Positions 1 through 64,000 of a DNA stretch of 64,000 nucleotides are shown here, in pieces (position 1 is the first letter of the stretch; the number at the start of each line of letters is the position of its first letter). The position numbers were made by a program, and so were the translations under genes. The notes under the pieces were generated by a model. It was not told the DNA's origin. It saw only the letters and a program-made list of their open reading frames with translations, and did not search any database. The DNA comes from Halohasta salina (GTDB lineage Archaea; Halobacteriota; Halobacteria; Halobacteriales; Haloferacaceae): assembly GCF_024178165.1 (NCBI RefSeq), contig NZ_JAMZIE010000002.1, positions 186,001-250,000 of the forward strand. Reading direction: 5' to 3'.

Positions 1-1
1 C

Positions 2-691
2 GTCTCCCACGACCTTCGGAGCCCGCTGACGGTCGCCCGTGGACGAATCGAGTTGCTGAAGGCGACCCACGACCTCGACGACGAACACGTCGACCAGATC
101 GAGTTCGCCCACGAGCGGATGACCGAGATCATCGAGGACTCCCTCGCGCTGGCCCGAGGCGGCCACGAGGTGACCGATCCCGAGCCGGTGGCGATCGACG
201 AGATCGCCCAGAGCGCGTGGCAGACCGCGGGCTCGGCGTCGGCAACGCTGGTCGTCGACGCCGAGGGGTCGATCGAGGCCGACGCCGATCGGCTCACACG
301 AATGTTCGAGAACCTGTTTCGCAATAGTGTGGAGCATGGCTCCACGAGCAGTCGGCCGCAGGCCGACGACAGCGTGGAACATAGTCTCGACAGCGGCTCG
401 GTGGCCGACGAGCCGGTCGACGAGACGGTCGACCACACCGCCGAAACCGACGTCGACCTCACGGTCACGGTCGGCTGGCTGGCCGACGAGGAGGGCTTTT
501 TCGTGGCCGACGACGGGACGGGGATCGATCCCGACACCCGTGAGTCGGCCTTCGAGGCCGGCGAGACCGGCGGCGGCTCCGGCAGCGGTCTCGGACTGGC
601 GATCGTCCGCCGGATCGCCGAGGCTCACGGCTGGACGGTCGAGATCACCGAGAGCCGTGAGGGCGGGGCGCGTTTCGAGTTCCGAATCTGA
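2..691 (+). CDS. Sensor histidine kinase, C-terminal part (5' end outside window)
   Basis: This is the kinase core of a two-component sensor; the start and any sensor domain lie upstream of the window. The first residues in frame (SHDLRSPLT) are the H-box with the phosphorylated histidine. A HATPase_c domain follows, with an N-box near FRNSVEHG (nt 317-340), a G1 box DDGTGI (nt 508-528) and a G2 stretch GSGLGLAIV (nt 580-606). Between N-box and G1 lies an acidic insertion of about 45 residues made of imperfect 15-codon units (see the repeat entry). No response regulator is adjacent, which is common for haloarchaeal kinases. The kinase family is clear; the signal is unknown. Confidence 0.9.
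   Translation, partial: VSHDLRSPLTVARGRIELLKATHDLDDEHVDQIEFAHERMTEIIEDSLALARGGHEVTDPEPVAIDEIAQSAWQTAGSASATLVVDAEGSIEADADRLTRMFENLFRNSVEHGSTSSRPQADDSVEHSLDSGSVADEPVDETVDHTAETDVDLTVTVGWLADEEGFFVADDGTGIDPDTRESAFEAGETGGGSGSGLGLAIVRRIAEAHGWTVEITESREGGARFEFRI
326..415 (+). repeat. Two imperfect 45-nt units inside the kinase ATPase domain
   Basis: Two in-frame 15-codon units begin with SVEH (nt 326 and nt 371). The first reads SVEHGSTSSRPQADD; the second starts SVEHSLDS and then diverges. They sit just after the N-box asparagine, in the ATP-lid region of HATPase_c. From memory, haloarchaeal kinases often carry EHGSTS-type repeats at this place in varying copy number; that link is recollection, the units themselves are read from the sequence. 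Confidence 0.6.
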
Positions 692-780
692 TACGGTCCG
701 TCGTCGGACGTTCCCGTCTCGACCGCCGCTCTGTGGGCGGTCGAGCGGGAACCGTCTACAACAGACAGGAAACCCAAACC

Positions 781-788
781 GATTTACT
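781..788 (+). promoter_or_regulatory. TATA-like box for the 811 gene
   Basis: GATTTACT is centred about 26 bp before the GTG at 811, the spacing expected for a leaderless haloarchaeal transcript. It supports starting this gene at 811 and not further upstream. Confidence 0.4.
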
Positions 789-810
789 CGGCGGCTGGCT
801 TCTCCCGCCT

Positions 811-1263
811 GTGACTCGTGTCTGTCTCATCGGGGCCGGCGACGCCGACCTCCGCTACGAACTGCTGTCCCGTGAGACCGCCCGCGCCGCCCTCGCTACC
901 TACGATCTCACCGAACCGTACGACAACACCATCGCCCTCGAGACGGTGAGTCTCGGGGCCGCAGTGGCCCTGCTGAACGACCTCCAGTGGTATCTCGTTC
1001 GGTTCACCGACGCCGCGCTGGTCAAGGAACCCTCCATCAGCGAGACCGAGTGGCTCTCCCGCGATCTCGCCGCACAGGTCCGCGATCGGGAGCTGCCGCC
1101 TGAAGAAACCGATCGCCGGTTGCAGATCTTCGGCGTCGACGACGGTCGGCTGGTCGAACCCATGTATGCCACCCGCGTCGCCGGCTCGGTGCCGAGCTAC
1201 GACCTCCGTGCGGTCGACGAGACCGTCATCGTCCGGATCACTGACGACGAATTCGGCGGCTGA
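811..1263 (+). CDS. Conserved haloarchaeal protein, DUF5804-like
   Basis: A 150-residue soluble acidic protein beginning MTRVCLIGAGDADLRYELL. The GTG start at 811 is preferred because the recognisable conserved sequence begins there and a TATA-like box lies 26 bp upstream; a longer in-frame start at 733 would add about 26 residues of poor coding character. I recognise the sequence type as the haloarchaeal family DUF5804, from memory only. No catalytic motif, membrane segment or metal site is visible, and the function is unknown. It is a single gene between two kinase genes. Confidence 0.75.
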   Translation: MTRVCLIGAGDADLRYELLSRETARAALATYDLTEPYDNTIALETVSLGAAVALLNDLQWYLVRFTDAALVKEPSISETEWLSRDLAAQVRDRELPPEETDRRLQIFGVDDGRLVEPMYATRVAGSVPSYDLRAVDETVIVRITDDEFGG

Positions 1264-1597
1264 GCCGCCGGTCGACCGCGAGAGCCGCCCCCATCGATCC
1301 CTGCAACCGTCCCGCAACCCCCTCTCCAACGACGGTTTTCTGACCGTTCGTGGTCTGTACACAGTATTCGTGGATTGTTTCTAGAACACAGTCTATAGAC
1401 GACAAATTACCGAACGTATGTTGTCTATTTAACTCTTACACGTATTATAATTCAGAAAACCATCAATAACTTTATGGTTGCGAACTGTACCTTTTGCAGT
1501 ATGAAAGCGATACGCTCACACGGGTCGACGATCAGGCCGGGCCACCAGCATCTGTCGACTGTCGGTATATCGTTCCCCACGGAGGGATCCGTATAGT
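1264..1597. other. Intergenic region with AT-rich core
   Basis: About 330 bp without a convincing gene. Roughly 1370-1510 is strikingly AT-rich for this genome, with several TATA-like strings (for example TTTAACTC and ACTTTATGG), and probably holds the promoter of the kinase at 1598. A possible 31-codon reading frame runs from ATG 1501 to a TAG ending at 1596, one base before the kinase ATG; it could be a leader peptide or chance. A purine-rich GGAGGG string lies about 12 bp before the kinase start. Confidence 0.5.
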
Positions 1598-2626
1598 ATG
1601 CAGCAACCTTCCGAGCGGCTGACGGGCTGTTTCAGGCACTTCTTCGAGGAGCTCAACGACGCCGCCGTGAAGTTCGAACTCGTCGACGGCGAGCCGGTGA
1701 TCCGAGAGGCCAACGACGCCTTTCGGGACGTCTTCGGCTACGACGCCGGGCCGGTCGCCGGCGAGCCGCTGAACGACCTGATCGTGCCGGCGACCAAACA
1801 CGAGGAGGCCAAACAGTTCGATGAGCGCACGCGGGCCGGCGAGTCGAACGCGGCGATCGTCGAGCGGATGACCGACGACGGCGAGCGGAAGTTCGTCTAC
1901 CGGGGGGTCCCCTACCGGGACGACTACGGCTTTGCGGTCTACTCGGATATCACCGACGAACTCCAGCGCGAGCGGCACCTCGACGTGCTCCACCGGGTGC
2001 TCCGGCACAACCTCCGGAACGATCTCACGGTGATCCTCGGGATGGCCGCGAAGATCATCGAGGAGGCCGACGATCCCGAGATCCAGTCGACCGCCGCGAA
2101 GATCAAGCGGACCGCCGGCGACCTCTCACAGCTCAGCGACGAGGCCAAAACCATCGAGAAGGTCCTCGGCGAGTCCGCCGATCTACAGCCGGTCGAGCTC
2201 CGGGCGCTGGCCGAGGAGGTCGCCACGAGCTGTGCAGCCCGCTTCGAGACCGCCGCGATCACCACCGACGTGCCCGCAGGCCTGCGGGTCAGCGCCAACG
2301 ACAAGCTCCGAATCGTCCTCCGGAGCCTCGTCGACAACGCGATCCGGCACAACGACGCGGCCGATCCGCGGGCCACCGTTTCCGCAACTACGATCGACGA
2401 CGGAACGGTCCGGCTCGCGGTCCGTGACAACGGGCCGGGGATCCCCGCCGCCGAACAGCGGATCATCGTCGACGACGCGGAGATCACGCCCCTCAACCAC
2501 GGCAGCGGGCTGGGGCTGTGGCTCGTCAAGTGGATCGTCGACTCTTACGGCGGCACCGTGGGAATCGAGACCCCCACCGACGGCGGCACCGTCGTCGAAC
2601 TCCGGTTGAACCGCGCCGTCGACTGA
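1598..2626 (+). CDS. PAS-domain sensor histidine kinase
   Basis: A 342-residue kinase without membrane segments, so probably a cytoplasmic sensor. Residues about 10-120 form a PAS domain (EPVIREANDAFRDVFGYDAG is typical PAS helix/loop sequence). A dimerisation helix follows with the haloarchaeal-type H-box RVLRHNLRNDL (about residues 132-142). The HATPase_c domain (about 225-340) has N-box RSLVDNAIRHN, G1 DNGPGI and G2 GSGLGLWLVKW. The ATG at 1598 follows a GGAGGG string and an AT-rich region. The gene is convergent with mvaD, with three bases between the stops. The signal and partner regulator are unknown. Confidence 0.92.
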   Translation: MQQPSERLTGCFRHFFEELNDAAVKFELVDGEPVIREANDAFRDVFGYDAGPVAGEPLNDLIVPATKHEEAKQFDERTRAGESNAAIVERMTDDGERKFVYRGVPYRDDYGFAVYSDITDELQRERHLDVLHRVLRHNLRNDLTVILGMAAKIIEEADDPEIQSTAAKIKRTAGDLSQLSDEAKTIEKVLGESADLQPVELRALAEEVATSCAARFETAAITTDVPAGLRVSANDKLRIVLRSLVDNAIRHNDAADPRATVSATTIDDGTVRLAVRDNGPGIPAAEQRIIVDDAEITPLNHGSGLGLWLVKWIVDSYGGTVGIETPTDGGTVVELRLNRAVD

Positions 2627-2629
2627 GCG

Positions 2630-3622
2630 TTAGAAGAGTGCCTCGTCCTCGTCGAGGACGTGGGCGGGGCCGCCGACTTCCCAGATGTCGGTTTCGATGC
2701 CGATCTCGGCAATGCGGCTCTCGACGCGGTCGACGCCCTCCTCGCGCGTATTCACGTAGACGCTCGCACCCGTATCCGTCGAGAAGTAGACGTCGACGCC
2801 CTCCTCGCGGAGTTCCCGGACCGCGTTGAAGACGGCGATCGTCTCGGGCTGCCAGTAGACCCATCCCGAGGGGCCGGTCATCGTCGCGGCGGTCAACGAT
2901 AGCGAGTCGTGTTCGGCGAGCTCGAAGACGCGCTCGAAGGAGGCTTCCCGCAGGGCGTCCCGCATCTCGACGATCTGGTCAGGGATGTGGGCGACTCGCG
3001 ACTGAAACATGTGGCTCTCGGCGGCTTCCCGGTGTGCTTCTTCGGTCTCTTTATATGAGGGCACGTGGGCGGCGACGATCTTGAGGTCGTCTTCGAGTTC
3101 CGAGTCGAGCCGGTAGGACCGACAGTCCTCGTCGTTGAGTCCCGCATACAGGTGGGAAAAGGCCCCCGTCACCGCGCGGGCGGCCGACGACGAGCCGCGG
3201 CGGGCGACCGTCGAGATCTCGGGGAGGCTCATATCGAGTCCGGCGGCCTCGACGAGGGCCATCGCGGCGGCGGCGAAGCCCGACGACGAGGAGCCGAAGC
3301 CGATGTTCGATGGGAAGGAGTTCTCGCTTTCGAAGCGAACCGCGTGGTCGAAGCCCGCCAACTCGCGGACGTGGTCGACGACCATCGCGATCCGTTCGGC
3401 CGCCCGTCCGTCGACCTCCTCGCCGTCGATCAGGTAGGTATCTTGCGCGCCACCTTCGGCGTCGACGTCGTCGAGCCACTCGACGGTCGTCGTCGTGTTG
3501 GTGGGGGCGGTACAGACGCTGATCGAGTCGTGGTACGGCAGGCGGAGTTCGGGGTCGCGCATCCCGTGGTATTTGACGAGCCCCTGAATCGGATGGGCCC
3601 GTGCGGTCGCTTTCATGGTCAT
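2630..3622 (-). CDS. mvaD: Phosphomevalonate decarboxylase (GHMP kinase superfamily)
   Basis: A 330-residue enzyme of the archaeal mevalonate pathway that decarboxylates phosphomevalonate to isopentenyl phosphate for lipid synthesis. Its sequence matches the diphosphomevalonate/phosphomevalonate decarboxylase family: N-terminal KATARAHPIQGLVKYHG, a GHMP glycine/serine loop NIGFGSSSSGFAAAA (about residues 109-123), and the conserved SVCTAPTNTTTTVEW. Haloferax volcanii has been shown to use a phosphomevalonate decarboxylase of this type, which is why I prefer that substrate over the diphosphate. ATG at 3622 or at 3616 (MKATARAH) are both possible. It is divergent from the ferredoxin gene. Confidence 0.9.
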   Translation of the reverse strand: MTMKATARAHPIQGLVKYHGMRDPELRLPYHDSISVCTAPTNTTTTVEWLDDVDAEGGAQDTYLIDGEEVDGRAAERIAMVVDHVRELAGFDHAVRFESENSFPSNIGFGSSSSGFAAAAMALVEAAGLDMSLPEISTVARRGSSSAARAVTGAFSHLYAGLNDEDCRSYRLDSELEDDLKIVAAHVPSYKETEEAHREAAESHMFQSRVAHIPDQIVEMRDALREASFERVFELAEHDSLSLTAATMTGPSGWVYWQPETIAVFNAVRELREEGVDVYFSTDTGASVYVNTREEGVDRVESRIAEIGIETDIWEVGGPAHVLDEDEALF

Positions 3623-3710
3623 TGATGGGTATGGCGGACGGTCGGGGGTTAGGCGTTGCGGATCAGTCGTGGAATTCGTCCGGAGTGGGTCGACAGAACC
3701 GATAACAAGA

Positions 3711-3718
3711 GTTTAGGG
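3711..3718 (+). promoter_or_regulatory. TATA-like box for ferredoxin gene
   Basis: GTTTAGGG lies 23-30 bp upstream of ATG 3741, consistent with a leaderless transcript. Confidence 0.4.
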
Positions 3719-3740
3719 TCGCCTCATCGAAGCCCGCGGT

Positions 3741-4073
3741 ATGACCGAGTACACCGTCGAGTTCGTCGGGACCGGCGAGACGATCACGGTCTCCGACAAG
3801 CAGACGATTTTGAAGGCCTGTCTGGAGGAGGGAATCGCCCAAGAGTACTCCTGTCGCGTCGGCATGTGTCTGGCCTGTTCGGCCGAGATCATCGAAGGCG
3901 AAGTCGCCCAGCCGGCCGCTCGCGGATTCACCGAAGCAGAGCGGGAAAACTACGCGCTGACCTGCATGGCCCGCCCGCAGTCGGACCTCAAACTCGAACG
4001 TGGTGTCTACCCGCCGAGCATCGAGGACGATATCGCCAGCGGTGCGGCCGACACTGCGGCCGCCGACGACTGA
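3741..4073 (+). CDS. [2Fe-2S] ferredoxin
   Basis: A 110-residue plant-type ferredoxin. Three cluster cysteines lie in SCRVGMCLACS (C-x4-C-x2-C, about residues 37-46) and the fourth in ALTCMARP (about residue 77). It lacks the large acidic N-terminal insertion of the classic abundant halobacterial ferredoxin, so it is a second, smaller type. It has an acidic, alanine-rich tail. The redox partner is not evident; the adjacent genes (mvaD, ASCH) are not obvious electron-transfer partners. Confidence 0.92.
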   Translation: MTEYTVEFVGTGETITVSDKQTILKACLEEGIAQEYSCRVGMCLACSAEIIEGEVAQPAARGFTEAERENYALTCMARPQSDLKLERGVYPPSIEDDIASGAADTAAADD

Positions 4074-4074
4074 C

Positions 4075-4389
4075 TCAGTTCGCCTCGAAGCGGTGGCGAA
4101 CGATCTCGGCGTCGTCGTTCCACTCGAAGTCCCCGCCGTGGGCTCGAACCAGCCGTTCTTTGTAGGCCTCCAGATCGGCCGATCCCTCCCGTTGGGCGTC
4201 TTCGTCGGTCATCTCGCCTAAGGTGAGTTCGTCGACACCGACCACGACGAACTCCTCGTCGTCGATCTCGAAGGTGTCTCCCTCTTCGGCGTAGGCCTGC
4301 CCGCGGCTGATCTGGGTCATCTCGCCGGCCACTACGGCCTGTTTGACGTGGTCGTTGGGTAACAGCGTCTCGGCGTCGATCGTTCCCAT
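4075..4389 (-). CDS. ASCH domain protein
   Basis: A 104-residue protein convergent with the ferredoxin gene (one base between them). The start MGTIDAETLLPND at ATG 4389 is chosen because upstream in-frame sequence does not look coding. The body has the ASCH pattern: MTQISRGQAYAEEGDTFEI, a central FVVVGV strand, and a C-terminal ERLVRAHGGDFEW. ASCH domains are beta-barrel RNA-binding-like modules proposed to act in translation or RNA modification; the precise role here is unknown. It is divergent from pyrB. Confidence 0.8.
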   Translation of the reverse strand: MGTIDAETLLPNDHVKQAVVAGEMTQISRGQAYAEEGDTFEIDDEEFVVVGVDELTLGEMTDEDAQREGSADLEAYKERLVRAHGGDFEWNDDAEIVRHRFEAN

Positions 4390-4500
4390 AGACTTCGTTA
4401 GTCGGCGACTACCAAAATACCCGCGTCTATCTGACACCGATCGGCACATCGTGGGGTCGACCCGCGGGATTCAAGACCGTTGGGCGACCCCACTCAATCA

Positions 4501-5415
4501 ATGCGTCAGGACCACCTCATCTCCGCGAGCCAGCTCTCGCGGGCCGACATCGAGGCGGTGCTCGACCGGGCCGCCGAGATCGACGGCGACCCGGCGGCGT
4601 GGGGCGACACCCACGACCGGGCCGTACTGGGCCTCTGTTTCTTCGAACCGAGCACACGCACCAAAATGAGCTTCGACACCGCCATCAAGCGACTCGGCGG
4701 CACCACCACGGATATGGGATCGGTCGACTCCTCCTCGGTAAAGAAGGGCGAGAGCCTCGCCGACACCGTCCGCGTCGTCGAAGGCTACGCCGACGCGCTC
4801 GTCCTCAGACACCCAAGCGAGGGGGCGGCCAAACTGGCCTCGGAGTTCGTCGACGTCCCCGTGATCAACGCGGGCGACGGCGCAGGGCAGCATCCGAGCC
4901 AGACCCTACTCGATCTCTATACGATCCGCGAGAACGTCGGCCTCGATGATCTGTCGATCGGGATCATGGGCGACCTGAAGTACGGCCGGACGGTCCACTC
5001 GCTGGCCGAGGCGTTGACGAACTTCGATGTGCGCCAGCACTTTATCAGCCCCGAGAGCCTCCAACTCCCCCGCGGGGTACGGTTCGATCTCCACCAGTCG
5101 GGCGCACAGGTCAGGGAACACACCGAACTCGACGGGGTCCTCCCTGACCTCGACGTGCTGTATGTCACCCGGATCCAGCGCGAGCGGTTCCCCGACGAGA
5201 CCGAGTACGAGAAGGTCGCCGGCGAGTACCAGATCGACACCGAGACCCTGAACGCAGCCAAAGACGACCTCGCGGTGATGCACCCGCTGCCGCGTGTCGA
5301 CGAGATCGACCCCGCCGTCGACGCCACCGACCACGCGACCTACTTCGAACAGGCGCACAACGGCGTGCCCGTCAGAATGGCACTGCTGGACTCACTCTTG
5401 GAGGCTGACCAATGA
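4501..5415 (+). CDS. pyrB: Aspartate carbamoyltransferase, catalytic subunit
   Basis: A 304-residue catalytic chain of ATCase, condensing carbamoyl phosphate with aspartate in de novo pyrimidine synthesis. Diagnostic motifs are the carbamoyl-phosphate loop [12 protein letters not shown] (about residues 48-59), the mobile [25 protein letters not shown] and the aspartate-loop region [13 protein letters not shown] 4501 gives the usual N-terminus [12 protein letters not shown]. Its last four bases overlap the start of pyrI (ATGA), so the two subunits are translationally coupled. Confidence 0.97.
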
Positions 5416-5873
5416 GCGACCGTGAACTCCGCGTCTCGAAGATCCGCAACGGTACCGTCATCGACCACGTCACCGGTGGACAGGCGCTCAACGTGCTGTC
5501 GATCCTCGGCATCGACGGCTCGGAGGGACTGGGCGTCTCGGTCGTGATGAACGTCCCCAGCGACCGACTCGGCCGCAAGGACGTCGTGAAAGTCGAGGAC
5601 CGCGAGCTGAGCCAGTCGGAGGTCGACGTCATCTCGCTGATCGCCCCCGAGGCCTCGATCAACATCATCCGGGAGTTCGACGTCGTCCAGAAGAACCGCG
5701 TCGACCGCCCCGAGAGCGTCGTCGGGCTGCTGTCGTGTCCCAACCGCAACTGCATCACCAACGAACCCGAGCCGGTCGAAACCGACTTCACCGTCGTCGA
5801 AGAGGGCGTTCGGTGTACCTACTGCGGAACGATCATCCGCGAGGAGCTGGCCGACCACATCGACCCCGAGTAG
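5412..5873 (+). CDS. pyrI: Aspartate carbamoyltransferase, regulatory subunit
   Basis: A 153-residue regulatory chain that binds nucleotide effectors and bridges catalytic trimers. The N-terminal allosteric domain begins [19 protein letters not shown]. The C-terminal zinc domain has two cysteine pairs, CPNRNC and CTYC, about 25 residues apart, that hold the zinc contacting PyrB. It overlaps pyrB by four bases. Length and motifs are complete, so the pair should form an allosteric ATCase. Confidence 0.97.
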
Positions 5874-5890
5874 CGATCCGGCAAGAAAGA

Positions 5891-5897
5891 ATTTTAA
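5891..5897 (+). promoter_or_regulatory. TATA box for the 34-residue membrane peptide gene
   Basis: ATTTTAA lies 24-30 bp before ATG 5921. It indicates that this small gene has its own leaderless transcript and is not only a tail of pyrBI. Confidence 0.5.
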
Positions 5898-5920
5898 CCG
5901 GGCCGTGCGTTTGCCAGCGT

Positions 5921-6025
5921 ATGTCTACGAAAGTAAAACTCGTTGCCGTACTGGTCGCCGTCGTCGTTGCCTACGCCCTGTTTTCGGGCGACACTGAACC
6001 GGTCGAAGTACAGGTCGAAGAGTAG
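5921..6025 (+). CDS. Small single-span membrane protein (34 aa)
   Basis: The product begins MSTKVKLVAVLVAVVVAYALF: two lysines, then one hydrophobic helix of about 17 residues, then an acidic tail ending EVQVEE. A good TATA box at the leaderless spacing and strong G/C bias at third positions support it as a real gene. The basic N-end suggests an N-in, C-out orientation. I do not recognise a family. Confidence 0.6.
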   Translation: MSTKVKLVAVLVAVVVAYALFSGDTEPVEVQVEE

Positions 6026-6067
6026 CGAGTCGAACGACTTACCCACCGCCGCCGCCAACCCTCGGCT

Positions 6068-6931
6068 ATGTACGGGGTCGTCACCCGAAACGTACCCGAG
6101 GTCGACTGGCCGGCGTTCGACACCGCTTTCTACGAGGTCAAAGACGTCAGCGGCCGCCCCGCCGACCCGATCGACAGCGCCGTCAACATGGTCTCGTGTT
6201 TCGGCGACAACGCCGCTGCGGGCGAGCACCCCGAACTAGTGCCGGTCGACGCCGCGGGCAACGAGGCGACCCGCGACCGACAGTACTTCGACTGGGCCTA
6301 CATCTGTCCGACCCACGACGCCTACCGCGAGGGGCTCCTCGAAATAATCGGGGACTGCGCCGACGCGAACCCCGATGTCCGGCTCGACGACGTCGGCTTT
6401 CCGCGTGAGGGCTACTGCCGCTGTGACCGGTGCGACCGCCGGTTCGCCGACAGCGAGTACGACGACCGAAACGCGTGGCGCGCGTCGGTCATCACCGAGT
6501 TCGTCGCCGAAGCCAGCCAGCGTATCCCCGGCCGGACCTACCTCACGCTCTACCCCGACCCGTATCCGGGCCACCTCTACGAGCGGGCCGGTCTCGACCT
6601 CGACGCGCTGAGCGACCACGTCGACGAGTTCGTCGTCCCGCTGTACGACACTGAGTACGGGACGACCTACTGGCTCGAAAGCCTCGCCCGCGGCTTTCGC
6701 ACCGCGTTAGGCGGCGACTACGATGTCAATGGCAACGAACCGGAGACACCCTTCTCGGTGGAACTGTACGCGGTCGACGTCGACGTCGACAACCTGATCC
6801 ACGCCGCCGACGTAGCCGACACCTACGCCAAGGACGTCCTGTTCGGCTACGACGCCGCACAAGCCGCAGCAGCGATTCGCCGGAAGAACGCCGACGCCCG
6901 CGAGGGCGAGAGCCACGGTCCGGATTCCTAA
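6068..6931 (+). CDS. Glycoside-hydrolase-like (TIM-barrel) protein, function unknown
   Basis: A 287-residue soluble protein without signal peptide. The stretch YICPTHDAYREGLLEII, then DDVGFPREGYCRCDRCDRRF, resembles the pattern of hypothetical glycosidase-like (GHL/DUF4015-type) barrels, where CP-N-P-x-YRE-x-LLE is followed by L-D-x-I-R-FP and a C-x-C-x2-C-x3-F metal-like cluster. In those families an aspartate on the preceding strand is catalytic; here LDDVGFP provides candidates. The similarity is from pattern memory, so the enzymatic role is inference. The gene is convergent with the aldehyde dehydrogenase gene. Confidence 0.6.
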   Translation: MYGVVTRNVPEVDWPAFDTAFYEVKDVSGRPADPIDSAVNMVSCFGDNAAAGEHPELVPVDAAGNEATRDRQYFDWAYICPTHDAYREGLLEIIGDCADANPDVRLDDVGFPREGYCRCDRCDRRFADSEYDDRNAWRASVITEFVAEASQRIPGRTYLTLYPDPYPGHLYERAGLDLDALSDHVDEFVVPLYDTEYGTTYWLESLARGFRTALGGDYDVNGNEPETPFSVELYAVDVDVDNLIHAADVADTYAKDVLFGYDAAQAAAAIRRKNADAREGESHGPDS

Positions 6932-6948
6932 GCGATCGTAGTCAACGC

Positions 6949-8544
6949 TTACCGCCGTAGCGACCGGACGGCTCGTTTGATCCGCCGACCGGCCTGCCAC
7001 GCGGTGCTGGCTCCTTCGACGACCCACCCCATCGGCAACTGGTCCGACGGGACCAGCGGCCCGACCCGGGAGGTCGCCACCGTCCGGGCCTCCAGATACC
7101 GTTTGATACCCTCATCTCCCTGTCGGCGGCCGATCCCCGAGTCGCCGAACCCGCCCATCGGGGCGTCGGTCGCTCCCCAGCCGACCGCGAAGCCGTCGTT
7201 GACACAGACGGTCCCGCAGTCGACCTGCCGGGCGACCCGCTGCCCCCGGCTCCGGTCGCCGGTCCAGACGCTGGCGTTGAGCCCGTAGGGCGAGTCGTTG
7301 GCGGCCGCGACCGCAGCGTCGGTGCTCTCGACTGGCTGCACCGTGACCACGGGGCCGAACGTCTCCTCGCAGGCGATCTGTGAGTCGGGGTCGACGCCGG
7401 TGAGGATCGTCGGGTCGTAGCAGTAGGGCCCGACGTCGGGGCGGTGGCGGCCGCCCGTGTGGACGGTCGCCCCCGCCTCGCGGGCCGCCTCGACACGACT
7501 CCGGACTCGGTCGAGTTGGGCAGCGTCGATCAGCGACCCGATCTCGGCGTCGTAGTCGTACGCCGTGCCGAGGGTGAGCTGCCGGGTGCGCTCGACGAAC
7601 GCCTCGAGGAAGTCGTCGAACACCGACTCGTCGACGAGGATCCGTTCGGCCGACAGACAGAGCTGGCCGGCGTTCGCAAAACAGGCAGTGGTCGCTCCAC
7701 GGGCGGCCTCCTCGACGTCGGCGTCGTCGAGGACGATGAGGGGATTTTTGCCGCCGAGTTCGAGCGAGCAGTCGATCAGGTTCCGGCCGGCCCGTTCGGC
7801 GACTGCCCGACCGGTTTCGGTGCCGCCGGTGAAGGCGACGTAGTCGACCCGATCGATCAGCGCCGGGCCGACAGCTCCGCCCTCGCCGGTGACGACCCGA
7901 AGCACGTCGTCGGGAAGCCCCGCTCGCTCCAACAGTTCAGCCAAAAAGAGCGTGGCGTACGGGGTCTTCTCGTCGGGCTTGAGCACGACCGCATTCCCCG
8001 CAACCAGCGCCGGGATCACGTCGGCCATCGAGAGCGTGACGGGGTAGTTCCACGGCGAGATCACGCCCACCACGCCGACCGGCTCGTAGGTGACCGTCGC
8101 GGTGGTCAACAGCGGAATCCCGCCGCCGCGTGGCTCGTCGGCGACCGCCTCGGGTCCTCGATCGACGGCCTGCTCGCAAGCCGACGGCACCGAAAACAGC
8201 CCCTCGGCGGCCGTCTGTCTGGATTTCCCGGTTTCGAGCTGGAGCAGGTCCAGTAGCTCGGCGCGGTGGTCGACGACCAGCTCGCTAAACCGGTCGATGA
8301 CCGCTGCTCGCTGGTCGACCGGCGTTGCGGCCCAGTCGGCGTGGGCCTCGCGGGCAGCCGCGACCGCGGCGTCGACATCGGCGTCGGAGCAGTCGGGGAC
8401 CGACCCGATCCGGTCAGCGGTCGCCGGGGCCTCGACGGCGATGGTCTCGTCCGTGGTTGATCTGACGCGGTCGGTCAGTCTATCGAGACGGTCGACTGTG
8501 AGTGACGTGTTCGCGACGGCGACGGACGAACGGCCGGAAGACAT
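6949..8544 (-). CDS. NAD(P)-dependent aldehyde dehydrogenase, succinate-semialdehyde-dehydrogenase-like
   Basis: A 531-residue ALDH-superfamily enzyme. The cofactor-binding region has ISPWNYPVTL and KPDEKTPYATL; the general base lies in LELGGKNPLIVL; the catalytic cysteine is in FANAGQLCLSAERI; the C-terminal region has EETFGPVV. The sequence is closest in feel to succinate-semialdehyde and aromatic aldehyde dehydrogenases, which oxidise an aldehyde to the acid, but substrate cannot be fixed from sequence. The N-terminus carries about 30 extra residues before the usual ALDH start. No catabolic partner genes are beside it. Confidence 0.9.
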   Translation of the reverse strand: MSSGRSSVAVANTSLTVDRLDRLTDRVRSTTDETIAVEAPATADRIGSVPDCSDADVDAAVAAAREAHADWAATPVDQRAAVIDRFSELVVDHRAELLDLLQLETGKSRQTAAEGLFSVPSACEQAVDRGPEAVADEPRGGGIPLLTTATVTYEPVGVVGVISPWNYPVTLSMADVIPALVAGNAVVLKPDEKTPYATLFLAELLERAGLPDDVLRVVTGEGGAVGPALIDRVDYVAFTGGTETGRAVAERAGRNLIDCSLELGGKNPLIVLDDADVEEAARGATTACFANAGQLCLSAERILVDESVFDDFLEAFVERTRQLTLGTAYDYDAEIGSLIDAAQLDRVRSRVEAAREAGATVHTGGRHRPDVGPYCYDPTILTGVDPDSQIACEETFGPVVTVQPVESTDAAVAAANDSPYGLNASVWTGDRSRGQRVARQVDCGTVCVNDGFAVGWGATDAPMGGFGDSGIGRRQGDEGIKRYLEARTVATSRVGPLVPSDQLPMGWVVEGASTAWQAGRRIKRAVRSLRR

Positions 8545-8605
8545 TGTATGTTCGTCGGTGATGTCGCTGTAAATACCTGTGGCAACGGGGCCGCAAACCG
8601 CCTGT

Positions 8606-8728
8606 TCACGGCCCGTAGCTGATGTAGTAGATCACGCCGATGCCGAGCAGGAAGACCACGAGTGCGAACCCACCGAGAGCGAACATGAGCGTGATCCCAG
8701 CCCCGTTGTCTGAGTCGTCGGAACGCAT
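8606..8728 (-). CDS. Small single-span membrane protein (40 aa)
   Basis: A short gene encoding an acidic start MRSDDSDNGAG, one hydrophobic helix of about 23 residues (from ITLMFALGGF to GIGVIYY) and a four-residue tail ISYGP. It lies between the aldehyde dehydrogenase and ThuA genes on the same strand. Third positions are G/C-rich, and the charge-then-helix layout is typical of small haloarchaeal membrane proteins. The function is unknown. Confidence 0.55.
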   Translation of the reverse strand: MRSDDSDNGAGITLMFALGGFALVVFLLGIGVIYYISYGP

Positions 8729-8778
8729 TGGATTCGGTAGGGGTGGCAGCCACTTAGCTGGTAGGACACTGGCGTCTC

Positions 8779-9519
8779 TCAGTGGACGGTCCGGTCGTCG
8801 CTCAGGTCGATCTCCTCATGTGGCTGGCTGTTGCCGAACGTCGGCGTCGGCCCCTCGCCCGGCCCAGCCCAGTCGACCGCGTTGACGAGCACCTGCTGGA
8901 TGGCCTCGTTGTGGTAGATCGGATACGTCTCGTGGCCCGGCCGAAAGTAGAAGACCCGACCGTTGCCCCGGCGGTAACAGCAGCCCGACCGAAACACTTC
9001 GCCGCCCTCGAACCACGAGTTGAACACGAGCGTGTCGGGGGCTGGAACGTCGAACCGCTCGCCGTACATCTCGGTCTCGTCGAGTTCGATGTATTCCTCG
9101 ATGCCATCCGCAATCGGGTGGCCCGGCTCGACGACCCAGAGCCGCTCGGTCTCGGCGGCCTCCCGCCACTTGAGCGAGCAGGCGGAGCCCATCAGCCGTT
9201 TGAATATCTTCGAGTAGTGGCCCGAATGCAGGACGATAAGGCCCATCCCATCGAGAACACGGTCGTGGACGCGGTCGACGATCTCCTCGCGGACCTCGTC
9301 GTGGGCCGCATGCCCCCACCACGTTAGCACGTCGGTCGAGTCGAGAACGTCTTCGGTCAGCCCGTGGTCGGGCTCGTCGAGCGTCGCCGTTTGCGTCTCG
9401 AAGCCGGCGGCTTCGAGGGCCTCGGCGATAACGGCATGGATGCCGTCGGGGTAGATCTCGGCGACGACGTCGCTCTCGCGTTCGTGACGGTACTCGTTCC
9501 AGACGGTGACGGTAGTCAT
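8779..9519 (-). CDS. ThuA domain protein (trehalose-utilisation family)
   Basis: A 246-residue protein with the ThuA class-I-glutamine-amidotransferase-like fold. It begins [26 protein letters not shown], has [14 protein letters not shown] (about residues 64-77), the strand-loop [17 protein letters not shown] with the family's GHYSK, and a C-terminal [14 protein letters not shown]. ThuA proteins are linked to uptake or conversion of trehalose and related sugars, with 3-keto-sugar chemistry proposed. No transporter or sugar dehydrogenase is adjacent here, so the substrate is open. Confidence 0.88.
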
Positions 9520-9673
9520 ACCTCCTCAATGCATTCCCGCCTCAAGAGTGATTGTATGTGAACGGCTATCCGATTCCCATCGGTTCACCTTTCCGAACTG
9601 AACTGTCTCCACAGCATCGAAACACAGCTAAACCGCCAGTCGTCGTAACTAGCGGTCGACGCCTACGACCGGT

Positions 9674-10105
9674 ATGACCCGATCATTCGTCGAAGTGAAC
9701 GTCCTGCTACCGATCGCCGACGAGGAGGACGCCGACAACACCTGTGAGGCCGTGGCACCGTATCTGGCGGGCAAAGACTGCCGCGTGTTCGTAATTCATG
9801 TCGTCAAGCAGAAGCGAAAACGGGCCGACACCGACGCCGTCGAAGCCCGTGCGGAGATCGTCTTCAAACACGCAACGGCCTGTTTCGACGCCGTCGACAT
9901 TCCGACGACGGGAGAGATCTGGTACGGCACCGACGTCAGCGAGACCATTCTCGATGCAGCCGCCGAACACGCCGCCGACTCGATCGTACTGACACCACGC
10001 AAGAAGTCGGTGTGGCGTCGGCTCCTCTCGGAGAACGTCATTGGGCAGCTCGCACAGCGAGTCGACAAGCCGCTGATCGTTATTCCGGCTGAAGCCGCCG
10101 ACTAA
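9674..10105 (+). CDS. Universal stress protein family protein
   Basis: A 143-residue single-domain Usp protein beginning FVEVNVLLPIADEEDADN. The C-terminal part (DSIVLTPRKKSVWRR, then QRVDKPLIVIP) aligns with the family but lacks the G-x2-G-x9-G-S/T nucleotide loop, the positions being charged (TPRKKSVW). This suggests a non-ATP-binding Usp type. It is a single gene, divergent from thuA and convergent with cobT. Confidence 0.85.
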   Translation: MTRSFVEVNVLLPIADEEDADNTCEAVAPYLAGKDCRVFVIHVVKQKRKRADTDAVEARAEIVFKHATACFDAVDIPTTGEIWYGTDVSETILDAAAEHAADSIVLTPRKKSVWRRLLSENVIGQLAQRVDKPLIVIPAEAAD

Positions 10106-10153
10106 CGCCGGTAGCCACCGGTTACCGCGTATCGACGCTGCCGTAGCCATTGG

Positions 10154-11191
10154 CTACTCGACGTTCAGTCCTGCCTCGGCGAACGTCGACATCTCGGTGT
10201 GGACCGCACAGGCCGCCCGGTAGACGCCGATGGCGACCGCCGCGCCGGTCCCTTCCCCCAACCGCATTCCGTAGTCGAAACAGGGATCGAGGCCGAGGGC
10301 ATCCAACTGCGCCTCGTGGCCGGGTTCGGCCGAGGCGTGGGAGCCCAGCAGGTAGTCCGCTACTCGGGGATCGATTTCGGCCGCCAGCAGGGCGGCTGCG
10401 CCGGCGATGACGCCGTCGACGACCACCGGCATCCGGCGGCTCGCGGCTTCGAGAGCGACGCCGACGAGCCCGCCGATCTCGAAGCCGCCGACCGATCGAA
10501 GCACGTCGACCGGATCGGTCGGATCGGGATCGGTCGTCTCGATGGCTCGCTCGATGACGTCGGCTTTCCGTGCTCTGGTCTCCTCGTCGATCCCCGTCCC
10601 GTGGCCGGTCACCTCGTCGACCGACCGATCGGTCAGGAGGGCCGTGATCGCCGCGCTGGGCGTCGTGTTGCCGATTCCCATCTCGCCGAGGCCGACGATC
10701 CGGGCGGCGGTGTGGTCGGTGACGACCGACCGCCCGGCAGCGATGGCCTCGTGGGCTTGTGTGCGTGTCATCGCCGGTCTCTCGGCGATGTTGGCGGTCC
10801 CGTCGGCGATAGCGTGGTCGACGATATCGTCGGGTGTCTCGCCCGCGACCCCCATGTCGACGACGACGTTCTCGATTCCATCGGCGTCACAGAGCGCGTT
10901 GACCGCCGCGCCACCGTCCTGGAAGTTCCGAACCATCGCTGCGGTGATCGACTGCGGGTAGGCGCTGACCCCCTCGGCGGCGACGCCGTGGTCGGCGGCC
11001 ATCGTCACGACGACTGCGGGGTCGACCGTCGGCTCGGCCGTCGATTGCATGGCCGCGATATCGGCGGCCATCGTCTCCAGTCGGCCGAGACTCCCCGGCG
11101 GCTTCGTGAGTTGGGACTGCCGATCGGCGGCAGCCGCGCGAGCGTCGGCATCGAGCGGCGGGATCGTCAGATCGGCGGCGAGGTACGCCAT
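10154..11191 (-). CDS. cobT: Nicotinate-nucleotide--dimethylbenzimidazole phosphoribosyltransferase family (CobT)
   Basis: A 345-residue CobT-type enzyme, which activates the lower-ligand base of cobalamin as its alpha-ribotide. The family signature is clear: the N-terminal LTKPPGSLGRLE (about residues 29-40), the glycine-rich GLGEMGIGNTT and a C-terminal AEPGHEAQLDALGL. No other cobalamin gene is adjacent. Archaea may attach other bases, so the exact base is not known. ATG 11189-11191 yields the usual N-terminus. Confidence 0.92.
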   Translation of the reverse strand: MAYLAADLTIPPLDADARAAAADRQSQLTKPPGSLGRLETMAADIAAMQSTAEPTVDPAVVVTMAADHGVAAEGVSAYPQSITAAMVRNFQDGGAAVNALCDADGIENVVVDMGVAGETPDDIVDHAIADGTANIAERPAMTRTQAHEAIAAGRSVVTDHTAARIVGLGEMGIGNTTPSAAITALLTDRSVDEVTGHGTGIDEETRARKADVIERAIETTDPDPTDPVDVLRSVGGFEIGGLVGVALEAASRRMPVVVDGVIAGAAALLAAEIDPRVADYLLGSHASAEPGHEAQLDALGLDPCFDYGMRLGEGTGAAVAIGVYRAACAVHTEMSTFAEAGLNVE

Positions 11192-11237
11192 AGGTGTTCT
11201 TCGTTAGCCGGCGGCTACTAACGTATCGAAACCCCGC

Positions 11238-11696
11238 TCAGTCGAAATCGGGCAGGTCGTCGGGAGCTTCGTACTCGGTTTCCCAGTCGACGTACTCGTC
11301 TTTCAGCACGTCGCAGACGACCTGGCCGAGTTCAGTCAACCCCGCGTTGATCGACGAGACGGTGCCCCACGAGTCGAGGCCGGGGTGGATATCGCGTTCC
11401 TGCCAGTCCTCCGGGATGCCGGGGGCGTGGTAGCCGACGCGTTCGGCAAAGGAGTCCCAGAAGAAGTCGTACCGATCGACGAGATCGAGTTCGAGAACGA
11501 TCTCGAAGACGGCGGCGTCCATCCCGGTGTCGGCGGCCCACTGGTCGAAGGCTGCCTCCCATGCGCCCTCGTGGAGAAACGCTTCCAGTTCGGCGCGTTT
11601 GTAGTCGGTGTCGCCGACGATGTCGGCATCGTCGTACTCGTTGGGATCGATCTCGTCGAGTTCGGGTGGCGCAGGCGGGTCGACGTCGAGGCTCAT
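11238..11696 (-). CDS. Conserved haloarchaeal protein of unknown function
   Basis: A 152-residue very acidic soluble protein, MSLDVDPPAPPELDEIDPNEY. The start at 11696 is chosen over longer forms because upstream translation is Arg/Ser-rich and not coding-like. It contains an aromatic-rich central part (DRYDFFWDSFAERVGYHAPGIP) and a C-terminal SINAGLTELGQVVCDVL. I believe near-identical proteins occur widely in haloarchaea, from memory. No domain is recognised. Confidence 0.75.
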   Translation of the reverse strand: MSLDVDPPAPPELDEIDPNEYDDADIVGDTDYKRAELEAFLHEGAWEAAFDQWAADTGMDAAVFEIVLELDLVDRYDFFWDSFAERVGYHAPGIPEDWQERDIHPGLDSWGTVSSINAGLTELGQVVCDVLKDEYVDWETEYEAPDDLPDFD

Positions 11697-11769
11697 AGCA
11701 CAACGTAGCCCACCGCCAGCATAAACGTGGCTGGTCCAACCGGTAGCGACCGATCGCCGGAACCGGCGC

Positions 11770-12258
11770 TCAGGCCTCGGATTCGAGCCGGTCGACGAGC
11801 TCCGAGAGCTGCTGTTTCCGCCCCTCGACGGCGTCATCGCGGAGCGCCGCCTCGGCCTCGCTCGGACACGTCAGGTCGGGGACCTCCGTCGGCACGCCGT
11901 CGTCGTCGAGAGCGACGAACGTGAAATACGAACTGGTCGTCGCCCGCTCGTCGCCCTCGACTGGGTTCTCGGCGCGGACGTCGACTTTCACGTCGATGCT
12001 CGTCCGGCCGACGTTGAAAACGTAGGCCTCGACGACGACGACCTCGCCGATGTCGATCGGGCTAATGAAGTCGACGTGTTCCATCGAGGCGGTTACACAC
12101 TGCCGATTCGAGAACCGCATCGCGGCGATCGCGCCGCAGATGTCCATCCAGTGGAGCACCGCCCCGCCGAGCGCCCGCCCGAGGTTGTTGGTATCGTTCG
12201 GCAACAGGAGTTCGGTCATCTCCGTAAACGAATCGCTCAGCGTCGCAGTCTCGTCCAT
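11770..12258 (-). CDS. Acyl-CoA thioesterase (hotdog fold, YciA-like)
   Basis: A 162-residue hotdog-fold thioesterase, hydrolysing acyl-CoA to free acid and CoA. The N-terminal half has the family pattern LLPNDTNNLGRALGGAVLHWMD (about residues 17-38), where the N-x-G-x-x-x-G-G-x-x-L-x-W-x-D core includes the catalytic aspartate region. This is followed by VEAYVFNVGRTSIDVKV and a TSSYFTFVALDD strand. The C-terminus is an acidic helix. It is in the same direction as the neighbouring 11238 gene but with a 73-bp gap. Confidence 0.9.
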   Translation of the reverse strand: MDETATLSDSFTEMTELLLPNDTNNLGRALGGAVLHWMDICGAIAAMRFSNRQCVTASMEHVDFISPIDIGEVVVVEAYVFNVGRTSIDVKVDVRAENPVEGDERATTSSYFTFVALDDDGVPTEVPDLTCPSEAEAALRDDAVEGRKQQLSELVDRLESEA

Positions 12259-12336
12259 GATCGCGCTCGGCAGCCGACTACGGAAAGTCCGTCGATCGCC
12301 CTGCGACGGCGGGTCGGCGACGCCGGTAGGCAGTGC

Positions 12337-12822
12337 CTACTCGTCGGGGTCCTCGGAGAAGGGATCGGACATGCTGTCGTCGTCGATCCGACCAACGTCG
12401 ACCTCATCGGGCGAGCGGCCCGCGGCGTCGAGGATCTCGTCGGAGACGGTGATGGGGCATTCGACCCGGACCGCCAGCGCGATGGCGTCGCTCGGGCGGG
12501 CGTCGAAGACGAACCGCTCGGGCTCGCCGTCGTCGTAGCGTTCGGCGTCGATCTTGGCGTAGAAGGTGCCGTCGGCCAGATCGTCGATCCGGACGGCATC
12601 GACCGCGCCGCCGAACTCCGTGACCATGTCGACCAACAGATCGTGGGTCAGCGGCCGCTCGAACGGTTCGCCCGAAAGCGCCAGTTGGATCGACTGGGCC
12701 TGATCGGCGGTCACGAAGATCGGGAGGTACTCGTCTCTGGCGGTGAGAATGACCGCCGGAACGTTCTCGCCCTCGGGTCCGACACCCATGCCGATCCCCG
12801 TGACCGCCGCGGAGTGTGCCAT
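12337..12822 (-). CDS. Bifunctional nuclease (DUF151/BFN) domain protein
   Basis: A 161-residue BFN-domain protein. The domain runs about residues 20-130, with ILTARDEYLPIFVTADQAQSIQLAL, then PLTHDLLVDMV and the highly conserved DARPSDAIALAVR. Plant and bacterial members have been reported to have DNase and RNase activity; that activity is not proven for archaeal members. The start MAHSAAVTGIGMGV at 12822 is preferred since a TATA-like GTTATTC (minus strand, 12848-12854) sits 26-32 bp upstream. It is divergent from the TraB gene. Confidence 0.88.
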   Translation of the reverse strand: MAHSAAVTGIGMGVGPEGENVPAVILTARDEYLPIFVTADQAQSIQLALSGEPFERPLTHDLLVDMVTEFGGAVDAVRIDDLADGTFYAKIDAERYDDGEPERFVFDARPSDAIALAVRVECPITVSDEILDAAGRSPDEVDVGRIDDDSMSDPFSEDPDE

Positions 12823-12914
12823 ACCGTCCGTTCGGGCGAGGGCTATGAATAACTGTTCCCGGCCGAACCGTCGCTTCCGACACTGGTAAACGGGACCGAA
12901 CGCTACCGTGGCCA

Positions 12915-14612
12915 ATGAGCGAACCAGCGGACCGACCGCCGGCCCCCGACCCCGGCGACGGCGAGGGCCGAGTGAGCGTCGTCGGGACCGCCCACGTCTC
13001 GGAGGCCAGCGTCCGCGAGGTCGAAACGCGGATCGCCGACGACCAACCCGACATGGTGGCGGTCGAACTCGACGAGGGACGCTACCGACAGCTGCAGGGC
13101 GAAGAGCCCGAGGACCTCGACGCCAGCGATCTCCTGCAGGGCAACACCGTCTTCCAGTTTCTGGCCTACTGGATGCTCTCCTACGTCCAGACTCGCCTTG
13201 GCGACCAGTTCGACGTCGACCCCGGCGCGGACATGATGGCCGCCGTCGACGCCGCCGAGGAACACGGCTGCGGGGTGGCGCTGGTCGACCGGGACATCCA
13301 AGAGACGATCCAGCGGTTCTGGGCGCGGATGACGATCACCGAAAAACTCCGGATGGTCGGCGGACTGGCCTTCGGCGTCACCGACAGCCGGGTGGTCGGC
13401 ATCGTCGTCGGCCTCATCGTCGGCCTGCTTGCGGGGCCCGTCCTCGCGCTGTTCGGCGGCAGTCTCGGCATCACCGAAGCGGTCTATCTACGGGCCGCAA
13501 GCGGCGCGTTGCTCGGCCTCGGGGTCGCACTCGTGGTCGACCAGCTTGCCGGCCTCGCCCTCGACGGCGACCAGCGGTTCGCCGCGGCCCTCGGCAGCGG
13601 CGGCGCAGTCGGCGTCGTTGCGGCGACCACCGGTCTCGTCGACGGCCTCGTCGGTAGCTATCTGGGTGGCTTTACGGTCACCATCGTCGGCAGCCTCGCC
13701 CTCGGCCTCGTCGGCGGGCTCCTGTTCGGGCTGGTTGCGGCCCTCCTCATCGGACTCCGGGGGTCGACCGCGCCCGAGGCCGAGGGGCTCGACGAGATGG
13801 ACATCGAGGACCTAACTGACGCCGACGTGGTGACGGTGATGATGGAGGAATTCCGCCAGTTCAGCCCCGGTGGCGCGGAGGCGTTGATCGACGAACGCGA
13901 CGCGTATATCGCCCACCAACTAGTGGGACTCCGGCAGGCCGGCTACGACGTGCTGGCCGTGGTGGGGGCGGGCCACCGGGAGGGGATCGAGCGCTATCTC
14001 GCCGACCCCGCGAGCCTGCCGCCGATGGAGTCGCTGACCGGCGAGGAGACGGGCAGTCGACTGCCGTGGGGGAAGATCGTCGGGATCGTGCTATCGGTCG
14101 GCTTCGTCGGCTTCTTCATCCTGCTGGCGATGGCCGGGGTCCAGGACGCCTTCCTGCTGCGACTGTTCGGTGCGTGGTTCCTGATCAACGGGATTTTCGC
14201 CGCCGGCTTCGCCAAACTGGCCGGCGCGCGCTGGTCGTCGGCCGGCGTCGGCGGCGCGGTCGCGTGGATGACCTCGATCAATCCCGCCCTCGCGCCGGGC
14301 TGGTTCACCGGCTACGCCGAACTCCGCCATCTGTCGGTCAACATCGGCGACATCTCGACGCTCAACGACCTGCTGTCCGACGAGACGAAACCGATCGGCG
14401 AGATCCTCTCGGAGATGTTCGAGGTCCCGCTGTTCAAACTGATCATGGTGGTCGCGCTGACCAACGTCGGTTCGATCGTCGCCAGCGTCCTGTTCGTCAG
14501 CTACGTGCTCCCGCAGTTCGGAACCGAACTCGGCGGCGTCGAGGGCATCTCGCGGCTCATGGTCGACGGGGCGACCAATAGCGCCGAACTCATCTGGGGG
14601 GCGCTGACGTGA
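12915..14612 (+). CDS. TraB/PrgY family membrane protein
   Basis: A 565-residue protein of the TraB family, known for PrgY in enterococci, which limits peptide pheromone activity, and for eukaryotic TRABD proteins. The soluble N-terminal domain has SVVGTAHVSEASV (GTAHVS, about residues 21-26), MVAVELDEGRY and a later GAGHREGIERYL, the family's conserved histidine and glutamate positions. Two membrane clusters follow, about residues 155-285 and 378-540, rich in Gly/Ala/Val. The stop overlaps the start of the M50 protease gene (GTGA), so the two are coupled. TraB members have been proposed to be metalloproteases or peptide-binding; this is not settled. Confidence 0.9.
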   Translation: MSEPADRPPAPDPGDGEGRVSVVGTAHVSEASVREVETRIADDQPDMVAVELDEGRYRQLQGEEPEDLDASDLLQGNTVFQFLAYWMLSYVQTRLGDQFDVDPGADMMAAVDAAEEHGCGVALVDRDIQETIQRFWARMTITEKLRMVGGLAFGVTDSRVVGIVVGLIVGLLAGPVLALFGGSLGITEAVYLRAASGALLGLGVALVVDQLAGLALDGDQRFAAALGSGGAVGVVAATTGLVDGLVGSYLGGFTVTIVGSLALGLVGGLLFGLVAALLIGLRGSTAPEAEGLDEMDIEDLTDADVVTVMMEEFRQFSPGGAEALIDERDAYIAHQLVGLRQAGYDVLAVVGAGHREGIERYLADPASLPPMESLTGEETGSRLPWGKIVGIVLSVGFVGFFILLAMAGVQDAFLLRLFGAWFLINGIFAAGFAKLAGARWSSAGVGGAVAWMTSINPALAPGWFTGYAELRHLSVNIGDISTLNDLLSDETKPIGEILSEMFEVPLFKLIMVVALTNVGSIVASVLFVSYVLPQFGTELGGVEGISRLMVDGATNSAELIWGALT

Positions 14613-15256
14613 GCCTCGGCTACCGGATCGCCGGCTACGAGTTCAGTCCGACGGAGGTTCGTGACCTGCTGGTCGCGTGGCTCGCCCTCGGAGTCGCCTT
14701 CGCGGTCTTCTTCGCCGGCGGCGGCCCCAACATCGCCACGCTACTGGTCGTCCCGGAACTGCTGGTCGTGAGCCTGCTGACCGCCGGGGTCGCCTTCTTG
14801 CTTCACGAGGTCGCCCACAAGGTCGTTGCCGTCCACTACGGCCAGATCGCCGAGTTCCGGGCCGACTACAGTATGCTCTTGTTGGCACTGATGTCGGCGC
14901 TGATCGGCTTCATTTTCGCCGCGCCGGGGGCCGTCCACCACCAAGGGTATCTGAACGCGGAGGAACACGGCCACATCGCTCTTGCCGGGCCGGCGACGAA
15001 CCTGCTTCTGGCGGCCGTCTTCCTCCCGGCGTACCTCGGGGGGACCGGGCTGGGTGTCGACCTGCTGGCCACGCTCGGCCGGTTCGGGATCGTCATCAAC
15101 CTGTTTCTGGCGGCGTTCAACCTCGTTCCGTTCGGCCCCCTCGACGGGAAGACGGTCAAACGCTGGAGCACGTCCGTCTGGCTCGGCTCGTTCGTCCTGT
15201 CTGCGCTGCTGACCGTCGGCTCGCTGCTGACCGTCGGGCTCAGTTTCCGAATCTAA
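14609..15256 (+). CDS. Membrane metalloprotease, peptidase M50 (site-2-protease-like)
   Basis: A 215-residue intramembrane zinc protease. The zinc motif HEVAH is at residues 66-70 inside a hydrophobic segment, and a second motif, LVPFGPLDGKTV (about residues 172-183), matches the N-x-x-P-x-x-x-x-D-G zinc-ligand region. About six hydrophobic segments are visible. It starts at GTG 14609, overlapping the TraB stop by four bases. Such proteases cut membrane-bound regulators; the target here is not visible. It is likely co-expressed and perhaps functionally linked with TraB. Confidence 0.9.
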   Translation: MSLGYRIAGYEFSPTEVRDLLVAWLALGVAFAVFFAGGGPNIATLLVVPELLVVSLLTAGVAFLLHEVAHKVVAVHYGQIAEFRADYSMLLLALMSALIGFIFAAPGAVHHQGYLNAEEHGHIALAGPATNLLLAAVFLPAYLGGTGLGVDLLATLGRFGIVINLFLAAFNLVPFGPLDGKTVKRWSTSVWLGSFVLSALLTVGSLLTVGLSFRI

Positions 15257-15347
15257 CGACGCCACCGGGGTGTTTGCGTACGGACCGGGATTCCAACACG
15301 TAGAGTCCAACCCGTACAGTCATACTGTGTTGGGCGAACTGCTACGC

Positions 15348-16190
15348 ATGCGGAGACGTCGGCTCCTCGGCTGGATCGGTGGGCTCGGTATCGGCATCGC
15401 CTCGGCGGTCACGCTGGGTTCGATCCGCCTCGACCGCAAGACGGAGCGACGCGTCGACGATCTGCTCGCGGCGGCCGAACCGGTGTCGGCCGGGCGACTC
15501 GGAAACGTCGACCGCAGCGAGCTTCCGGCCCCCGTCCGGCGCTACTTTGAGGCCGTCCTCGACGACGTGACCCACGTCCGGTCAGCACGGCTCGAACAGC
15601 AGGGGGAGTTCCGACTCGGCGGCCGGTCCGGCTCGTGGAAACCGATGACGGCGACCCAGCACTACACCGTCGACCCGCCGGGGTTCCTCTGGGATGCCGA
15701 GATCGCGGTCGCGCCACTGCTCTCGACGCGGGTAGTCGACGCCTACGAAGACGGAAAGGGGTCGCTCCGGGCGGTGGTCGGCTCGCTGGTTCCGGTTGCG
15801 GACGCGGCACCGAGTCCGGCACTCGACGAGGGCGAACTGCTGCGGTATCTCGCCGAAGCGGTCTGGTTGCCGACCGCATTGCTTCCGGAAGCTGGTGTCG
15901 ACTGGGAGGCGGTCGACGCTCACGCAGCCCGAGCGACTATCGAAGACGGTGACACGACCGCCTCGCTCGTCTTTCAGTTCGACGACGAGGGGTTGGTCGA
16001 CCGCGTGATCGGCGAGCGGTACCGCCAGGAGACCGACAGCTACGCGTCGTGGGTCGGCCACTTCGACTCCTACGAGTGGCATGACGGCATGCGAATTCCG
16101 ACCGCAGCCGCGGTGGAGTGGTCGCTTCCCGAGGGTGATCTTCCCTACTGGCGGGCCCGGATCACCTCGACAGAGTACCGACGTGCGTGA
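15348..16190 (+). CDS. DUF6544-like protein with N-terminal membrane anchor
   Basis: A 280-residue protein starting MRRRRLLGWIGGLGIGIAS, one basic-flanked hydrophobic segment that looks like an anchor or a non-standard signal. The body has the family pattern LPAPVRRYFEAVL, then GSWKPMTATQHYTVDPPGF, WDAEI, and VWLPTALLPEAGVDWE. I recognise this as the DUF6544 (formerly DUF6920) type, from memory. The function is unknown. ATG 15348 is chosen; an in-frame extension upstream to 15270 lacks coding character. Confidence 0.75.
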   Translation: MRRRRLLGWIGGLGIGIASAVTLGSIRLDRKTERRVDDLLAAAEPVSAGRLGNVDRSELPAPVRRYFEAVLDDVTHVRSARLEQQGEFRLGGRSGSWKPMTATQHYTVDPPGFLWDAEIAVAPLLSTRVVDAYEDGKGSLRAVVGSLVPVADAAPSPALDEGELLRYLAEAVWLPTALLPEAGVDWEAVDAHAARATIEDGDTTASLVFQFDDEGLVDRVIGERYRQETDSYASWVGHFDSYEWHDGMRIPTAAAVEWSLPEGDLPYWRARITSTEYRRA

Positions 16191-16299
16191 GCACGTTCCG
16201 GTCGCCCGACCCGACCAGCAGTCCTTCCGCCAGTACCGGTTCCAGCCCGTCGACGGTCGAATCACGGTGTTTTTGTGTGCACTCCGCGCCCCTTGAGAC

Positions 16300-17289
16300 A
16301 TGACTGCCGAAGACGGATCTGCCGACGAGGAGGAACTCACCTACGCCGACTCGGGCGTCGACATCGAGGCCAGCGAGGCCGCCACCGCCGCGCTCATCGG
16401 CGCGACCGGAGACAGCGAGGGCGATTATGCGGGCCTGCTCGACATCGGCGACCGCTATCTCGCACTCGCGACTGACGGCGTCGGCACCAAACTCCTGGTC
16501 GCCGAAGCCCTCGAAGACTACTCGACGATCGGGATCGACTGCATCGCGATGAACGTCAACGATCTCGTTGCGGCGGGGGTCCGGCCGGTCGCCTTCGTCG
16601 ACTACCTCGCAATCGACGAACCCGACGAGACGTTCGCCGAACAGGTCGGCGAGGGACTCGCCACGGGAGCCGAGCAGTCGGACATCGAACTCGTCGGCGG
16701 CGAAACTGCAGTGATGCCCGACGTGATAAAAGGCCTTGACCTCGCCGGCGCCTGCGCCGGACTCGCGGCCAAAGACGCCCTCTTCGAGGGCGCAGCCGAG
16801 CCGGGCGATGTGCTCGTCGGCTGGGAATCGTCGGGCATTCACTCCAATGGCCTGACCCTCGCGCGAACCGCCGCGACGAAGAACCACGAGTACACCGATT
16901 CGTTCCCCCACGACGGCTACGAGACGATCGGCGAGGCCCTCCTAGAGCCGACGCGGATCTACACCCACCTGCTCGATCCGATGCGCGAGGCGGGTGTCCG
17001 CGGAGCCGCCCACATCACCGGCGGCGGCTGGACCAACCTCGAACGGCTCGGCGAGCACCGATACGTCATTGAGGAGCCGTTCGACGCCCAGCCGGTCTTC
17101 GAGTTCGTACAGGCGGAGGGCAACGTCTCCGACGAGGAGATGCACACCACCTTCAACATGGGCACCGGCTTCGTCGCCGCAGTGGAAGACGAATCGGCGG
17201 CCGAATCGCTGGCCGAGTCGACCGACGGCCGCGTAATCGGTCACGTCGAAGACGGCGACGGCGTCTCGATCCGCGGACTCGAACTCTAA
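16300..17289 (+). CDS. purM: Phosphoribosylformylglycinamidine cyclo-ligase (AIR synthetase)
   Basis: A 329-residue PurM catalysing the ATP-dependent ring closure of FGAM to AIR in purine synthesis. Motifs: TYADSGVDIEA at the start, the nucleotide-binding ALATDGVGTKLLVAEAL, the catalytic-region MNVNDLVAAGVRPVAFVDY, ELVGGETAVMPD and GWESSGIHSNGL. The C-terminal AIRS_C domain has HITGGGWTNLERL. It is a single gene; other purine genes in the window (purB and the PurN/AICAR fusion) are 17 kb away. Confidence 0.96.
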   Translation: MTAEDGSADEEELTYADSGVDIEASEAATAALIGATGDSEGDYAGLLDIGDRYLALATDGVGTKLLVAEALEDYSTIGIDCIAMNVNDLVAAGVRPVAFVDYLAIDEPDETFAEQVGEGLATGAEQSDIELVGGETAVMPDVIKGLDLAGACAGLAAKDALFEGAAEPGDVLVGWESSGIHSNGLTLARTAATKNHEYTDSFPHDGYETIGEALLEPTRIYTHLLDPMREAGVRGAAHITGGGWTNLERLGEHRYVIEEPFDAQPVFEFVQAEGNVSDEEMHTTFNMGTGFVAAVEDESAAESLAESTDGRVIGHVEDGDGVSIRGLEL

Positions 17290-17417
17290 CCGGCTGGCTG
17301 AACTAATCGTGCCGGTCACACTCAGCCATCCATGACGGGGTAGACGAAACGACGTGGAACACGTCGCACGTCGATACGGTCCTCTCTTTTATACTCGTTG
17401 GCGTGGTGACGTGTGTG

Positions 17418-19046
17418 ATGGTCACACACGAACCGCGACTCACACGGCGTCGGGTGATGGGCGTCCTTGGCGGCACAGCGGTCCTCGGGACGACAGGAGT
17501 CCATCGGTCGACCGGGCCTGCGGCTGGCCAGTCGCGTCCACAACAGGACGGGACCGACGTGACGGACGTGAGCCTCGTGGCCGCGAACGGACAGGCCGAG
17601 ATCGGACCGGATGCAAGCGGCGAGACGTGGCAGTACAGCGACCAGTTCCCGGGGCCGGAAATCCGGCTCAACGAGGGCGAAACGGTCCGAATCGACGTCG
17701 ACAATCAACTCTCCGAGGAGACGACCGTTCACTGGCACGGGATCCCCGTCCCGAACCCGATGGACGGCGTCCCAAATGTCACGCAGGAACCGATCTCATC
17801 CGGCGAGACGTTCACCTACGAGTACGACGCTTCACCGGCGGGTTCCTACGTCTATCACAGCCACGTCGGGCTTCAACTCGATACGGGGCTCGCCGGGCCG
17901 CTGATCGTCGAGGAAGACTCGCCCCACGTCGAGTACGACCGGGAGTATACGCTCATGATCGACGATTTCCTCTTCGGTCGACCGACACTCGACTCGATCG
18001 AAGCCCCACCCGGAGGCGGGCCGGGAGGGAGCGGCCCCGGAGATGGAGGCCCCGGTAGAGGACCCGGAGATGGGGGCCCAGGAGACGGAGCCCCCGGCGG
18101 AGGTGGTCCGGGCGGTGGTCCGGGAGACGGTATGGGGCCTGGCGGCGGTCGAGGCCCCGGCGGGCCCGGAGGCGACGGTCCGGGAGGCGGCCCCGGTGGC
18201 CGAGGTCCTGACGGTGGCGGCCCCCCGAGTGGAGATGGACGAGAGGGAAACAACCCGATGCAGGGCCAACGCCCGCCATACGAGGGACTCCTCATCAACG
18301 GCCGTCTCCCGTCCGATCCACCGGCCTTCGACGTGCAGGAAGGCGATCGTGTCCGCCTTCGACTAATAAATCCAAGCAGCGCGACGACCTACCGGGTCGG
18401 AATCGGTGGCCACCCGCTGACCGTCACACACGCCGACGGACGGCCGGTCGACCCGATCGAGGTCGACTTCCTCGAACTCAGCATGGGCGAGCGGTACGAC
18501 GTGCTCGTTGAGACCGACACGCCCGGCGAGTGGCCGATCGTCGCCGCACCGGTCGTCGGGACCGAACAGCCCGCAGAAGCGAGACTCCGGTACGAGAACG
18601 CCAGCGGCGGGGAGACTGCCGACCGCCCGCAGTTCGACGGCCGAAAGCTCCAGTACGGCGACCTCAGCGCGCTCGACCCCCTCGACGTCGACGGCACGCC
18701 CGACCGAACCTTCCAGTTTACTCTCGCCGGCGGGATGATGCAGAGCGACCCCGAAGCGTGGACGATCGACGGCCAAGTGTATCCGGACGCCGAGCCGTTA
18801 GCGATCAGCGAGGGCGAGCAGATCCGAGTGGAGATGGTCAACCGCAGTCCGGCGATCCATCCGATGCATCTCCACGGGCACTTCTTCCAAGTGGGTGAGG
18901 CGGTCAAAGACACCGTGCTGGTGCCGCCCTACGGCGGGCAGGTTTCCTTCGACTTCCGTGCAGACAACCCCGGCGACTGGCTGTTTCACTGCCACAACGT
19001 CTATCACTTGGAGCGAGGCATGGCTCGCGTCTTCGAATACGTATAA
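17418..19046 (+). CDS. Multicopper oxidase with Tat signal and Gly/Pro-rich insertion
   Basis: A 542-residue secreted multicopper oxidase. The N-terminus has a twin-arginine signal (LTRRRVMGVLGGTAVLG). All four copper motifs are visible: HWHG at 105-108, HSH at 147-149, HPMHLHGH starting at 481, and HCHNVYHLERGM at 524-535, which gives the type-1 cysteine and axial methionine. Residues about 197-275 are a low-complexity Gly/Pro/Asp insertion between cupredoxin domains. Laccases and CueO-type metal oxidases share this layout; the substrate is unknown. ATG 17418 is preferred over an in-frame GTG at 17403. Confidence 0.93.
   Translation: MVTHEPRLTRRRVMGVLGGTAVLGTTGVHRSTGPAAGQSRPQQDGTDVTDVSLVAANGQAEIGPDASGETWQYSDQFPGPEIRLNEGETVRIDVDNQLSEETTVHWHGIPVPNPMDGVPNVTQEPISSGETFTYEYDASPAGSYVYHSHVGLQLDTGLAGPLIVEEDSPHVEYDREYTLMIDDFLFGRPTLDSIEAPPGGGPGGSGPGDGGPGRGPGDGGPGDGAPGGGGPGGGPGDGMGPGGGRGPGGPGGDGPGGGPGGRGPDGGGPPSGDGREGNNPMQGQRPPYEGLLINGRLPSDPPAFDVQEGDRVRLRLINPSSATTYRVGIGGHPLTVTHADGRPVDPIEVDFLELSMGERYDVLVETDTPGEWPIVAAPVVGTEQPAEARLRYENASGGETADRPQFDGRKLQYGDLSALDPLDVDGTPDRTFQFTLAGGMMQSDPEAWTIDGQVYPDAEPLAISEGEQIRVEMVNRSPAIHPMHLHGHFFQVGEAVKDTVLVPPYGGQVSFDFRADNPGDWLFHCHNVYHLERGMARVFEYV
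18007..18240 (+). repeat. Gly/Pro-rich low-complexity tract in multicopper oxidase
   Basis: About 78 codons almost entirely GG, GP and PG doublets with scattered Asp, read in frame within the oxidase gene. At DNA level it is a degenerate tandem array of 9-18 bp units of the kind GGCCCGGGAGG-like. It probably varies in length between strains by slippage. Confidence 0.7.
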
Positions 19047-19100
19047 AAACAGTCGCGGAACCTCACAGCGGGACGCCCGAAAACGACTGCCCGGCGGGCG

Positions 19101-19985
19101 TTAGCTCGACGAGGGCGTCATGTCGATGTTGAGGCCCTTCTGGATGACCTGCTGGAACGCCATCGAACACAGGAAGTACCAGACGATCCAGACCTGGATC
19201 GGGCCGAGGATCGCGGTCGTCCAGTCGACGGCACCGGCCAGCGGAATGACCATCGACCCCACCTCGTGGTGGGCGACGCCGCCACGGTAGCCGACGACCC
19301 AGTACATCCAGAGGAACGCCGGGATCGTGAGGAACATGATCCAGACCATCGGGCGGAACTGCTCTTTGAACATGCCGAGCTGGTCGCCCATCATCTCCAT
19401 CTGCTCCTCTTGGATCTCGTCGAGGGCCTCATCGTCGCCGCGCTCTTTGGCCGCCTCACGACGCTCTTTGACTTCCTCCATCTGTTCTCTGTACTGTCCC
19501 ATCTTCTCCATATCCATCAGCGCGACCCGTAGCAGCGTCGAGTAGAGGCCGGTCGCGACTGCGATGATCATGATGACGGCGTAGAACGGGAGGATGCTGA
19601 GAACCGGCGCGAGGATGACGTCGACCGCGTTGCCAACGACGTCTCGGGCGGGGGCCCACGCGTAGCCGGCGAACATGGTGAGTGTGACCGCCGCAGCGCC
19701 CTTGTCCCACTTCGACCACGTGCTGTCTTCGATCTCCTCGTCGTCGCTCGGTTCCTCGAGCCCGGCCTCGATGGCGTTGGGCTCCTCGAGGCGGAATCCC
19801 GACTCGCCGTCGACGAGGATCCCTTTCTCGATCAGCCGACCCCACTGGCCGCTGGTGATCGAGTCACGGACGTCGACCCACTGGACCTCGCCATCGGTGG
19901 CGCTGTCGAGGACGGTCCGAATCGCCGATTTCATCTCGGCGTCCGAGCGGACCATCGACCGGACTTTGCGTTCGATCCTGCTCAT
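19101..19985 (-). CDS. DUF106 membrane protein (archaeal YidC/Oxa1-like, Ylp1)
   Basis: A 294-residue DUF106 protein; this family is the archaeal branch of the YidC/Oxa1/EMC3 insertase superfamily that puts proteins into the membrane. Layout: a cytosolic N-terminal part (1-110), a first hydrophobic segment around VTLTMFAGYAWAP, a second at ILPFYAVIMIIAVATGLYSTLL, a charged coiled coil of about 50 residues (MEKMGQYREQMEEVKERRE), then segments at MVWIMFLTIPAFLWMYWVVG and near IQVWIVWYFLC. It follows adk by 58 bp but has its own TATA-like box. The adk-DUF106 order is a known archaeal arrangement. Confidence 0.9.
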   Translation of the reverse strand: MSRIERKVRSMVRSDAEMKSAIRTVLDSATDGEVQWVDVRDSITSGQWGRLIEKGILVDGESGFRLEEPNAIEAGLEEPSDDEEIEDSTWSKWDKGAAAVTLTMFAGYAWAPARDVVGNAVDVILAPVLSILPFYAVIMIIAVATGLYSTLLRVALMDMEKMGQYREQMEEVKERREAAKERGDDEALDEIQEEQMEMMGDQLGMFKEQFRPMVWIMFLTIPAFLWMYWVVGYRGGVAHHEVGSMVIPLAGAVDWTTAILGPIQVWIVWYFLCSMAFQQVIQKGLNIDMTPSSS

Positions 19986-20008
19986 TACCGGCCGGTAGGC
20001 AACGAGCG

Positions 20009-20016
20009 GTTAAGAA
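20009..20016 (-). promoter_or_regulatory. TATA-like box for DUF106 gene
   Basis: On the minus strand TTCTTAAC lies 24-31 bp before the ATG at 19985, so this gene can be transcribed separately from adk. Confidence 0.4.
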
Positions 20017-20043
20017 GGTTGTACTCTCGATGTGGCGTTCCGA

Positions 20044-20658
20044 TCAGGCGTCGTCGACGATCTCGCTGATCCGCTCGAAGACCTCGTCGGGGTGGGCCTC
20101 GCCGTCGACCTCGACGAGTTCGCCCGTCTCCCGGTAGTGTTCGATCACGGGCTCGGTGTTCTCGTAGTAGGTGTCGAGCCGGTCTTTGACGACCTCTTCG
20201 GTGTCGTCGTCCCGCTGGACGAGTCGTTCCTCGACTTCCTCGTCGTCGGGCATGTTGAATTCGGTGTGATAGATGTCGCCCGTCTCGGGGTCCATCCGTC
20301 GACCGGTCAGTCGGCGGACGAGTTCGTCCTCGCCGACGTCGAGGAAGATCGCCGCCGTCAGGTCGGTCTGCTCGCTGAGGTACTCGGCCTGCGAGAGGTT
20401 CCGTGGGTAGCCGTCGAGGACGAAGCCATCGGCATCAGACAGTGCGGCGTCGACGATCTCGTTGACGACCGGATCCGGAACGAGGTCGCCGGCCTCCATA
20501 TACTCCCGCGGCGTGCCGTGTTCGGTCTCCATGTCCTTGTTCGCACGGAGCGCGTCACCGGTGGTGATGTGTTCGATGTCGTAGGCTTCGGCCAGCCGCT
20601 TGCTCTGTGTCCCCTTCCCCGCGCCGGGTGCGCCAAGCAACAGGATTCGATTGCTCAT
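20044..20658 (-). CDS. adk: Adenylate kinase
   Basis: A 204-residue bacterial-type adenylate kinase interconverting 2 ADP with ATP and AMP. Motifs: P-loop LLGAPGAGKGTQ (about residues 7-18), the NMP-binding ITTGDALRAN, the DGYPRN signature FVLDGYPRNLSQ, and a LID region RRLTGRRMDPETGDIYH without the four zinc cysteines. The start at 20658 (MSNRILLLG) is chosen since it places a good TATA box at -26 and matches the family N-terminus. Confidence 0.95.
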   Translation of the reverse strand: MSNRILLLGAPGAGKGTQSKRLAEAYDIEHITTGDALRANKDMETEHGTPREYMEAGDLVPDPVVNEIVDAALSDADGFVLDGYPRNLSQAEYLSEQTDLTAAIFLDVGEDELVRRLTGRRMDPETGDIYHTEFNMPDDEEVEERLVQRDDDTEEVVKDRLDTYYENTEPVIEHYRETGELVEVDGEAHPDEVFERISEIVDDA

Positions 20659-20680
20659 ACCCTCTCTGTCTGCGGCCGGG

Positions 20681-20688
20681 GTTAAATG
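20681..20688 (-). promoter_or_regulatory. TATA box for adk
   Basis: On the minus strand CATTTAAC lies 23-30 bp before ATG 20658, the expected leaderless spacing. Confidence 0.45.
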
Positions 20689-20726
20689 CTTGAAGAATCG
20701 CCCGTGAACCGACCGGCCCGAGCCGA

Positions 20727-20736
20727 CCTTTTTGAA
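20727..20736 (+). promoter_or_regulatory. TATA-like box for dCTP-deaminase-like gene
   Basis: CCTTTTTGAA lies 22-31 bp before ATG 20758. It supports that start over longer in-frame alternatives. Confidence 0.35.
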
Positions 20737-20757
20737 TCCGGTGGCGAATGGGCACGT

Positions 20758-21186
20758 ATGGACCTCACCACATTCGTCGATGACCTCGTCTACGAACCGA
20801 CCCAAACCGACTCGCCGGGCCTAGATCTGACCGTCGACTCGATCAGTCGGATCACCGAACCCGGCCGCGTGGATTTCGGCGGCGGCGAACTCGATCCCGC
20901 CGGGACGGAGCCGGTCGAAACCGAAAAACGCGATCCCGACGACGAGTACGGGTGGTGGGAACTTTCGGCGGGCGTCTATCTGGTCGACTACAACGAGACG
21001 CTGAGGCTTCCTGCGGACGTGGGCGTCGTCTGCCAGACCAGAGCCGCTGTCCGGGTCCGCGGTGCGTTCCATCCGACGCTCCACCTCGGCAGCGAGTCGA
21101 CGCTGGAAGCGGTTCCGCTCACGGTTGGGCAGGGCGGGATCGAAATCAAGGAAAACGCGCGGCTGTCGACGCTGCTCGAGGCCTAA
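20758..21186 (+). CDS. dCTP deaminase/dUTPase family protein
   Basis: A 142-residue trimeric dUTPase/dCTP-deaminase-fold protein. It begins MDLTTFVDDLVYEPTQTDSP, and has GVYLVDYNETLRLPADVGVV, then TRAAVRVRGAFHPTLHLGS, which corresponds to the family's motif region. Classical deaminases have P-R-S-S-x-x-R-x-G here; QTRAAVRVRG is a divergent form, so activity on dCTP or dUTP is not assured. Close relatives are widespread in haloarchaea (from memory). It is divergent from adk and 87 bp upstream of gltX. Confidence 0.75.
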   Translation: MDLTTFVDDLVYEPTQTDSPGLDLTVDSISRITEPGRVDFGGGELDPAGTEPVETEKRDPDDEYGWWELSAGVYLVDYNETLRLPADVGVVCQTRAAVRVRGAFHPTLHLGSESTLEAVPLTVGQGGIEIKENARLSTLLEA

Positions 21187-21241
21187 CGCTCCCGGCGAGC
21201 AGTTCCTCGCGAACGGACACCGCCGTCGACCGATCCACACC

Positions 21242-21250
21242 CCTTTTGAC
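21242..21250 (+). promoter_or_regulatory. TATA-like box for gltX
   Basis: CCTTTTGAC lies 24-32 bp before ATG 21274. Confidence 0.35.
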
Positions 21251-21273
21251 TGGTCACGCGAAAGCCACTGCCA

Positions 21274-22995
21274 ATGGACGACGAACTCCGCGAGCGTGTG
21301 AAACAGGAAGCCGAGAAACACGCCCTGTTCAACGCGCTCAAACACGACAGCGACCCCGACGTGGGCGCGATCATGGGCCCACTGATGGGCGAGAATCCCG
21401 ACTTTCGACCACACGGCGACGAGGTACCGGGCGTCGTCGGGCAAGTCGTCGGCAAGGTCGGCGGCCTCGACACGGAAGCCCGCCGCGAGCGACTCGCCGA
21501 GTTGGATCAAGCGCTCGTCGACGAACTCGACGCCGACGACGAAGCAGACGACCACACCCTGCCCGACCTCCCGAACGTCGAGGACTACGAGACGGTCCGC
21601 CTACGGGCCGCGCCGAACCCCAACGGTCCGTGGCATCTCGGCCACGCCCGCATGCCGTCGGTGATCGGCACCTATACCGACCGCTACGACGGCGAGTTCG
21701 TCATCCGGTTCGACGACACCGACCCCGAAACCAAACGGCCCGATATCTCGGCCTACGACGCCATTCTGGAGGACATCGAGTATCTCGGCTTCGAACCCGA
21801 CGAGGTCTACCGGGCCTCCGACCGCATCGAGACCTACTACGACCACGCCCGCGAACTCATCGAGATGGGCGAGGCCTACACCTGCGATCTCCCCGCCGAG
21901 GAGTTCTCCGAACTCAAACGCGAAGGTACTCCGTCGCCGAACCGCGACAAGGACCCCGAGACCGTCCTCGAAGAGTTCGAAGCGATGGTCGACGGCGACT
22001 ACGAGTCCGGCGAGATGGTCCTCCGCGTCAAGACCGACATCGAACACAAGAACCCCGCCCTCCGCGACTGGGTGGCGTTCCGCATGATCGATACGCCGCA
22101 CCCACGCGAGGAAGCAGCCGACTACCGCTGCTGGCCCATGCTCGACTTCCAGTCGGGCGTCGACGATCACCTCGTCGGCATCACGCACATCATTCGGGGG
22201 ATCGACCTCCAAGACTCCGCGAAACGCCAGCAGTTCCTGTATGACTACTTCGGCTGGGAGTACCCCGAAGTGCTCCACTGGGGCCACGTCCAGATCGACG
22301 CCTACGACATCAAGATATCGACGTCGACGATCAAGGAGTTGATCGACGCCGGCGAACTCGACGGCTGGGACGATCCCCGAGCGCCGACGCTCCAGTCGGT
22401 TCGTCGCCGCGGCATCCATGGGGAAGCCATCGTCGACTCCATGATCGGCCTCGGCATGTCGACCACCGACGTCGATCTCGCCATGTCGTCGATCTACGCC
22501 AACAACCGCGATATCGTCGACGACGAGGCCAACCGCTACTTCCTCGTTCGCGACGGCCAAGAGATCCCGGTCGTCGGTGACGCCAAGCCCGAGGCTGGCC
22601 ATCCGCCGCTGCACCCCAACCACGAGGATCGCGGCGACCGCGAGATCCCGGTCGACGACGCCGTGTTGGTCGAACCCGACGACATCCCGGCCGACGGCGA
22701 GCGTATCTGGCTCAAAGGCTACGGCTGTGTCCGCTACGAGAACGACGCGTTCGTCGCCACCGGCGACGACATCTCGGTCGTCCGCGACGGCGACGTAGGC
22801 GTGATCCACTGGGCCCCGGCCGACGACACGGTGTCGGTTACGATGCGGACCCCCGACGGCGACGTCACGGGGGCCGCCGAGCCGGCCTTCGCCGACACCG
22901 CGGTCGACGAGATCGTCCAGTTCGAGCGGATCGGCTTCGTTCGGGTCGACGAACACGGCGAGGAAGGATCAGTGGTCTACTACGCCCACCCGTAG
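21274..22995 (+). CDS. gltX: Glutamate--tRNA ligase (archaeal type)
   Basis: A 573-residue class-I synthetase. The ATP-binding HIGH motif is HLGH at residues 121-124 (PNGPWHLGHARMP) and the KMSKS motif is KISTS at 347-351. An archaeal N-terminal extension of about 100 residues and a C-terminal beta-barrel anticodon-binding domain of GlnRS/eukaryotic type are present. In archaea this enzyme also loads glutamate on tRNA-Gln, to be amidated by GatDE or GatCAB; a tRNA-Gln gene happens to lie at 42792. Confidence 0.97.
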   Translation: MDDELRERVKQEAEKHALFNALKHDSDPDVGAIMGPLMGENPDFRPHGDEVPGVVGQVVGKVGGLDTEARRERLAELDQALVDELDADDEADDHTLPDLPNVEDYETVRLRAAPNPNGPWHLGHARMPSVIGTYTDRYDGEFVIRFDDTDPETKRPDISAYDAILEDIEYLGFEPDEVYRASDRIETYYDHARELIEMGEAYTCDLPAEEFSELKREGTPSPNRDKDPETVLEEFEAMVDGDYESGEMVLRVKTDIEHKNPALRDWVAFRMIDTPHPREEAADYRCWPMLDFQSGVDDHLVGITHIIRGIDLQDSAKRQQFLYDYFGWEYPEVLHWGHVQIDAYDIKISTSTIKELIDAGELDGWDDPRAPTLQSVRRRGIHGEAIVDSMIGLGMSTTDVDLAMSSIYANNRDIVDDEANRYFLVRDGQEIPVVGDAKPEAGHPPLHPNHEDRGDREIPVDDAVLVEPDDIPADGERIWLKGYGCVRYENDAFVATGDDISVVRDGDVGVIHWAPADDTVSVTMRTPDGDVTGAAEPAFADTAVDEIVQFERIGFVRVDEHGEEGSVVYYAHP

Positions 22996-23001
22996 TCCGA
23001 T

Positions 23002-23646
23002 TCAGCAGACCGGTTTCGGATTCACTCCCATCGACTCCAACGACTCGGTGTACTCGTCGTAGGCCGCCTGAATCGCCTCGCTGGCTGCGGCTCGTGCGGC
23101 CTCCCGCTCATCGTCGGTCCCACAGACTGCCTCGATCAGTTCCGCTCCGCGGTCGATCTGGTCGTCGACGTCGCCGCCGAGATCCCGGAAGACCCCTGCA
23201 GTCTGTGGATCGGCATCGCCGACGAAGTAGCCCGTATACTGCTCTTTCGACTTCTTGGCGACCAGACAGCGACCGACGAGCCCACCGGCGCGTTCGACGG
23301 TCGACTCGAAGCCCCGGAGCGTCGACTGGATCGCCGGGAGATCGGCGTCGGCCGCGGTCGGTGGGTCGTCGAGTTTCCCTGCAACGGTCTCGTAGTGATC
23401 GGCCTCCTGCTCGGCGAGGTCGGCGAACAGGGCGGCGGCCGCCTCGTTGGCTTCGTCGTCGGCCCACAACTCGAACGTCTCGCGGGCGGCGTCTTCGGCG
23501 ACCGCCGCGGCCCGAAGCACGGTTTCGGCCTCGATATCGCCGCCCGTCTCGGCGTACAGCGATTTCGAGGAGCCGAGCCGCGAGAGGGCTGTTTTGTTCT
23601 CAGTGCGAACGTCGTCGACGAATTCGTCGCTGGTCATGGTCGACAT
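23002..23646 (-). CDS. Rubrerythrin/ferritin-like four-helix protein
   Basis: A 214-residue all-helical protein. The central part has the ferritin-like pattern of paired carboxylates, VAEDAARETFELWAD and DLAEQEADHYETVAGKL, where E-x6-Y and E-x-x-H are plausible di-iron ligands. A second helical half (about residues 115-205) is more divergent. Haloarchaeal proteins of this sort are annotated as rubrerythrin family, but there is no rubredoxin-type FeS4 domain. The start MSTMTSDEF at 23646 is one of three clustered ATGs (23649, 23646, 23637). A redox or stress role is inference. Confidence 0.7.
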   Translation of the reverse strand: MSTMTSDEFVDDVRTENKTALSRLGSSKSLYAETGGDIEAETVLRAAAVAEDAARETFELWADDEANEAAAALFADLAEQEADHYETVAGKLDDPPTAADADLPAIQSTLRGFESTVERAGGLVGRCLVAKKSKEQYTGYFVGDADPQTAGVFRDLGGDVDDQIDRGAELIEAVCGTDDEREAARAAASEAIQAAYDEYTESLESMGVNPKPVC

Positions 23647-23742
23647 CATGCCACGGTGGGCCTTGAGTCTGTGCGGTTTGGCGCTGGCGAATGACAGCGG
23701 AGGCGGAATAACAGCAAAGCCGCTTCGGTACTGTGATACTGT

Positions 23743-24204
23743 GTGGCAATCGATCCGGCCGATTTCACGACCTACTCGAGAGATCTGCTTCGGTGGTTCG
23801 TCCTCACCACCACCTACTTTCTGCTCGCCTTGTTCCTGATCGGCCTCTTCGATCTCGGCCTCGGGCTGTACGGGCTCATCGTGACCGGCGAGTACACCGA
23901 TCCGGTGGCCGTCGTCAGCCTGATCGATACGGTCCTGCTGCTGTTGATCGTTCTCGAAGTCCATCGAACGCTCATCGCCTACGCGGCCGACGATCCGGTG
24001 TTGCCGATCGTCGTCAGCGCGGCGATCATCGCCGTTGCTCGGCAGATCATCAGCTTCCGCGTCGACGAGTTCGGGTCGACCGAGAACGTCCTTCCTGCGG
24101 CCCTCGGGCTCGCACTGTTGCTCCTCGGGTTGGTGATCGTCTTCATCGCGGTGCGGTGGGACACGGCAAAAGAACGGGAATCGCTGTCGTCGTTGCGGGA
24201 GTAG
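23743..24204 (+). CDS. PsiE-family membrane protein
   Basis: A 153-residue protein with four hydrophobic segments, roughly residues 20-45, 55-75, 82-98 and 115-138. The charged break IISFRVDEFGSTENVLPA between segments three and four and the conserved LLLLIVLEVHRTLIAY match the PsiE (phosphate-starvation-inducible E) family. The biochemical role of PsiE is unknown. It starts at GTG 23743 (translated MAIDPADFTTY). No phosphate genes are adjacent. Confidence 0.8.
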   Translation: MAIDPADFTTYSRDLLRWFVLTTTYFLLALFLIGLFDLGLGLYGLIVTGEYTDPVAVVSLIDTVLLLLIVLEVHRTLIAYAADDPVLPIVVSAAIIAVARQIISFRVDEFGSTENVLPAALGLALLLLGLVIVFIAVRWDTAKERESLSSLRE

Positions 24205-24281
24205 TCAGTAGCCGGGGGCTTTGCTCTCGCGGGCAGAGCCCGCTCGCAGTTTCGAGACTCTCCAGTCGGTCGGGTCTCGCT

Positions 24282-24384
24282 TCAGTCGTCAGCCTCGCCT
24301 TTCTCCGCGGGCCGGCTTCGCCTCCCCGCTTCGATTCGAGGCTTTCTCCTTCGCTACGCTCAGTCGTCAGCCTCGCCCTTCTCG
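24282..24384. repeat. Duplicated 25-bp end of the sulfurtransferase gene
   Basis: The 25 bp at 24360-24384, which encode the last residues (EKGEADD) and stop of the sulfurtransferase, recur 78 bp downstream of the stop at 24282-24306 with 23 of 25 bases identical. The copy also reads EKGEADD-stop in the minus direction with a synonymous lysine codon. The sequence between (24307-24359) shows no gene. Confidence 0.75.
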
Positions 24385-25223
24385 ATCGGCGCGCCGACGA
24401 GGTTCCCCCACTCGGTCCACGAACCATCGTAGTTGATGGCGTCCTCGTAGCCGAGCAGTTCGTGGAGCGCGAACCAGGCAACCGACGAGCGCTCGCCGAT
24501 GCGGCAGTAGGCGACGGTCGTTCCCTCGCCGTCGATGCCTTCCTCGGCGTAGAGCTCTTCGATCTCCTCGGCCGATTTGAAGGTGCCGTCGTCGTTGGTC
24601 ACCGCGGCCCACGAGATGTTCCGTGCGCCGGGGATGTGGCCGCCGCGCTGGGCGGTCTCGTTGAGTCCCGGCGGCGCGAGCACTTTGCCGGAGAACTCCT
24701 CGGGCGACCGGACATCGACCAGCGGCAGGCCCTTGTCGATGGCGTTTTCGACGTCGTCGCGGTAGGCACGGATCGACTCCCGCGGCCCGGAGGCCTCGTA
24801 GTCGACTTCGGAGAACTCGGGGACCTCGTCGGTCGTCGGGTAGTCGTTGTCGAGCCAGTACTCGCGGCCGCCGTCGAGTAGCTTCACGTCGTCGTGGCCG
24901 TAGTACTTGAACTGCCAGTAGGTGTAGGCGGCGAACCAGTTGGCGTTGTCACCGTAGAGGACGACCGTCGAGTCCTCGGTGATGCCGTGGGCACCCAGCA
25001 GGTCCTCGAAATCCTCCTTCGTGAGGATGTCACGGGTGGTCTGGTCCTGCAGGTCGTCTTCCCAGTTGAAGCCGATCGCACCGGGGGCGTGGCTCTCGTC
25101 GTAGGCTTCGGTGTCGACGTCGACCTCCACGAGTCGATAGTCGGGGTCGTCGCTCTGGAACTCCTCGAGGTGGTCTTCGGCCCAGTCGGCCGAGACCAGC
25201 ACGTCTTTCGCATACTCAGTCAT
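24360..25223 (-). CDS. Thiosulfate/3-mercaptopyruvate sulfurtransferase (tandem rhodanese)
   Basis: A 287-residue sulfurtransferase with two rhodanese domains. The N-terminal domain (about 5-140) is the structural half without a catalytic cysteine. The C-terminal domain (about 160-280) has the active loop CRIGERSS with the cysteine at residue 240, preceded by DVRSPEEFSGKVLAPPGLNETAQRGG split by the usual insertion. The CRIGER loop points to thiosulfate rather than 3-mercaptopyruvate as donor, though that prediction is soft. It is divergent from a second sulfurtransferase 250 bp away. Confidence 0.92.
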   Translation of the reverse strand: MTEYAKDVLVSADWAEDHLEEFQSDDPDYRLVEVDVDTEAYDESHAPGAIGFNWEDDLQDQTTRDILTKEDFEDLLGAHGITEDSTVVLYGDNANWFAAYTYWQFKYYGHDDVKLLDGGREYWLDNDYPTTDEVPEFSEVDYEASGPRESIRAYRDDVENAIDKGLPLVDVRSPEEFSGKVLAPPGLNETAQRGGHIPGARNISWAAVTNDDGTFKSAEEIEELYAEEGIDGEGTTVAYCRIGERSSVAWFALHELLGYEDAINYDGSWTEWGNLVGAPIEKGEADD

Positions 25224-25473
25224 ACACCCACTGGTTGGCCCCCCACCATCTTAGTACTACTATCGACGGTGCTTTCGGCCGGTCCTGAAGGATGCCGGAG
25301 AGTATTGCCAGCGGTTGCCGGTGCGGCCGCCACACACCGCCTCGAGCGGTACCGGTGGCCCATCACGGACGGTCATGCCGACAAAAAACCGGCAACAATA
25401 TCTGGTATCCGGGAACCCCGGCGGCGGTCGACACCGCCGGATGGTTAACCACGCGCGGTCCGTATGATTGGGT
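25224..25473. promoter_or_regulatory. Shared divergent control region of two sulfurtransferase genes
   Basis: A 250-bp region between divergent genes. It contains a perfect inverted repeat, CGGCGGT (25422-25428) and ACCGCCG (25433-25439) around a CGAC loop, placed directly before the GGTTAACC box. Further left is an A-tract (ACAAAAAAC, about 25380-25388). No reading frame in it looks coding. Confidence 0.45.
25443..25450 (+). promoter_or_regulatory. TATA-like box for second sulfurtransferase
   Basis: GGTTAACC lies 24-31 bp before ATG 25474. The inverted repeat at 25422-25439 ends three bases upstream, where a repressor or activator could contact TFB. Confidence 0.4.
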
Positions 25474-26277
25474 ATGTCCACAGATCTGCTCGTCGACCCC
25501 TCGTGGGTCGCCGACCGCCTAGACGAGCCGTCGGTCCGACTCGTCGACGTCCGTGAGGCGTGGGAGTACGACGCCATGGGCCACCTTCCCGGCGCGGTCT
25601 CGATCCCCTTCGACCGCTACCGCGAGGACGACTCGCCGGATCCGGGGACGCTGCCGGGCAGCGAGGCCTTCGTCGACCTGCTCGCGGCCGCCGGGATCGC
25701 CCCCGACGACACGATCGTCGCCTACGACGACACCCACGGCGTCTTCGCCGCTCGGCTGGTGCTCACGGCACTCGTCTACGGCCACGGCGACGTCCGACTC
25801 CTGAACGGCGATTTCAGCGCGTGGCGACGCGAGTACGAGGTCACCGACGCCACACCCGACATCGAGCCGGCCGACTACGAACCCCGAGGGATCGTGGCCG
25901 ACGCACCGATCGTCGACCGCGCGGCCGTCGCCGACGCCATCGACGGCGGCGAAACGACGCTGCTCGACACTCGTGAGGCGTGGGAGTACGAAGAGGGCCA
26001 CCTGCCCGGGGCGATCCGTCTCGACTGGATGGAACTCGTCGACGAGGAGACTCGGGGGGTCAAATCCCGCGACGACATCGAGACGCTGTTGGCCGACCGC
26101 GGTATCCCAATCGACCGCGAGCGCCGCATCGTTCTCTACTGCAACACCTCCCGACGGCTCAGTCACACCTTCGTCGTCCTTCGGTCCCTCGGCTTCGAAG
26201 ACGTCGCCGTTTACGAGGGCAGTATGAGCGAGTGGACCGACGCTGGCGGCGTGGTCGAGACCGAACGCAGTGACTAA
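25474..26277 (+). CDS. Second tandem-rhodanese sulfurtransferase
   Basis: A 267-residue protein with two rhodanese domains, about 5-130 and 145-262. The first domain has DVREAWEYDAMGHLPGA but an aspartate-containing AYDDTHG loop in place of the cysteine. The second has the same DTREAWEYEEGHLPGA and an active loop CNTSRRLS with the cysteine at residue 223. The repeated REAWEY shows an internal duplication. The CNTSRR loop differs from the CRIGER loop of the divergent neighbour, suggesting a different donor or acceptor. ATG 25474 follows a TATA-like box; a TTG at 25468 is less likely. Confidence 0.9.
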   Translation: MSTDLLVDPSWVADRLDEPSVRLVDVREAWEYDAMGHLPGAVSIPFDRYREDDSPDPGTLPGSEAFVDLLAAAGIAPDDTIVAYDDTHGVFAARLVLTALVYGHGDVRLLNGDFSAWRREYEVTDATPDIEPADYEPRGIVADAPIVDRAAVADAIDGGETTLLDTREAWEYEEGHLPGAIRLDWMELVDEETRGVKSRDDIETLLADRGIPIDRERRIVLYCNTSRRLSHTFVVLRSLGFEDVAVYEGSMSEWTDAGGVVETERSD

Positions 26278-26294
26278 CCGGGAGTAGTCGACGG

Positions 26295-26849
26295 CTACTC
26301 GAAGCCGCGGTCGACGCCCGCCTCGTCGATCAAGTCGTCGAGTTCCTTCGAGAGGAGTTCGTTGGCGTCCTCGAACGTCTCGGCGAGGTCATCGAGGCGG
26401 TCCGGCCGGTCGTCGATGTCGTACTCCATGGGACCGAACGCCGGGCTGTTGACGGCCTCCATCAGATCGGTGAAGAAGTCCTCGGCGGTCGTCGGTGCCT
26501 CGGCGTGGACCTTGATCGTCTCTTCGAGCCGGGTGGCCATCGATTCGGCCGCGGACTCGTCTTCAGGTGGCTGCTGGATCGCAAAGCGGCCGTCGTCGTC
26601 CGTCCGGCGGGGGAACAGTGGATCGAGCTCGTCGTCGACCTTTCGAGCGACCTGCGTGCCGACGCCCTGTAGCTCGTAGGGGTTTTTCGCGTAGGTCTTG
26701 AGCAGGTACACTCCCGCGTCGGGATGGCCGAGATACAGGTCCTCGCCGACGCCTCCTCGGCGGTGGCCGGCGACGGCGCGCCATCCATCCGGGTCACGAT
26801 CGTCTTCGCTGACGTCCGAAAGGATATCGTCCCAGTCTCTGACGCGCAT
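26295..26849 (-). CDS. Conserved acidic haloarchaeal protein, unknown function
   Basis: A 184-residue soluble protein starting MRVRDWDDILSDVSEDDRDP. It contains GEDLYLGHPDAGVYLLKTYAKNPYELQGVG, suggesting a beta-sheet core, and a long acidic C-terminal helical part rich in Asp/Glu/Leu ending VDRGFE. A longer start at 26906 is possible but would add Thr/Ala-rich sequence. I do not recognise a domain. It is convergent with the sulfurtransferase gene, 17 bp apart. Confidence 0.7.
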   Translation of the reverse strand: MRVRDWDDILSDVSEDDRDPDGWRAVAGHRRGGVGEDLYLGHPDAGVYLLKTYAKNPYELQGVGTQVARKVDDELDPLFPRRTDDDGRFAIQQPPEDESAAESMATRLEETIKVHAEAPTTAEDFFTDLMEAVNSPAFGPMEYDIDDRPDRLDDLAETFEDANELLSKELDDLIDEAGVDRGFE

Positions 26850-26999
26850 ACCCGACTCATACACCGATGGATGAATGAGCCTGTCGGTCACGGCTGCCGT
26901 AGTCACTGGCTACGTCGCGTAGGGTGCGACTACGGTTCGGTTGAGCCAACTGATACCGTGAACCACAGTTTCAAGAGGGATCGTTTCGTTGTCGCCCGC

Positions 27000-27341
27000 A
27001 TGGATACCGAGGGGCTCTTCGCGGTCGACCCCGACGATATCCCGCTGCTGGGAGCGACGTTCATGATCGCGGTTGGCTGTATCCTGCTGATCACCGATAT
27101 CGCGACCGGCCACCCCTTGGTCCCGTTTCTGATCGTTTCCGGGACGATCGCCTTCGTCGCCCTGACGCTCCAACGGATCCCCGAGCGCGATCTCACCGTG
27201 GTCGCCGCTGGAGTCGGGATGATAATCGGCAGTACGCTGGTGAGTGTCGACCTCCCGCTGCTGTTCGATTTCGACGGTCCGATCGGCGCGGCCTTCTTCC
27301 TGTTCGGCGCGATCGGGCTCTCCCGATATCTCGACGACTAG
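27000..27341 (+). CDS. Small membrane protein (113 aa), unknown
   Basis: A protein starting MDTEGLFAVDPDDIPLLGATF, with four hydrophobic segments of about 18-20 residues: around FMIAVGCILLITD, PFLIVSGTIAFVALTL, LTVVAAGVGMIIGSTL and GAAFFLFGAIGLSRYL. No motif is recognised. Its last four bases overlap the end of the convergent alkyltransferase-like gene. Confidence 0.65.
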   Translation: MDTEGLFAVDPDDIPLLGATFMIAVGCILLITDIATGHPLVPFLIVSGTIAFVALTLQRIPERDLTVVAAGVGMIIGSTLVSVDLPLLFDFDGPIGAAFFLFGAIGLSRYLDD

Positions 27342-27790
27342 TTTTCCAGTCGACGTAGCGCCGCGGCGATCCGTGGCGGGGTCGCTCCCTGCCCGTCCCG
27401 CACGCGGTGATCGGGGAGGAAAATGGGGATCGGGTTCGCTCGGAGGGCGTCCCGGACCGCTTCGAGATCGTCGTCGTCGCTCGGATCGAGGCCGGCGAGC
27501 CGTGCCAGCCGCGAGACGGTGACCGTCGACCCCGTCGCAACCGAGTCGAGGGCTTCGAGGACGTCCCGCTGGTCGGTCGGCACCGTCAGCCCGATCTCGG
27601 CGCGCTCGACGGGTGTCGGGTCACCGTGTAGATACGCCTCGACGGCGTCCAGCAACTCGTGGTCCGTCTCGGCGTCGGCTGGGACTTCCTCGGGGAACGA
27701 GACATCGATCACCCGGCCACCAGCGACCCCCAGCTGGACGACGCCGTCGAGGGAATCGAACCGTCGCGCGTAGATTCCTGCGGGAGACAT
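27338..27790 (-). CDS. Alkyltransferase-like protein lacking the acceptor cysteine
   Basis: A 150-residue member of the O6-alkylguanine-DNA alkyltransferase (MGMT) family. The DNA-binding domain has TVTVSRLARLAGLDPSD and the active-site block NPIPIFLPDHRVR, aligned to N-P-x-P-x-x-x-P-C-H-R-V. The cysteine position is Asp127 (codon GAT, 27410-27412), so it cannot accept an alkyl group. Alkyltransferase-like proteins elsewhere usually have Trp there and flag lesions for nucleotide excision repair. It is divergent from trpC, sharing the 88-bp upstream region. Confidence 0.85.
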   Translation of the reverse strand: MSPAGIYARRFDSLDGVVQLGVAGGRVIDVSFPEEVPADAETDHELLDAVEAYLHGDPTPVERAEIGLTVPTDQRDVLEALDSVATGSTVTVSRLARLAGLDPSDDDDLEAVRDALRANPIPIFLPDHRVRDGQGATPPRIAAALRRLEN

Positions 27791-27848
27791 TCTACCTCTG
27801 TCCAAGCCGCGGGTGGTTTCAAGGGTTCCGTCTCGTGGCGCAAGTGTT

Positions 27849-27876
27849 ATGTACATATACGTACATCAGTGTACAT
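27849..27876 (+). promoter_or_regulatory. Three 10-bp-spaced TGTACA-like boxes over the trpC promoter
   Basis: TGTACA at 27850-27855, CGTACA at 27860-27865 and TGTACA at 27870-27875 are spaced exactly 10 bp, one helix turn. The first two form an inverted repeat (ATGTACATA/TACGTACAT, eight of nine pairs). A TATA-like ACATATAC (27853-27860) lies between, 19-26 bp before ATG 27879. The arrangement looks like a repressor operator blocking TBP and polymerase. TGTACA is the TRP box core bound by TrpY in Methanothermobacter, as I recall it. Confidence 0.65.
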
Positions 27877-27878
27877 AG

Positions 27879-28649
27879 ATGAACTACACTGCGGAGGAGT
27901 TGGCACCAGCGGTCCGGGAGATCCTCGCGTCGGCCGCCGACCGTCCGGGAGGCGACTCGCGGGTCGACGTCGAGGCTCGGTCGCTGTCGGCGGCGTTCGC
28001 GGCCGCCGAAGATGACGGCCGCGTGCCGGTGATCGCGGAGGTCAAACCCACGAGTCCGACGACCGAGGGGACGACCGAGGCCGATCCGGTCGACCTCGCC
28101 GAGGCAATGGTCGAAGGTGGGGCGGCGGCGTTGTCGGTGCTCACCGAACCAGACCACTTCGGCGGCTCCGTCGAAAACCTCGAACGGATCCGTGCGGCGG
28201 TCGACGTGCCCGTCCTGCGCAAGGACTTCCTCCTGCGTGAGTCCCATCTCGACGCCGCCGAAAGCGACCTGATCCTGCTGATCGCCCGTTTCCTCGGCGA
28301 CGATCTCGAACCGATGCTTCGGGCCGCGGAAGACCGCGGCTTTCAGGCGCTGGTCGAGGTCCACACAGAGGACGAACTCGCGGCGGCGATCGAGGCCGGC
28401 GCGTCGATCATCGGGATCAACAACCGGGATCTCGGTCAGTTGGAAGTCGACCTCGCTACCTTCGAAAAACTGGCGCCCAACGCGCCAGCCGACGTGACCC
28501 TGATCGCCGAAAGCGGCGTGTCGACGGTCGAAGACGTACAGCGAATGCGTGAGACGGGGGCCGATGGACTGTTGATCGGAACTGCCATCATGGACGGCGA
28601 TCCAGAAACGAACACACAGCGGTTTACAGGAGCTACCAATGAGCACTGA
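27879..28649 (+). CDS. trpC: Indole-3-glycerol-phosphate synthase
   Basis: A 256-residue TIM-barrel enzyme closing the indole ring of CdRP in tryptophan synthesis. Motifs: [14 protein letters not shown] (catalytic lysine and phosphate site; the usual S-P-S is T-S-P), [36 protein letters not shown] and LIAESGVST. It is the first gene of a trpC-trpB-trpA block and lies immediately behind the boxed promoter. The stop overlaps the trpB start by 11 bp. Confidence 0.96.
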
Positions 28650-29928
28650 CGGCAAGTTCGGCGACTACGGCGGACAGTACGTTCCCGAGGCACTGATGCC
28701 CGCGATCGGGGAGTTAGACGACGCCTACCAGCGGTACGTCCTGAATAACGAAGACGGATTCATGGACGAGTTCCGCGAGCGGCTGGCTGATTTCGGGGGT
28801 CGACCCACCCCGCTGCAGCGTGCGGACCGGCTCTCGGAGCGCTACGACCTCGACGTCTATCTCAAACGCGAGGACCTGTTGCACGGTGGCGCACACAAAC
28901 TGAACAACGCCCTCGGGCAGGTCCTACTCGCCAAATATATGGGCAAAGAGCGGATCATCGCCGAGACCGGCGCGGGCCAACACGGCACTGCGACCGCGAT
29001 GGCGGCGGCGCATCTCGATATGCCCTGTACGATCTACATGGGCGAACGGGACATCAACCGCCAGCGCCCCAACGTCTTCCGGATGAAGCTCAACGGGTCG
29101 GACGTCAAACCGGTGACGGCGGGTCGCGGCACGCTCAAGGAGGCGATTTCGGAGACGATGCGCGACTGGGCGGCGACCGTCGAGTCGACCCACTACGTGA
29201 TCGGATCCGTCGTCGGCCCCCACCCGTTCCCGGCGATGGTCCGGGACTTTCAGGCCGTCATCTCCGAGGAAGCCCGCAGGCAGGCACAGGAGAAGATCGG
29301 CGGCCTCCCCGATTCGGTCATCGCGTGTGCGGGCGGCGGCTCGAACACGATGGGGACGTTCGCCAACTTCGTCGACGACGATGGCGCGGAACGGAGTTCC
29401 GCGGACGACCCGAGCGGCGACGAGCCGCGAGGGCGCGTCGACCTCTATGCGGTGGAGGCCGGCGGCTCCTCGCTCGCTGTCGACGAGGAGGCAGGTGTCG
29501 CACCCAACTCCGCGTCGCTGTCGACGGGCGAGGAGGGCGTCCTCCACGGCGCACGCACCAAACTCCTGCAGGATTCGTTCGGCCAGATCATGGAGTCCCA
29601 CAGCATCTCCTCGGGGCTGGATTACGCCGGTGTCGGGCCGGAGTTGGCCCACTTGGTCGACACCGACCGCGTGACGCCAGTGGCGGTCGACGACGACGTG
29701 GCGCTCGAAGGGTTCCATCGGCTCTCCCAGACGGAGGGAATCATTCCGGCCTTGGAGACCGCTCACGCCTTCGGCTACCTCGAAGAACACCACGCGGAGC
29801 TGTCCGGAAGCGTGATCGTCAACGTCTCCGGTCGCGGCGACAAGGACCTCCAGTCGGCGATCGAGGAGACCGACGCCCGCGACGTGCCGAACGCGCCGGA
29901 CATGTCGATGTTCGCGGAGGGAATCTAG
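28639..29928 (+). CDS. trpB: Tryptophan synthase, beta subunit
   Basis: A 429-residue PLP enzyme joining indole and serine. The PLP lysine is in [18 protein letters not shown] is the carboxylate loop, and [10 protein letters not shown] binds the PLP phosphate. It is a TrpB1-type with a full COMM domain for pairing with TrpA. An acidic insertion of about 20 residues ([20 protein letters not shown]) follows the phosphate loop, a haloarchaeal-looking expansion. The start overlaps trpC, and trpA begins directly after its stop. Confidence 0.97.
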
Positions 29929-30786
29929 ATGGCCGAAAACGAGGCGATCGCCGCGGCGTTCGCCGACGGCCCCGCCTTCATCCCGTATCTCGCGGTCGGC
30001 GACCCCGACTACGAGGCCTCGAAAGCGTACGTCGAGGCGCTGGCCCGCGGCGGCGCGGACATCATCGAACTCGGCCTCCCCTTCTCGGAGCCGATCGCCG
30101 AGGGCTCGACGATCCAGAACGCGATCGTTCGGGCGCTGGAAGGTGGGATGACCCCCAGCCGCTTTTTCGAGTTCGTCACCGAGTTGGACGTCGACGTTCC
30201 ACTCGTCTGCATGACGTATTATAACCTCATTTACCAATACGGACGATCCCGAGGGGGTGCTCCCGGTCCCGACGCCTTCGTCGAGCGCGCCGCCGAGGTC
30301 GGGATTTCAGGGCTCGTCGTCCCGGACCTCCCTGCCGAGGAGGCCGACCCGCTTCGGGAGGCCTGCGACGACCACGGGCTGGACCTCGTCTTTATCGTCG
30401 CGCCGACGACCGAAGGCGAGCGGCTCGAACGCATGATGGAGCGCGTCTCGGGCTACGTCTACGTGCAGGCTCGACTCGGGACGACCGGCGCCAAGACGGA
30501 CGTCTCGGACCAGACGACCCGGAGTCTCCAGCGGCTCTCGGAGTGGGACGTACCCAAAGCAGTGGGCTTCGGGATCTCCTCGGGCGATCAAGCGGCCAGA
30601 ATCGTCGCCAACGGGGCCGACGGGATTATCGTCGGCAGTGCGCTGGTCGACATCGTCGCGGAGGGAGCCAGCTCCGAGCGGCCGGTCGAGGAGACCGCCG
30701 CCGAACTGGAAGCGAAGGCCCGCGAACTCGCCGAGGGAACACGGGAGGGGGCGGCCCGACGCTCCCCCGATGTCGACGCCATTTGA
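29929..30786 (+). CDS. trpA: Tryptophan synthase, alpha subunit
   Basis: A 285-residue TIM-barrel enzyme cleaving indole-3-glycerol phosphate. Catalytic-site patterns: [28 protein letters not shown] (the catalytic glutamate region, with the usual DP replaced by EP), [10 protein letters not shown], and [12 protein letters not shown]. It starts one base after the trpB stop, so the two subunits are made together. The tail after about residue 255 is Ala/Glu/Arg-rich and lies beyond the family core. Confidence 0.96.
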
Positions 30787-30842
30787 AGCCACAGAGTCGC
30801 AAGCTACATAGCCCGCGGCTGACAGAGAGTGACACAACAACC

Positions 30843-31637
30843 ATGTCCGCAGGACTCACCGCTCGGCTCGAACGGGTTTCGACAGACGGCCGCTACCTGA
30901 TCGTCCCGATGGATCACGGGATCACGATGGGGGCCGTCACCGGACTCAAAGACCTCGAAGGCACCGTCGACGGCATTACCAGCGGCGGCGCCGACGCCGT
31001 CCTCACCCAGAAGGGGGTCGCCGGCCGCGTCCACCCGCACAAAAACGGCAGCGGCTACATCGTCCACGTCAACGGGTCGACGACGATCGGTCCGGACGAA
31101 AACGACAAGCGGGTGACCTGCTCCGTCGAGGAGGCCATCCGTGCGGGTGCCGATGCCGTCTCGTTCCATATCAACGTCGGCTCGAACTACGAGCCAAAGC
31201 AGATCGAAGATCTCGCGGAGCTGACGGGGGAGGCCAGCCGCTATGGGCTTCCCGTGTTGGCGATGGCCTACGCTCGCGGGCCGGGTATTCAGGGCGACGA
31301 GCCCGAATACCTGGGTCACGCCGTCCGGCTCGCCGAGGAACTCGGTGCCGACGTCGTCAAAACAGGCTACAGCGGCGATGCCGAGAGTTTCCAGCACGTC
31401 TGTGAGTCGACGAATCTCCCGATCGTGATCGCCGGCGGAGCCCGGGGAACGGACGCCGAAACCGTCGAGATGGTCCGCGGCGCGATGGATGCCGGGGCGG
31501 CGGGTGTCTCGATGGGCCGATCGATCTTCCAGCACGAGGATCCCGAATCGATCACTCGCGCCGTCTCGGCGGTCATCCACGACGATATGGACGCCGAGGA
31601 CGCGCTGGTCGCTGCCGGACTGACTGTCGAAGCCTAA
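30843..31637 (+). CDS. 2-amino-3,7-dideoxy-D-threo-hept-6-ulosonate synthase (class I aldolase family)
   Basis: A 264-residue archaeal ADH synthase (AroA'), the first step of the alternative shikimate entry, joining 6-deoxy-5-ketofructose phosphate and aspartate semialdehyde. Motifs: LIVPMDHGITMGA, ADAVLTQKGVAGR, and the Schiff-base lysine in ADVVKTGYSGD. Related fructose-bisphosphate aldolases share the fold, but its place just before AroB' and after trpCBA supports the aromatic role. ATG 30843 follows a 56-bp gap after trpA. Confidence 0.92.
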   Translation: MSAGLTARLERVSTDGRYLIVPMDHGITMGAVTGLKDLEGTVDGITSGGADAVLTQKGVAGRVHPHKNGSGYIVHVNGSTTIGPDENDKRVTCSVEEAIRAGADAVSFHINVGSNYEPKQIEDLAELTGEASRYGLPVLAMAYARGPGIQGDEPEYLGHAVRLAEELGADVVKTGYSGDAESFQHVCESTNLPIVIAGGARGTDAETVEMVRGAMDAGAAGVSMGRSIFQHEDPESITRAVSAVIHDDMDAEDALVAAGLTVEA

Positions 31638-31867
31638 CAGCGTACAGGAACCCTTTTGCCGGATTCCGGTTAGCTTCCCGAGAACACATCAGTCCGCCGA
31701 GCAGTGTCACGAGCAGGATCGGAACGACCCACCCCAGCCCCTGTCCCGATTGCATCCGATCAACCGTCGGCTCACCGACCGAAAAGCGTGGTGGAGGGTA
31801 AAAGATCGGACCCCCCGATGGCTGTGCTTCCGTCACGTTCAAGCCGTCCCACCTTGACCGACAGGTA
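31638..31867. other. Intergenic region between the two shikimate-entry genes
   Basis: A 230-bp stretch with no convincing gene. On the minus strand ATG 31755 opens a short frame whose first 24 residues look like a membrane helix (WVVPILLVTLLGGLM), but coding bias is lost afterwards and the frame runs into the upstream gene. It might be the remnant of a membrane-protein gene. A promoter for the gene at 31868 is possible but not obvious. Confidence 0.4.
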
Positions 31868-33031
31868 ATGACGCGAACGGTCTGGTTGAAAGCCGACGAC
31901 ACGGTCGGCGACTGGGAGACACGCAAGCATCGGATCACGGCGGCGATCGAAGCCGGCGTCGACTGGGTACTGGTCGACGAAAGCGACGTGGGGCGGGTCC
32001 GCGAACTCGGCGATATCAACGTCGCGGCGTTCCGGTCGGACGCCGATATGGTCGACGAGGCGGAATCCGAGACGGCAGTCGCCGACGCCTACTTCGTCGG
32101 CAAGGACGGCGAGGGCGACGGGACGGTCGACCTCCCCTCGGATTTCTCCGGTTCTGCGGATCTGACGACGCTTCGTCACAGCGACGACCGAGCACAGGGG
32201 GCCTACGTCCGCATCTTCGACCAGGACTACGAAGCCTTTGCTGAGGCCGCGGCCCGCGATGCCGATTACACGATCGTCATCGGCGAGGACTGGACGATCA
32301 TTCCCCTCGAAAACCTGATCGCCCGGATCGGCGAGGAGACCGATCTACTGGCCGGTGTGACGACAGCCGACGAGGCCCAGACCGCCTTCGAGACCCTCGA
32401 ACTGGGGGCCGACGGCGTGCTCCTCGACACCGACAACCCCGACGAAATACGGGAGACCGTCGAGGTGCGGGACGCCGCCGAGCGCGAGACGCTGGATCTC
32501 CAGTACGGCGAAGTCCTCGAGGTCGAACGGACCGGGATGGCCGACCGCGTCTGTATCGACACCGGGAGCCTGATGGACCACGACGAGGGGATGTTGATCG
32601 GCTCGATGTCCCGTGGGCTGTTTTTCGTCCACGCCGAGACCGCCGAATCCCCGTACGTCGCCTCCCGGCCGTTCCGGGTCAACGCCGGGGCGGTCCACGC
32701 CTACGTCCGGACGCCGGACGGCGGCACGAAGTACCTCGCGGAGTTGAAAAGCGGCGACGAGGTGCAGGTCGTCGACACCGACGGCAACACCCGCGAGGCG
32801 ATCGTCGGCCGCGTGAAGATCGAGAAACGGCCCATGTTCCGGGTCGAACTCGACGTCGACGGCGACCGGATCGAGACGCTGCTCCAGAACGCCGAGACGA
32901 TCAAGGTCGCGACGAGTGAGGGCCGGAAAGCCGTCACCGATCTCGAAGCCGGCGACGAGATGCTGATCTACTACGAGGACGTCGCCCGCCACTTCGGTGA
33001 AGCAGTCGAAGAAAGTATTATCGAAAAGTAA
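31868..33031 (+). CDS. 3-dehydroquinate synthase II (archaeal AroB')
   Basis: A 387-residue NAD-dependent enzyme converting the ADH synthase product to 3-dehydroquinate. Family hallmarks: MTRTVWLKADDTVGDWE, the PLENLIA segment, DTGSLMDHDEGMLIGSMSRGLFFVHAE, FRVNAGAVHAY and the C-terminal EDVARHFGEAVEE. Together with the preceding gene and trpCBA it makes a five-gene aromatic block. The spacer of 230 bp suggests a separate promoter. Confidence 0.95.
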   Translation: MTRTVWLKADDTVGDWETRKHRITAAIEAGVDWVLVDESDVGRVRELGDINVAAFRSDADMVDEAESETAVADAYFVGKDGEGDGTVDLPSDFSGSADLTTLRHSDDRAQGAYVRIFDQDYEAFAEAAARDADYTIVIGEDWTIIPLENLIARIGEETDLLAGVTTADEAQTAFETLELGADGVLLDTDNPDEIRETVEVRDAAERETLDLQYGEVLEVERTGMADRVCIDTGSLMDHDEGMLIGSMSRGLFFVHAETAESPYVASRPFRVNAGAVHAYVRTPDGGTKYLAELKSGDEVQVVDTDGNTREAIVGRVKIEKRPMFRVELDVDGDRIETLLQNAETIKVATSEGRKAVTDLEAGDEMLIYYEDVARHFGEAVEESIIEK

Positions 33032-33065
33032 GGTTTTACTGACCACTCAGGCGAGAATCACTGTA

Positions 33066-33073
33066 TTTTATAC
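33066..33073 (+). promoter_or_regulatory. TATA box for the 33096 stress-protein gene
   Basis: TTTTATAC lies 23-30 bp before ATG 33096, a clear leaderless promoter that fixes the start. Confidence 0.5.
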
Positions 33074-33095
33074 CCGATTAGCACGCAGAACGCGT

Positions 33096-33920
33096 ATGAT
33101 GATCGGGGTCTCGAACGCTCAGGAGCCGTCCGACAAGCACGTGTCGGGCGGTTCCTGTCTCCTCGGCCCGATCGACGACGAGACGGCCCGGCGGCGTGCC
33201 GTCTCGATCGCTCACGCACTCGCCGCCGACCGCGGCACCGAGTTGCTCGTTAGCGCCACGGACGCCGACGCACCCGGGGTCTTGCCGGAGAGCCACCGCG
33301 AGCGCCACTGTTCGTCGGTAACGCCCGTCGAACCTGCGGCGACGCTCGATCCGATCGTCGACCGGTACGATCCGTCGGTGATGGTTGTCAAGCGCCGTAC
33401 CGATCAGCGACTGTTCGAGGAACTGTTCTCCGACCGCGCCGAACGACTCTCGACGAGCGCCGACGTGTTGACCGTCGACGGTCGCGGCGAGACCGACCGG
33501 ATCGCCTCGGTGTTGATCCCGATCGCCGGCGGCGACCACAGTCGGCTGGCCGTCGAGGCCGGGGTCGCGGTCGCCCGCGCCAACGACGCCGCCGTCGACC
33601 TGTTTCACGTGGTCGACGGCGACGACTCGGCGGCCCGCGATCGGGGGCGTGTCCTCCTCGAGGCGGCCCGCGACGCCGTCGCCACCGACGGAGTCGACGT
33701 CGACACGTGGCTCTACGAGGCTCCCGATGCGCCGGCGGCGATCACCGAGCAGTCACAGTACTACGACCTGACGGTGATGGGCGCGCCGACCAACGGCCCG
33801 CTCGAACGGTTCGTCTTCGGGTCGACCTCGAAACAGGTCCAACGTGAGGCCGACTCGCCGGTGATCGTCGCCCACGCCGGGGGCGGCACACGGGAGTCGC
33901 TTCCGGTACCGGAGCCGTAG
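33096..33920 (+). CDS. Double-domain universal stress protein
   Basis: A 274-residue protein of two Usp halves. The N-terminal half (about 1-125) is degenerate, with no glycine loop. The C-terminal half (about 135-262) has ASVLIPIAGGDHSRLAV and the nucleotide loop VMGAPTNGPLERFVFGSTSKQV, fitting G-x-x-x-G-x9-G-S. ATP binding by this half is likely. Genes of this sort are numerous in haloarchaea; the specific stress is unknown. It is convergent with purB. Confidence 0.85.
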   Translation: MMIGVSNAQEPSDKHVSGGSCLLGPIDDETARRRAVSIAHALAADRGTELLVSATDADAPGVLPESHRERHCSSVTPVEPAATLDPIVDRYDPSVMVVKRRTDQRLFEELFSDRAERLSTSADVLTVDGRGETDRIASVLIPIAGGDHSRLAVEAGVAVARANDAAVDLFHVVDGDDSAARDRGRVLLEAARDAVATDGVDVDTWLYEAPDAPAAITEQSQYYDLTVMGAPTNGPLERFVFGSTSKQVQREADSPVIVAHAGGGTRESLPVPEP

Positions 33921-33956
33921 CCACCGACTACCGGCGGCGGCAGCCTGTTGCAGTGT

Positions 33957-35372
33957 TTAGTCGTCGCCTCCGTCGGCCAGTTCGTCGGCGATCCCGGTGT
34001 AGCCGGTCGGGGTGAGCGCGAGCAGTTCCTCGCGGACCGACTCCGCGACGTCTAGCGACTCGAACAGTTCGTAGAAGTCCTCGATCGTCACCTGCTTGCC
34101 CCGGGTGAGGGCTTTGACTCGCTCGTAGGCCTCTGTGTCGCCCTCTCGTCGGAGGATCGTCTGAACGGCTTCGCCGATGATTTCCGGCGTCGACTCCAAC
34201 TCCTCGGTCATCACCTGTTCGTTGGGAACGATCTTGTCAAGCCCGGTGGCAGCCTTCTTGTAACCGATCAGGCAGTGGCCGAACGCCGCGCCGATGTTGC
34301 GTTTGACCGTCGAATCCGACAGATCACGCTGGAGCCGAGAGGTCGTGATGTAGTCGGCGAGGAAGGTGAGATCCGAGTTGGCCTTCGAGAGGTTGCCCTC
34401 GCTGTTTTCGAAATCGATCGGATTGACTTTGTGGGGCATCGTCGAGGAACCGGTCTCGCCGTCGACAGTCTGCTGGCCGAGGTACCGATCCGAGATGTAG
34501 AGCCACATATCCCGATCCATATCTGTTAGAACGTTATTGACGCCGCGCAGGGCGTCGAAAACGGCCGCGAGATCGTCACAGGGATTGACCTGTGTGGTGA
34601 GGTCGGTGTGATCGAGGCCGAGATCGGTGACAAAGGAGCGCGAGAAAGCTGGCCAGTCGACGTCCGGGTAGGCGGCGTGGTGGGCCGCGTAGGTGCCCGA
34701 CGCGCCCGCAAGCTTGCCCGACAGATCCTCGGCTGTAGCCTGCAGACGGGCGACCGCCTTGCCGAGCCGCGAGGCGTAGACGGCCATCTCCTTGCCGAAG
34801 GTGGTCGGCGTCGCGGGCTGGCCGTGGGTCCGGGCGAGCATCGAGAGATCGCCGTGTTCGTGGGCGAGGTCGACCAGTTCGTCACGAAGCGCCTGCAGTT
34901 CGGGGATCAGCACGTCTTCGACGGCAGGCTTCACGAGGAGTCGGTGGGCGAGGTTGTTGACGTCCTCGCTGGTCAGCCCGAAGTGGATCCACGGGTAGAG
35001 GCGCTCGGCATCGTCGACCGCGTCGGCCTCTGCCAGTCGGATGCGAAGGAAGTACTCGACGGCTTTTACGTCGTGGTTCGTCGCCGAATACCCATCTGCG
35101 CCGTCGACTTCGAGTTCCTTGATCAGGCGGGCGTCGTCGGCGTCGAAGTCCTCGTAGGTCGCTCGCAGGGTGGTCGACTCGGCGTCGGTGAGGTCGATCG
35201 GGACCACATTGAGGCCGGCCAGCGCGAGCAGATAGTCGGCTTCGACCTGCACGCGAGCACGCATGAGGCCGGACTCGCTGGCATAGGGGCTGAGCGGGGC
35301 CGTCCGCCGGGCGTACCGCCCGTCGAGCGGCGAGACCGCCGCCAGCGGGTCGGATCGTGGGAGTTCGGTCAT
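33957..35372 (-). CDS. purB: Adenylosuccinate lyase
   Basis: A 471-residue fumarase/aspartase-superfamily enzyme acting twice in purine synthesis (SAICAR to AICAR, adenylosuccinate to AMP). The signature GSSTMPHKVNPIDFENSEGN carries the catalytic serine loop; ARTHGQPATPTTFGKE and FGLTSEDVNNLAH are the other conserved regions with the catalytic histidine. It is divergent from the PurN/AICAR fusion that uses its product, so two successive steps sit back to back. Confidence 0.97.
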   Translation of the reverse strand: MTELPRSDPLAAVSPLDGRYARRTAPLSPYASESGLMRARVQVEADYLLALAGLNVVPIDLTDAESTTLRATYEDFDADDARLIKELEVDGADGYSATNHDVKAVEYFLRIRLAEADAVDDAERLYPWIHFGLTSEDVNNLAHRLLVKPAVEDVLIPELQALRDELVDLAHEHGDLSMLARTHGQPATPTTFGKEMAVYASRLGKAVARLQATAEDLSGKLAGASGTYAAHHAAYPDVDWPAFSRSFVTDLGLDHTDLTTQVNPCDDLAAVFDALRGVNNVLTDMDRDMWLYISDRYLGQQTVDGETGSSTMPHKVNPIDFENSEGNLSKANSDLTFLADYITTSRLQRDLSDSTVKRNIGAAFGHCLIGYKKAATGLDKIVPNEQVMTEELESTPEIIGEAVQTILRREGDTEAYERVKALTRGKQVTIEDFYELFESLDVAESVREELLALTPTGYTGIADELADGGDD

Positions 35373-35538
35373 ACCCGATGTGGTGGCGGTGCTCGCAAAA
35401 GAATGTCGAAAGAAAAACCCGCAGTCCCGTGCATACTTTTCGGCGTGCGGCGACGATCTACCGTCTATCTATCCACAAACGTGTATTCGACTCGAAGTCG
35501 ACCGCAACTGTTTTTCGGTCGCCGTGGGTGGCCCACGT

Positions 35539-37122
35539 ATGGTCAAAATCGCCGGTTTAGCCAGCAATCGCGGCCGAAACCTGCTGCATATCGCCGACCG
35601 CGCCCCGGGCGGTGCGGAGCTGTCGATCGTTTTGACGAACGAGGACGGCGCCCCCGTGATCGAAGGTGCCTCCGAGCGCGGGATCCCGACCGAGGTCGTC
35701 GCCCGCGAGGACGGCGAGTCGCGTGAGTCCCACGAGCAGCGCATCCTAGATACCCTCGACAGCTACGACTTCGACATCGTCTGTCTCGACGGTTACATGC
35801 GAGTCCTGACCGAGGAGTTCGTCGACAACGCCCCCACGACGCTCAACATCCACCCCTCCCTACTCCCGGCGTTCCCCGGCATGGACGCCCACGAGCAGGT
35901 GCTGGAGTCCGGTGTCCGAATGACCGGCTGTACGGTCCACGTCGTCACCGAGGAGGTCGACGCTGGACCGATCGTCACCCAAGAGGCCGTCCCGGTCTAC
36001 GAGGACGACGAAGCCGACGACCTCAAAAGCCGGGTGCTCTACGAGGCCGAGTTCACGGCGTATCCGCGAGCGGTCCGGTGGTTCGCCGAGGATCGGGTGA
36101 CGGTCGACCACGAGGCCGAAACGGTCGCAATCGACGGTGACACCGGCGGTGACTTTCCGCAGCGTCGACTCGTCTCCGACGACTTGGCCGACACGCTCCG
36201 ATACGGCGAGAACCCCCATCAAGATGCGGCAGTCTACGCCGACGCCACCTGCGAGGAGGCGAGTGTCGTCTCCGCGCCGCAGCTCAACGAGGGCGCGAAG
36301 GCGCTATCGTACAACAACTACAATGACGCCGACGGCGCGCTGAATCTCATCAAGGAGTTCGACGAGCCCGCCGCCGCAGTGATCAAGCACACCAACCCCG
36401 CGGGCTGTGCGACCGCCGACTCGATCGCCGAGGCCTACGACAAGGCGCTGCGGACCGACGCCAAAAGCGCCTTCGGCGGCATCGTCGCGCTCAACCGCGA
36501 GTGTGACGCCGAGACCGCCGAGCAGGTCGTCGACTCATTCAAGGAGGTCGTCGTCGCCCCCGGCTACACCGACGCCGCCCTCGACGTGCTCACCGATAAA
36601 AAGAACCTCCGCGTGCTCGACGTAGGCGAACTCGGCGAGGTTAGCGAGCGCCTAACTGAAAAACCACTTGTCGGTGGACGGCTCGTCCAAGAGCGCGATC
36701 TCGGCGATCCCGCGATCGAGGACTTCGAAGTCGTCACCGAACGCGAGCCGACCGACGAGGAACTGGAGACGATGAAATTCGCGTGGCAGACGCTCAAACA
36801 CGTCAAATCAAACGGGATCATCTTCGCCGACGGCACCGAGACGGTGGGCCTCGGCGTCGGACAGGTCTCGCGTGTCGACGCCGTCGAGCTCGCGGCCAAA
36901 AAGGCCGAGCGTGACGCCGACGGCAAAACCGCGGAGGGTGCGGTGATGGGATCGGACGCCTTCTTCCCGTTCCCGGACGGGATCGAGGCCGCCGCCGAAG
37001 CAGGTATCGAGGCCGTGATCCAGCCCGGCGGCTCGGTGAACGACGAGGACGTGATCGAGGCCGCCGACGAACACGGGATGGCGATGGTGTTCACCGGGAT
37101 GCGGTGTTTCCGGCATGACTGA
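35539..37122 (+). CDS. purH: Fused GAR-transformylase-like (PurN) and AICAR-transformylase (PurH C-terminal) protein
   Basis: A 527-residue fusion. Residues 1 to about 190 are a PurN-type formyltransferase domain (IAGLASNRGRNLL, LNIHPSLLPAFPG with the N-x-H catalytic pair, GCTVHVVTEEVDAGPI). Residues about 205-527 are the AICAR transformylase domain of PurH (LRYGENPHQDAAVY, IKHTNPAGCA, AFGGIVALNRE, GSDAFFPFPDG, IQPGGSVNDEDVI). The MGS-like IMP cyclohydrolase half of bacterial PurH is absent; archaea use PurO for that step. The gene may thus do both folate-dependent formyl transfers. A TATA-like TGTTTTTCGG lies about 28 bp before ATG 35539. Confidence 0.92.
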   Translation: MVKIAGLASNRGRNLLHIADRAPGGAELSIVLTNEDGAPVIEGASERGIPTEVVAREDGESRESHEQRILDTLDSYDFDIVCLDGYMRVLTEEFVDNAPTTLNIHPSLLPAFPGMDAHEQVLESGVRMTGCTVHVVTEEVDAGPIVTQEAVPVYEDDEADDLKSRVLYEAEFTAYPRAVRWFAEDRVTVDHEAETVAIDGDTGGDFPQRRLVSDDLADTLRYGENPHQDAAVYADATCEEASVVSAPQLNEGAKALSYNNYNDADGALNLIKEFDEPAAAVIKHTNPAGCATADSIAEAYDKALRTDAKSAFGGIVALNRECDAETAEQVVDSFKEVVVAPGYTDAALDVLTDKKNLRVLDVGELGEVSERLTEKPLVGGRLVQERDLGDPAIEDFEVVTEREPTDEELETMKFAWQTLKHVKSNGIIFADGTETVGLGVGQVSRVDAVELAAKKAERDADGKTAEGAVMGSDAFFPFPDGIEAAAEAGIEAVIQPGGSVNDEDVIEAADEHGMAMVFTGMRCFRHD

Positions 37123-37352
37123 ACAGAGTGAGGGAATGCCGGAAATCAGCGAACGAGCGTAGCGAGTTCGCGCGATTTTAGACACGATTGAGTGGAACGA
37201 AGGAGTGTCTAAAGCCAGTGAGTGAAATCACGCATTTCCAAGAAGCAGCCGCCAGTGGTCGACTTCCATTTATAAATAGCTGATACAGCCGTAGGTGAGT
37301 CCAGTAGTCGACGACTACTTATAAACAACCGACAGAAAGTAGTTCAGCCCGT
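37123..37352. other. Structured intergenic region between convergent genes
   Basis: A 230-bp region after the purine fusion gene and after the permease gene, which face each other. It holds three hairpins: GCGAAC/GTTCGC (37149-37154, 37166-37171), a perfect nine-base TTTAGACAC/GTGTCTAAA (37177-37185, 37205-37213), and a short GTGA/TCAC near 37220-37235. After these come two TATA-like boxes in similar 35-bp contexts: TTTATAAATA (37269-37278) and CTTATAAACA (37318-37327). It may hold a terminator and a small RNA. No protein frame is supported. Confidence 0.55.
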
Positions 37353-38900
37353 TCAGTCGTCGCCCGTTTTTGGTGTTTCTCCGGAGAGATACCGGTCGTG
37401 GACGGCCTCGAAGTCTTCATCGTCTTCGGTGAGGTCTTCCCACGCGGTCAACCCACGGCCTTCGGGGGTTCCTGGAATCGTGAGATCCAGCAGGAAGCCG
37501 ATTATCCCGCCGACCGCGATGCCGGTCGTGCCGACGACGAACACGGTCTGCGCGACGAGTTCGGTCCCGAGAACGACACCCGCGACGGGCACCTCCGCGA
37601 GCAGTGCTTGGATGGCCGCAGCCCCCGAATCACCGGCCAGATTCGAGACGTACGAGGGGATCGACAGCCCGCTGAGTAGGGTAATGCCGATGATGAACAC
37701 GTTGCGGTTCTCGTTGAGGTCGACGTACTGGAGCTGTGAGAGCCCGACACCGATGATCTGGGCGAACATCACGAGAAAGAGGCCGCCGACGATGGGGCTC
37801 GGGATCGTCGTCACGAGGCCACCGACGACGCCGAGATAGCCCGCAATGAGCATGACAACCGCACCGACCTGGACGACGTAGCGGGAGGCCACACCCGTAA
37901 TCCCGATCGCGCCGATGTTCTCGGAGTAAGAGGTCGAGCCGTTGCCGGTGCCCATGAGCCCGGCGAAGACGTTGCCGATCCCCTCCATGCCGAGGCCGTG
38001 GTTGATCCGCTGGGCGCTCGGGGCCTTCTCGCCGGAGATCCGGGCGACGGCGTAGTAGTCACCGAAGCTCTCGATCATCGAGGCGACGACGCCCGCGAAG
38101 ATACCGACGATGAACGCCGGGGTGAACTGCGGCATGCCCCACTGCAATGGGACGATCGGCTGGAGCAGGCTCGTCTCGGTGGCCCGGCTGAGGTCGACGA
38201 ACGCGCTTGAATCCGAGGGGATGATTCCCGTTACCGAAAGCACGGCGGCGATGAGCCACGCGCTGGCCAACCCGAGCAGGACTGGATACAGTTTAAATAT
38301 CCGGCTGGTCTCGCTGAGATACTGCGAGAAGCCGATGATCAACAGGAGTGTGAGCCCGAAGAGCCAGAGGCTCTGCATGCTGGGATCGGTGATCTGTGGC
38401 ACGTCGAACAGGGCCAGTCCGATGAGCGCGATGATCGGTGCGATGACGACAGGGCTCAGAAACCGTTTGAGATAGCCGAACAGCCCTAGATAGCCGATGA
38501 GTATCTGGAGCGCGCCCGCGACGATCATCGCACCCTGGAGTTCGACGATCATCGTCTCCCAGCCGCCGCCGGAGGAGGCGACGACGCCAACGATGGCCAG
38601 CGCGGGTGCGAGGATCGCAAAACTGGCCCCCTGAACCAGTGGATAGCGGTTGCCGATCGTGGTCTGGGCGAGCGTGGCGATCCCCGAAACGACGAAGAAG
38701 GTGCCGACGAGCCGCGCAGTCGCGTCGGCTGGCATCCCCATCGCGCCCGCCAACACGAGCGGGACGGCGATGTTCGACCCGATCATCGTCAGATAATGCT
38801 GGAGCCCCAGCGCTATCGACTGACCCGTTGGTGGTTTCTCCTCGATTCCGTACTCGACCATCTGCCCGTCCGTCGACTGGTGGTCCGATTGATTGTTCAC
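37353..38900 (-). CDS. Uracil/xanthine permease (NCS2 family)
   Basis: A 515-residue nucleobase transporter with about 12-14 membrane segments. NCS2 motifs: GLQHYLTMIGSNIAVPLVLAGAMG near the N-terminus, VQGASFAILAP in TM3, ARISGEKAPSAQRINHGLGMEGIGNVFAGLMGTGNGSTSYSENIGAIGITGVASR in the TM8-9 region (split here only for identity), where the acidic residue positions contact the base. The substrate could be uracil, xanthine or uric acid. The start is GTG 38900 or ATG 38861 (MVEYGIEEKPP); the latter gives a typical NCS2 start. A TATA-like TTAATAAAAG (minus, about 38988-38998) implies a leader of at least 65 nt. Confidence 0.93.
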   Translation of the reverse strand: MNNQSDHQSTDGQMVEYGIEEKPPTGQSIALGLQHYLTMIGSNIAVPLVLAGAMGMPADATARLVGTFFVVSGIATLAQTTIGNRYPLVQGASFAILAPALAIVGVVASSGGGWETMIVELQGAMIVAGALQILIGYLGLFGYLKRFLSPVVIAPIIALIGLALFDVPQITDPSMQSLWLFGLTLLLIIGFSQYLSETSRIFKLYPVLLGLASAWLIAAVLSVTGIIPSDSSAFVDLSRATETSLLQPIVPLQWGMPQFTPAFIVGIFAGVVASMIESFGDYYAVARISGEKAPSAQRINHGLGMEGIGNVFAGLMGTGNGSTSYSENIGAIGITGVASRYVVQVGAVVMLIAGYLGVVGGLVTTIPSPIVGGLFLVMFAQIIGVGLSQLQYVDLNENRNVFIIGITLLSGLSIPSYVSNLAGDSGAAAIQALLAEVPVAGVVLGTELVAQTVFVVGTTGIAVGGIIGFLLDLTIPGTPEGRGLTAWEDLTEDDEDFEAVHDRYLSGETPKTGDD

Positions 38901-39101
38901 GGTGGCGTACCCATTAGGTTCAGTGATGTGACGACCGGTCGACTCGCCACTAACACTGTCTTGCTATTCGTTCTCGGAGTAGAGTACTTTTATTAATCGC
39001 TTTACGATCCGGCAGTAGGACTCCAGAAATGTGACGTTAGCAAGAAATACGGGTCGGAGCGTGCGAGACGGGCGGCAGCCGGCAGCGGCTGGCGTCGGCC
39101 C

Positions 39102-39455
39102 TTACGCACCGGGCACGCCGAACGCACCGATCCCGAGGCCGAGGACGGTGTTGACGACGAACAGGATGAGGAGCGCCGAAATCCACGCCCCGGCACCGAT
39201 GATCGCGGCCTTCGTCCAGCCGCCGGGGTACCGCCAGTTGATGACGCCGACCCAGACGACCAGCGCGATCACGGGGCCGAAAAGCGGAATCCACGCGGTA
39301 AATGCCCAGCCGACCGCGCCGAGAACCGCTGTCACGACCGCGCGGCCGTAGTCGTCGACATCGACGAGGACTCGCGCACTGAGGTAGATGGCAAGGCCGC
39401 CGATGAGGAGGGCAATAACAAAGGCAACAATTGAACCAACGAATGGGATTGGCAT
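39102..39455 (-). CDS. Membrane protein of 117 aa, unknown
   Basis: A very hydrophobic protein with four segments: from IPFVGSIVAFVIALLIG, a second after LVDVDDYGRAVVTAV, a third at LFGPVIALVVWVGVINW, and a fourth at IIGAGAWISALLILFVV. Charged residues are few (DVDDYGR, WRYPGGWTK). Similar proteins are widespread in haloarchaea (from memory) without assigned function. It is 108 bp downstream of the sucD stop, on the same strand. Confidence 0.7.
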   Translation of the reverse strand: MPIPFVGSIVAFVIALLIGGLAIYLSARVLVDVDDYGRAVVTAVLGAVGWAFTAWIPLFGPVIALVVWVGVINWRYPGGWTKAAIIGAGAWISALLILFVVNTVLGLGIGAFGVPGA

Positions 39456-39563
39456 ACCTACCGAACGTCCGCTGGCGGGGAATAGTTGACGTGTATCGGA
39501 TAGCTACGAGCAGGCGGTCCGATCAGGGCGAAACGGTGGTCGACAGCGTCCGAAGGATACCGG

Positions 39564-40433
39564 CTACAGGAAGTCTTCGATCGCGTCGGCGACTTCCTCG
39601 GGGGTGTCGCCGACCGGGACGCCGGCGTTGTTGAGCGCGTCGATCTTCGATTCGGCCGTTCCCGTCCCGGAGCCGGAGACGATGGCTCCGGCGTGGCCCA
39701 TCCGCTTGCCCGGCGGGGCGGTCCGGCCGGCGATGAAGCCCGCGACCGGCGTGTCCATGTTTTCGGCGATATACTTTGCTGCTTGCTCTTCGTCTTCGCC
39801 ACCGATCTCACCGCACATCACGACCGCGTCGGTGTCGGTGTCGGCCTCGAAGGCTTCGAGGGCGTCGACGAACGACGTCCCGATGATCGGGTCGCCGCCG
39901 ATACCGATCGCCGTCGTCTGGCCGATCCCGCGGTCGGTGAGGTTCGAGACGACCTGATAGGTGAGGGTCCCCGACCGGGAGACCAGACCGACGTTACCCG
40001 ATTCGAAGATGTTGCCCGGCAGGATGCCGAGTTTGGCCTCGCCCGGCGTGATAATGCCCGGACAGTTCGGGCCGATGAGGTTCGTGTCGACCTCACGGAG
40101 TCGTTTGTTGACTTTGGCCATGTCTTGGGTCGGCACGCCTTCGGTGATCGCGACGACGAGGTCGAGATCCGTATCGAGAGCCTCGAAGATCGCATCGCCC
40201 GCGAACGCCGGCGGGACGAAGACCACCGAGGCGTTGGCGTCCTCGGCTTCGACCGCCTGGTCGACGGTGTCGTAGACGGGGACGCCCTCGACCTCTTGGC
40301 CACCCTTGCCGGGCACTGCGCCCGCGACCACGTTGGTACCGTAGTCGAGCATCTGCTGGGTGTGGAACTTCCCTTCGCCGCCCGTGATACCCTGTACAAC
40401 TACTCTGGTGTCGTCGTCGACGAAAATACTCAT
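39564..40433 (-). CDS. sucD: Succinate--CoA ligase, alpha subunit
   Basis: A 289-residue alpha chain with the CoA-binding domain ([32 protein letters not shown]) and the ligase domain ([30 protein letters not shown]). The phosphohistidine lies in [10 protein letters not shown]. It makes succinyl-CoA/succinate interconversion in the citric acid cycle. It is the second gene of sucCD, the start overlapping the sucC stop by four bases (ATGA). Confidence 0.97.
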
Positions 40434-41575
40434 TGGGCCACCTCCGATGCGTTCTCGACTGCACGCTGCACCGCGTCCGCCAGCGTCGCTTCGACCTGCA
40501 CGAGGTCGGTGTTCAGGATCTCCATCCCCTCTTCGGCGTTGGTCCCCGCAAGGCGGACCACGACGGGTTTGGGGATCTCGTCGAACTGTTCGAGGGCTTC
40601 GTTGATCCCTTTCGCGACCTCGTCACCGCGGGTGATCCCGCCGAAGATGTTGAAGACGACGCTGTCGACGTTCTCGTCGGAGAAGACCATATCCAGCGCG
40701 TTGGCCACGCGCTCGGCTTTCGCGCCGCCACCGATATCGAGGAAGTTCGCCGGTGTGCCGCCGTAGTAGTCGACGAGATCGAGCGTGGTCATCACGAGCC
40801 CCGCGCCGTTGCCGATGATGCCCGTGTTACCCGAGAGCCGAACGTAGTCGAAGCCGTACTCGCCGGCCTTGCGTTCGAGATCGTTCTGGTAGGAGTCCTC
40901 CTCCATCTCGGCGAGGTCCGGGTGTCGGAACAGCGCGTCCTCGTCGATGTTCATCACGGCGTCCGCAGCGATCACGTCGTCGTCGCTCGTGATCATCACG
41001 GGGTTGATCTCGATGTCGCTGGCGTCGTTCGACTCGTAGAGGTCGTACAGCGTCGAGAGGATCGACGACACGTCGCGGGCGTATTCGGCGGGCACGCCGG
41101 CGTCGTAAACGACCTTCCGGGCCTGGTAGGGATGCAAGCCGAAGGCGGGGTCGATGTGTTCTTGGGCGATAGCCTCGGGGTCGTCCTCGGCGACCTGTTC
41201 GATATCGACGCCGCCCTTGGTCGAGACCATGGCGACCGGTTTGCCCGCACCGCGGTCCATCGTCACGCCGACGTAGTACTCGTCGACGAAGTCGACGCCC
41301 TGTTCGACGAGCACCTTGTCGACGGTGTAGCCTTTGAGGTCCATGCCGAGGATCGACTCGGCGGCCTCGCGGGCTTCGTCCTCACTGGTTGCGATCTCGA
41401 TCCCACCGGCCTTCCCGCGGCCGCCGACGTGGACCTGTGCCTTGATCGCTGCCGGATAGCCGATTTCGGCAACGGCGTCGAGCACGCCCTCGACACTGTC
41501 AGCAAGTTGAGATTCAGGTACTGGAATCCCTGCGTCCGCAAAGATTTCCTTTGCCTGATACTCGTGAAGTCTCAT
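40430..41575 (-). CDS. sucC: Succinate--CoA ligase, beta subunit
   Basis: A 381-residue beta chain with an ATP-grasp domain. It begins [20 protein letters not shown], has [20 protein letters not shown], and the C-terminal ligase part with [19 protein letters not shown] and [14 protein letters not shown]. It is the first gene of a two-gene operon with sucD. A TATA box (minus-strand GGATTTAAGC) is 26-35 bp upstream. Confidence 0.97.
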
Positions 41576-41600
41576 ACGTCCATACGGCGGCGTGACAGAC

Positions 41601-41610
41601 GCTTAAATCC
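41601..41610 (-). promoter_or_regulatory. TATA box for sucCD
   Basis: On the minus strand GGATTTAAGC lies 26-35 bp before ATG 41575. Confidence 0.45.
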
Positions 41611-41708
41611 CGTCGGTTTCGTGCTGTCGACGGGGTGACAGTCGGCGCGGTATGACTCTCCGGTGTCGCTGAACTGGGCCTTTGGGGCCACGGCCCGAAG
41701 AGGGCCGT

Positions 41709-42158
41709 ATGGCATCAGAGATACTGGTCCCGGTCGACGGCTCACCGCTCTCCGAGCGGGCGCTGTCGGTCGCCCTCGAAGAGCACCCTGAGTCGACGAT
41801 CCGGCTACTGCACGTCATTGACCCGACCGAACCGGGGTACAGCTACGTCTCGCTGGGCGTCGACGCCTACGACAGCCCGCGGCACGGCAGCGACGAGTGG
41901 TACGACCGCGCCGACGCCTACGCCGCGGAGTTGTTCGAAGCCGCCCGCGAGACCGCCGCCGACTACGACGCCGACCTCGCGACCGAAACGCGGGTGGGGC
42001 GACCCGACCGCGAGATCGTCCGCTACATCGAGGAGACCGATGTCGACCACGTCATCCTCGGGAGTCACGGCCGGGATCGCGAGTCCCAGACGCTGGTCGG
42101 CGGCGTCGCCGAGGCAGTCGTCTTCCGGTCGCCCGTGCGCGTGACACTCGTGAAATAG
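41709..42158 (+). CDS. Universal stress protein, single domain
   Basis: A 149-residue Usp protein: SEILVPVDGSPLSERAL at the start and LGSHGRDRESQTLVGGVAEAVV at the C-terminus, fitting G-x2-G-x9-G with the final S/T replaced by valine. Nucleotide binding is plausible. It is divergent from sucCD and convergent with a membrane protein gene (four bases between). Confidence 0.9.
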   Translation: MASEILVPVDGSPLSERALSVALEEHPESTIRLLHVIDPTEPGYSYVSLGVDAYDSPRHGSDEWYDRADAYAAELFEAARETAADYDADLATETRVGRPDREIVRYIEETDVDHVILGSHGRDRESQTLVGGVAEAVVFRSPVRVTLVK

Positions 42159-42162
42159 TGGC

Positions 42163-42447
42163 TCAGTCGGCGGTCGACCACTCGCGAAGAACGCCACCGC
42201 CCCCGACAACCACCCCAGCGACGGCGAGGAGCGCGCCGCTGGTAACCAGCGGGTTCACCGAGTGGGTATTGCAGCCGTCGGCGTACTGGATCGAAGCCCC
42301 GTCGACGCCGGCGAAGCTGTAGCTCGGGTCGTGGTCCTCGCAGAACACTTCGGTCGACCCCCAGACGAACCCGAAGGCGACCGCCGACAGCAGTGCCACC
42401 GCAAGCCCGACACCCACCAGCAGGACGCCAACACGTTCGAGGTCCAT
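42163..42447 (-). CDS. Two-span membrane protein (94 aa)
   Basis: The product starts MDLERVGVLLVGVGLAVALL. Two hydrophobic helices (about residues 7-30 and 64-84) flank an outward-facing loop with two cysteines (FCEDHDPSY and GCNTHS) that could form a disulfide. No family is recognised. Confidence 0.6.
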   Translation of the reverse strand: MDLERVGVLLVGVGLAVALLSAVAFGFVWGSTEVFCEDHDPSYSFAGVDGASIQYADGCNTHSVNPLVTSGALLAVAGVVVGGGGVLREWSTAD

Positions 42448-42486
42448 ACCCAATGCTTCGTCGGTGACACTAAATGCGCTGTGGGT

Positions 42487-42693
42487 TCAGTCGTCGACAT
42501 CGGCGTACCACCGAACGAGGCCGCATTCGGGGCAGATGTAGGCGGCGACGTCGAGGGTCTCTTTCGCACCGAGCGAGCCGAGGATGCCCTCGCGGGGTTC
42601 ATCGGTGCGGAGCCGGACTTTCTCGCGGTCGAGGGCCGTCATGGGTGTGGCGCGTTCGAGACTGACACCGCAGTCCGGACATCGGGGGGTCAT
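42487..42693 (-). CDS. Small zinc-ribbon protein (68 aa)
   Basis: The product begins MTPRCPDCGVSLERATPMTALD, and has a second pair in AYICPECGLVRWYADVDD, giving C-x2-C and C-x2-C about 49 residues apart, a zinc ribbon. Such proteins are common in haloarchaea; the function is unknown. It is in the same direction as the 42163 gene, 40 bp upstream of it. Confidence 0.7.
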   Translation of the reverse strand: MTPRCPDCGVSLERATPMTALDREKVRLRTDEPREGILGSLGAKETLDVAAYICPECGLVRWYADVDD

Positions 42694-42760
42694 GACTGGC
42701 GTGTCGGGCGGAACGAGTGTATGTCTGTGGGTAGCCCTGACCAGAGTGAAAAGAAAGGAC

Positions 42761-42768
42761 TATGTAAA
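42761..42768 (+). promoter_or_regulatory. TATA-like box for tRNA-Gln
   Basis: TATGTAAA lies 24-31 bp before the first base of the tRNA (42792), the position expected when transcription starts a few bases upstream. Confidence 0.4.
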
Positions 42769-42791
42769 TCGGTAGCCCGAGTTGTAGATGG

Positions 42792-42864
42792 AGTCCCGTG
42801 GTGTAGTGGCCAATCATATGGGCCTTTGGAGCCTATGACGGCGGTTCGAATCCGCCCGGGACTA
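42792..42864 (+). tRNA. tRNA-Gln (anticodon UUG)
   Basis: A full cloverleaf can be drawn. Acceptor stem AGTCCCG (42792-42798) pairs with CGGGACT (42857-42863), with discriminator A at 42864. The anticodon stem TGGGC/GCCTA (one G-T pair) encloses the loop CTTTGGA with anticodon TTG at 42826-42828. The T-arm is GGCGG-TTCGAAT-CCGCC. No intron and no encoded CCA are present. UUG reads CAA and, by wobble, CAG glutamine codons. Charging probably goes through GltX plus an amidotransferase. Confidence 0.95.
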
Positions 42865-42935
42865 TCTTCTGCGAGCGGAAGCGAGCAGTAGTAGCCACGA
42901 CGCGGATTCGAAGCAGGGAGCGACGGTACGGAGCG

Positions 42936-42961
42936 ACCGCGGTTCGAATCCGCCCGAACTA
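42936..42961 (+). repeat. Degenerate copy of the tRNA-Gln 3' end
   Basis: GCGGTTCGAATCCGCCCG at 42939-42956 is identical over 18 bases to 42841-42858 in the tRNA (T-arm and start of the acceptor strand). The copy continues with AACTA where the tRNA has GGACTA, and lies 98 bp downstream. No other half of a tRNA is found, so it is a fragment as left by integration or excision at tRNA genes. It also supplies the stop codon (TAG, minus strand, 42959-42961) of the 57-residue gene. Confidence 0.8.
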
Positions 42962-43132
42962 TTCGCCGTCGAAGACCTCGGTCACCTTCTCCCGCGGGAT
43001 CCAGTGGATACCGGGGTCGGCGTCGACCTTGACCCAACTCTGGTAGATTTCGACCGGCACGTCGTTGTACTCGCCCATCTGGGTCTGGACGGCCCCGGAC
43101 TCGATTCGCGTGACGAAATCCGTCTCACTCAT
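42959..43132 (-). CDS. Small soluble protein (57 aa), unknown
   Basis: The product begins MSETDFVTRIESGAVQTQMG and ends WIPREKVTEVFDGE, with a likely all-beta character (VPVEIYQSWVKVDADPGIHWIP). Third-position bias is good. The stop codon is formed by the tRNA 3' copy, so the gene's end may have been altered by whatever produced that copy. No domain is recognised. It is divergent from the methyltransferase gene. Confidence 0.6.
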   Translation of the reverse strand: MSETDFVTRIESGAVQTQMGEYNDVPVEIYQSWVKVDADPGIHWIPREKVTEVFDGE

Positions 43133-43234
43133 TGGTGTCACCACTGTCCGGTTTCTATTCAACCTACCTTACTGTTTTGCCGTCGACCAATGGGAACGTC
43201 CTTTTGTACTGGTCGCCGAAGACGACAGTGACGA

Positions 43235-45364
43235 ATGCCCGCGCCGACCCACCCCGAGACCGCGATCACGTCGACCGCGAGCCACATCGCGGCCGCACTC
43301 GCGGCCGGCGTCGATCCCGACCTCGATGCCGCCATCGAGACGTGGTGCGAGCGGCAGGGCCTCGACCGACTCGCAGACCCCCACGAGATCGTCGCCCGGC
43401 AGGCCGCTTTCAATACCCTCCTGAAGTCGACGCTGTACGAACGCTACCACCGGCAGGGTCGACTGCCCGAGTTCCCGGCCGACCCGCGAGCCGCCTTCGA
43501 GACTGCCCGCGCGGAAACCGATGATCCGGCCTTTTCCGAGTACGTCCTTGACCGGGTGGCCGGCGTCGTCGAGACCGACGCCCTCGCCGACCTGCTCGCC
43601 GCGCGCCACGACCTGCTGGCGGCCGACGAGCCGGCCGAGCGGATCGGGTGGTTGTTCGAATCGATCACCCCCCAGTCGGCCCGCCGGAAACTCGGCCAGT
43701 TCCGCACCCCGCCGGCGATCGCGGAGCTGATGGCCGCGTGGCTCATCGACGACGGCGACGAAACCGTTCTCGATCCGGGGATGGGTGCTGGAGCGCTGGC
43801 AGCGGCGGCCTACCGACGCAAGCAAGAAGCGATCGACCAGCCGCCGCTGGCCGATATCCATGGCGTCGACCTCAACGACCTCGCGGTCGTGATGGCCGCG
43901 ACCTCGTTGGCCCTGCTGGATCACGGCGGGTCACACAGTCTCCGCGTCGGTGACTTCCTCGATCTCGACCCCGACGACGTCGGGCCGGTCGAGGCAGTCA
44001 TCTCGAACCCGCCGTACTCGCGGCACCACGAACTCGATCCCGGCTACAAAGAGCGGATCAACAGGCAGGCCGAAGCGACGGTCGACGGGACGGTCAGCGC
44101 GCTGTCGCCGCTGTATGCCTACTTCTACTACCACGCCGCCGACTTTCTCGCGCCCGGCGGCCGGCTCTCGTTTATCACCCCCAGCGAGTTCCTCGAAACC
44201 GGCTACGGCGAACCACTCAAGCGGTTTCTGGCCGCCGAGTTCGACATCCGGGCACTCGTGTTGTTCGACCGGGACGACGACTCGAAGTTCGACGAGGCAC
44301 TGACGACCAGTCTGGTGAGCTTTCTCGAACAGCCGGATGGCGACCCCTCGGTGCTGACCCGGATCGTCCGCGTCGACAGTGAGCCGAGCGAGGCCGACCT
44401 CCTCGCAGCCATCGACGGCGACCGTGAGGGCGAGACCGACTGGGGATTCATCAACGTCGTCCCGCAGGCCGACCTCGATCCCGCCGAGAAGTGGACCGGG
44501 CTGTTCGATCCGCTCGATGTGGAGACGGGCGATCTGGTTCCGCTGTCGGAACTGGCGACCGTCACCCGGGGGATCGCAACCGGGCAGAACGACTACTACT
44601 GTCTCACCCGAGATGAGGTCGACGAGTGGAACATCGACGAGCGATACCTCTCGAAGATCGTCCGCAACGCCCGACGGGTGCCGGGGTACGACTACACCCC
44701 CGAAGACTGGCAGGCCGACCGCGAGGCCGGCCACGAGGTCTGGGTGCTGTACCACCTGACCGACCTCGACGCCGATGCAGCGGGGATCCAACCGACCGAG
44801 ACCGGGACGGATCGGACGCTCGCAGCGTACGCGGAGGGGACCGACGACGAGACGAACGAGGCCGATAGCGGCATTGTCGACTACCTGCGCCACGGTCTCT
44901 CCGAGGAGGTGGCGGCCCACGACGGCTATCTCGCCCGCCACCGGAGCCCGTGGTACGTCGTCGACCGGCGGGATCTCCCACCCGTGGTCGTCACCTACAT
45001 GAGCCGCGGCGGGAGCCGGTTTATCGAAAACCGGACCGACGCGCGCACGCTGAGCAACCTTCATGGCCTGTATTTCGACGTCGACCTCACCGACGCCGAG
45101 CGGCGCGCCCTGCTGGCCTACCTCAACAGCGAGTTCGCCAGCGAGGTCGTCCGGCGGTCGGGCCGGACCTACGCCTCGGGGATGGACAAGATCGAACCCA
45201 ACGAACTGGAGGGCGTGCCGGTGTTGGACCCTCGTGGGCTCGCCGACGAGGCAGTCGACGAGTTGGCCGAGCGGTTCGACCAACTGCGGCGGACCGCCCG
45301 CGAGGACGGCGACGTCGACGCGGCGATCGCGGCGATCGACGCACTGTTGACCGACCTCCGCTAG
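43235..45364 (+). CDS. N6-adenine DNA methyltransferase with target-recognition domain, no nuclease partner
   Basis: A 709-residue methylase. An alpha-helical N-terminal domain (1-150) leads to QSARRKLGQFRTPPAIAELM, the entry to the catalytic fold. Motif I is DPGMGAGAL at 180-188 and motif IV is NPPY at 258-261, typical of N6-adenine enzymes. The C-terminal part (about 430-700) resembles a TaqI/Eco57I-type recognition domain, including LSNLHGLYFDVDL and YASGMDKIEPNELEGVPVLD. No PD-(D/E)xK motif and no restriction gene are visible next to it, so it is either an orphan modification enzyme or part of a system located elsewhere. Its stop overlaps the convergent lipoprotein stop by four bases. Confidence 0.85.
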   Translation: MPAPTHPETAITSTASHIAAALAAGVDPDLDAAIETWCERQGLDRLADPHEIVARQAAFNTLLKSTLYERYHRQGRLPEFPADPRAAFETARAETDDPAFSEYVLDRVAGVVETDALADLLAARHDLLAADEPAERIGWLFESITPQSARRKLGQFRTPPAIAELMAAWLIDDGDETVLDPGMGAGALAAAAYRRKQEAIDQPPLADIHGVDLNDLAVVMAATSLALLDHGGSHSLRVGDFLDLDPDDVGPVEAVISNPPYSRHHELDPGYKERINRQAEATVDGTVSALSPLYAYFYYHAADFLAPGGRLSFITPSEFLETGYGEPLKRFLAAEFDIRALVLFDRDDDSKFDEALTTSLVSFLEQPDGDPSVLTRIVRVDSEPSEADLLAAIDGDREGETDWGFINVVPQADLDPAEKWTGLFDPLDVETGDLVPLSELATVTRGIATGQNDYYCLTRDEVDEWNIDERYLSKIVRNARRVPGYDYTPEDWQADREAGHEVWVLYHLTDLDADAAGIQPTETGTDRTLAAYAEGTDDETNEADSGIVDYLRHGLSEEVAAHDGYLARHRSPWYVVDRRDLPPVVVTYMSRGGSRFIENRTDARTLSNLHGLYFDVDLTDAERRALLAYLNSEFASEVVRRSGRTYASGMDKIEPNELEGVPVLDPRGLADEAVDELAERFDQLRRTAREDGDVDAAIAAIDALLTDLR

Positions 45365-46182
45365 GTCGACAGTTCGAAGCTCCACGAGCCGAACGAGAGG
45401 ATCTCGACGTACCCCACGCCAGCGATCTGCTGGGAGACGGTCTCCTCGCCCTCACCGTCGAGGTTGACGACCGTCAGCGACTCCTCGCCCTCGCGGTCGG
45501 TGAGGAAGACCCGGTGGAAGCCCTCGCCACTCACCGAGAACGAAAACTCGGTCGACGACTGCTCGCCGAAGTCGATCGGCCCGATTACGTCGTATTGGTC
45601 GCCCTCGCGTTCGATCGGTGGCTCGGTTCCGACGCCGTCCTCGTAGACCGGTAGATCGTAGATCGTCGCCGACCACGACGCGTCGGCCTCTCTGATCCGG
45701 AGGACGTACTCACCCGTTTCGATCAACTGGAGCGACCGGCCGTCGTAGGGACCGACCGCCGTCGCGACGGTCGTCACCGGATTCGGTCCCTCCGAGGCCT
45801 CCCCCTCGTCGACTGTCTCGCCCGCGGTGACGGTAGCGTTGCCCGTCTTAGAGGTGTTTCCGGTCACGGACTCGTTGTCGGTCGGTTCCGAATCGCCGTC
45901 CTCGGTGTCGGTGGCGTTATCGGCCGAGTCCTCGTCGACCGAGTCGGCACGGTCGAGTGTGACGGTGAAGTTGTCGGCACCGTCGTGTTCCATATCGATC
46001 AGCGTCGGGCCGCCGCCAGTGATCTCGAAGGCTTCGCTGACGCCGGGGCCGTCGCCGGAGCGTTCGATCGTCTCGCTGTCGGGGTACGGCGGGAACTCCC
46101 GACCGTCGCTGGCCGACGTGCAGCCGGCCAATCCCCCGACTACACCGGTCGCCGCGAGCCCGAGATACGTTCGTCGCTGCAT
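45361..46182 (-). CDS. Secreted lipoprotein (Tat/lipobox), unknown
   Basis: A 273-residue protein starting MQRRTYLGLAATGVVGGLAGC, with a twin-arginine-type start and lipobox LAGC (cysteine at residue 21), so anchored outside the cell by lipid. A Thr/Ser/Asp/Glu-rich linker (about residues 75-125) precedes a beta-rich region with IVTTVA-like strands and FSFSVSGEGFHRVFLTDREG. The linker is probably glycosylated or disordered. No family is recognised. ATG 46182 is taken over an upstream ATG at 46200. Confidence 0.75.
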   Translation of the reverse strand: MQRRTYLGLAATGVVGGLAGCTSASDGREFPPYPDSETIERSGDGPGVSEAFEITGGGPTLIDMEHDGADNFTVTLDRADSVDEDSADNATDTEDGDSEPTDNESVTGNTSKTGNATVTAGETVDEGEASEGPNPVTTVATAVGPYDGRSLQLIETGEYVLRIREADASWSATIYDLPVYEDGVGTEPPIEREGDQYDVIGPIDFGEQSSTEFSFSVSGEGFHRVFLTDREGEESLTVVNLDGEGEETVSQQIAGVGYVEILSFGSWSFELST

Positions 46183-46258
46183 ACGCCGACCAGATTCCAT
46201 CCCCGCCTAAGTCTGTTGTCCCGATTCTCAGCACTGAAAGCCCGCCCACGGGCGGCGG

Positions 46259-46708
46259 TTACGGCTCGGCAACGGCCTCGGCGTAGTCGACCGCCGCCTC
46301 GGGGGTGTCGACGGACTCGATCCACGGCAGGTCGTGGGTTCGCAGGCCGGCGACCGGCCGGTCGTAGACGGCCGCAAAGCCGAGTTCCGAGAGCGTGCCG
46401 CCGGCCCCAGTGATGGCGATGACGGCATCGCCGTTCAGCGGGACGAGCACGTTTCGGGCGTGGCCCATCCCGGTGGCGATCGGTGTCGTGACGTGGTCGT
46501 TGGCCGCCGCGCGGTCGTCGACCGGGAGGATGCCGATCGTCTCGCCGCCGGCCGCCCGGGCCCCCCGGCAGGCCGCCGCCATCACCCCGTCCATCCCGCC
46601 GCAGACGAGCGTATGCCCGCGTTCGGCCACCAGCCGGCCGACCGCCTCGGCGTCGGCAGCCGTCGACGCGTCGAGTTCCGAGCCGCTTCCGATCACGCTG
46701 AGTCGCAT
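46259..46708 (-). CDS. LOG-like Rossmann protein (TIGR00725 family)
   Basis: A 149-residue protein beginning MRLSVIGSGSELDASTAADA. It has GHTLVCGGMDGVMAAACRGA, GETIGILP, HARNVLVPLNGDAVIAITGAGGTLSELGFA, the glycine-rich pattern shared with LOG/lysine-decarboxylase-fold proteins. The canonical PGGxGTxxE is ITGAGGTLSELG. LOG enzymes release nucleobase from cytokinin monophosphates; TIGR00725 members are uncharacterised. It is divergent from the methyltransferase at 46787. Confidence 0.85.
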   Translation of the reverse strand: MRLSVIGSGSELDASTAADAEAVGRLVAERGHTLVCGGMDGVMAAACRGARAAGGETIGILPVDDRAAANDHVTTPIATGMGHARNVLVPLNGDAVIAITGAGGTLSELGFAAVYDRPVAGLRTHDLPWIESVDTPEAAVDYAEAVAEP

Positions 46709-46786
46709 GGCCCGAGGTCGACCGGCCGACGGAAACCGCTGGCGATCCCGCGAAACAGCTACCATCCCGGCCCCGAAACGCTTCCT

Positions 46787-47428
46787 ATGCACGGACTCGG
46801 CGACGTTCGGTTCTTCGACCGGCTGGCCCCACTGTACGATCTGGTGATGCCCGCAGCCGACCAGGCGGCGTTGACCGCGGGGCTGGCCCGCGCCGAGCGG
46901 TCGGTCGACCACCTGCTGGATCTCGGCGGCGGCAGCGGCCGGGCGACGATCGCCGTCGAGGCCCCCGAGCGAACCGTCGTCGACGTCTCCCGGCCGATGC
47001 TTCGGCGCGCCCGGAGTCGCCAACCCGACGAAACCGGTCGGCGGCTCGGCCGCCCGGCGGACGGCGGCCCGGTCGGTCCCTTGGGCGCGGTGCAGGGCGA
47101 CGCCCGAGAACTGCCGCTGGCCGACGACGCAGTCGACGCCGCGATCGTGGTCGACGCTTTCCACCACATGCTCGACCACGCGACCGTGGTCGCAGAGGTC
47201 GCCCGCGTGGTCCGACCCGGTGGGGTGTTCGTCGTCCGGGAGTTCGACCCGAGCCACCCGCTGGGGTGGGGGCTCGTCCGCGCCGAACACGCCATCGGCA
47301 TGGGGTCGACGTTCCGGACGCCCGACGAATTGGCCGGATTGCTGGCCGACGCCGGGTTCGACGTTGCGCTGCTGGACGGCGGCTTCCAGTATACGGTCGT
47401 CGGCAGCGTGCCGTCGGTCGACGAGTGA
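46787..47428 (+). CDS. Class I SAM-dependent methyltransferase
   Basis: A 213-residue methyltransferase starting MHGLGDVRFFDRLAPLYDLVMP, the ubiquinone/menaquinone-type N-terminus. Motif I is LLDLGGGSGRATI (about 42-54), the acidic strand end is VVDVSRPMLRRAR, and motif IV is AIVVDAFHHM. The final part has FVVREFDPSHPLGWGL. The substrate is unknown; the UbiE/MenG-like look does not prove a quinone role. Confidence 0.9.
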   Translation: MHGLGDVRFFDRLAPLYDLVMPAADQAALTAGLARAERSVDHLLDLGGGSGRATIAVEAPERTVVDVSRPMLRRARSRQPDETGRRLGRPADGGPVGPLGAVQGDARELPLADDAVDAAIVVDAFHHMLDHATVVAEVARVVRPGGVFVVREFDPSHPLGWGLVRAEHAIGMGSTFRTPDELAGLLADAGFDVALLDGGFQYTVVGSVPSVDE

Positions 47429-47431
47429 CGA

Positions 47432-47632
47432 TCAGTCCAGCCGCCGGGCGATCTCGTAGGCGACGGTAGTCGGTACCGTCACCCACAGAAGGACGAACAG
47501 CACCGTCTCGACGGTGGGCGTGCCGTCGACCAGCGCGCTGTAGAAGACGAGCGCGCCGACCGCGAGGACGCCGACGACCGCGGCGACGTAGTCGGGATCG
47601 GTCCAAGAGACCGAAAACGCGTCGTCAGCCAT
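47432..47632 (-). CDS. Two-span small membrane protein (66 aa)
   Basis: The product begins MADDAFSVSWTDPDYVAAVVG, with hydrophobic helices at about 16-36 and 40-58, and ends YEIARRLD. Length and layout fit small haloarchaeal membrane proteins of unknown role. It is convergent with the methyltransferase, three bases apart. Confidence 0.6.
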   Translation of the reverse strand: MADDAFSVSWTDPDYVAAVVGVLAVGALVFYSALVDGTPTVETVLFVLLWVTVPTTVAYEIARRLD

Positions 47633-47720
47633 TGTGGTCTCCGGTTTCGTCGGCACGAATATAAAACGGATCGTCGCGCCGAATCACTGGAGATTTTACC
47701 AGTCAGTCGAACCGTCGACC

Positions 47721-48113
47721 ATGTCCGCACTCGAAGGACGCGTCGATTCGGCCGCCCTCCCGCTTGCAGTCGGGGATCTGCTGGCGATCCTCGGTGTACT
47801 GACCATCGGAATGATCCAACATTCGACGTTCGGCCCCGAGCGCGCGGCCGGCGTCTACGCGCCGTTCCTGATCGGCTGGGCCGCCGCCGCCCTCGTGATC
47901 GGGGCCTACTCGGCCGGGGCCGCCGAGTCGGCGAAGGCGGCGATCCCACTCGGCATCCGGGCGTGGGTGCTGGCGGCGCTGGTCGGATTCGGCCTGCGCT
48001 GGACGCCCGTCTTTCCCGGGAATCTGGCCGTCGCGTTCGTCCTGATCACGCTCCTGCTGACTGGCGTCCTGCTCGGCGGTTTCCGCTGGCTCTTCTTCAA
48101 AGTCGTCGGCTGA
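47721..48113 (+). CDS. DUF3054 membrane protein
   Basis: A 130-residue protein with four hydrophobic segments; LPLAVGDLLAILGVLTIGMIQH, then GIRAWVLAALVGFGLRW and a C-terminal GFRWLFFKVVG match the DUF3054 family. The function is unknown. ATG 47721 is used. It is convergent with the ABC transporter permease. Confidence 0.8.
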   Translation: MSALEGRVDSAALPLAVGDLLAILGVLTIGMIQHSTFGPERAAGVYAPFLIGWAAAALVIGAYSAGAAESAKAAIPLGIRAWVLAALVGFGLRWTPVFPGNLAVAFVLITLLLTGVLLGGFRWLFFKVVG

Positions 48114-48141
48114 GGTGCCGGCGCGCGATCGTATTCCCGAT

Positions 48142-49737
48142 TCAGTCGAACTTGAACCGGTCGACACGCTGGATCGCGTAGCCGGTCGACACCGCGCCGA
48201 GGACCGCACCCACCACGGTCGAGACGCCGATGCCGACAGCGGCGATCGCCACCGGGGGGACCGCGAGGAAGCCGGCGACGGCCGAGACGTGGCCGACCAC
48301 CAAGGGGAGCGCGACGATCCCGATCACGACCGAGTAGATCCCGAACGCGAACGTGCTCGGGATGACTGCCTCGCTGCTCCGGGAGACACTGACAGCCTCG
48401 TAGCGGGGCAGCAGCGCGCCGATCCCGGTGGCGATCGGGCCGGCGGTTGCGGCGACCAGCAGGCTGCCGATCGTCAGCGTCGCGACCGCCGCGCCCGACA
48501 GCGGGCTCACGAGCCCGGTGGCCGCGACCGCCACCCCGGTCAGCGGGAGGCCGACCAGCGCGCTCGCGGCGATGTGGCCACCGACGAGCGCCCGGCCGGG
48601 ATTCGGAGCCAGCAGCGTCGACGGGAGCACCGACCCCTCGTTGCCGACGACGTTGAGCGTGAACAGCGCGCCCGTGATCCACGGCCCGCAGGCCGAAAGC
48701 GCCAGCGGCAACAGCCGGCCGACCCGGCCGGTCTCGATCGTCTCGGCGATCGGCACAAACAGGAAGAACAGCGGGTAGAGGGCATACGAGATCGACACCG
48801 GCGCACGGCGGGCCCGCGTCCAGTCGACGGTCACAACGCCGGCCATCGGTCCGGGGAGCAGCCCCCCGAGTCGACCGGCGCCGACCGACGACGCCGAGTG
48901 CTCGGTTTCGATCCCGTCGGCGTACCAGAGCCACGCCGTCAGCTGCCCAAGCACCGGCGTGCCGACAGCGAGGCCGGTGACCCCGACCACGACTGCACTG
49001 CCGGCCAGCAGCGTCGAGGCCTCGATCCCCATCGCTACGAGGACGATCTCGCCGAGCCAGCCGATCGGCGTCGGCATGAACAGCCAGTAGAGCGGATCCA
49101 GCACCGCGCCGACCGACTGGGTGAGAAACACGCCCATGTAGGCCGCGAACAGCACTGTGAACGCTAACGTTCGGAGTCGGGCGAGCAGCCGCGAGCGTAC
49201 GCCAGCGTTTTTGAACAGTAGGACGACCGCCAGCCCGGTTCCGAACCCGGTCGACAGCAACAGCGCGGCCGCGACCAGCAGTGCCGGCGCGGCCAGCGGC
49301 GCGCCAGCACTCACGGCGAAGAGGGCTCCGGCCGCCGAACAGACCAACAGCGCCGGGAGGCCGAACAACGCCGCCTCGGCAGCCAGCAGTCCTGCCAGTA
49401 GCTGGCCGTGAGAGACCGTCGTCAGCAGGCCGTCCCGGCAGTCGGGATCGAGCAGCATCGTATACCCCCGGAAGCCGCCGAAGGCCGCGGCCGCCAGCCA
49501 GATCGTGACCGCCACCCGGCGCGTGCCGTCGACCGGCGCGCCGATCGAACCCTCGGCCAGTATCCCTCCGCCGAAGTACGCCGCCACGGGGAGGCCGATC
49601 GCAACCGGCAGCAGGAACAGCACCGACAGCGCCATCCCGGCGAGTTGGGCCGGTTGGGCCCGCAGCGACCGCCAGCGGCGGCGGATCTCGGTTCGGCCGA
49701 TCGATCGTGTCCGGCCCAGCGTCACCGACATGCTCAC
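48142..49737 (-). CDS. ABC transporter permease (membrane component)
   Basis: A 531-residue very hydrophobic protein with about 12 membrane segments, starting SVTLGRTRSIGRTEIRRRWRSLRA. It follows the ATPase gene and overlaps it (GTG 49737 overlaps the ATPase stop; ATG 49731 is the alternative), forming a two-gene ABC-2-like exporter. No periplasmic binding protein is present, consistent with export. The substrate is unknown; a drug, lipid or peptide is possible. Confidence 0.85.
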   Translation of the reverse strand: MSMSVTLGRTRSIGRTEIRRRWRSLRAQPAQLAGMALSVLFLLPVAIGLPVAAYFGGGILAEGSIGAPVDGTRRVAVTIWLAAAAFGGFRGYTMLLDPDCRDGLLTTVSHGQLLAGLLAAEAALFGLPALLVCSAAGALFAVSAGAPLAAPALLVAAALLLSTGFGTGLAVVLLFKNAGVRSRLLARLRTLAFTVLFAAYMGVFLTQSVGAVLDPLYWLFMPTPIGWLGEIVLVAMGIEASTLLAGSAVVVGVTGLAVGTPVLGQLTAWLWYADGIETEHSASSVGAGRLGGLLPGPMAGVVTVDWTRARRAPVSISYALYPLFFLFVPIAETIETGRVGRLLPLALSACGPWITGALFTLNVVGNEGSVLPSTLLAPNPGRALVGGHIAASALVGLPLTGVAVAATGLVSPLSGAAVATLTIGSLLVAATAGPIATGIGALLPRYEAVSVSRSSEAVIPSTFAFGIYSVVIGIVALPLVVGHVSAVAGFLAVPPVAIAAVGIGVSTVVGAVLGAVSTGYAIQRVDRFKFD

Positions 49738-50669
49738 CGGCCCGCAGGCGGCTCGTCGACCGCCGACTCGCCTTCGCTGTCGGTCGTCGGCCCACGTTCG
49801 GCGTCGGCCGACCCGTCGCTGCTGGTCGACCGACCGTTGGCCGCCCGGTCGACCGCTCCGCCGCTCGTCCCGGCCGCCGCGTCGGTCGTCACCGCGAGGA
49901 ACACGTCTTCGAGCGTGCCGGCCGTGCCGTCGGTCTCGCCCCCGGCGTCACCGACAGCGTCGACCTGCGCAGTGAGTTCGGCCGGCGGCCCCTCGGCGAC
50001 GAGTTCGCCCTCGAACAGCACGCCGACGGTGTCGGCCAACTCCTCGACGACCGAAAGGATGTGGGTCGACAGAAAGACCGTCCGGCCCGCGGCGCTGAGT
50101 TCGGCGATCACGTCGAGGACCGTCCGGGCGGCCCGCGGATCGAGGCCGCTTGTCGGTTCGTCGAGGAAGACGACCGCCGGCTCGTGGAGGACCGCCACGA
50201 TCAACCCGAGTTTCTGGCGCATCCCCTTCGAGTAGTCGTCGATCCGACGGTCGGCGTCGGCGTCGAGATCGAACCGATCGAGCCACTCGTCGATCCGCTG
50301 GTTGGCCTCGTCCGGCGGAATATCCCGGAGCCGGGCCGTGTACTGGAGCTGTTCGCGGCCGGTGAGTTCGTCGAACACCGGCGGCTCCTCGGGGAGATAG
50401 CCGAGCTGTGAGCGGACGCCGTCGCGGTCGTTGACGGGCGTGCCCAAGATTTCGGCTTCGCCGGCAGTTGGCGCGGTCAACGTCGTCAACATTTGCATCG
50501 TCGTGGTCTTGCCCGCGCCGTTGGGCCCGAGAAAACCGTAGACAGTCCCCGAGTCGACGCTCAGGTCGAGGCCGTCGACGACGGTCGTCGAGCCGAACTG
50601 TTTGGTGAGATCGGTGGCGCGAATCGCCGGCTGCGAGTCGTCGGTCGTCCGCTGGGAAGAGGGTGACAT
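49734..50669 (-). CDS. ABC transporter ATP-binding protein
   Basis: A 311-residue ATPase. Walker A GPNGAGKTTT (about 52-61), Q-loop LPEEPPVFDEL, signature YSKGMRQKLGL (a variant of LSGGQ as in ABC-2 exporters), Walker B VVFLDEPTSGLD and H-loop STHILS are all present. An extra C-terminal low-complexity acidic tail of about 75 residues, rich in Ser/Gly/Asp, follows the core. The start at 50669 (MSPSSQRTT) gives a sensible N-terminus. It is the first gene of the pair with the 48142 permease. Confidence 0.93.
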   Translation of the reverse strand: MSPSSQRTTDDSQPAIRATDLTKQFGSTTVVDGLDLSVDSGTVYGFLGPNGAGKTTTMQMLTTLTAPTAGEAEILGTPVNDRDGVRSQLGYLPEEPPVFDELTGREQLQYTARLRDIPPDEANQRIDEWLDRFDLDADADRRIDDYSKGMRQKLGLIVAVLHEPAVVFLDEPTSGLDPRAARTVLDVIAELSAAGRTVFLSTHILSVVEELADTVGVLFEGELVAEGPPAELTAQVDAVGDAGGETDGTAGTLEDVFLAVTTDAAAGTSGGAVDRAANGRSTSSDGSADAERGPTTDSEGESAVDEPPAGR

Positions 50670-50754
50670 AGAACGCGATCGTTCACCGAACGGTTCGACC
50701 AGCGGACACTTTAATAGTCGTGGTCGGTTGCTGGGGCTGTAATCGCCTACCGGA

Positions 50755-51480
50755 TCAGGGCGACAGCGCGTCGACCGCATAGACGCTCGGTTCGGGGGGC
50801 TCGTCGCTCGCTGCTGCGACGAGCGCCGCCTCGGCGTCGACCGGGGTCGTCGGATCGTCGGCGAAGACGGCGGTCGCGCCCGCGGCCAGCGCGGCGAGGA
50901 GCCCGCCGCCGATCGTTTCGGGCCGCGACAGCGGCGTCCGAATCGCCAGCCGCGACCCCTGCGTGAGCGAGAGTTCCTTGATCACCGCTTCGGCCATCTC
51001 GAGCAGCCGCCGATGGCTGTATTCGTCGTCGCCGTCGACGAGCACCGTCGCCTCGGGGTCGACCGACGTCGGCGGGAAGGCGGGGTTCTCGCTCCAGACC
51101 TCCTGTTCCCAGTGAGTGGTCGCCGTGGCCTCGGGTGGGCCGCCGAACACCGCGAGGCGTCCCTCCAACGACTCGTAGTCGGCCTCGTCGTCGACAGCCA
51201 CGAGTCGCACCCGTGCCTCGGCAGTCGGATCGAACGTCGTGGCGGCGCCGAGTTGGGCCGCCCCGAGGAAGGCCAGCAGGGGTTCCGGACGGAGTGCGGG
51301 GTCGACCGCGAGTCGGGCGTTGCTGCTGAGCCCCAGATACCGGAGGGCGTTGCCCGACTTGTAGGCGGTGGTGATGAAGTCGTGGTAGCTCATCGCGCGG
51401 TCGACCGCCGGCACCGCGACCGCGGATTGGCTCCGTCGTTCGTCGCGCCCCAACAGGTCACCGAGTACAGCCGCGTCCAT
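50755..51480 (-). CDS. Half-length adenylate-forming (ANL) enzyme homologue
   Basis: A 241-residue protein resembling the N-terminal part of acyl-CoA synthetases: MSYHDFITTAYKSGNALRYLGLSSNARLAV and LLAFLGAAQLGAATTFDP match the early subdomain, and TVLVDGDDEYSHRRLLEMAEAVIKEL with GGGLLAALAAGATAVF matches a later region. The P-loop-like S/T-S-G-T-T-G-x-P-K and the C-terminal lysine domain of ANL enzymes are missing, so it is unlikely to be catalytic in the usual way. It may be regulatory or a degenerated enzyme. ATG 51480 is taken. Confidence 0.65.
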   Translation of the reverse strand: MDAAVLGDLLGRDERRSQSAVAVPAVDRAMSYHDFITTAYKSGNALRYLGLSSNARLAVDPALRPEPLLAFLGAAQLGAATTFDPTAEARVRLVAVDDEADYESLEGRLAVFGGPPEATATTHWEQEVWSENPAFPPTSVDPEATVLVDGDDEYSHRRLLEMAEAVIKELSLTQGSRLAIRTPLSRPETIGGGLLAALAAGATAVFADDPTTPVDAEAALVAAASDEPPEPSVYAVDALSP

Positions 51481-51628
51481 GGCGGATGTAGGCCACACCG
51501 ACGCAAAAACACCCCGTTGTCGCTGGCGCGTGCCAACGGAGCCCACAGACACCGCGTTTCCGGTGAAATAGGCCACAACAGCCGCTATCGAGCCCGATAT
51601 CAACGGCTTGGGATCAGCAGTCGACCGC

Positions 51629-52789
51629 TCAGAAACTGTTTTTGATCTTCTCGAAAAAGCCCTCCGAGACGTCGACCTCCTCGCCGCCGGCCTCGGCGAA
51701 CTTCTCGAGGGCCTCCCGCTGGTCCTTGTTCAGCGAGTCGGGCGTGACGACCTGTACCGTGACGAACAGGTGGCCCGAACGCCGGCCGCGCAAGCGGGGC
51801 ATCCCCTCGCCGCGGAGGCGGAACTGCTCGCCGCTCTGGGTGCCCTCGGGGATCTCCATCTTTTTGGTGCCGTCGAGGGTCGGGATCTCGACGGTGTCGC
51901 CGAAGACCGCCTGCGGGAAGGAGATCGCGTGGTTGTAGTAGAGATCGTCGCCGTCGCGTTCGAAGGTGTCGTGGTCGGCGATCTCGATGTCGATCAGCAG
52001 GTCGCCGTTCGGCCCGCGGTTCTCGCCGGGCGCACCCTCGCCGTCCATCCGGAGCGTCTGGCCGGCTTTGATCCCCGCGGGCACTTCGACGGTGAGCGTG
52101 ACCTCGGAGTCGACGATGCCGTCCCCCCCACAGGTCGAACACTGCTTGTCGGCGGTCTCGCCCTCGCCGCCACACCGGGGACAGGTAGAGCGCTGCTGGA
52201 CGCGGCCGAAGGGGGTCTGCTGGACGCGGGTCACCTGTCCGGTGCCGTCGCACTCACGGCAGGTCGTGACCTCGGCGTCCGGTGGGTGGCCCTCGCCGTT
52301 GCAGTCCGAACACGTTTCGGGGCGGGTGATGGTGAATTCTTTTTCGGTACCGTGGTAGGCCTCTTCGAGGGTGATCTCCATCGACGTCCGGAGGTTCCGG
52401 CCCTGTCGGGGCTGGTTGCGCCGCTGGCCACCGCGGCCGCCACCGCCGCCGAAGAACTGCTCGAAGATATCCTCGAAACCGCCGCCACCCATACCGCCCA
52501 TGCCACCGCCGCCGAAGCCGCCAGCGCCGCCGGGACCCTGCCCGTCGAAGCCGCCGCGTTTTTCGGCCTGCTCGAAGCGGTCGTGGCCCATCTGGTCGTA
52601 GGCTTGGCGTTTCTCTTCGTCTGTGAGGACCTCCTTGGCTTTCTCGATCTTCTTGAACTTCTCCTCGGCGTTCGGATCATCGCTCACGTCGGGATGATAC
52701 TCGGCCGCCTTCTTTCGGTAGGCCTTTTTGATCTCGTCTTCGGAAGCATCACGGGAGACCCCGAGCGCCTCGTAGAAGTCCTCGCTCAT
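51629..52789 (-). CDS. dnaJ: Chaperone DnaJ
   Basis: A 386-residue type I Hsp40. J domain 1-70 with HPD (YHPDVS), a Gly/Phe-rich region (about 75-120), a zinc domain with four C-x2-C-x-G-x-G repeats (CSDCNGEG, CRECDGTG, CPRCGGEG, CSTCGGDG) and the C-terminal substrate-binding domain ending FFEKIKNSF. It stimulates DnaK ATPase. dnaK and grpE are not next to it, whereas in many haloarchaea dnaJ lies near dnaK. Confidence 0.97.
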   Translation of the reverse strand: MSEDFYEALGVSRDASEDEIKKAYRKKAAEYHPDVSDDPNAEEKFKKIEKAKEVLTDEEKRQAYDQMGHDRFEQAEKRGGFDGQGPGGAGGFGGGGMGGMGGGGFEDIFEQFFGGGGGRGGQRRNQPRQGRNLRTSMEITLEEAYHGTEKEFTITRPETCSDCNGEGHPPDAEVTTCRECDGTGQVTRVQQTPFGRVQQRSTCPRCGGEGETADKQCSTCGGDGIVDSEVTLTVEVPAGIKAGQTLRMDGEGAPGENRGPNGDLLIDIEIADHDTFERDGDDLYYNHAISFPQAVFGDTVEIPTLDGTKKMEIPEGTQSGEQFRLRGEGMPRLRGRRSGHLFVTVQVVTPDSLNKDQREALEKFAEAGGEEVDVSEGFFEKIKNSF

Positions 52790-52904
52790 CAGTTATCAAC
52801 TGATATTGGGCGGGACTACTTGAAAAACGCGGCTCTCCCGTCGTATGTGAGGCTGCCACGTAGAACGGCCGCCGTCGACCCTGTCAGTCGCCGCTGTCGA
52901 GCGA

Positions 52905-55394
52905 TCAGGGCTCGCGTCGCCAGACGACGGCCCCGCTGTCGACCAACTCGACCGTCGCTGCGGCCTCGCCCACTTCGGCGTCGACACTCGGCGCTGCCAG
53001 CGCGACTTCCCAACCCTCTGTCGGGAGGTTCGGAATCTCGTCGGCGAGAATCTCGGGTGAGACGTCGACCGGTTGGCCCTCCATGTTGGCCGCGAACAAG
53101 AGTTGTTCGTCGCCCGCAGGCGACTCACGCAGGCCGTAGTAGAGCACCGTCCCCTCGGTCGGGTGGCGGTAGTCGAACGTTTCGAGCGACTCGCTGGTCG
53201 GATCGGCGGCGGTCCCGGTCTCGCTGTCGGCGACATCGTCGCGGAGCCACGGCCGCTCGTGGCGGAAGGATCGGACCCCCAGATCGAAGGCGGTCCGGTC
53301 GTCGTCCTGCTCGTCGACCCAGTGGCTCAGGTTGGCGTACTCGTGGACGTCCGCCATCCACGCTTTGCCGAACTCCTTGAGATCTTTGTACGTGAGGTCG
53401 TCGCCCATCGGCGTTCCCATCGACGACAGCAGGAGCGCCATCGCGTCGAGGTCGTAGTCGGTGGCGTCGACCGCGCTGAGCAGCGACCGGACGAACCCGC
53501 GGAGCTCGCTTTTGTTCTCGAATCCGAGCGATTTGAGTCGGGGGAAGAAGCGGTCGTCGGCAAAGGCCTCCTCGGTGAGCTGCCAGTCGACGAAGTAGGC
53601 CTCCTCGGCGACGACCTTGACGTTCCATGTCCCGTCAGTGTCGCGGATGAACCCCCACGGCCCGCGCATGTTGGCGTTGAGGAAGTCCATCGGGACGCCC
53701 GGCAGCATGCAGTGGAACAGCATCGAGGAGGCGGGGTTGTTGTAGGCCGCATCGAGGGTTTCGGGGAGGGTGTCGCCCAGGTTGGGGTTCTCCTGTGGGA
53801 CGTCCCAACTGTCGCCGACCGCGACCTGCGTGCCGCGCCGGACGGTATCGTGGTTGGCGACGCCGGTCAGCCACTGGCTGCCGAAGTCGGCGACCTCGCG
53901 GACGCGCCACCATTTGGTCGCCCAGAACGTGAGCAGCGCAGGCGTGTTGTGGGCGAACGTGACCGGCGACCACTGGAACGAGTGGGGATGCTGTTCGATC
54001 AGGCTCCGATAGGAGGAGGCCAGTTCCCAGTCCTCCTGTGGCCACGGTCGACCGTCCTCGTAGATCATCCACGGGCGGTACTCGGTGCCAGCGACCTCCT
54101 GCGTAATGGCGTCCATCTCGGCGAGGAACTCGTCGTCGTGGATCATCTCGTCGCGCTCGGGATCGTAGTAGCGGAAGTCCTGCGCGCCGTCGACGCGAAT
54201 CCCATCGGCGCCGTAGTCCATCTTGCGGCGCTGGAGTTCGAGCAAGATCGCCCGCACCGTAGGCTCCTGATAGTCGAGATGCTGGCCGTACATCCCCGGC
54301 CCCTCGAAGAAGTCGTCAGCCAACAGCGGGATCGCGCCGTTGTCGGCGTGGCCCAGCGCGATGTCGAAGACGATCTTGATGGGGTCGGGGAGGTTGTGGC
54401 AGGCGGCGATGAAGTCGACGAGTTCGTCGGGTCGACCAGTTTCGAGGACCGAGGGGTTCGGCGCGGAGAAGGCGGAGATGACGATGTCGTACCCCCAGTT
54501 GATCATGTCTGGTCGACCGATTCGCACGCCGACCGTCTCGGAATCCGTACTTCGGTCGAGATCGAGCGGGTCCCAGAAGTCGTGTTTTCCGTAGTTCTGG
54601 GTCAGCGGCTCGACGGGCATCAGCTGGATCGCGTCGTAGCCGACGAAGTTGCGCTCGGCGGGGGTCAGCGCCTCACCAGTCTCCTGTTTGCGGCCGATCT
54701 CCCGGTAGCGCCGGGCCAGCCCGGCGAGGCTTCCTGATTCCGTTGCAGTGCCGGGATGAATTTCGAGCATGCTGACCGCGGGGTCGACCCGCGGCAGGCC
54801 GTCGTGCTCGCTGGTCGACACGCGCTCGTCGTCGGTGCCGAGTGCCTCGAAATACTCGCGATCGGCGCGTTCGGCATCGAGCCGGTCGGTGTCGTAACAT
54901 TCGGCAGGCGCGTAGACGCCGAAGGGGACCGAATCCGCCAGGGGATCGGGCACCACACCCCAGCCGTCGCGGTCGAGGCTGTCGTCTCGGCCCGGCACCT
55001 CGCGGCCGTCCTTCTTATAAACGAGCTGGTAGAGCGAGCCCAACTGCTCGCGCGTCCCGACCTGTAGCCCCTCGATGACGCCCCAGTGGTACTCACCCTG
55101 TCGACGCAAGGGGACGCGGTGGCGTTCGAACTCGGTGGTCGCCTCCTCGACGGCGGGGTCGACCTCGTCGGTCGGGGTGAACACCTCTAGGTAGACATCG
55201 GATTCGGGGATGCCGGCGTCGACGATAGCCGGTGTCCAGAACCCGACCGCGACGGTCCCGTCGTCCTGTGGGTGTGCACCGAGATGCGGGGCGATCCGTT
55301 GGGCCGCCTTGAAGGGAGGATGGTCGGCTTCGATTTCGGCCTGCCAATCGAGTCTGTCAGCGGTCGGTTGGGGTTGGAGCTGTGGAGTGGGCAT
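52905..55394 (-). CDS. GH13 glycosidase, glucosylglycerol-hydrolase-like
   Basis: An 829-residue enzyme of the alpha-amylase clan (GH13). An N-terminal region of about 230 residues precedes the barrel. Catalytic positions: nucleophile aspartate in GIRVDGAQDF, acid glutamate in MIYEDGRPW, and the transition-state aspartate in VANHDTVRRG. The sequence type with FDIALGHADNGAIP agrees with what I recall of glucosylglycerol hydrolases, though that is from memory and less sure than GH13. There is no signal peptide, so it acts in the cytoplasm. ATG 55394 (MPTPQLQ) is used; the upstream frame is not coding. It sits near an amylase and a glucoamylase. Confidence 0.8.
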   Translation of the reverse strand: MPTPQLQPQPTADRLDWQAEIEADHPPFKAAQRIAPHLGAHPQDDGTVAVGFWTPAIVDAGIPESDVYLEVFTPTDEVDPAVEEATTEFERHRVPLRRQGEYHWGVIEGLQVGTREQLGSLYQLVYKKDGREVPGRDDSLDRDGWGVVPDPLADSVPFGVYAPAECYDTDRLDAERADREYFEALGTDDERVSTSEHDGLPRVDPAVSMLEIHPGTATESGSLAGLARRYREIGRKQETGEALTPAERNFVGYDAIQLMPVEPLTQNYGKHDFWDPLDLDRSTDSETVGVRIGRPDMINWGYDIVISAFSAPNPSVLETGRPDELVDFIAACHNLPDPIKIVFDIALGHADNGAIPLLADDFFEGPGMYGQHLDYQEPTVRAILLELQRRKMDYGADGIRVDGAQDFRYYDPERDEMIHDDEFLAEMDAITQEVAGTEYRPWMIYEDGRPWPQEDWELASSYRSLIEQHPHSFQWSPVTFAHNTPALLTFWATKWWRVREVADFGSQWLTGVANHDTVRRGTQVAVGDSWDVPQENPNLGDTLPETLDAAYNNPASSMLFHCMLPGVPMDFLNANMRGPWGFIRDTDGTWNVKVVAEEAYFVDWQLTEEAFADDRFFPRLKSLGFENKSELRGFVRSLLSAVDATDYDLDAMALLLSSMGTPMGDDLTYKDLKEFGKAWMADVHEYANLSHWVDEQDDDRTAFDLGVRSFRHERPWLRDDVADSETGTAADPTSESLETFDYRHPTEGTVLYYGLRESPAGDEQLLFAANMEGQPVDVSPEILADEIPNLPTEGWEVALAAPSVDAEVGEAAATVELVDSGAVVWRREP

Positions 55395-55615
55395 AGTTAG
55401 TGGCGTGTTTGATGCAGATTGAGTACTACTACTGTAAATAATAACTAACACCTCCGTAATGTAGTTATTGGATATTCGTGATGGAATTGTTCGTGTGATT
55501 GCAGATCGTCGACGCCGTCGATATTCGCAGCTATTGACCGCTGTCGGCTTTGACCGATACACTGTTTAAAACGAGTTATTGACAATTTTTTGTATTATCG
55601 GGGACTGATACGAGT
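55395..55615. promoter_or_regulatory. AT-rich divergent promoter region
   Basis: A 220-bp AT-rich region between the GH13 gene (minus) and a membrane protein gene (plus). It holds a repeated TACTAC string (about 55423-55431) followed by TGTAAATAATAAC, likely part of the GH13 promoter, and TGTATTATC (55591-55599) ahead of ATG 55616. No protein frame is supported. Confidence 0.45.
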
Positions 55616-55918
55616 ATGGCCTCGATGATCAAACGGTTCGTGTTCAGCGAGCCAGCGGGTCGACTCAGCGCAGCGATGCTGTTTTCCGGCTCGTTCGTCT
55701 TTCTGAGTGTTTATATGTACTATGGCATTCTACGCGACGTTTCCTCCGGCGAGTCGCTCGTTATCGCAACTGGATTCGCGCTGTCAGGGTTCGCTGAATC
55801 ACTGCCATCGGAGCGACGACGGGCCGCAGGCGGGTTGCGTCTCACGGCGAGCCTCCTGCTACTCGGTCTTATTGGGCTTCTCGTATTCGCTCCCGAGGTC
55901 GTCATCGGGCCACGGTAG
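55616..55918 (+). CDS. Membrane protein (100 aa), unknown
   Basis: The product starts MASMIKRFVFSEPAGRLSAAM, with three hydrophobic segments (about 19-37, 46-60, 76-95). Base use is less extreme in GC than the neighbours (codons such as TTT, GTT, TAT), suggesting recent acquisition or relaxed selection. It lies between the GH13 and amylase genes, which both run on the other strand. No family is recognised. Confidence 0.6.
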   Translation: MASMIKRFVFSEPAGRLSAAMLFSGSFVFLSVYMYYGILRDVSSGESLVIATGFALSGFAESLPSERRRAAGGLRLTASLLLLGLIGLLVFAPEVVIGPR

Positions 55919-55986
55919 GCACCTTATAAAAGCGGCCGGTGGGCTGTCGGCCCATTAGTCAGCCGGTTAAAATGGTGGTGCTGGGT

Positions 55987-57993
55987 CTACTCGTCGACTT
56001 CGACGACCGCGACGTCCTCGACGGTCAGGCCTTCCTCGGCGGCGATGGAGTCGCCGGTCACGAGGTCGGTCGCGTCGACGGTTTTGTCGATGCCGACCGT
56101 CTCGGTTCCCTCGCCGAAGTTCAGGAGGACGACGTACTCGGTGTCCTCGCCCTCGCGGCCGAAGGCGACGACCTTCTCGGCGTCGTTGGCCTCGTACTCG
56201 ATGCGTTCGAGGTCGCCGTTCTCGCCGAGCGCCGGGTGGTTCTCCTTGAGTTCGATCAGGTCGTCGTAATGCTCGCGGATCTCCTCGCGAGCGTGATCCC
56301 ACGCGAGATGGTCGCGTCGACCGCGCTGGCCGAGTTCCTGCCCACCGTACAGCATCGGAATCCCCGGCAGCGTGAACAGCGCGCCCGCAGCGGCCTTGGT
56401 GGCGGCGTCGCCACACTCGACGACGTACCGCGTCTCGTCGTGGTTCTCCATGTAGAGCATGAAGGCCGCGTGGTCCGGGAACGCCGAGCGCTTGCGGCCC
56501 TCGACGGCATCGAGGATCGACTCGGCGGGCTGGTGGCCGTTGCCGACCTGCCGGAGCGTGAAGTAGAGCGTCGTATCGAAGTGGATGTCGAACATCCCCT
56601 CGTGGAAGTCCGCGATATACGGAATCGTCTCGTCCAGCAGGAGGAATTCGGGGTCTTTCGATTTGACGCGCTCGCGCATCTCCTTCCAGAAGGATTCGGG
56701 GACGGCCCACGCCATGTCACACCGGAAGCCGTCGGCGATTTCGGCCCACTCGTCGACCGCCTCAAGCAAGTGTTCGCGGACTTCGAGGTTCGAGAAGTCG
56801 AAGTTGGCGATGTACTCCCAGCCGAAGTAGGTGCCGGGCTCGCCGTTGTCCTGCCACTCGTACCAGTCGTAGTACTCCGAATCGGGGTTCTGGTAGGCGT
56901 CCTGGAAGTACGGATGGTCTCGTGCCGAGTGGTTCATGACGAGGTCGAACAGCACCGACATGCCGCGGTCGTGGGCAGCGTCGACGAACGACTCGTAGTC
57001 CTCGCGGTCGCCGAGGTCGTCGGCGATCGAGAAGAAGTCGGTGATGTTGTAGCCGTGTGGTGCGCCGTCGTGCTGGAGGACAGGGGTGAGCCACAGGCAG
57101 TCGACGCCGAGTTCTTCCATGTAGTCGAGGCGGTTTTCGAGGGCCTCGAAGGTGGTATCGGCCTCCTCGTCGTCCGCGGCGTAGCCACGGACGTAGATCT
57201 CGTAGAGCGTGACGTCTGTGCCCCACTCCGGGGGATCGTTGGGACGCTCGACGCCGAAACTGCCGGTGGTGGCGACGCCGCCGTCGGTGGCGAGGTCGGT
57301 TTCGGCCAGCCGGTCGACGGTGACGGTGTCGGCGACACTGTAGCTCTCGCCGATGGCGACCGCGTGGACGCGGACCTGCTCGTCGATCACGTCGAGCGGG
57401 ATCCGGAGTTCGCGGTCGTCGATCGCGACATCGCTTTCGGTGACGCCGTCGCGGTCGTCCAGCAGGAACTCCACGTCGAGGTCATCGGGGTCCCGCGTCG
57501 AGTCGGGATGGGGCGTCGGGGTGGCGGTGACGACGGCCTCCTCGCCCTCGATGACGGCATCGAGCCGGATGCGCGGTCGACCCGAGCCTTCGCCGCTGGA
57601 TTCGCCGAGCGCGCCCGAGCCGGAGCCCGAGCCGCTGACGCCGCCGCTTTTGAAGGGTCGCGCCGAACCGCTCTGGCCGCTGTAGCCGCTCATGCCACTC
57701 ATGCCGCTGCGGCCCGCGCCGGAGCCTTCGCCGGTCGGTCGACGGTCGCTCGGGAAGACGCGGATCGTCAGATCGAATCGGTCCGTGGGGGTGCGGAGCG
57801 TCGCCGTGTAGCGGCCGGGGACGTCGGGGACGAACTCCTCGACCGCGTCGTCGCCGAGGGATGTCTCGCTCGCAAGCGGTGCTTCACTGATCGTCCACTC
57901 GTAGTCGGCGTCGGGATCGGGATCCCGCGGAGCCAACTGCAGGCTGTCGCCGACTGCGAGGAACTGCGGTGGTCCTGGGTGGTCCATATCCAT
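55987..57993 (-). CDS. Alpha-amylase family glycosidase (GH13) with PKD-like domain and Ser/Gly linker
   Basis: A 668-residue protein. Residues 1-82 look like a beta-sandwich (PKD/Ig-like: VGDSLQLAPRDPDPDADYEW, VPGRYTATLRT). Residues about 87-138 are a Ser/Gly/Met linker. Residues about 140-240 form a second beta-rich region, followed by the GH13 barrel (about 250-600): GFRCDMAW with the nucleophile, LLLDETIP with the acid glutamate, and MENHDETR with the third aspartate. No signal peptide is visible. A starch/maltodextrin hydrolase or alpha-glucanotransferase activity is likely. It is divergent from the tandem glucoamylase gene, 223 bp apart. Confidence 0.9.
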   Translation of the reverse strand: MDMDHPGPPQFLAVGDSLQLAPRDPDPDADYEWTISEAPLASETSLGDDAVEEFVPDVPGRYTATLRTPTDRFDLTIRVFPSDRRPTGEGSGAGRSGMSGMSGYSGQSGSARPFKSGGVSGSGSGSGALGESSGEGSGRPRIRLDAVIEGEEAVVTATPTPHPDSTRDPDDLDVEFLLDDRDGVTESDVAIDDRELRIPLDVIDEQVRVHAVAIGESYSVADTVTVDRLAETDLATDGGVATTGSFGVERPNDPPEWGTDVTLYEIYVRGYAADDEEADTTFEALENRLDYMEELGVDCLWLTPVLQHDGAPHGYNITDFFSIADDLGDREDYESFVDAAHDRGMSVLFDLVMNHSARDHPYFQDAYQNPDSEYYDWYEWQDNGEPGTYFGWEYIANFDFSNLEVREHLLEAVDEWAEIADGFRCDMAWAVPESFWKEMRERVKSKDPEFLLLDETIPYIADFHEGMFDIHFDTTLYFTLRQVGNGHQPAESILDAVEGRKRSAFPDHAAFMLYMENHDETRYVVECGDAATKAAAGALFTLPGIPMLYGGQELGQRGRRDHLAWDHAREEIREHYDDLIELKENHPALGENGDLERIEYEANDAEKVVAFGREGEDTEYVVLLNFGEGTETVGIDKTVDATDLVTGDSIAAEEGLTVEDVAVVEVDE

Positions 57994-58216
57994 ACTAAAA
58001 ACACTCCCTCACTTTGGTCTTATGTATTTGGAATGTACAGATAGAGCGAATGTATCTCCGGTTTTCCCCTATTATCTAGTACAGTTCGTCCGTGGTTTTA
58101 TATGTCGACCCGTCATCGTAACCGTCCGATCCGCGGGAAACGTTCATACGAATTCATGAAGAATTGGGACGTTCGAGCCGCCAATACTTTGTTGTAGACC
58201 CCCAATCAGGGGGTAC
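57994..58216. promoter_or_regulatory. Divergent control region of amylase and glucoamylase genes
   Basis: A 223-bp region with no gene. Toward the glucoamylase there is AATACTTT (58183-58190), 27-34 bp before ATG 58217, then a perfect six-base inverted repeat ACCCCC (58198-58203)/GGGGGT (58209-58214) with loop AATCA that ends two bases before the ATG. Toward the amylase, AT-rich stretches (ATACATAAG-like, minus strand) could be its TATA box. Confidence 0.5.
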
Positions 58217-61200
58217 ATGCGACTTCGCACTGCGCTGAACCAGTACAAGCGCCATAGGGGTCGACGCTTTCCCGAGGAGTGTCGAACCACCGACGGCGCG
58301 TTTTCGGCCCACGGCGATCGACTCGTCTACGTCGATCCCGAGGGCAGTCTCCGCGACTATTCGTCGGCGCTTTCCGGACTCTACGGTATCGACCGGTCAC
58401 GGCTGGGCATCGAAACCGCCGACGGCACCCGGTGGTTCGACGAGTTTTCGACCGTCAGACAGCACTACTACCGCGAGACGAACGTCGTCGAAACCGAGTA
58501 CGACGCCCGCGGGTTCACCGTCCACCAGTACGATCTCACGTTGGGGCGGGCCCACCTCACTCACGTCGAACTCCGGGGAGCGATCCCTGCCGACGCCGAA
58601 CTGACGGCGTTTCTCACCTTCGCCCCCGAGGGCAAGGAGACGCAGGTCGGTCGACTCATCCACGAGGACGTCGGCCCCGACGACACCAAGACGGTTGAGG
58701 TGTTCCACCGCTCGGAACACGACTACGTCACCGCCTCCAACGGGATCACCGACGTGCGGGGACAGATTCCCGAGCGGTTCGAGGAGATGCTCTCGGAGGA
58801 CGCCTACGAGTTCCCGCGGGACGCCGTGATCGACCGCTTCGAGGATACCCACCTCAGCGGCGACGTGGTGGTCAACGCGCCGCTCAAGCAGAGCGGCCGG
58901 GCGGCCAGAACCACGCTGGTAACCCAGTTGTCGGACCACGACACGCTTGGACGCGAGGACGCGCTGACCGACATCCGTCGCTGTGCGGAGGCCCACCGGA
59001 CGGCCGACGATATCCGGGATGCCGGACTGGAGCGCACCGAGGTTTCGGTGCCCGACTCGGCCCCCAACGGCGCGGTCGTCCGGTCGGATCTCCGGGCGTT
59101 ATCGCTTTTGACCGCCCCGACCGGTGCCCACATCGCGGCCCCCGAGTTCGACCCCTTCTACAGCCATTCGGGCGGCTACGGCTACACGTGGTTCCGCGAC
59201 GAGGCCGAAACCGGCCGCAACCTCCTGGAGGCCGACAGTCTGCTCGATCTCGACCTCCAGCGGGATATCGAGACCACCGCCGCGTTCTTCTGTGACACCC
59301 AACGACCAGACGGCTCGTGGTCCCATCGGGCGTGGGCCGTCGACGGCTCGCTCGCGCCGGGGTGGGCTCACGGCCGCGTCGAGGGCGCGGGCAACGACGA
59401 GTATCAGGCCGACCAGACCGCCAGCGCCGTGGCCTTCCTCGCCACGCTGCTGACTGAACGCGGCGAGAGCCTCTCCGAGGGGCTCGAACGATCGGTCGAG
59501 GAGACGATCCACGACGCCCTCGACGTGCTCGACGAGACCCTCGAAGACGATGGCCTCCCGGGACGGTGTCAGAACCTCTGGGAGAACATGGACGGCCGCT
59601 TTACCCACACTGCGGCGGCCTACCTCACCGCGTATGCAACGGTCGCCGACGCCCCGGTCGACCACCACACCGCGACTCACGCCCGCGAGCAGGCCGACAC
59701 GATCGTCGAGAGCCTCGACAAGCTCTGGAGCACACAGCGGGAGATCTACGGGCTCCGGCTCAACAAAAGCGGGAAGATCGACAGCCGCGTCGACTCGGGG
59801 ACGTTCGCGCTGGTCGACGCCATCATCGCCTACGACCGGATCGCCGACGTCGAGACGTCGACGCTCGACCGACTGACCGACCACATCCGCAACGTCTTCG
59901 ATACCCTCTATCGGGATCCGGAAGACAGCGACGTGGCGGGACTGGCCCGCTTCGAGGGCGACACGTGGCGCTCGGCGGGTCAGTCCGGCGAGAAAGTCTG
60001 GAGCGTGGCGACCGCGTGGGGCGTCAACGCCGCGGCCGATCTGGGCGTGCTCCTGTCGGCCCACGACCACGAGGACGACGCCGAGGACCTCTTCGAGATC
60101 GCCGAAACCCTCTATACGCACCTGCTGCCGGACGGGCCGCTGGCCAGCGAGGCGGGCTATCTCGCCGAGCAGGTCTTCGACGACGGCACGCTCGACGGCG
60201 CGGCCCCGCTGGGCTGGTCCCATGCCCTTCGGCTCCGGGCGACCGCCGTCCTCCGCGAGCAGAACGCCCTGCCGGTGTCGACGCCAGCCCCGTCGGGTCC
60301 CGAAAGTCGGCCACGGTGGACCACCGGCGAGAAGTACGGCGTCGCCACCGTCGCCGACCACGGCGACGAAGACGCCTCGAAGGTCTGGTACACCCTCACC
60401 GAGGGCGCGCTGACCGAGGTCCGGTTCCCGCGTGTGGACCTGATGAACCTCCGGACCGTCGACTTCCTCGTCGCCGATACCGACACGAAATCGGGCTACA
60501 CGGCTCGAACGCATAACGAGACCCGGCGGGACGACGACGCCGACACCATCGAGCGCCGCGTCGAGCCGACCGACGACGACGCGCTACTCTTCCGCCACGT
60601 CATCACCGAACGCGGCGACGGCCGTGGCCACGAGTGGACGCTGACCGTCGAGTACGCCATCGACCCGAACCACGACGCCATCGTCGCCGACGTCGACTTC
60701 GAAGTCGACGACGACAACGAGTACGAACTGTACGCGATGGCCGACATCGCGCTGACAAACACTGGCACCCGCGACCGGGGCTACCGGCTCGGCGAGACCG
60801 GCAACTACCATCTGGCCGCCCGCGATGCCGAGGCCTACGACACCGGCTCCGAGCCGCTGTTGGCCGACGAGAACGGCGACACCTACAGTGTAGCGATGGC
60901 GATGACCACCGCCAGCCGCTTCGACTGGGCGACCGTCGGCTCGGCCGGCTCCGAGCGGCTCTCGAAGCTGTTCGCCGACGGGACACGGCCGATCCCCACC
61001 GACCGCCTCGACGACGACAGCATCGTGCTGGTCGGGCGGCTCGGCAGCGGCGACCTCGAGGAGACGCTGGCGCTGGGGTTCGGCGAGAACGCCGACACCG
61101 CCGCCGCCCTCGGCGAGGCCGAAGGCGCACTCGCCCGCGGCTACGAGAACGTCCGGTCGGACTTCGCCGAGACGTGGCAGGAGTTCCTCGCCGACAAGCC

Positions 61201-62752
61201 GTTCCCCGACTCGGTTCGGGGTGACGACAACCTGCTGGCCCAGTACAAGAGCTGTCTGATGGCCCTGCGGGCGGTCGAAGACAAGACCTACATGGGTGCT
61301 GGCATCGCCAGTCCCTCGGTGCCGTGGGGCGAGGCGGTCACCGCCGACGAGCCCAAGGGGTACGGCTACAACTTCGTCTGGTCGCGGGATCTGTATCAGG
61401 TCTTTACCGTCTTCGAGGCGCTCGACGACCTCAAGACGGCGACCGACGCGCTGCAGTACATCTTCGAATACCAGCAGGACGAGGAGGGGTTCATCCCCCA
61501 GAACACCTACGTCAACGGTCTCACCCGGTGGGGCGGCGAGCAGATCGACAACATCTCGTTCCCGCTGATCATGGCCTATCAGCTGGCCGAAAGCGGCGTC
61601 GACTTCGGGGACGTCGAGTACGACTACATCAACGTCAAGCGCTCGGCGGACTACGTCGCCCGCAATGGGCCAGCCACCGCCCAAGAGCGCTGGGAGGAGG
61701 AGGCGGGCTACTCGCCGTCGTCCATTGCGGCGGAGATCGCCGGCCTCGTCTCGGCGGCCGATCTCGCCATCGACTCCGGCGAGCCCGGCGACGCACTGCC
61801 GTGGCTGGCGCTGGCCGACGAGTGGACCGACCGCGTCGAGGAGTGGACCGCGACCGAGACCGGTACCGACCTCCACACCCACACGCCGTACTACGTTCGC
61901 GTCACCCGCGACGGCAACCCCGAGGCGGGTCATCTGCGGACGCTGGCCAACGCCGGGCCGACGCTCGACGAACGGGAGATCATCGACGGCGGCTTCCTCG
62001 AACTCACTCGCCTGGGGATCAAACCCCACGACGACGAAGTGATCGAGAACTCGCTCGTCGAGGTCGACGAGACGATCCGGGTCGACACCCCACAGGGTCC
62101 GGCCTTCTATCGGTACAACGGCGACGGCTACGGCGAGCGCAGCGAGGAAGCCGAGGGTGCGCCGTGGTCGGTCCAGACGAAAGGCAAGGGCCGGCTCTGG
62201 CCCATCTTCACCGGCGAGCGCGGCGAGTACGAACTGCTGGCGGGCACCGACGAGGGACCGCTTGAGCCGCAGTCGCTGCTGGAGACGATGGCCGGCTTCG
62301 CCAACAGCGGGCGGATGATCGCCGAACAGGTCTGGGATCGCCACATCGAAAACGACTACAACTGGGATATCGGCGAGGGCACCGGCGCGGCCACGCCGCT
62401 GGCGTGGAGTATGGCCCAGTTCATCCGGCTGGCCCACGGGATCGACGCGGGCGAGCCCGTCGAACAGCCGACGGCGGTCGCCGACCGGTATCTCGGTCGT
62501 GACCGCGGCGAGGAACCCACGCTCCGTGTCGAGACGCGGATCGTCGACGACACGCTCCGGGTGACCGGTGAGACCGACGCCGAGCTGGTCGCGGTCAAAC
62601 TGACCGCCGACAGCGTGATCGCCGAGGTCGAAGACGGAACCTTCGAGCTGACGATCCCGATCGGTCACGGCGAGGTACCGGTGACGGTTGCGGCCGCCAC
62701 CGATACCGACCTGCGGCAGGCAGCCACCGCCGTCGAGCGCTTTACGATCTGA
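58217..62752 (+). CDS. Tandem GH15 glucoamylase/glucodextranase fusion
   Basis: A 1511-residue protein with two GH15 catalytic modules. The N-terminal one (about 1-690) has HSGGYGYTWFRDEAE near residue 315 and LWENMDGRF near 455. The second begins with a glucodextranase-type N domain (from RWTTGEKYGVATVADHG, about 698-960), then a GH15 barrel with GYGYNFVWSRDLYQVF (about 1049), SPSSIAAEIAGL (about 1165) and the base glutamate in PIFTGERGEYELLAG (about 1329). A C-terminal Ig-like domain (about 1432-1511) ends the chain. It releases glucose from the non-reducing ends of alpha-glucans. There is no signal peptide. ATG 58217 follows an inverted repeat. Confidence 0.9.
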   Translation: MRLRTALNQYKRHRGRRFPEECRTTDGAFSAHGDRLVYVDPEGSLRDYSSALSGLYGIDRSRLGIETADGTRWFDEFSTVRQHYYRETNVVETEYDARGFTVHQYDLTLGRAHLTHVELRGAIPADAELTAFLTFAPEGKETQVGRLIHEDVGPDDTKTVEVFHRSEHDYVTASNGITDVRGQIPERFEEMLSEDAYEFPRDAVIDRFEDTHLSGDVVVNAPLKQSGRAARTTLVTQLSDHDTLGREDALTDIRRCAEAHRTADDIRDAGLERTEVSVPDSAPNGAVVRSDLRALSLLTAPTGAHIAAPEFDPFYSHSGGYGYTWFRDEAETGRNLLEADSLLDLDLQRDIETTAAFFCDTQRPDGSWSHRAWAVDGSLAPGWAHGRVEGAGNDEYQADQTASAVAFLATLLTERGESLSEGLERSVEETIHDALDVLDETLEDDGLPGRCQNLWENMDGRFTHTAAAYLTAYATVADAPVDHHTATHAREQADTIVESLDKLWSTQREIYGLRLNKSGKIDSRVDSGTFALVDAIIAYDRIADVETSTLDRLTDHIRNVFDTLYRDPEDSDVAGLARFEGDTWRSAGQSGEKVWSVATAWGVNAAADLGVLLSAHDHEDDAEDLFEIAETLYTHLLPDGPLASEAGYLAEQVFDDGTLDGAAPLGWSHALRLRATAVLREQNALPVSTPAPSGPESRPRWTTGEKYGVATVADHGDEDASKVWYTLTEGALTEVRFPRVDLMNLRTVDFLVADTDTKSGYTARTHNETRRDDDADTIERRVEPTDDDALLFRHVITERGDGRGHEWTLTVEYAIDPNHDAIVADVDFEVDDDNEYELYAMADIALTNTGTRDRGYRLGETGNYHLAARDAEAYDTGSEPLLADENGDTYSVAMAMTTASRFDWATVGSAGSERLSKLFADGTRPIPTDRLDDDSIVLVGRLGSGDLEETLALGFGENADTAAALGEAEGALARGYENVRSDFAETWQEFLADKPFPDSVRGDDNLLAQYKSCLMALRAVEDKTYMGAGIASPSVPWGEAVTADEPKGYGYNFVWSRDLYQVFTVFEALDDLKTATDALQYIFEYQQDEEGFIPQNTYVNGLTRWGGEQIDNISFPLIMAYQLAESGVDFGDVEYDYINVKRSADYVARNGPATAQERWEEEAGYSPSSIAAEIAGLVSAADLAIDSGEPGDALPWLALADEWTDRVEEWTATETGTDLHTHTPYYVRVTRDGNPEAGHLRTLANAGPTLDEREIIDGGFLELTRLGIKPHDDEVIENSLVEVDETIRVDTPQGPAFYRYNGDGYGERSEEAEGAPWSVQTKGKGRLWPIFTGERGEYELLAGTDEGPLEPQSLLETMAGFANSGRMIAEQVWDRHIENDYNWDIGEGTGAATPLAWSMAQFIRLAHGIDAGEPVEQPTAVADRYLGRDRGEEPTLRVETRIVDDTLRVTGETDAELVAVKLTADSVIAEVEDGTFELTIPIGHGEVPVTVAAATDTDLRQAATAVERFTI

Positions 62753-62767
62753 GGCGACGCCGCGTTT

Positions 62768-62776
62768 CTTTTTATG
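62768..62776 (+). promoter_or_regulatory. TATA box for SRPBCC gene
   Basis: CTTTTTATG lies 21-29 bp before ATG 62797. Confidence 0.45.
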
Positions 62777-62796
62777 CCCCCGTTCGTAGGATCTGT

Positions 62797-63282
62797 ATGT
62801 CGACCTACAGACGCCGGACCAGAATCCGGGCACCCCTCGAAGCGGTCTGGGAATTCCATGCGACGACCGACGGACTGGAGGCGCTGACCCCCGGCTGGAT
62901 GGGCCTCGACGTGGAGTCGGTCCGCGGGCCCGATGGCGAAGCCGACCCCGAGGAACTGCTCGCGGGCAGCGAGATCGAGATGCGGTCCAAACCGTTCGGC
63001 GTGCTGCCGGCAAGCCGGTGGCTCTCCCGGATCGTCGACCGGCGCGAAGAGCCGGGCTACTGTATGTTCCGCGACGACATGCTTGGCGGTCCCTTCGCGC
63101 TGTGGATCCACACCCACGAGTTCTACGGCGACGGCGACGAGACCGTCCTCGTCGACAGCGTCGAGTACGAACTCCCCGCACCGCTTGGCGGCCGGGTCGA
63201 CCCCGCGGCAGTCGTCGGCTTCGAACCCATGTTCCGGTATCGCCACCGCCGGACGAAGGAGTTGCTCGAAGGCGACCACTGA
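62797..63282 (+). CDS. SRPBCC (START-like) lipid/ligand-binding protein
   Basis: A 161-residue SRPBCC-fold protein: RRRTRIRAPLEAVWEFHATTDGLEALTPG at the N-terminus is the family pattern (hydrophobic strand, then V-W-x-F-H-x-T-x-G-L), and the C-terminal GFEPMFRYRHRRTKELLE is the final helix. The cavity could bind a polyketide, lipid or hydrophobic ligand. It has its own TATA box and is a single gene. Confidence 0.85.
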   Translation: MSTYRRRTRIRAPLEAVWEFHATTDGLEALTPGWMGLDVESVRGPDGEADPEELLAGSEIEMRSKPFGVLPASRWLSRIVDRREEPGYCMFRDDMLGGPFALWIHTHEFYGDGDETVLVDSVEYELPAPLGGRVDPAAVVGFEPMFRYRHRRTKELLEGDH

Positions 63283-63314
63283 GCGACGGCGGCGGCCGGA
63301 GCGAACCCCAACCT

Positions 63315-63322
63315 GTTTTACG
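63315..63322 (+). promoter_or_regulatory. TATA-like box for the 46-residue gene
   Basis: GTTTTACG lies 23-30 bp before ATG 63345, supporting that small gene as an expressed unit. Confidence 0.45.
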
Positions 63323-63344
63323 AACCGGCTGCCAACGGGTGCCT

Positions 63345-63485
63345 ATGGCAGACCACGCACACGAATCCGAGTCGGGGCGAGTCACCTCCCCGATGCAGTC
63401 GTTTACGACCGAGCAGGCGATGACCGGCGGCGCGGTGTTGCTCGTCGGCCTGCTGATCGCCTTCGGGCTCCCACTGCTGCTGTAG
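63345..63485 (+). CDS. Small membrane-anchored protein (46 aa), DUF7550-like
   Basis: The product begins MADHAHESESGRVTSPMQ, then FTTEQAMTGGAVLLVGLLIAF with a C-terminal hydrophobic helix ending PLLL. The short sequence GRVTSPMQ followed by a TM helix is a type I recall as a widespread haloarchaeal family (DUF7550), from memory. It has a good TATA-like box. The His-rich start could bind metal, which is only a guess. Confidence 0.65.
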   Translation: MADHAHESESGRVTSPMQSFTTEQAMTGGAVLLVGLLIAFGLPLLL

Positions 63486-63543
63486 CGTTCGACGGAGCCG
63501 CGGTCGGGGCGAGGCTGTTGTCCGCGGTGTGCCCGCCGCGTGC

Positions 63544-64000
63544 CTAATTCAGGACCCAAAACCGGTAGTTGAGGAACGCGGCGAACGAGACCCACAGGAG
63601 GTACGGCACGAGCAGGACGGCCGCCCGACGATCGACGCGGCCGAACGTCCACATCGTGACGACGATAAGCAGCCAGAGGACGCCGATCGTCGCCAGCCCC
63701 CAGCCGATCGCCTGCAGCCCGAAGAAGACCGCCGACCAGCCCAGATTGAACGCGAAGTGGACCGCGAAGACGCCGCCCGCGAGCCGGACTCCGCGGGGTG
63801 AGACGTCGACGCGTCGCCAGACGAGCCACACAGCCGTCCCGATGAGCACGAACAGGGCGGTCCAGACGGGGCCGAACACCCAACTCGGCGGCGCAAGCGC
63901 CGGTCGCTGAAGCGTCTCGTACCACATGTCGAGGCCTTGGGCGGTGAAGACGGCCCCGGAGGCGCCGACGATCTCAACGGCCAGAATAGCGACCGCGAGC
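63544..64000 (-). CDS. tspO: TspO/MBR family protein, 5' end outside window
   Basis: A five-helix tryptophan-rich sensory protein. The visible part includes MWYETLQRPALAPPSWVFGPVWT, the family's W-Y-x-x-L-x-x-P-x-x-x-P-P-x-x-x-F-x-P-x-W pattern, HFAFNLGWSAVFFG and PYLLWVSFAAFLNYRFWVLN at the end. An open frame continues past the MWYE methionine (LAVAILAVEIVGASGAVFTAQ) to the window edge, so the start lies beyond 64000; TspO proteins begin with exactly such a first helix. TspO binds porphyrins and sterol-like ligands. Confidence 0.9.
   Translation of the reverse strand, partial: LAVAILAVEIVGASGAVFTAQGLDMWYETLQRPALAPPSWVFGPVWTALFVLIGTAVWLVWRRVDVSPRGVRLAGGVFAVHFAFNLGWSAVFFGLQAIGWGLATIGVLWLLIVVTMWTFGRVDRRAAVLLVPYLLWVSFAAFLNYRFWVLN

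Follow-up and report, generated by a model that had tools for sequence, protein, structure and literature searches.

A conserved array of TGTACA boxes on the trpC promoter of Halohasta salina, probably a TrpY-type operator shared by two trp operons

The trpCBA block and its promoter

The window analysed here is the whole 64,000-nucleotide stretch of the H. salina contig NZ_JAMZIE010000002.1 (positions 186,001 to 250,000). Its forward strand carries a block of tryptophan genes beginning with trpC (27879..28649), which encodes indole-3-glycerol phosphate synthase (PF00218, 228 bits). This is followed by trpB (28639..29928), for tryptophan synthase beta, assigned from PF00291, from its position between trpC and trpA and from homology to trp-operon trpB genes, and by trpA (29929..30786), for tryptophan synthase alpha (PF00290, 291 bits). 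The last gene of the block (30843..31637, forward strand) is a probable homologue of OE1472F of Halobacterium salinarum, judged by its position after trpA and by the published gene order trpCBA-OE1472F (PMC4162585). A gene for 3-dehydroquinate synthase II is located 3' of the block at 31868-33031, so that the block adjoins a gene for one of the early reactions of aromatic biosynthesis. An alkyltransferase-like gene (27338..27790, reverse strand; PF01035, 37 bits) is divergent from trpC.

Directly 5' of the trpC ATG at 27879, three TRP-box-like hexamers were read on the forward strand: TGTACA at 27850..27855, CGTACA at 27860..27865 and TGTACA at 27870..27875. Their starts are exactly 10 bp apart and two of them are perfect, just as the original prediction had described. 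Boxes 1 and 3 are conserved across the order, and box 2 has the consensus GTnCRT in the relatives. The near-perfect inverted repeat noticed earlier in the first two boxes is also present (14 of 16 positions), but it adds little because TGTACA is its own reverse complement and any two copies would give nearly the same result; the conserved flanks (TGTACATT) suggest that the boxes are direct repeats. An inferred BRE-like element, CGCAAG (27839..27844, forward strand), occupies positions −11 to −6 relative to box 1 and recurs in almost every trpC upstream, and the inferred TATA element of trpC, GTTATGTA (27846..27853, forward strand), overlaps box 1; CTTATGTA is the consensus in most relatives. 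The proposal that the array covers both the TATA box and the probable transcription start thus holds for the inferred TATA element, while the start region is a presumed one. The array had also been expected to bear on the divergent alkyltransferase-like gene. This part was not upheld, as the likely start of that gene (27790) lies 60-85 bp from the array and none of the tests connected the boxes with the gene, which is probably outside the regulon.

No enrichment in the window was seen for the hexamer TGTACA alone (5 observed vs. 2.8 expected), but the spaced triple is enriched: with at most three mismatches it gave no match in shuffled versions of the window. No Rfam family was found at the array site, so the site does not correspond to a known leader RNA or riboswitch.

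Genome-wide search and the second trp operon

A pattern search of the 3.04-Mb genome identified the triple at trpC, with a single mismatch, as the best match. When up to three mismatches were allowed, the trpC site (plus a shifted overlap) was accompanied by only one other independent place, and the reversed control pattern had no match in the whole genome at the same tolerance. The perfect pair TGTACA-N4-TGTACA occurs once in the genome, approximately 35 bp before trpD. This gene is the first of a second trp operon, in which it is followed by trpF and, further downstream, by frames resembling trpE and trpG. Thus, the two trp operons carry the best examples of the motif in the genome. The other 0/10/20 triple, with three mismatches, is situated at 5618-5643 of locus L005 (G000:C18:569618-569643), in a gene-poor stretch adjoining a lactate-permease-like gene.

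Conservation at haloarchaeal trp promoters

The check attached to the original prediction, a search for spaced hexamers before the trp genes of related genomes, was carried out in two ways. By pattern, the perfect pair was found in 53 of 293 genomes of the order and its reversed control in 7; 34 of the 48 perfect-pair sites that were fetched stand just before trpD. Perfect pairs away from trp genes (L008, L025, L026, L032, L309-L311 and L314) look like chance matches and were set aside. To avoid selecting for the motif, trpC and trpD were also identified through protein searches and the sequences upstream of them taken whether or not they contained boxes, each being scored as the number of matches over the 18 box positions with a threshold of 13. 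With this unbiased sample the conservation was clear: 47 of 49 trpC upstreams reached at least 13 (46 at least 14), as did all 50 trpD upstreams, these being counts over related genomes from 13 families and not independent events. For comparison, 0.11% of random haloarchaeal windows score at least 13 for a 0/10/20 triple. The promoters of tryptophanase genes served as a control from the same metabolic area, and only 1 of 30 scored at least 14; they were therefore rejected as further members of the regulon.

The trpC upstream consensus reads CGCAAG-y-CTTATGTACA..GTnCRTT..TGTACA..ATG. At trpD the boxes are placed at 0, 10 and 30 and the consensus is CGACA..CTTAAG..TGTAC..TTGTACATTACAA..GTACATTGGTG..ATG. 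In both sets of upstreams the distances between good hexamers are, with few exceptions, multiples of 10 bp. Box 2 of trpD extends to a 13-bp palindrome that is much conserved in L093-L142 and was not seen at trpC.

Box arrays in methanogens

Phased boxes are found beyond the haloarchaea. Among 20 trp operons of Halobacteriota methanogens, 17 have a 10-bp-phased triple before the first gene (shuffle P < 0.05, mostly ≤ 0.007), and over these 300 kb hexamer pairs are most frequent when 10 or 20 bp apart (8 for each distance), every other spacing from 7 to 25 having 0-3. Three Halobacteriota methanogens (L294, L298 and L299) have a TrpY-family gene and lack a phased array before trp, so the array and the regulator family do not always occur together. 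Six genomes of Methanobacteriaceae-like archaea have trpE and a TrpY-family gene in divergent orientation, and between the two genes, beside the TATA box of trpE, are boxes spaced by 10 bp, such as the TGCGTA/TGTATA/TGTACA of L265 at 0/10/20. The weakest of the six arrays, that of L270, contains no exact TGTACA.

The TRP-box consensus is reportedly TGTACA, and TrpY is said to prevent the binding of TBP. In Methanothermobacter thermautotrophicus, TrpY binds TRP boxes between trpY and trpE and represses trp transcription with tryptophan (PMC6737238). The haloarchaeal promoters resemble this system (trpY-trpEGCFBAD) in having TGTACA-type boxes at a 10-bp pitch on trp promoters by the TATA element, the boxes of the comparison having been read in related Methanobacteriaceae. 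They differ from the trpE-linked TrpY systems in the placement of the arrays, which in haloarchaea overlap or follow the TATA element instead of preceding it.

A TrpY-family candidate regulator

The genome contains one TrpY-family protein, for which the original prediction had proposed a search: a 166-residue member of NF053754 (235 bits against a cut-off of 180) encoded at G000:C23:61445-61933. Its gene follows hisB on another contig, unlinked to trp, and no TGTACA box was found in its promoter. The family was matched in 146 of 147 Halobacteriota genomes, mostly once in each, and in all trp flanks fetched neither the TrpY-family query nor four Lrp queries detected a linked regulator. Identity to the trpE-linked members of the Methanobacteriaceae is 36-42%. 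Residues V53, D54, R55, R56 and G149 are invariant in both groups, with G149 bearing the same number in each. The predicted fold (mean pLDDT 84, pTM 0.51) consists of a winged HTH with the recognition helix at 55-67 and an ACT domain at 94-165, and most of its top PDB hits are ACT domains. The candidate thus shares with TrpY of M. thermautotrophicus the membership in NF053754, the predicted winged HTH and ACT architecture, the conserved recognition-helix residues D54 R55 R56 and G149. Insertions and the G149R substitution reportedly spoil assembly of the inhibitory complex of TrpY.

Unlike in M. thermautotrophicus, where trpY is divergent from and adjacent to trp and autoregulated, the H. salina gene is separate and boxless, and the arrays stand on two separate operons. 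The adjacency of trpY and trp is the gene order of the type organism and is not needed for the mechanism.

A probable TRP-box operator

That the arrays constitute a conserved tryptophan operator in haloarchaea is well supported. We consider the array at trpC to be a TRP-box operator through which a TrpY-type, tryptophan-responsive regulator controls both trp operons, and give this reading a probability of approximately 75%. The TrpY-family protein is put forward as the binder from the shared motif, the shared family and the published co-induction of the operons: when aromatic amino acids are lacking, H. salinarum induces both trpCBA-OE1472F and trpD1FE1G1 (PMC4162585). Tryptophan as the signal and repression as the effect are likewise inferred. 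The idea that haloarchaea share the TrpY mode of tryptophan control therefore stands as far as sequence comparison reaches, with the conserved boxes, the TrpY-family gene and the same layout in Methanobacteriaceae on its side.

In the mechanism that we propose, a TrpY-type regulator, sensing the amino acid by its ACT domain and contacting DNA by its winged HTH, would bind TGTACA boxes that all point to the same side of the helix. With tryptophan in ample supply, the resulting complex would deny TBP and RNA polymerase access to the promoter. At trpC it would cover the TATA element as well as the presumed start region, boxes 2 and 3 filling the stretch up to the ATG, which would be the start region if the message is leaderless. 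At trpD it would fill the stretch just after the TATA box, the third box preceding a GGTG Shine-Dalgarno-like sequence. Both trp operons would in this way be switched together.

Several observations speak against a TrpY-type operator. Apart from the unlinked, boxless regulator gene and the three array-less methanogens, the TrpY homologue of Thermococcus does not regulate trp (PMC6737238). The Haloferax trpCBA promoter has been called not tightly regulated (PMC13147458), which lowers expectations for the size of any effect. In addition, another regulator, LrpA2, has been proposed for H. salinarum on the basis of its own 14.9-fold induction when aromatic amino acids are lacking (PMC4162585).

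The main rival explanation is an Lrp-type binder, with the induction of LrpA2 in its favour. The array may be a real trp operator bound by another protein, such as the Lrp/AsnC-family LrpA2 (Trh1), with the TrpY-family protein doing something else. Lrp proteins often bind palindromes of the TTGTACATTACAA kind, into which box 2 of trpD extends, and several Lrp/AsnC loci are present in this genome. However, trpC shows the recurring hexamers only and lacks the extended palindrome, no Lrp gene flanks any of the trp loci that were fetched, and the same array is located beside a trpE-linked TrpY-family gene in Methanobacteriaceae. Of the haloarchaeal Lrp/AsnC regulators LrpA1 and LrpA2/Trh1, it is LrpA2 that answers aromatic amino-acid supply, in H. 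salinarum (PMC4162585). On balance we regard an Lrp/AsnC binder as unlikely, if worth keeping in mind. A second view, that the boxes are core promoter elements (TATA and start region) kept for basal transcription, could draw on the overlap of box 1 with the inferred TATA element and on the loose regulation reported in Haloferax. It is very improbable: boxes 2 and 3 are clear of the TATA element, the trpD boxes all follow the TATA box while those of the Methanobacteriaceae precede the trpE TATA box, and the triple is missing from the rest of the genome save one site and from nearly all tryptophanase promoters. A chance cluster of hexamers would agree with the lack of TGTACA enrichment in the window, but the absence of the triple from shuffles, its near uniqueness in the genome and its conservation across the order and beyond already refute it.

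Control of aromatic amino-acid operons is known from another archaeon. Like the TrpY-type regulator proposed here, Tar (TK0271) of Thermococcus kodakarensis would act on such operons, and is known to regulate them; it differs from our candidate in being an activator encoded in the aro operon of the very organism whose TrpY homologue is inactive on trp (PMC6737238). A 2019 paper remarks that members of the haloarchaea-containing TrpY branches had yet to be studied (PMC6737238). In the literature that we searched, which did not extend to the primary TrpY papers, we found no report of TRP boxes in haloarchaea and no assigned regulator of haloarchaeal tryptophan synthesis. The present analysis offers a precise operator, one candidate regulator gene in single copy and a regulon of two operons, which can be tested in the genetically tractable Haloferax volcanii, a species that also carries the family. 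If confirmed, regulator and operator would form a pair of great age that is conserved widely among archaea. We lean towards a scenario in which a TrpY/TRP-box regulon goes back to the shared ancestor of Methanobacteriota and Halobacteriota and was kept in haloarchaea, with an unlinked regulator, joint control of two split operons and, in some lineages, an extension to a putative tryptophan transporter.

Further box-like sites

The transporter in question is an SNF-family Na+ symporter in two genomes of family f3 (L009 and L010), in which a perfect TGTACA-N4-TGTACA stands at 1501-1516, just before the start of the gene. This symporter may carry tryptophan and be controlled in the same way; the SNF transporter of the present genome is without boxes. 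No tryptophanase match was obtained in this genome. The tryptophanase upstreams of genus g7 (L327, L338, L339, L348 and L351) contain a weak TGYACA..CGTCCA pair about 10 bp apart and approximately 90 bp before the start. Finally, four genomes of genus g2 (L305-L308) share a conserved GTGTACAACCCTGTACAATTCGG at approximately 1470-1505, which in L306 precedes a TFB-like gene by about 130 bp.
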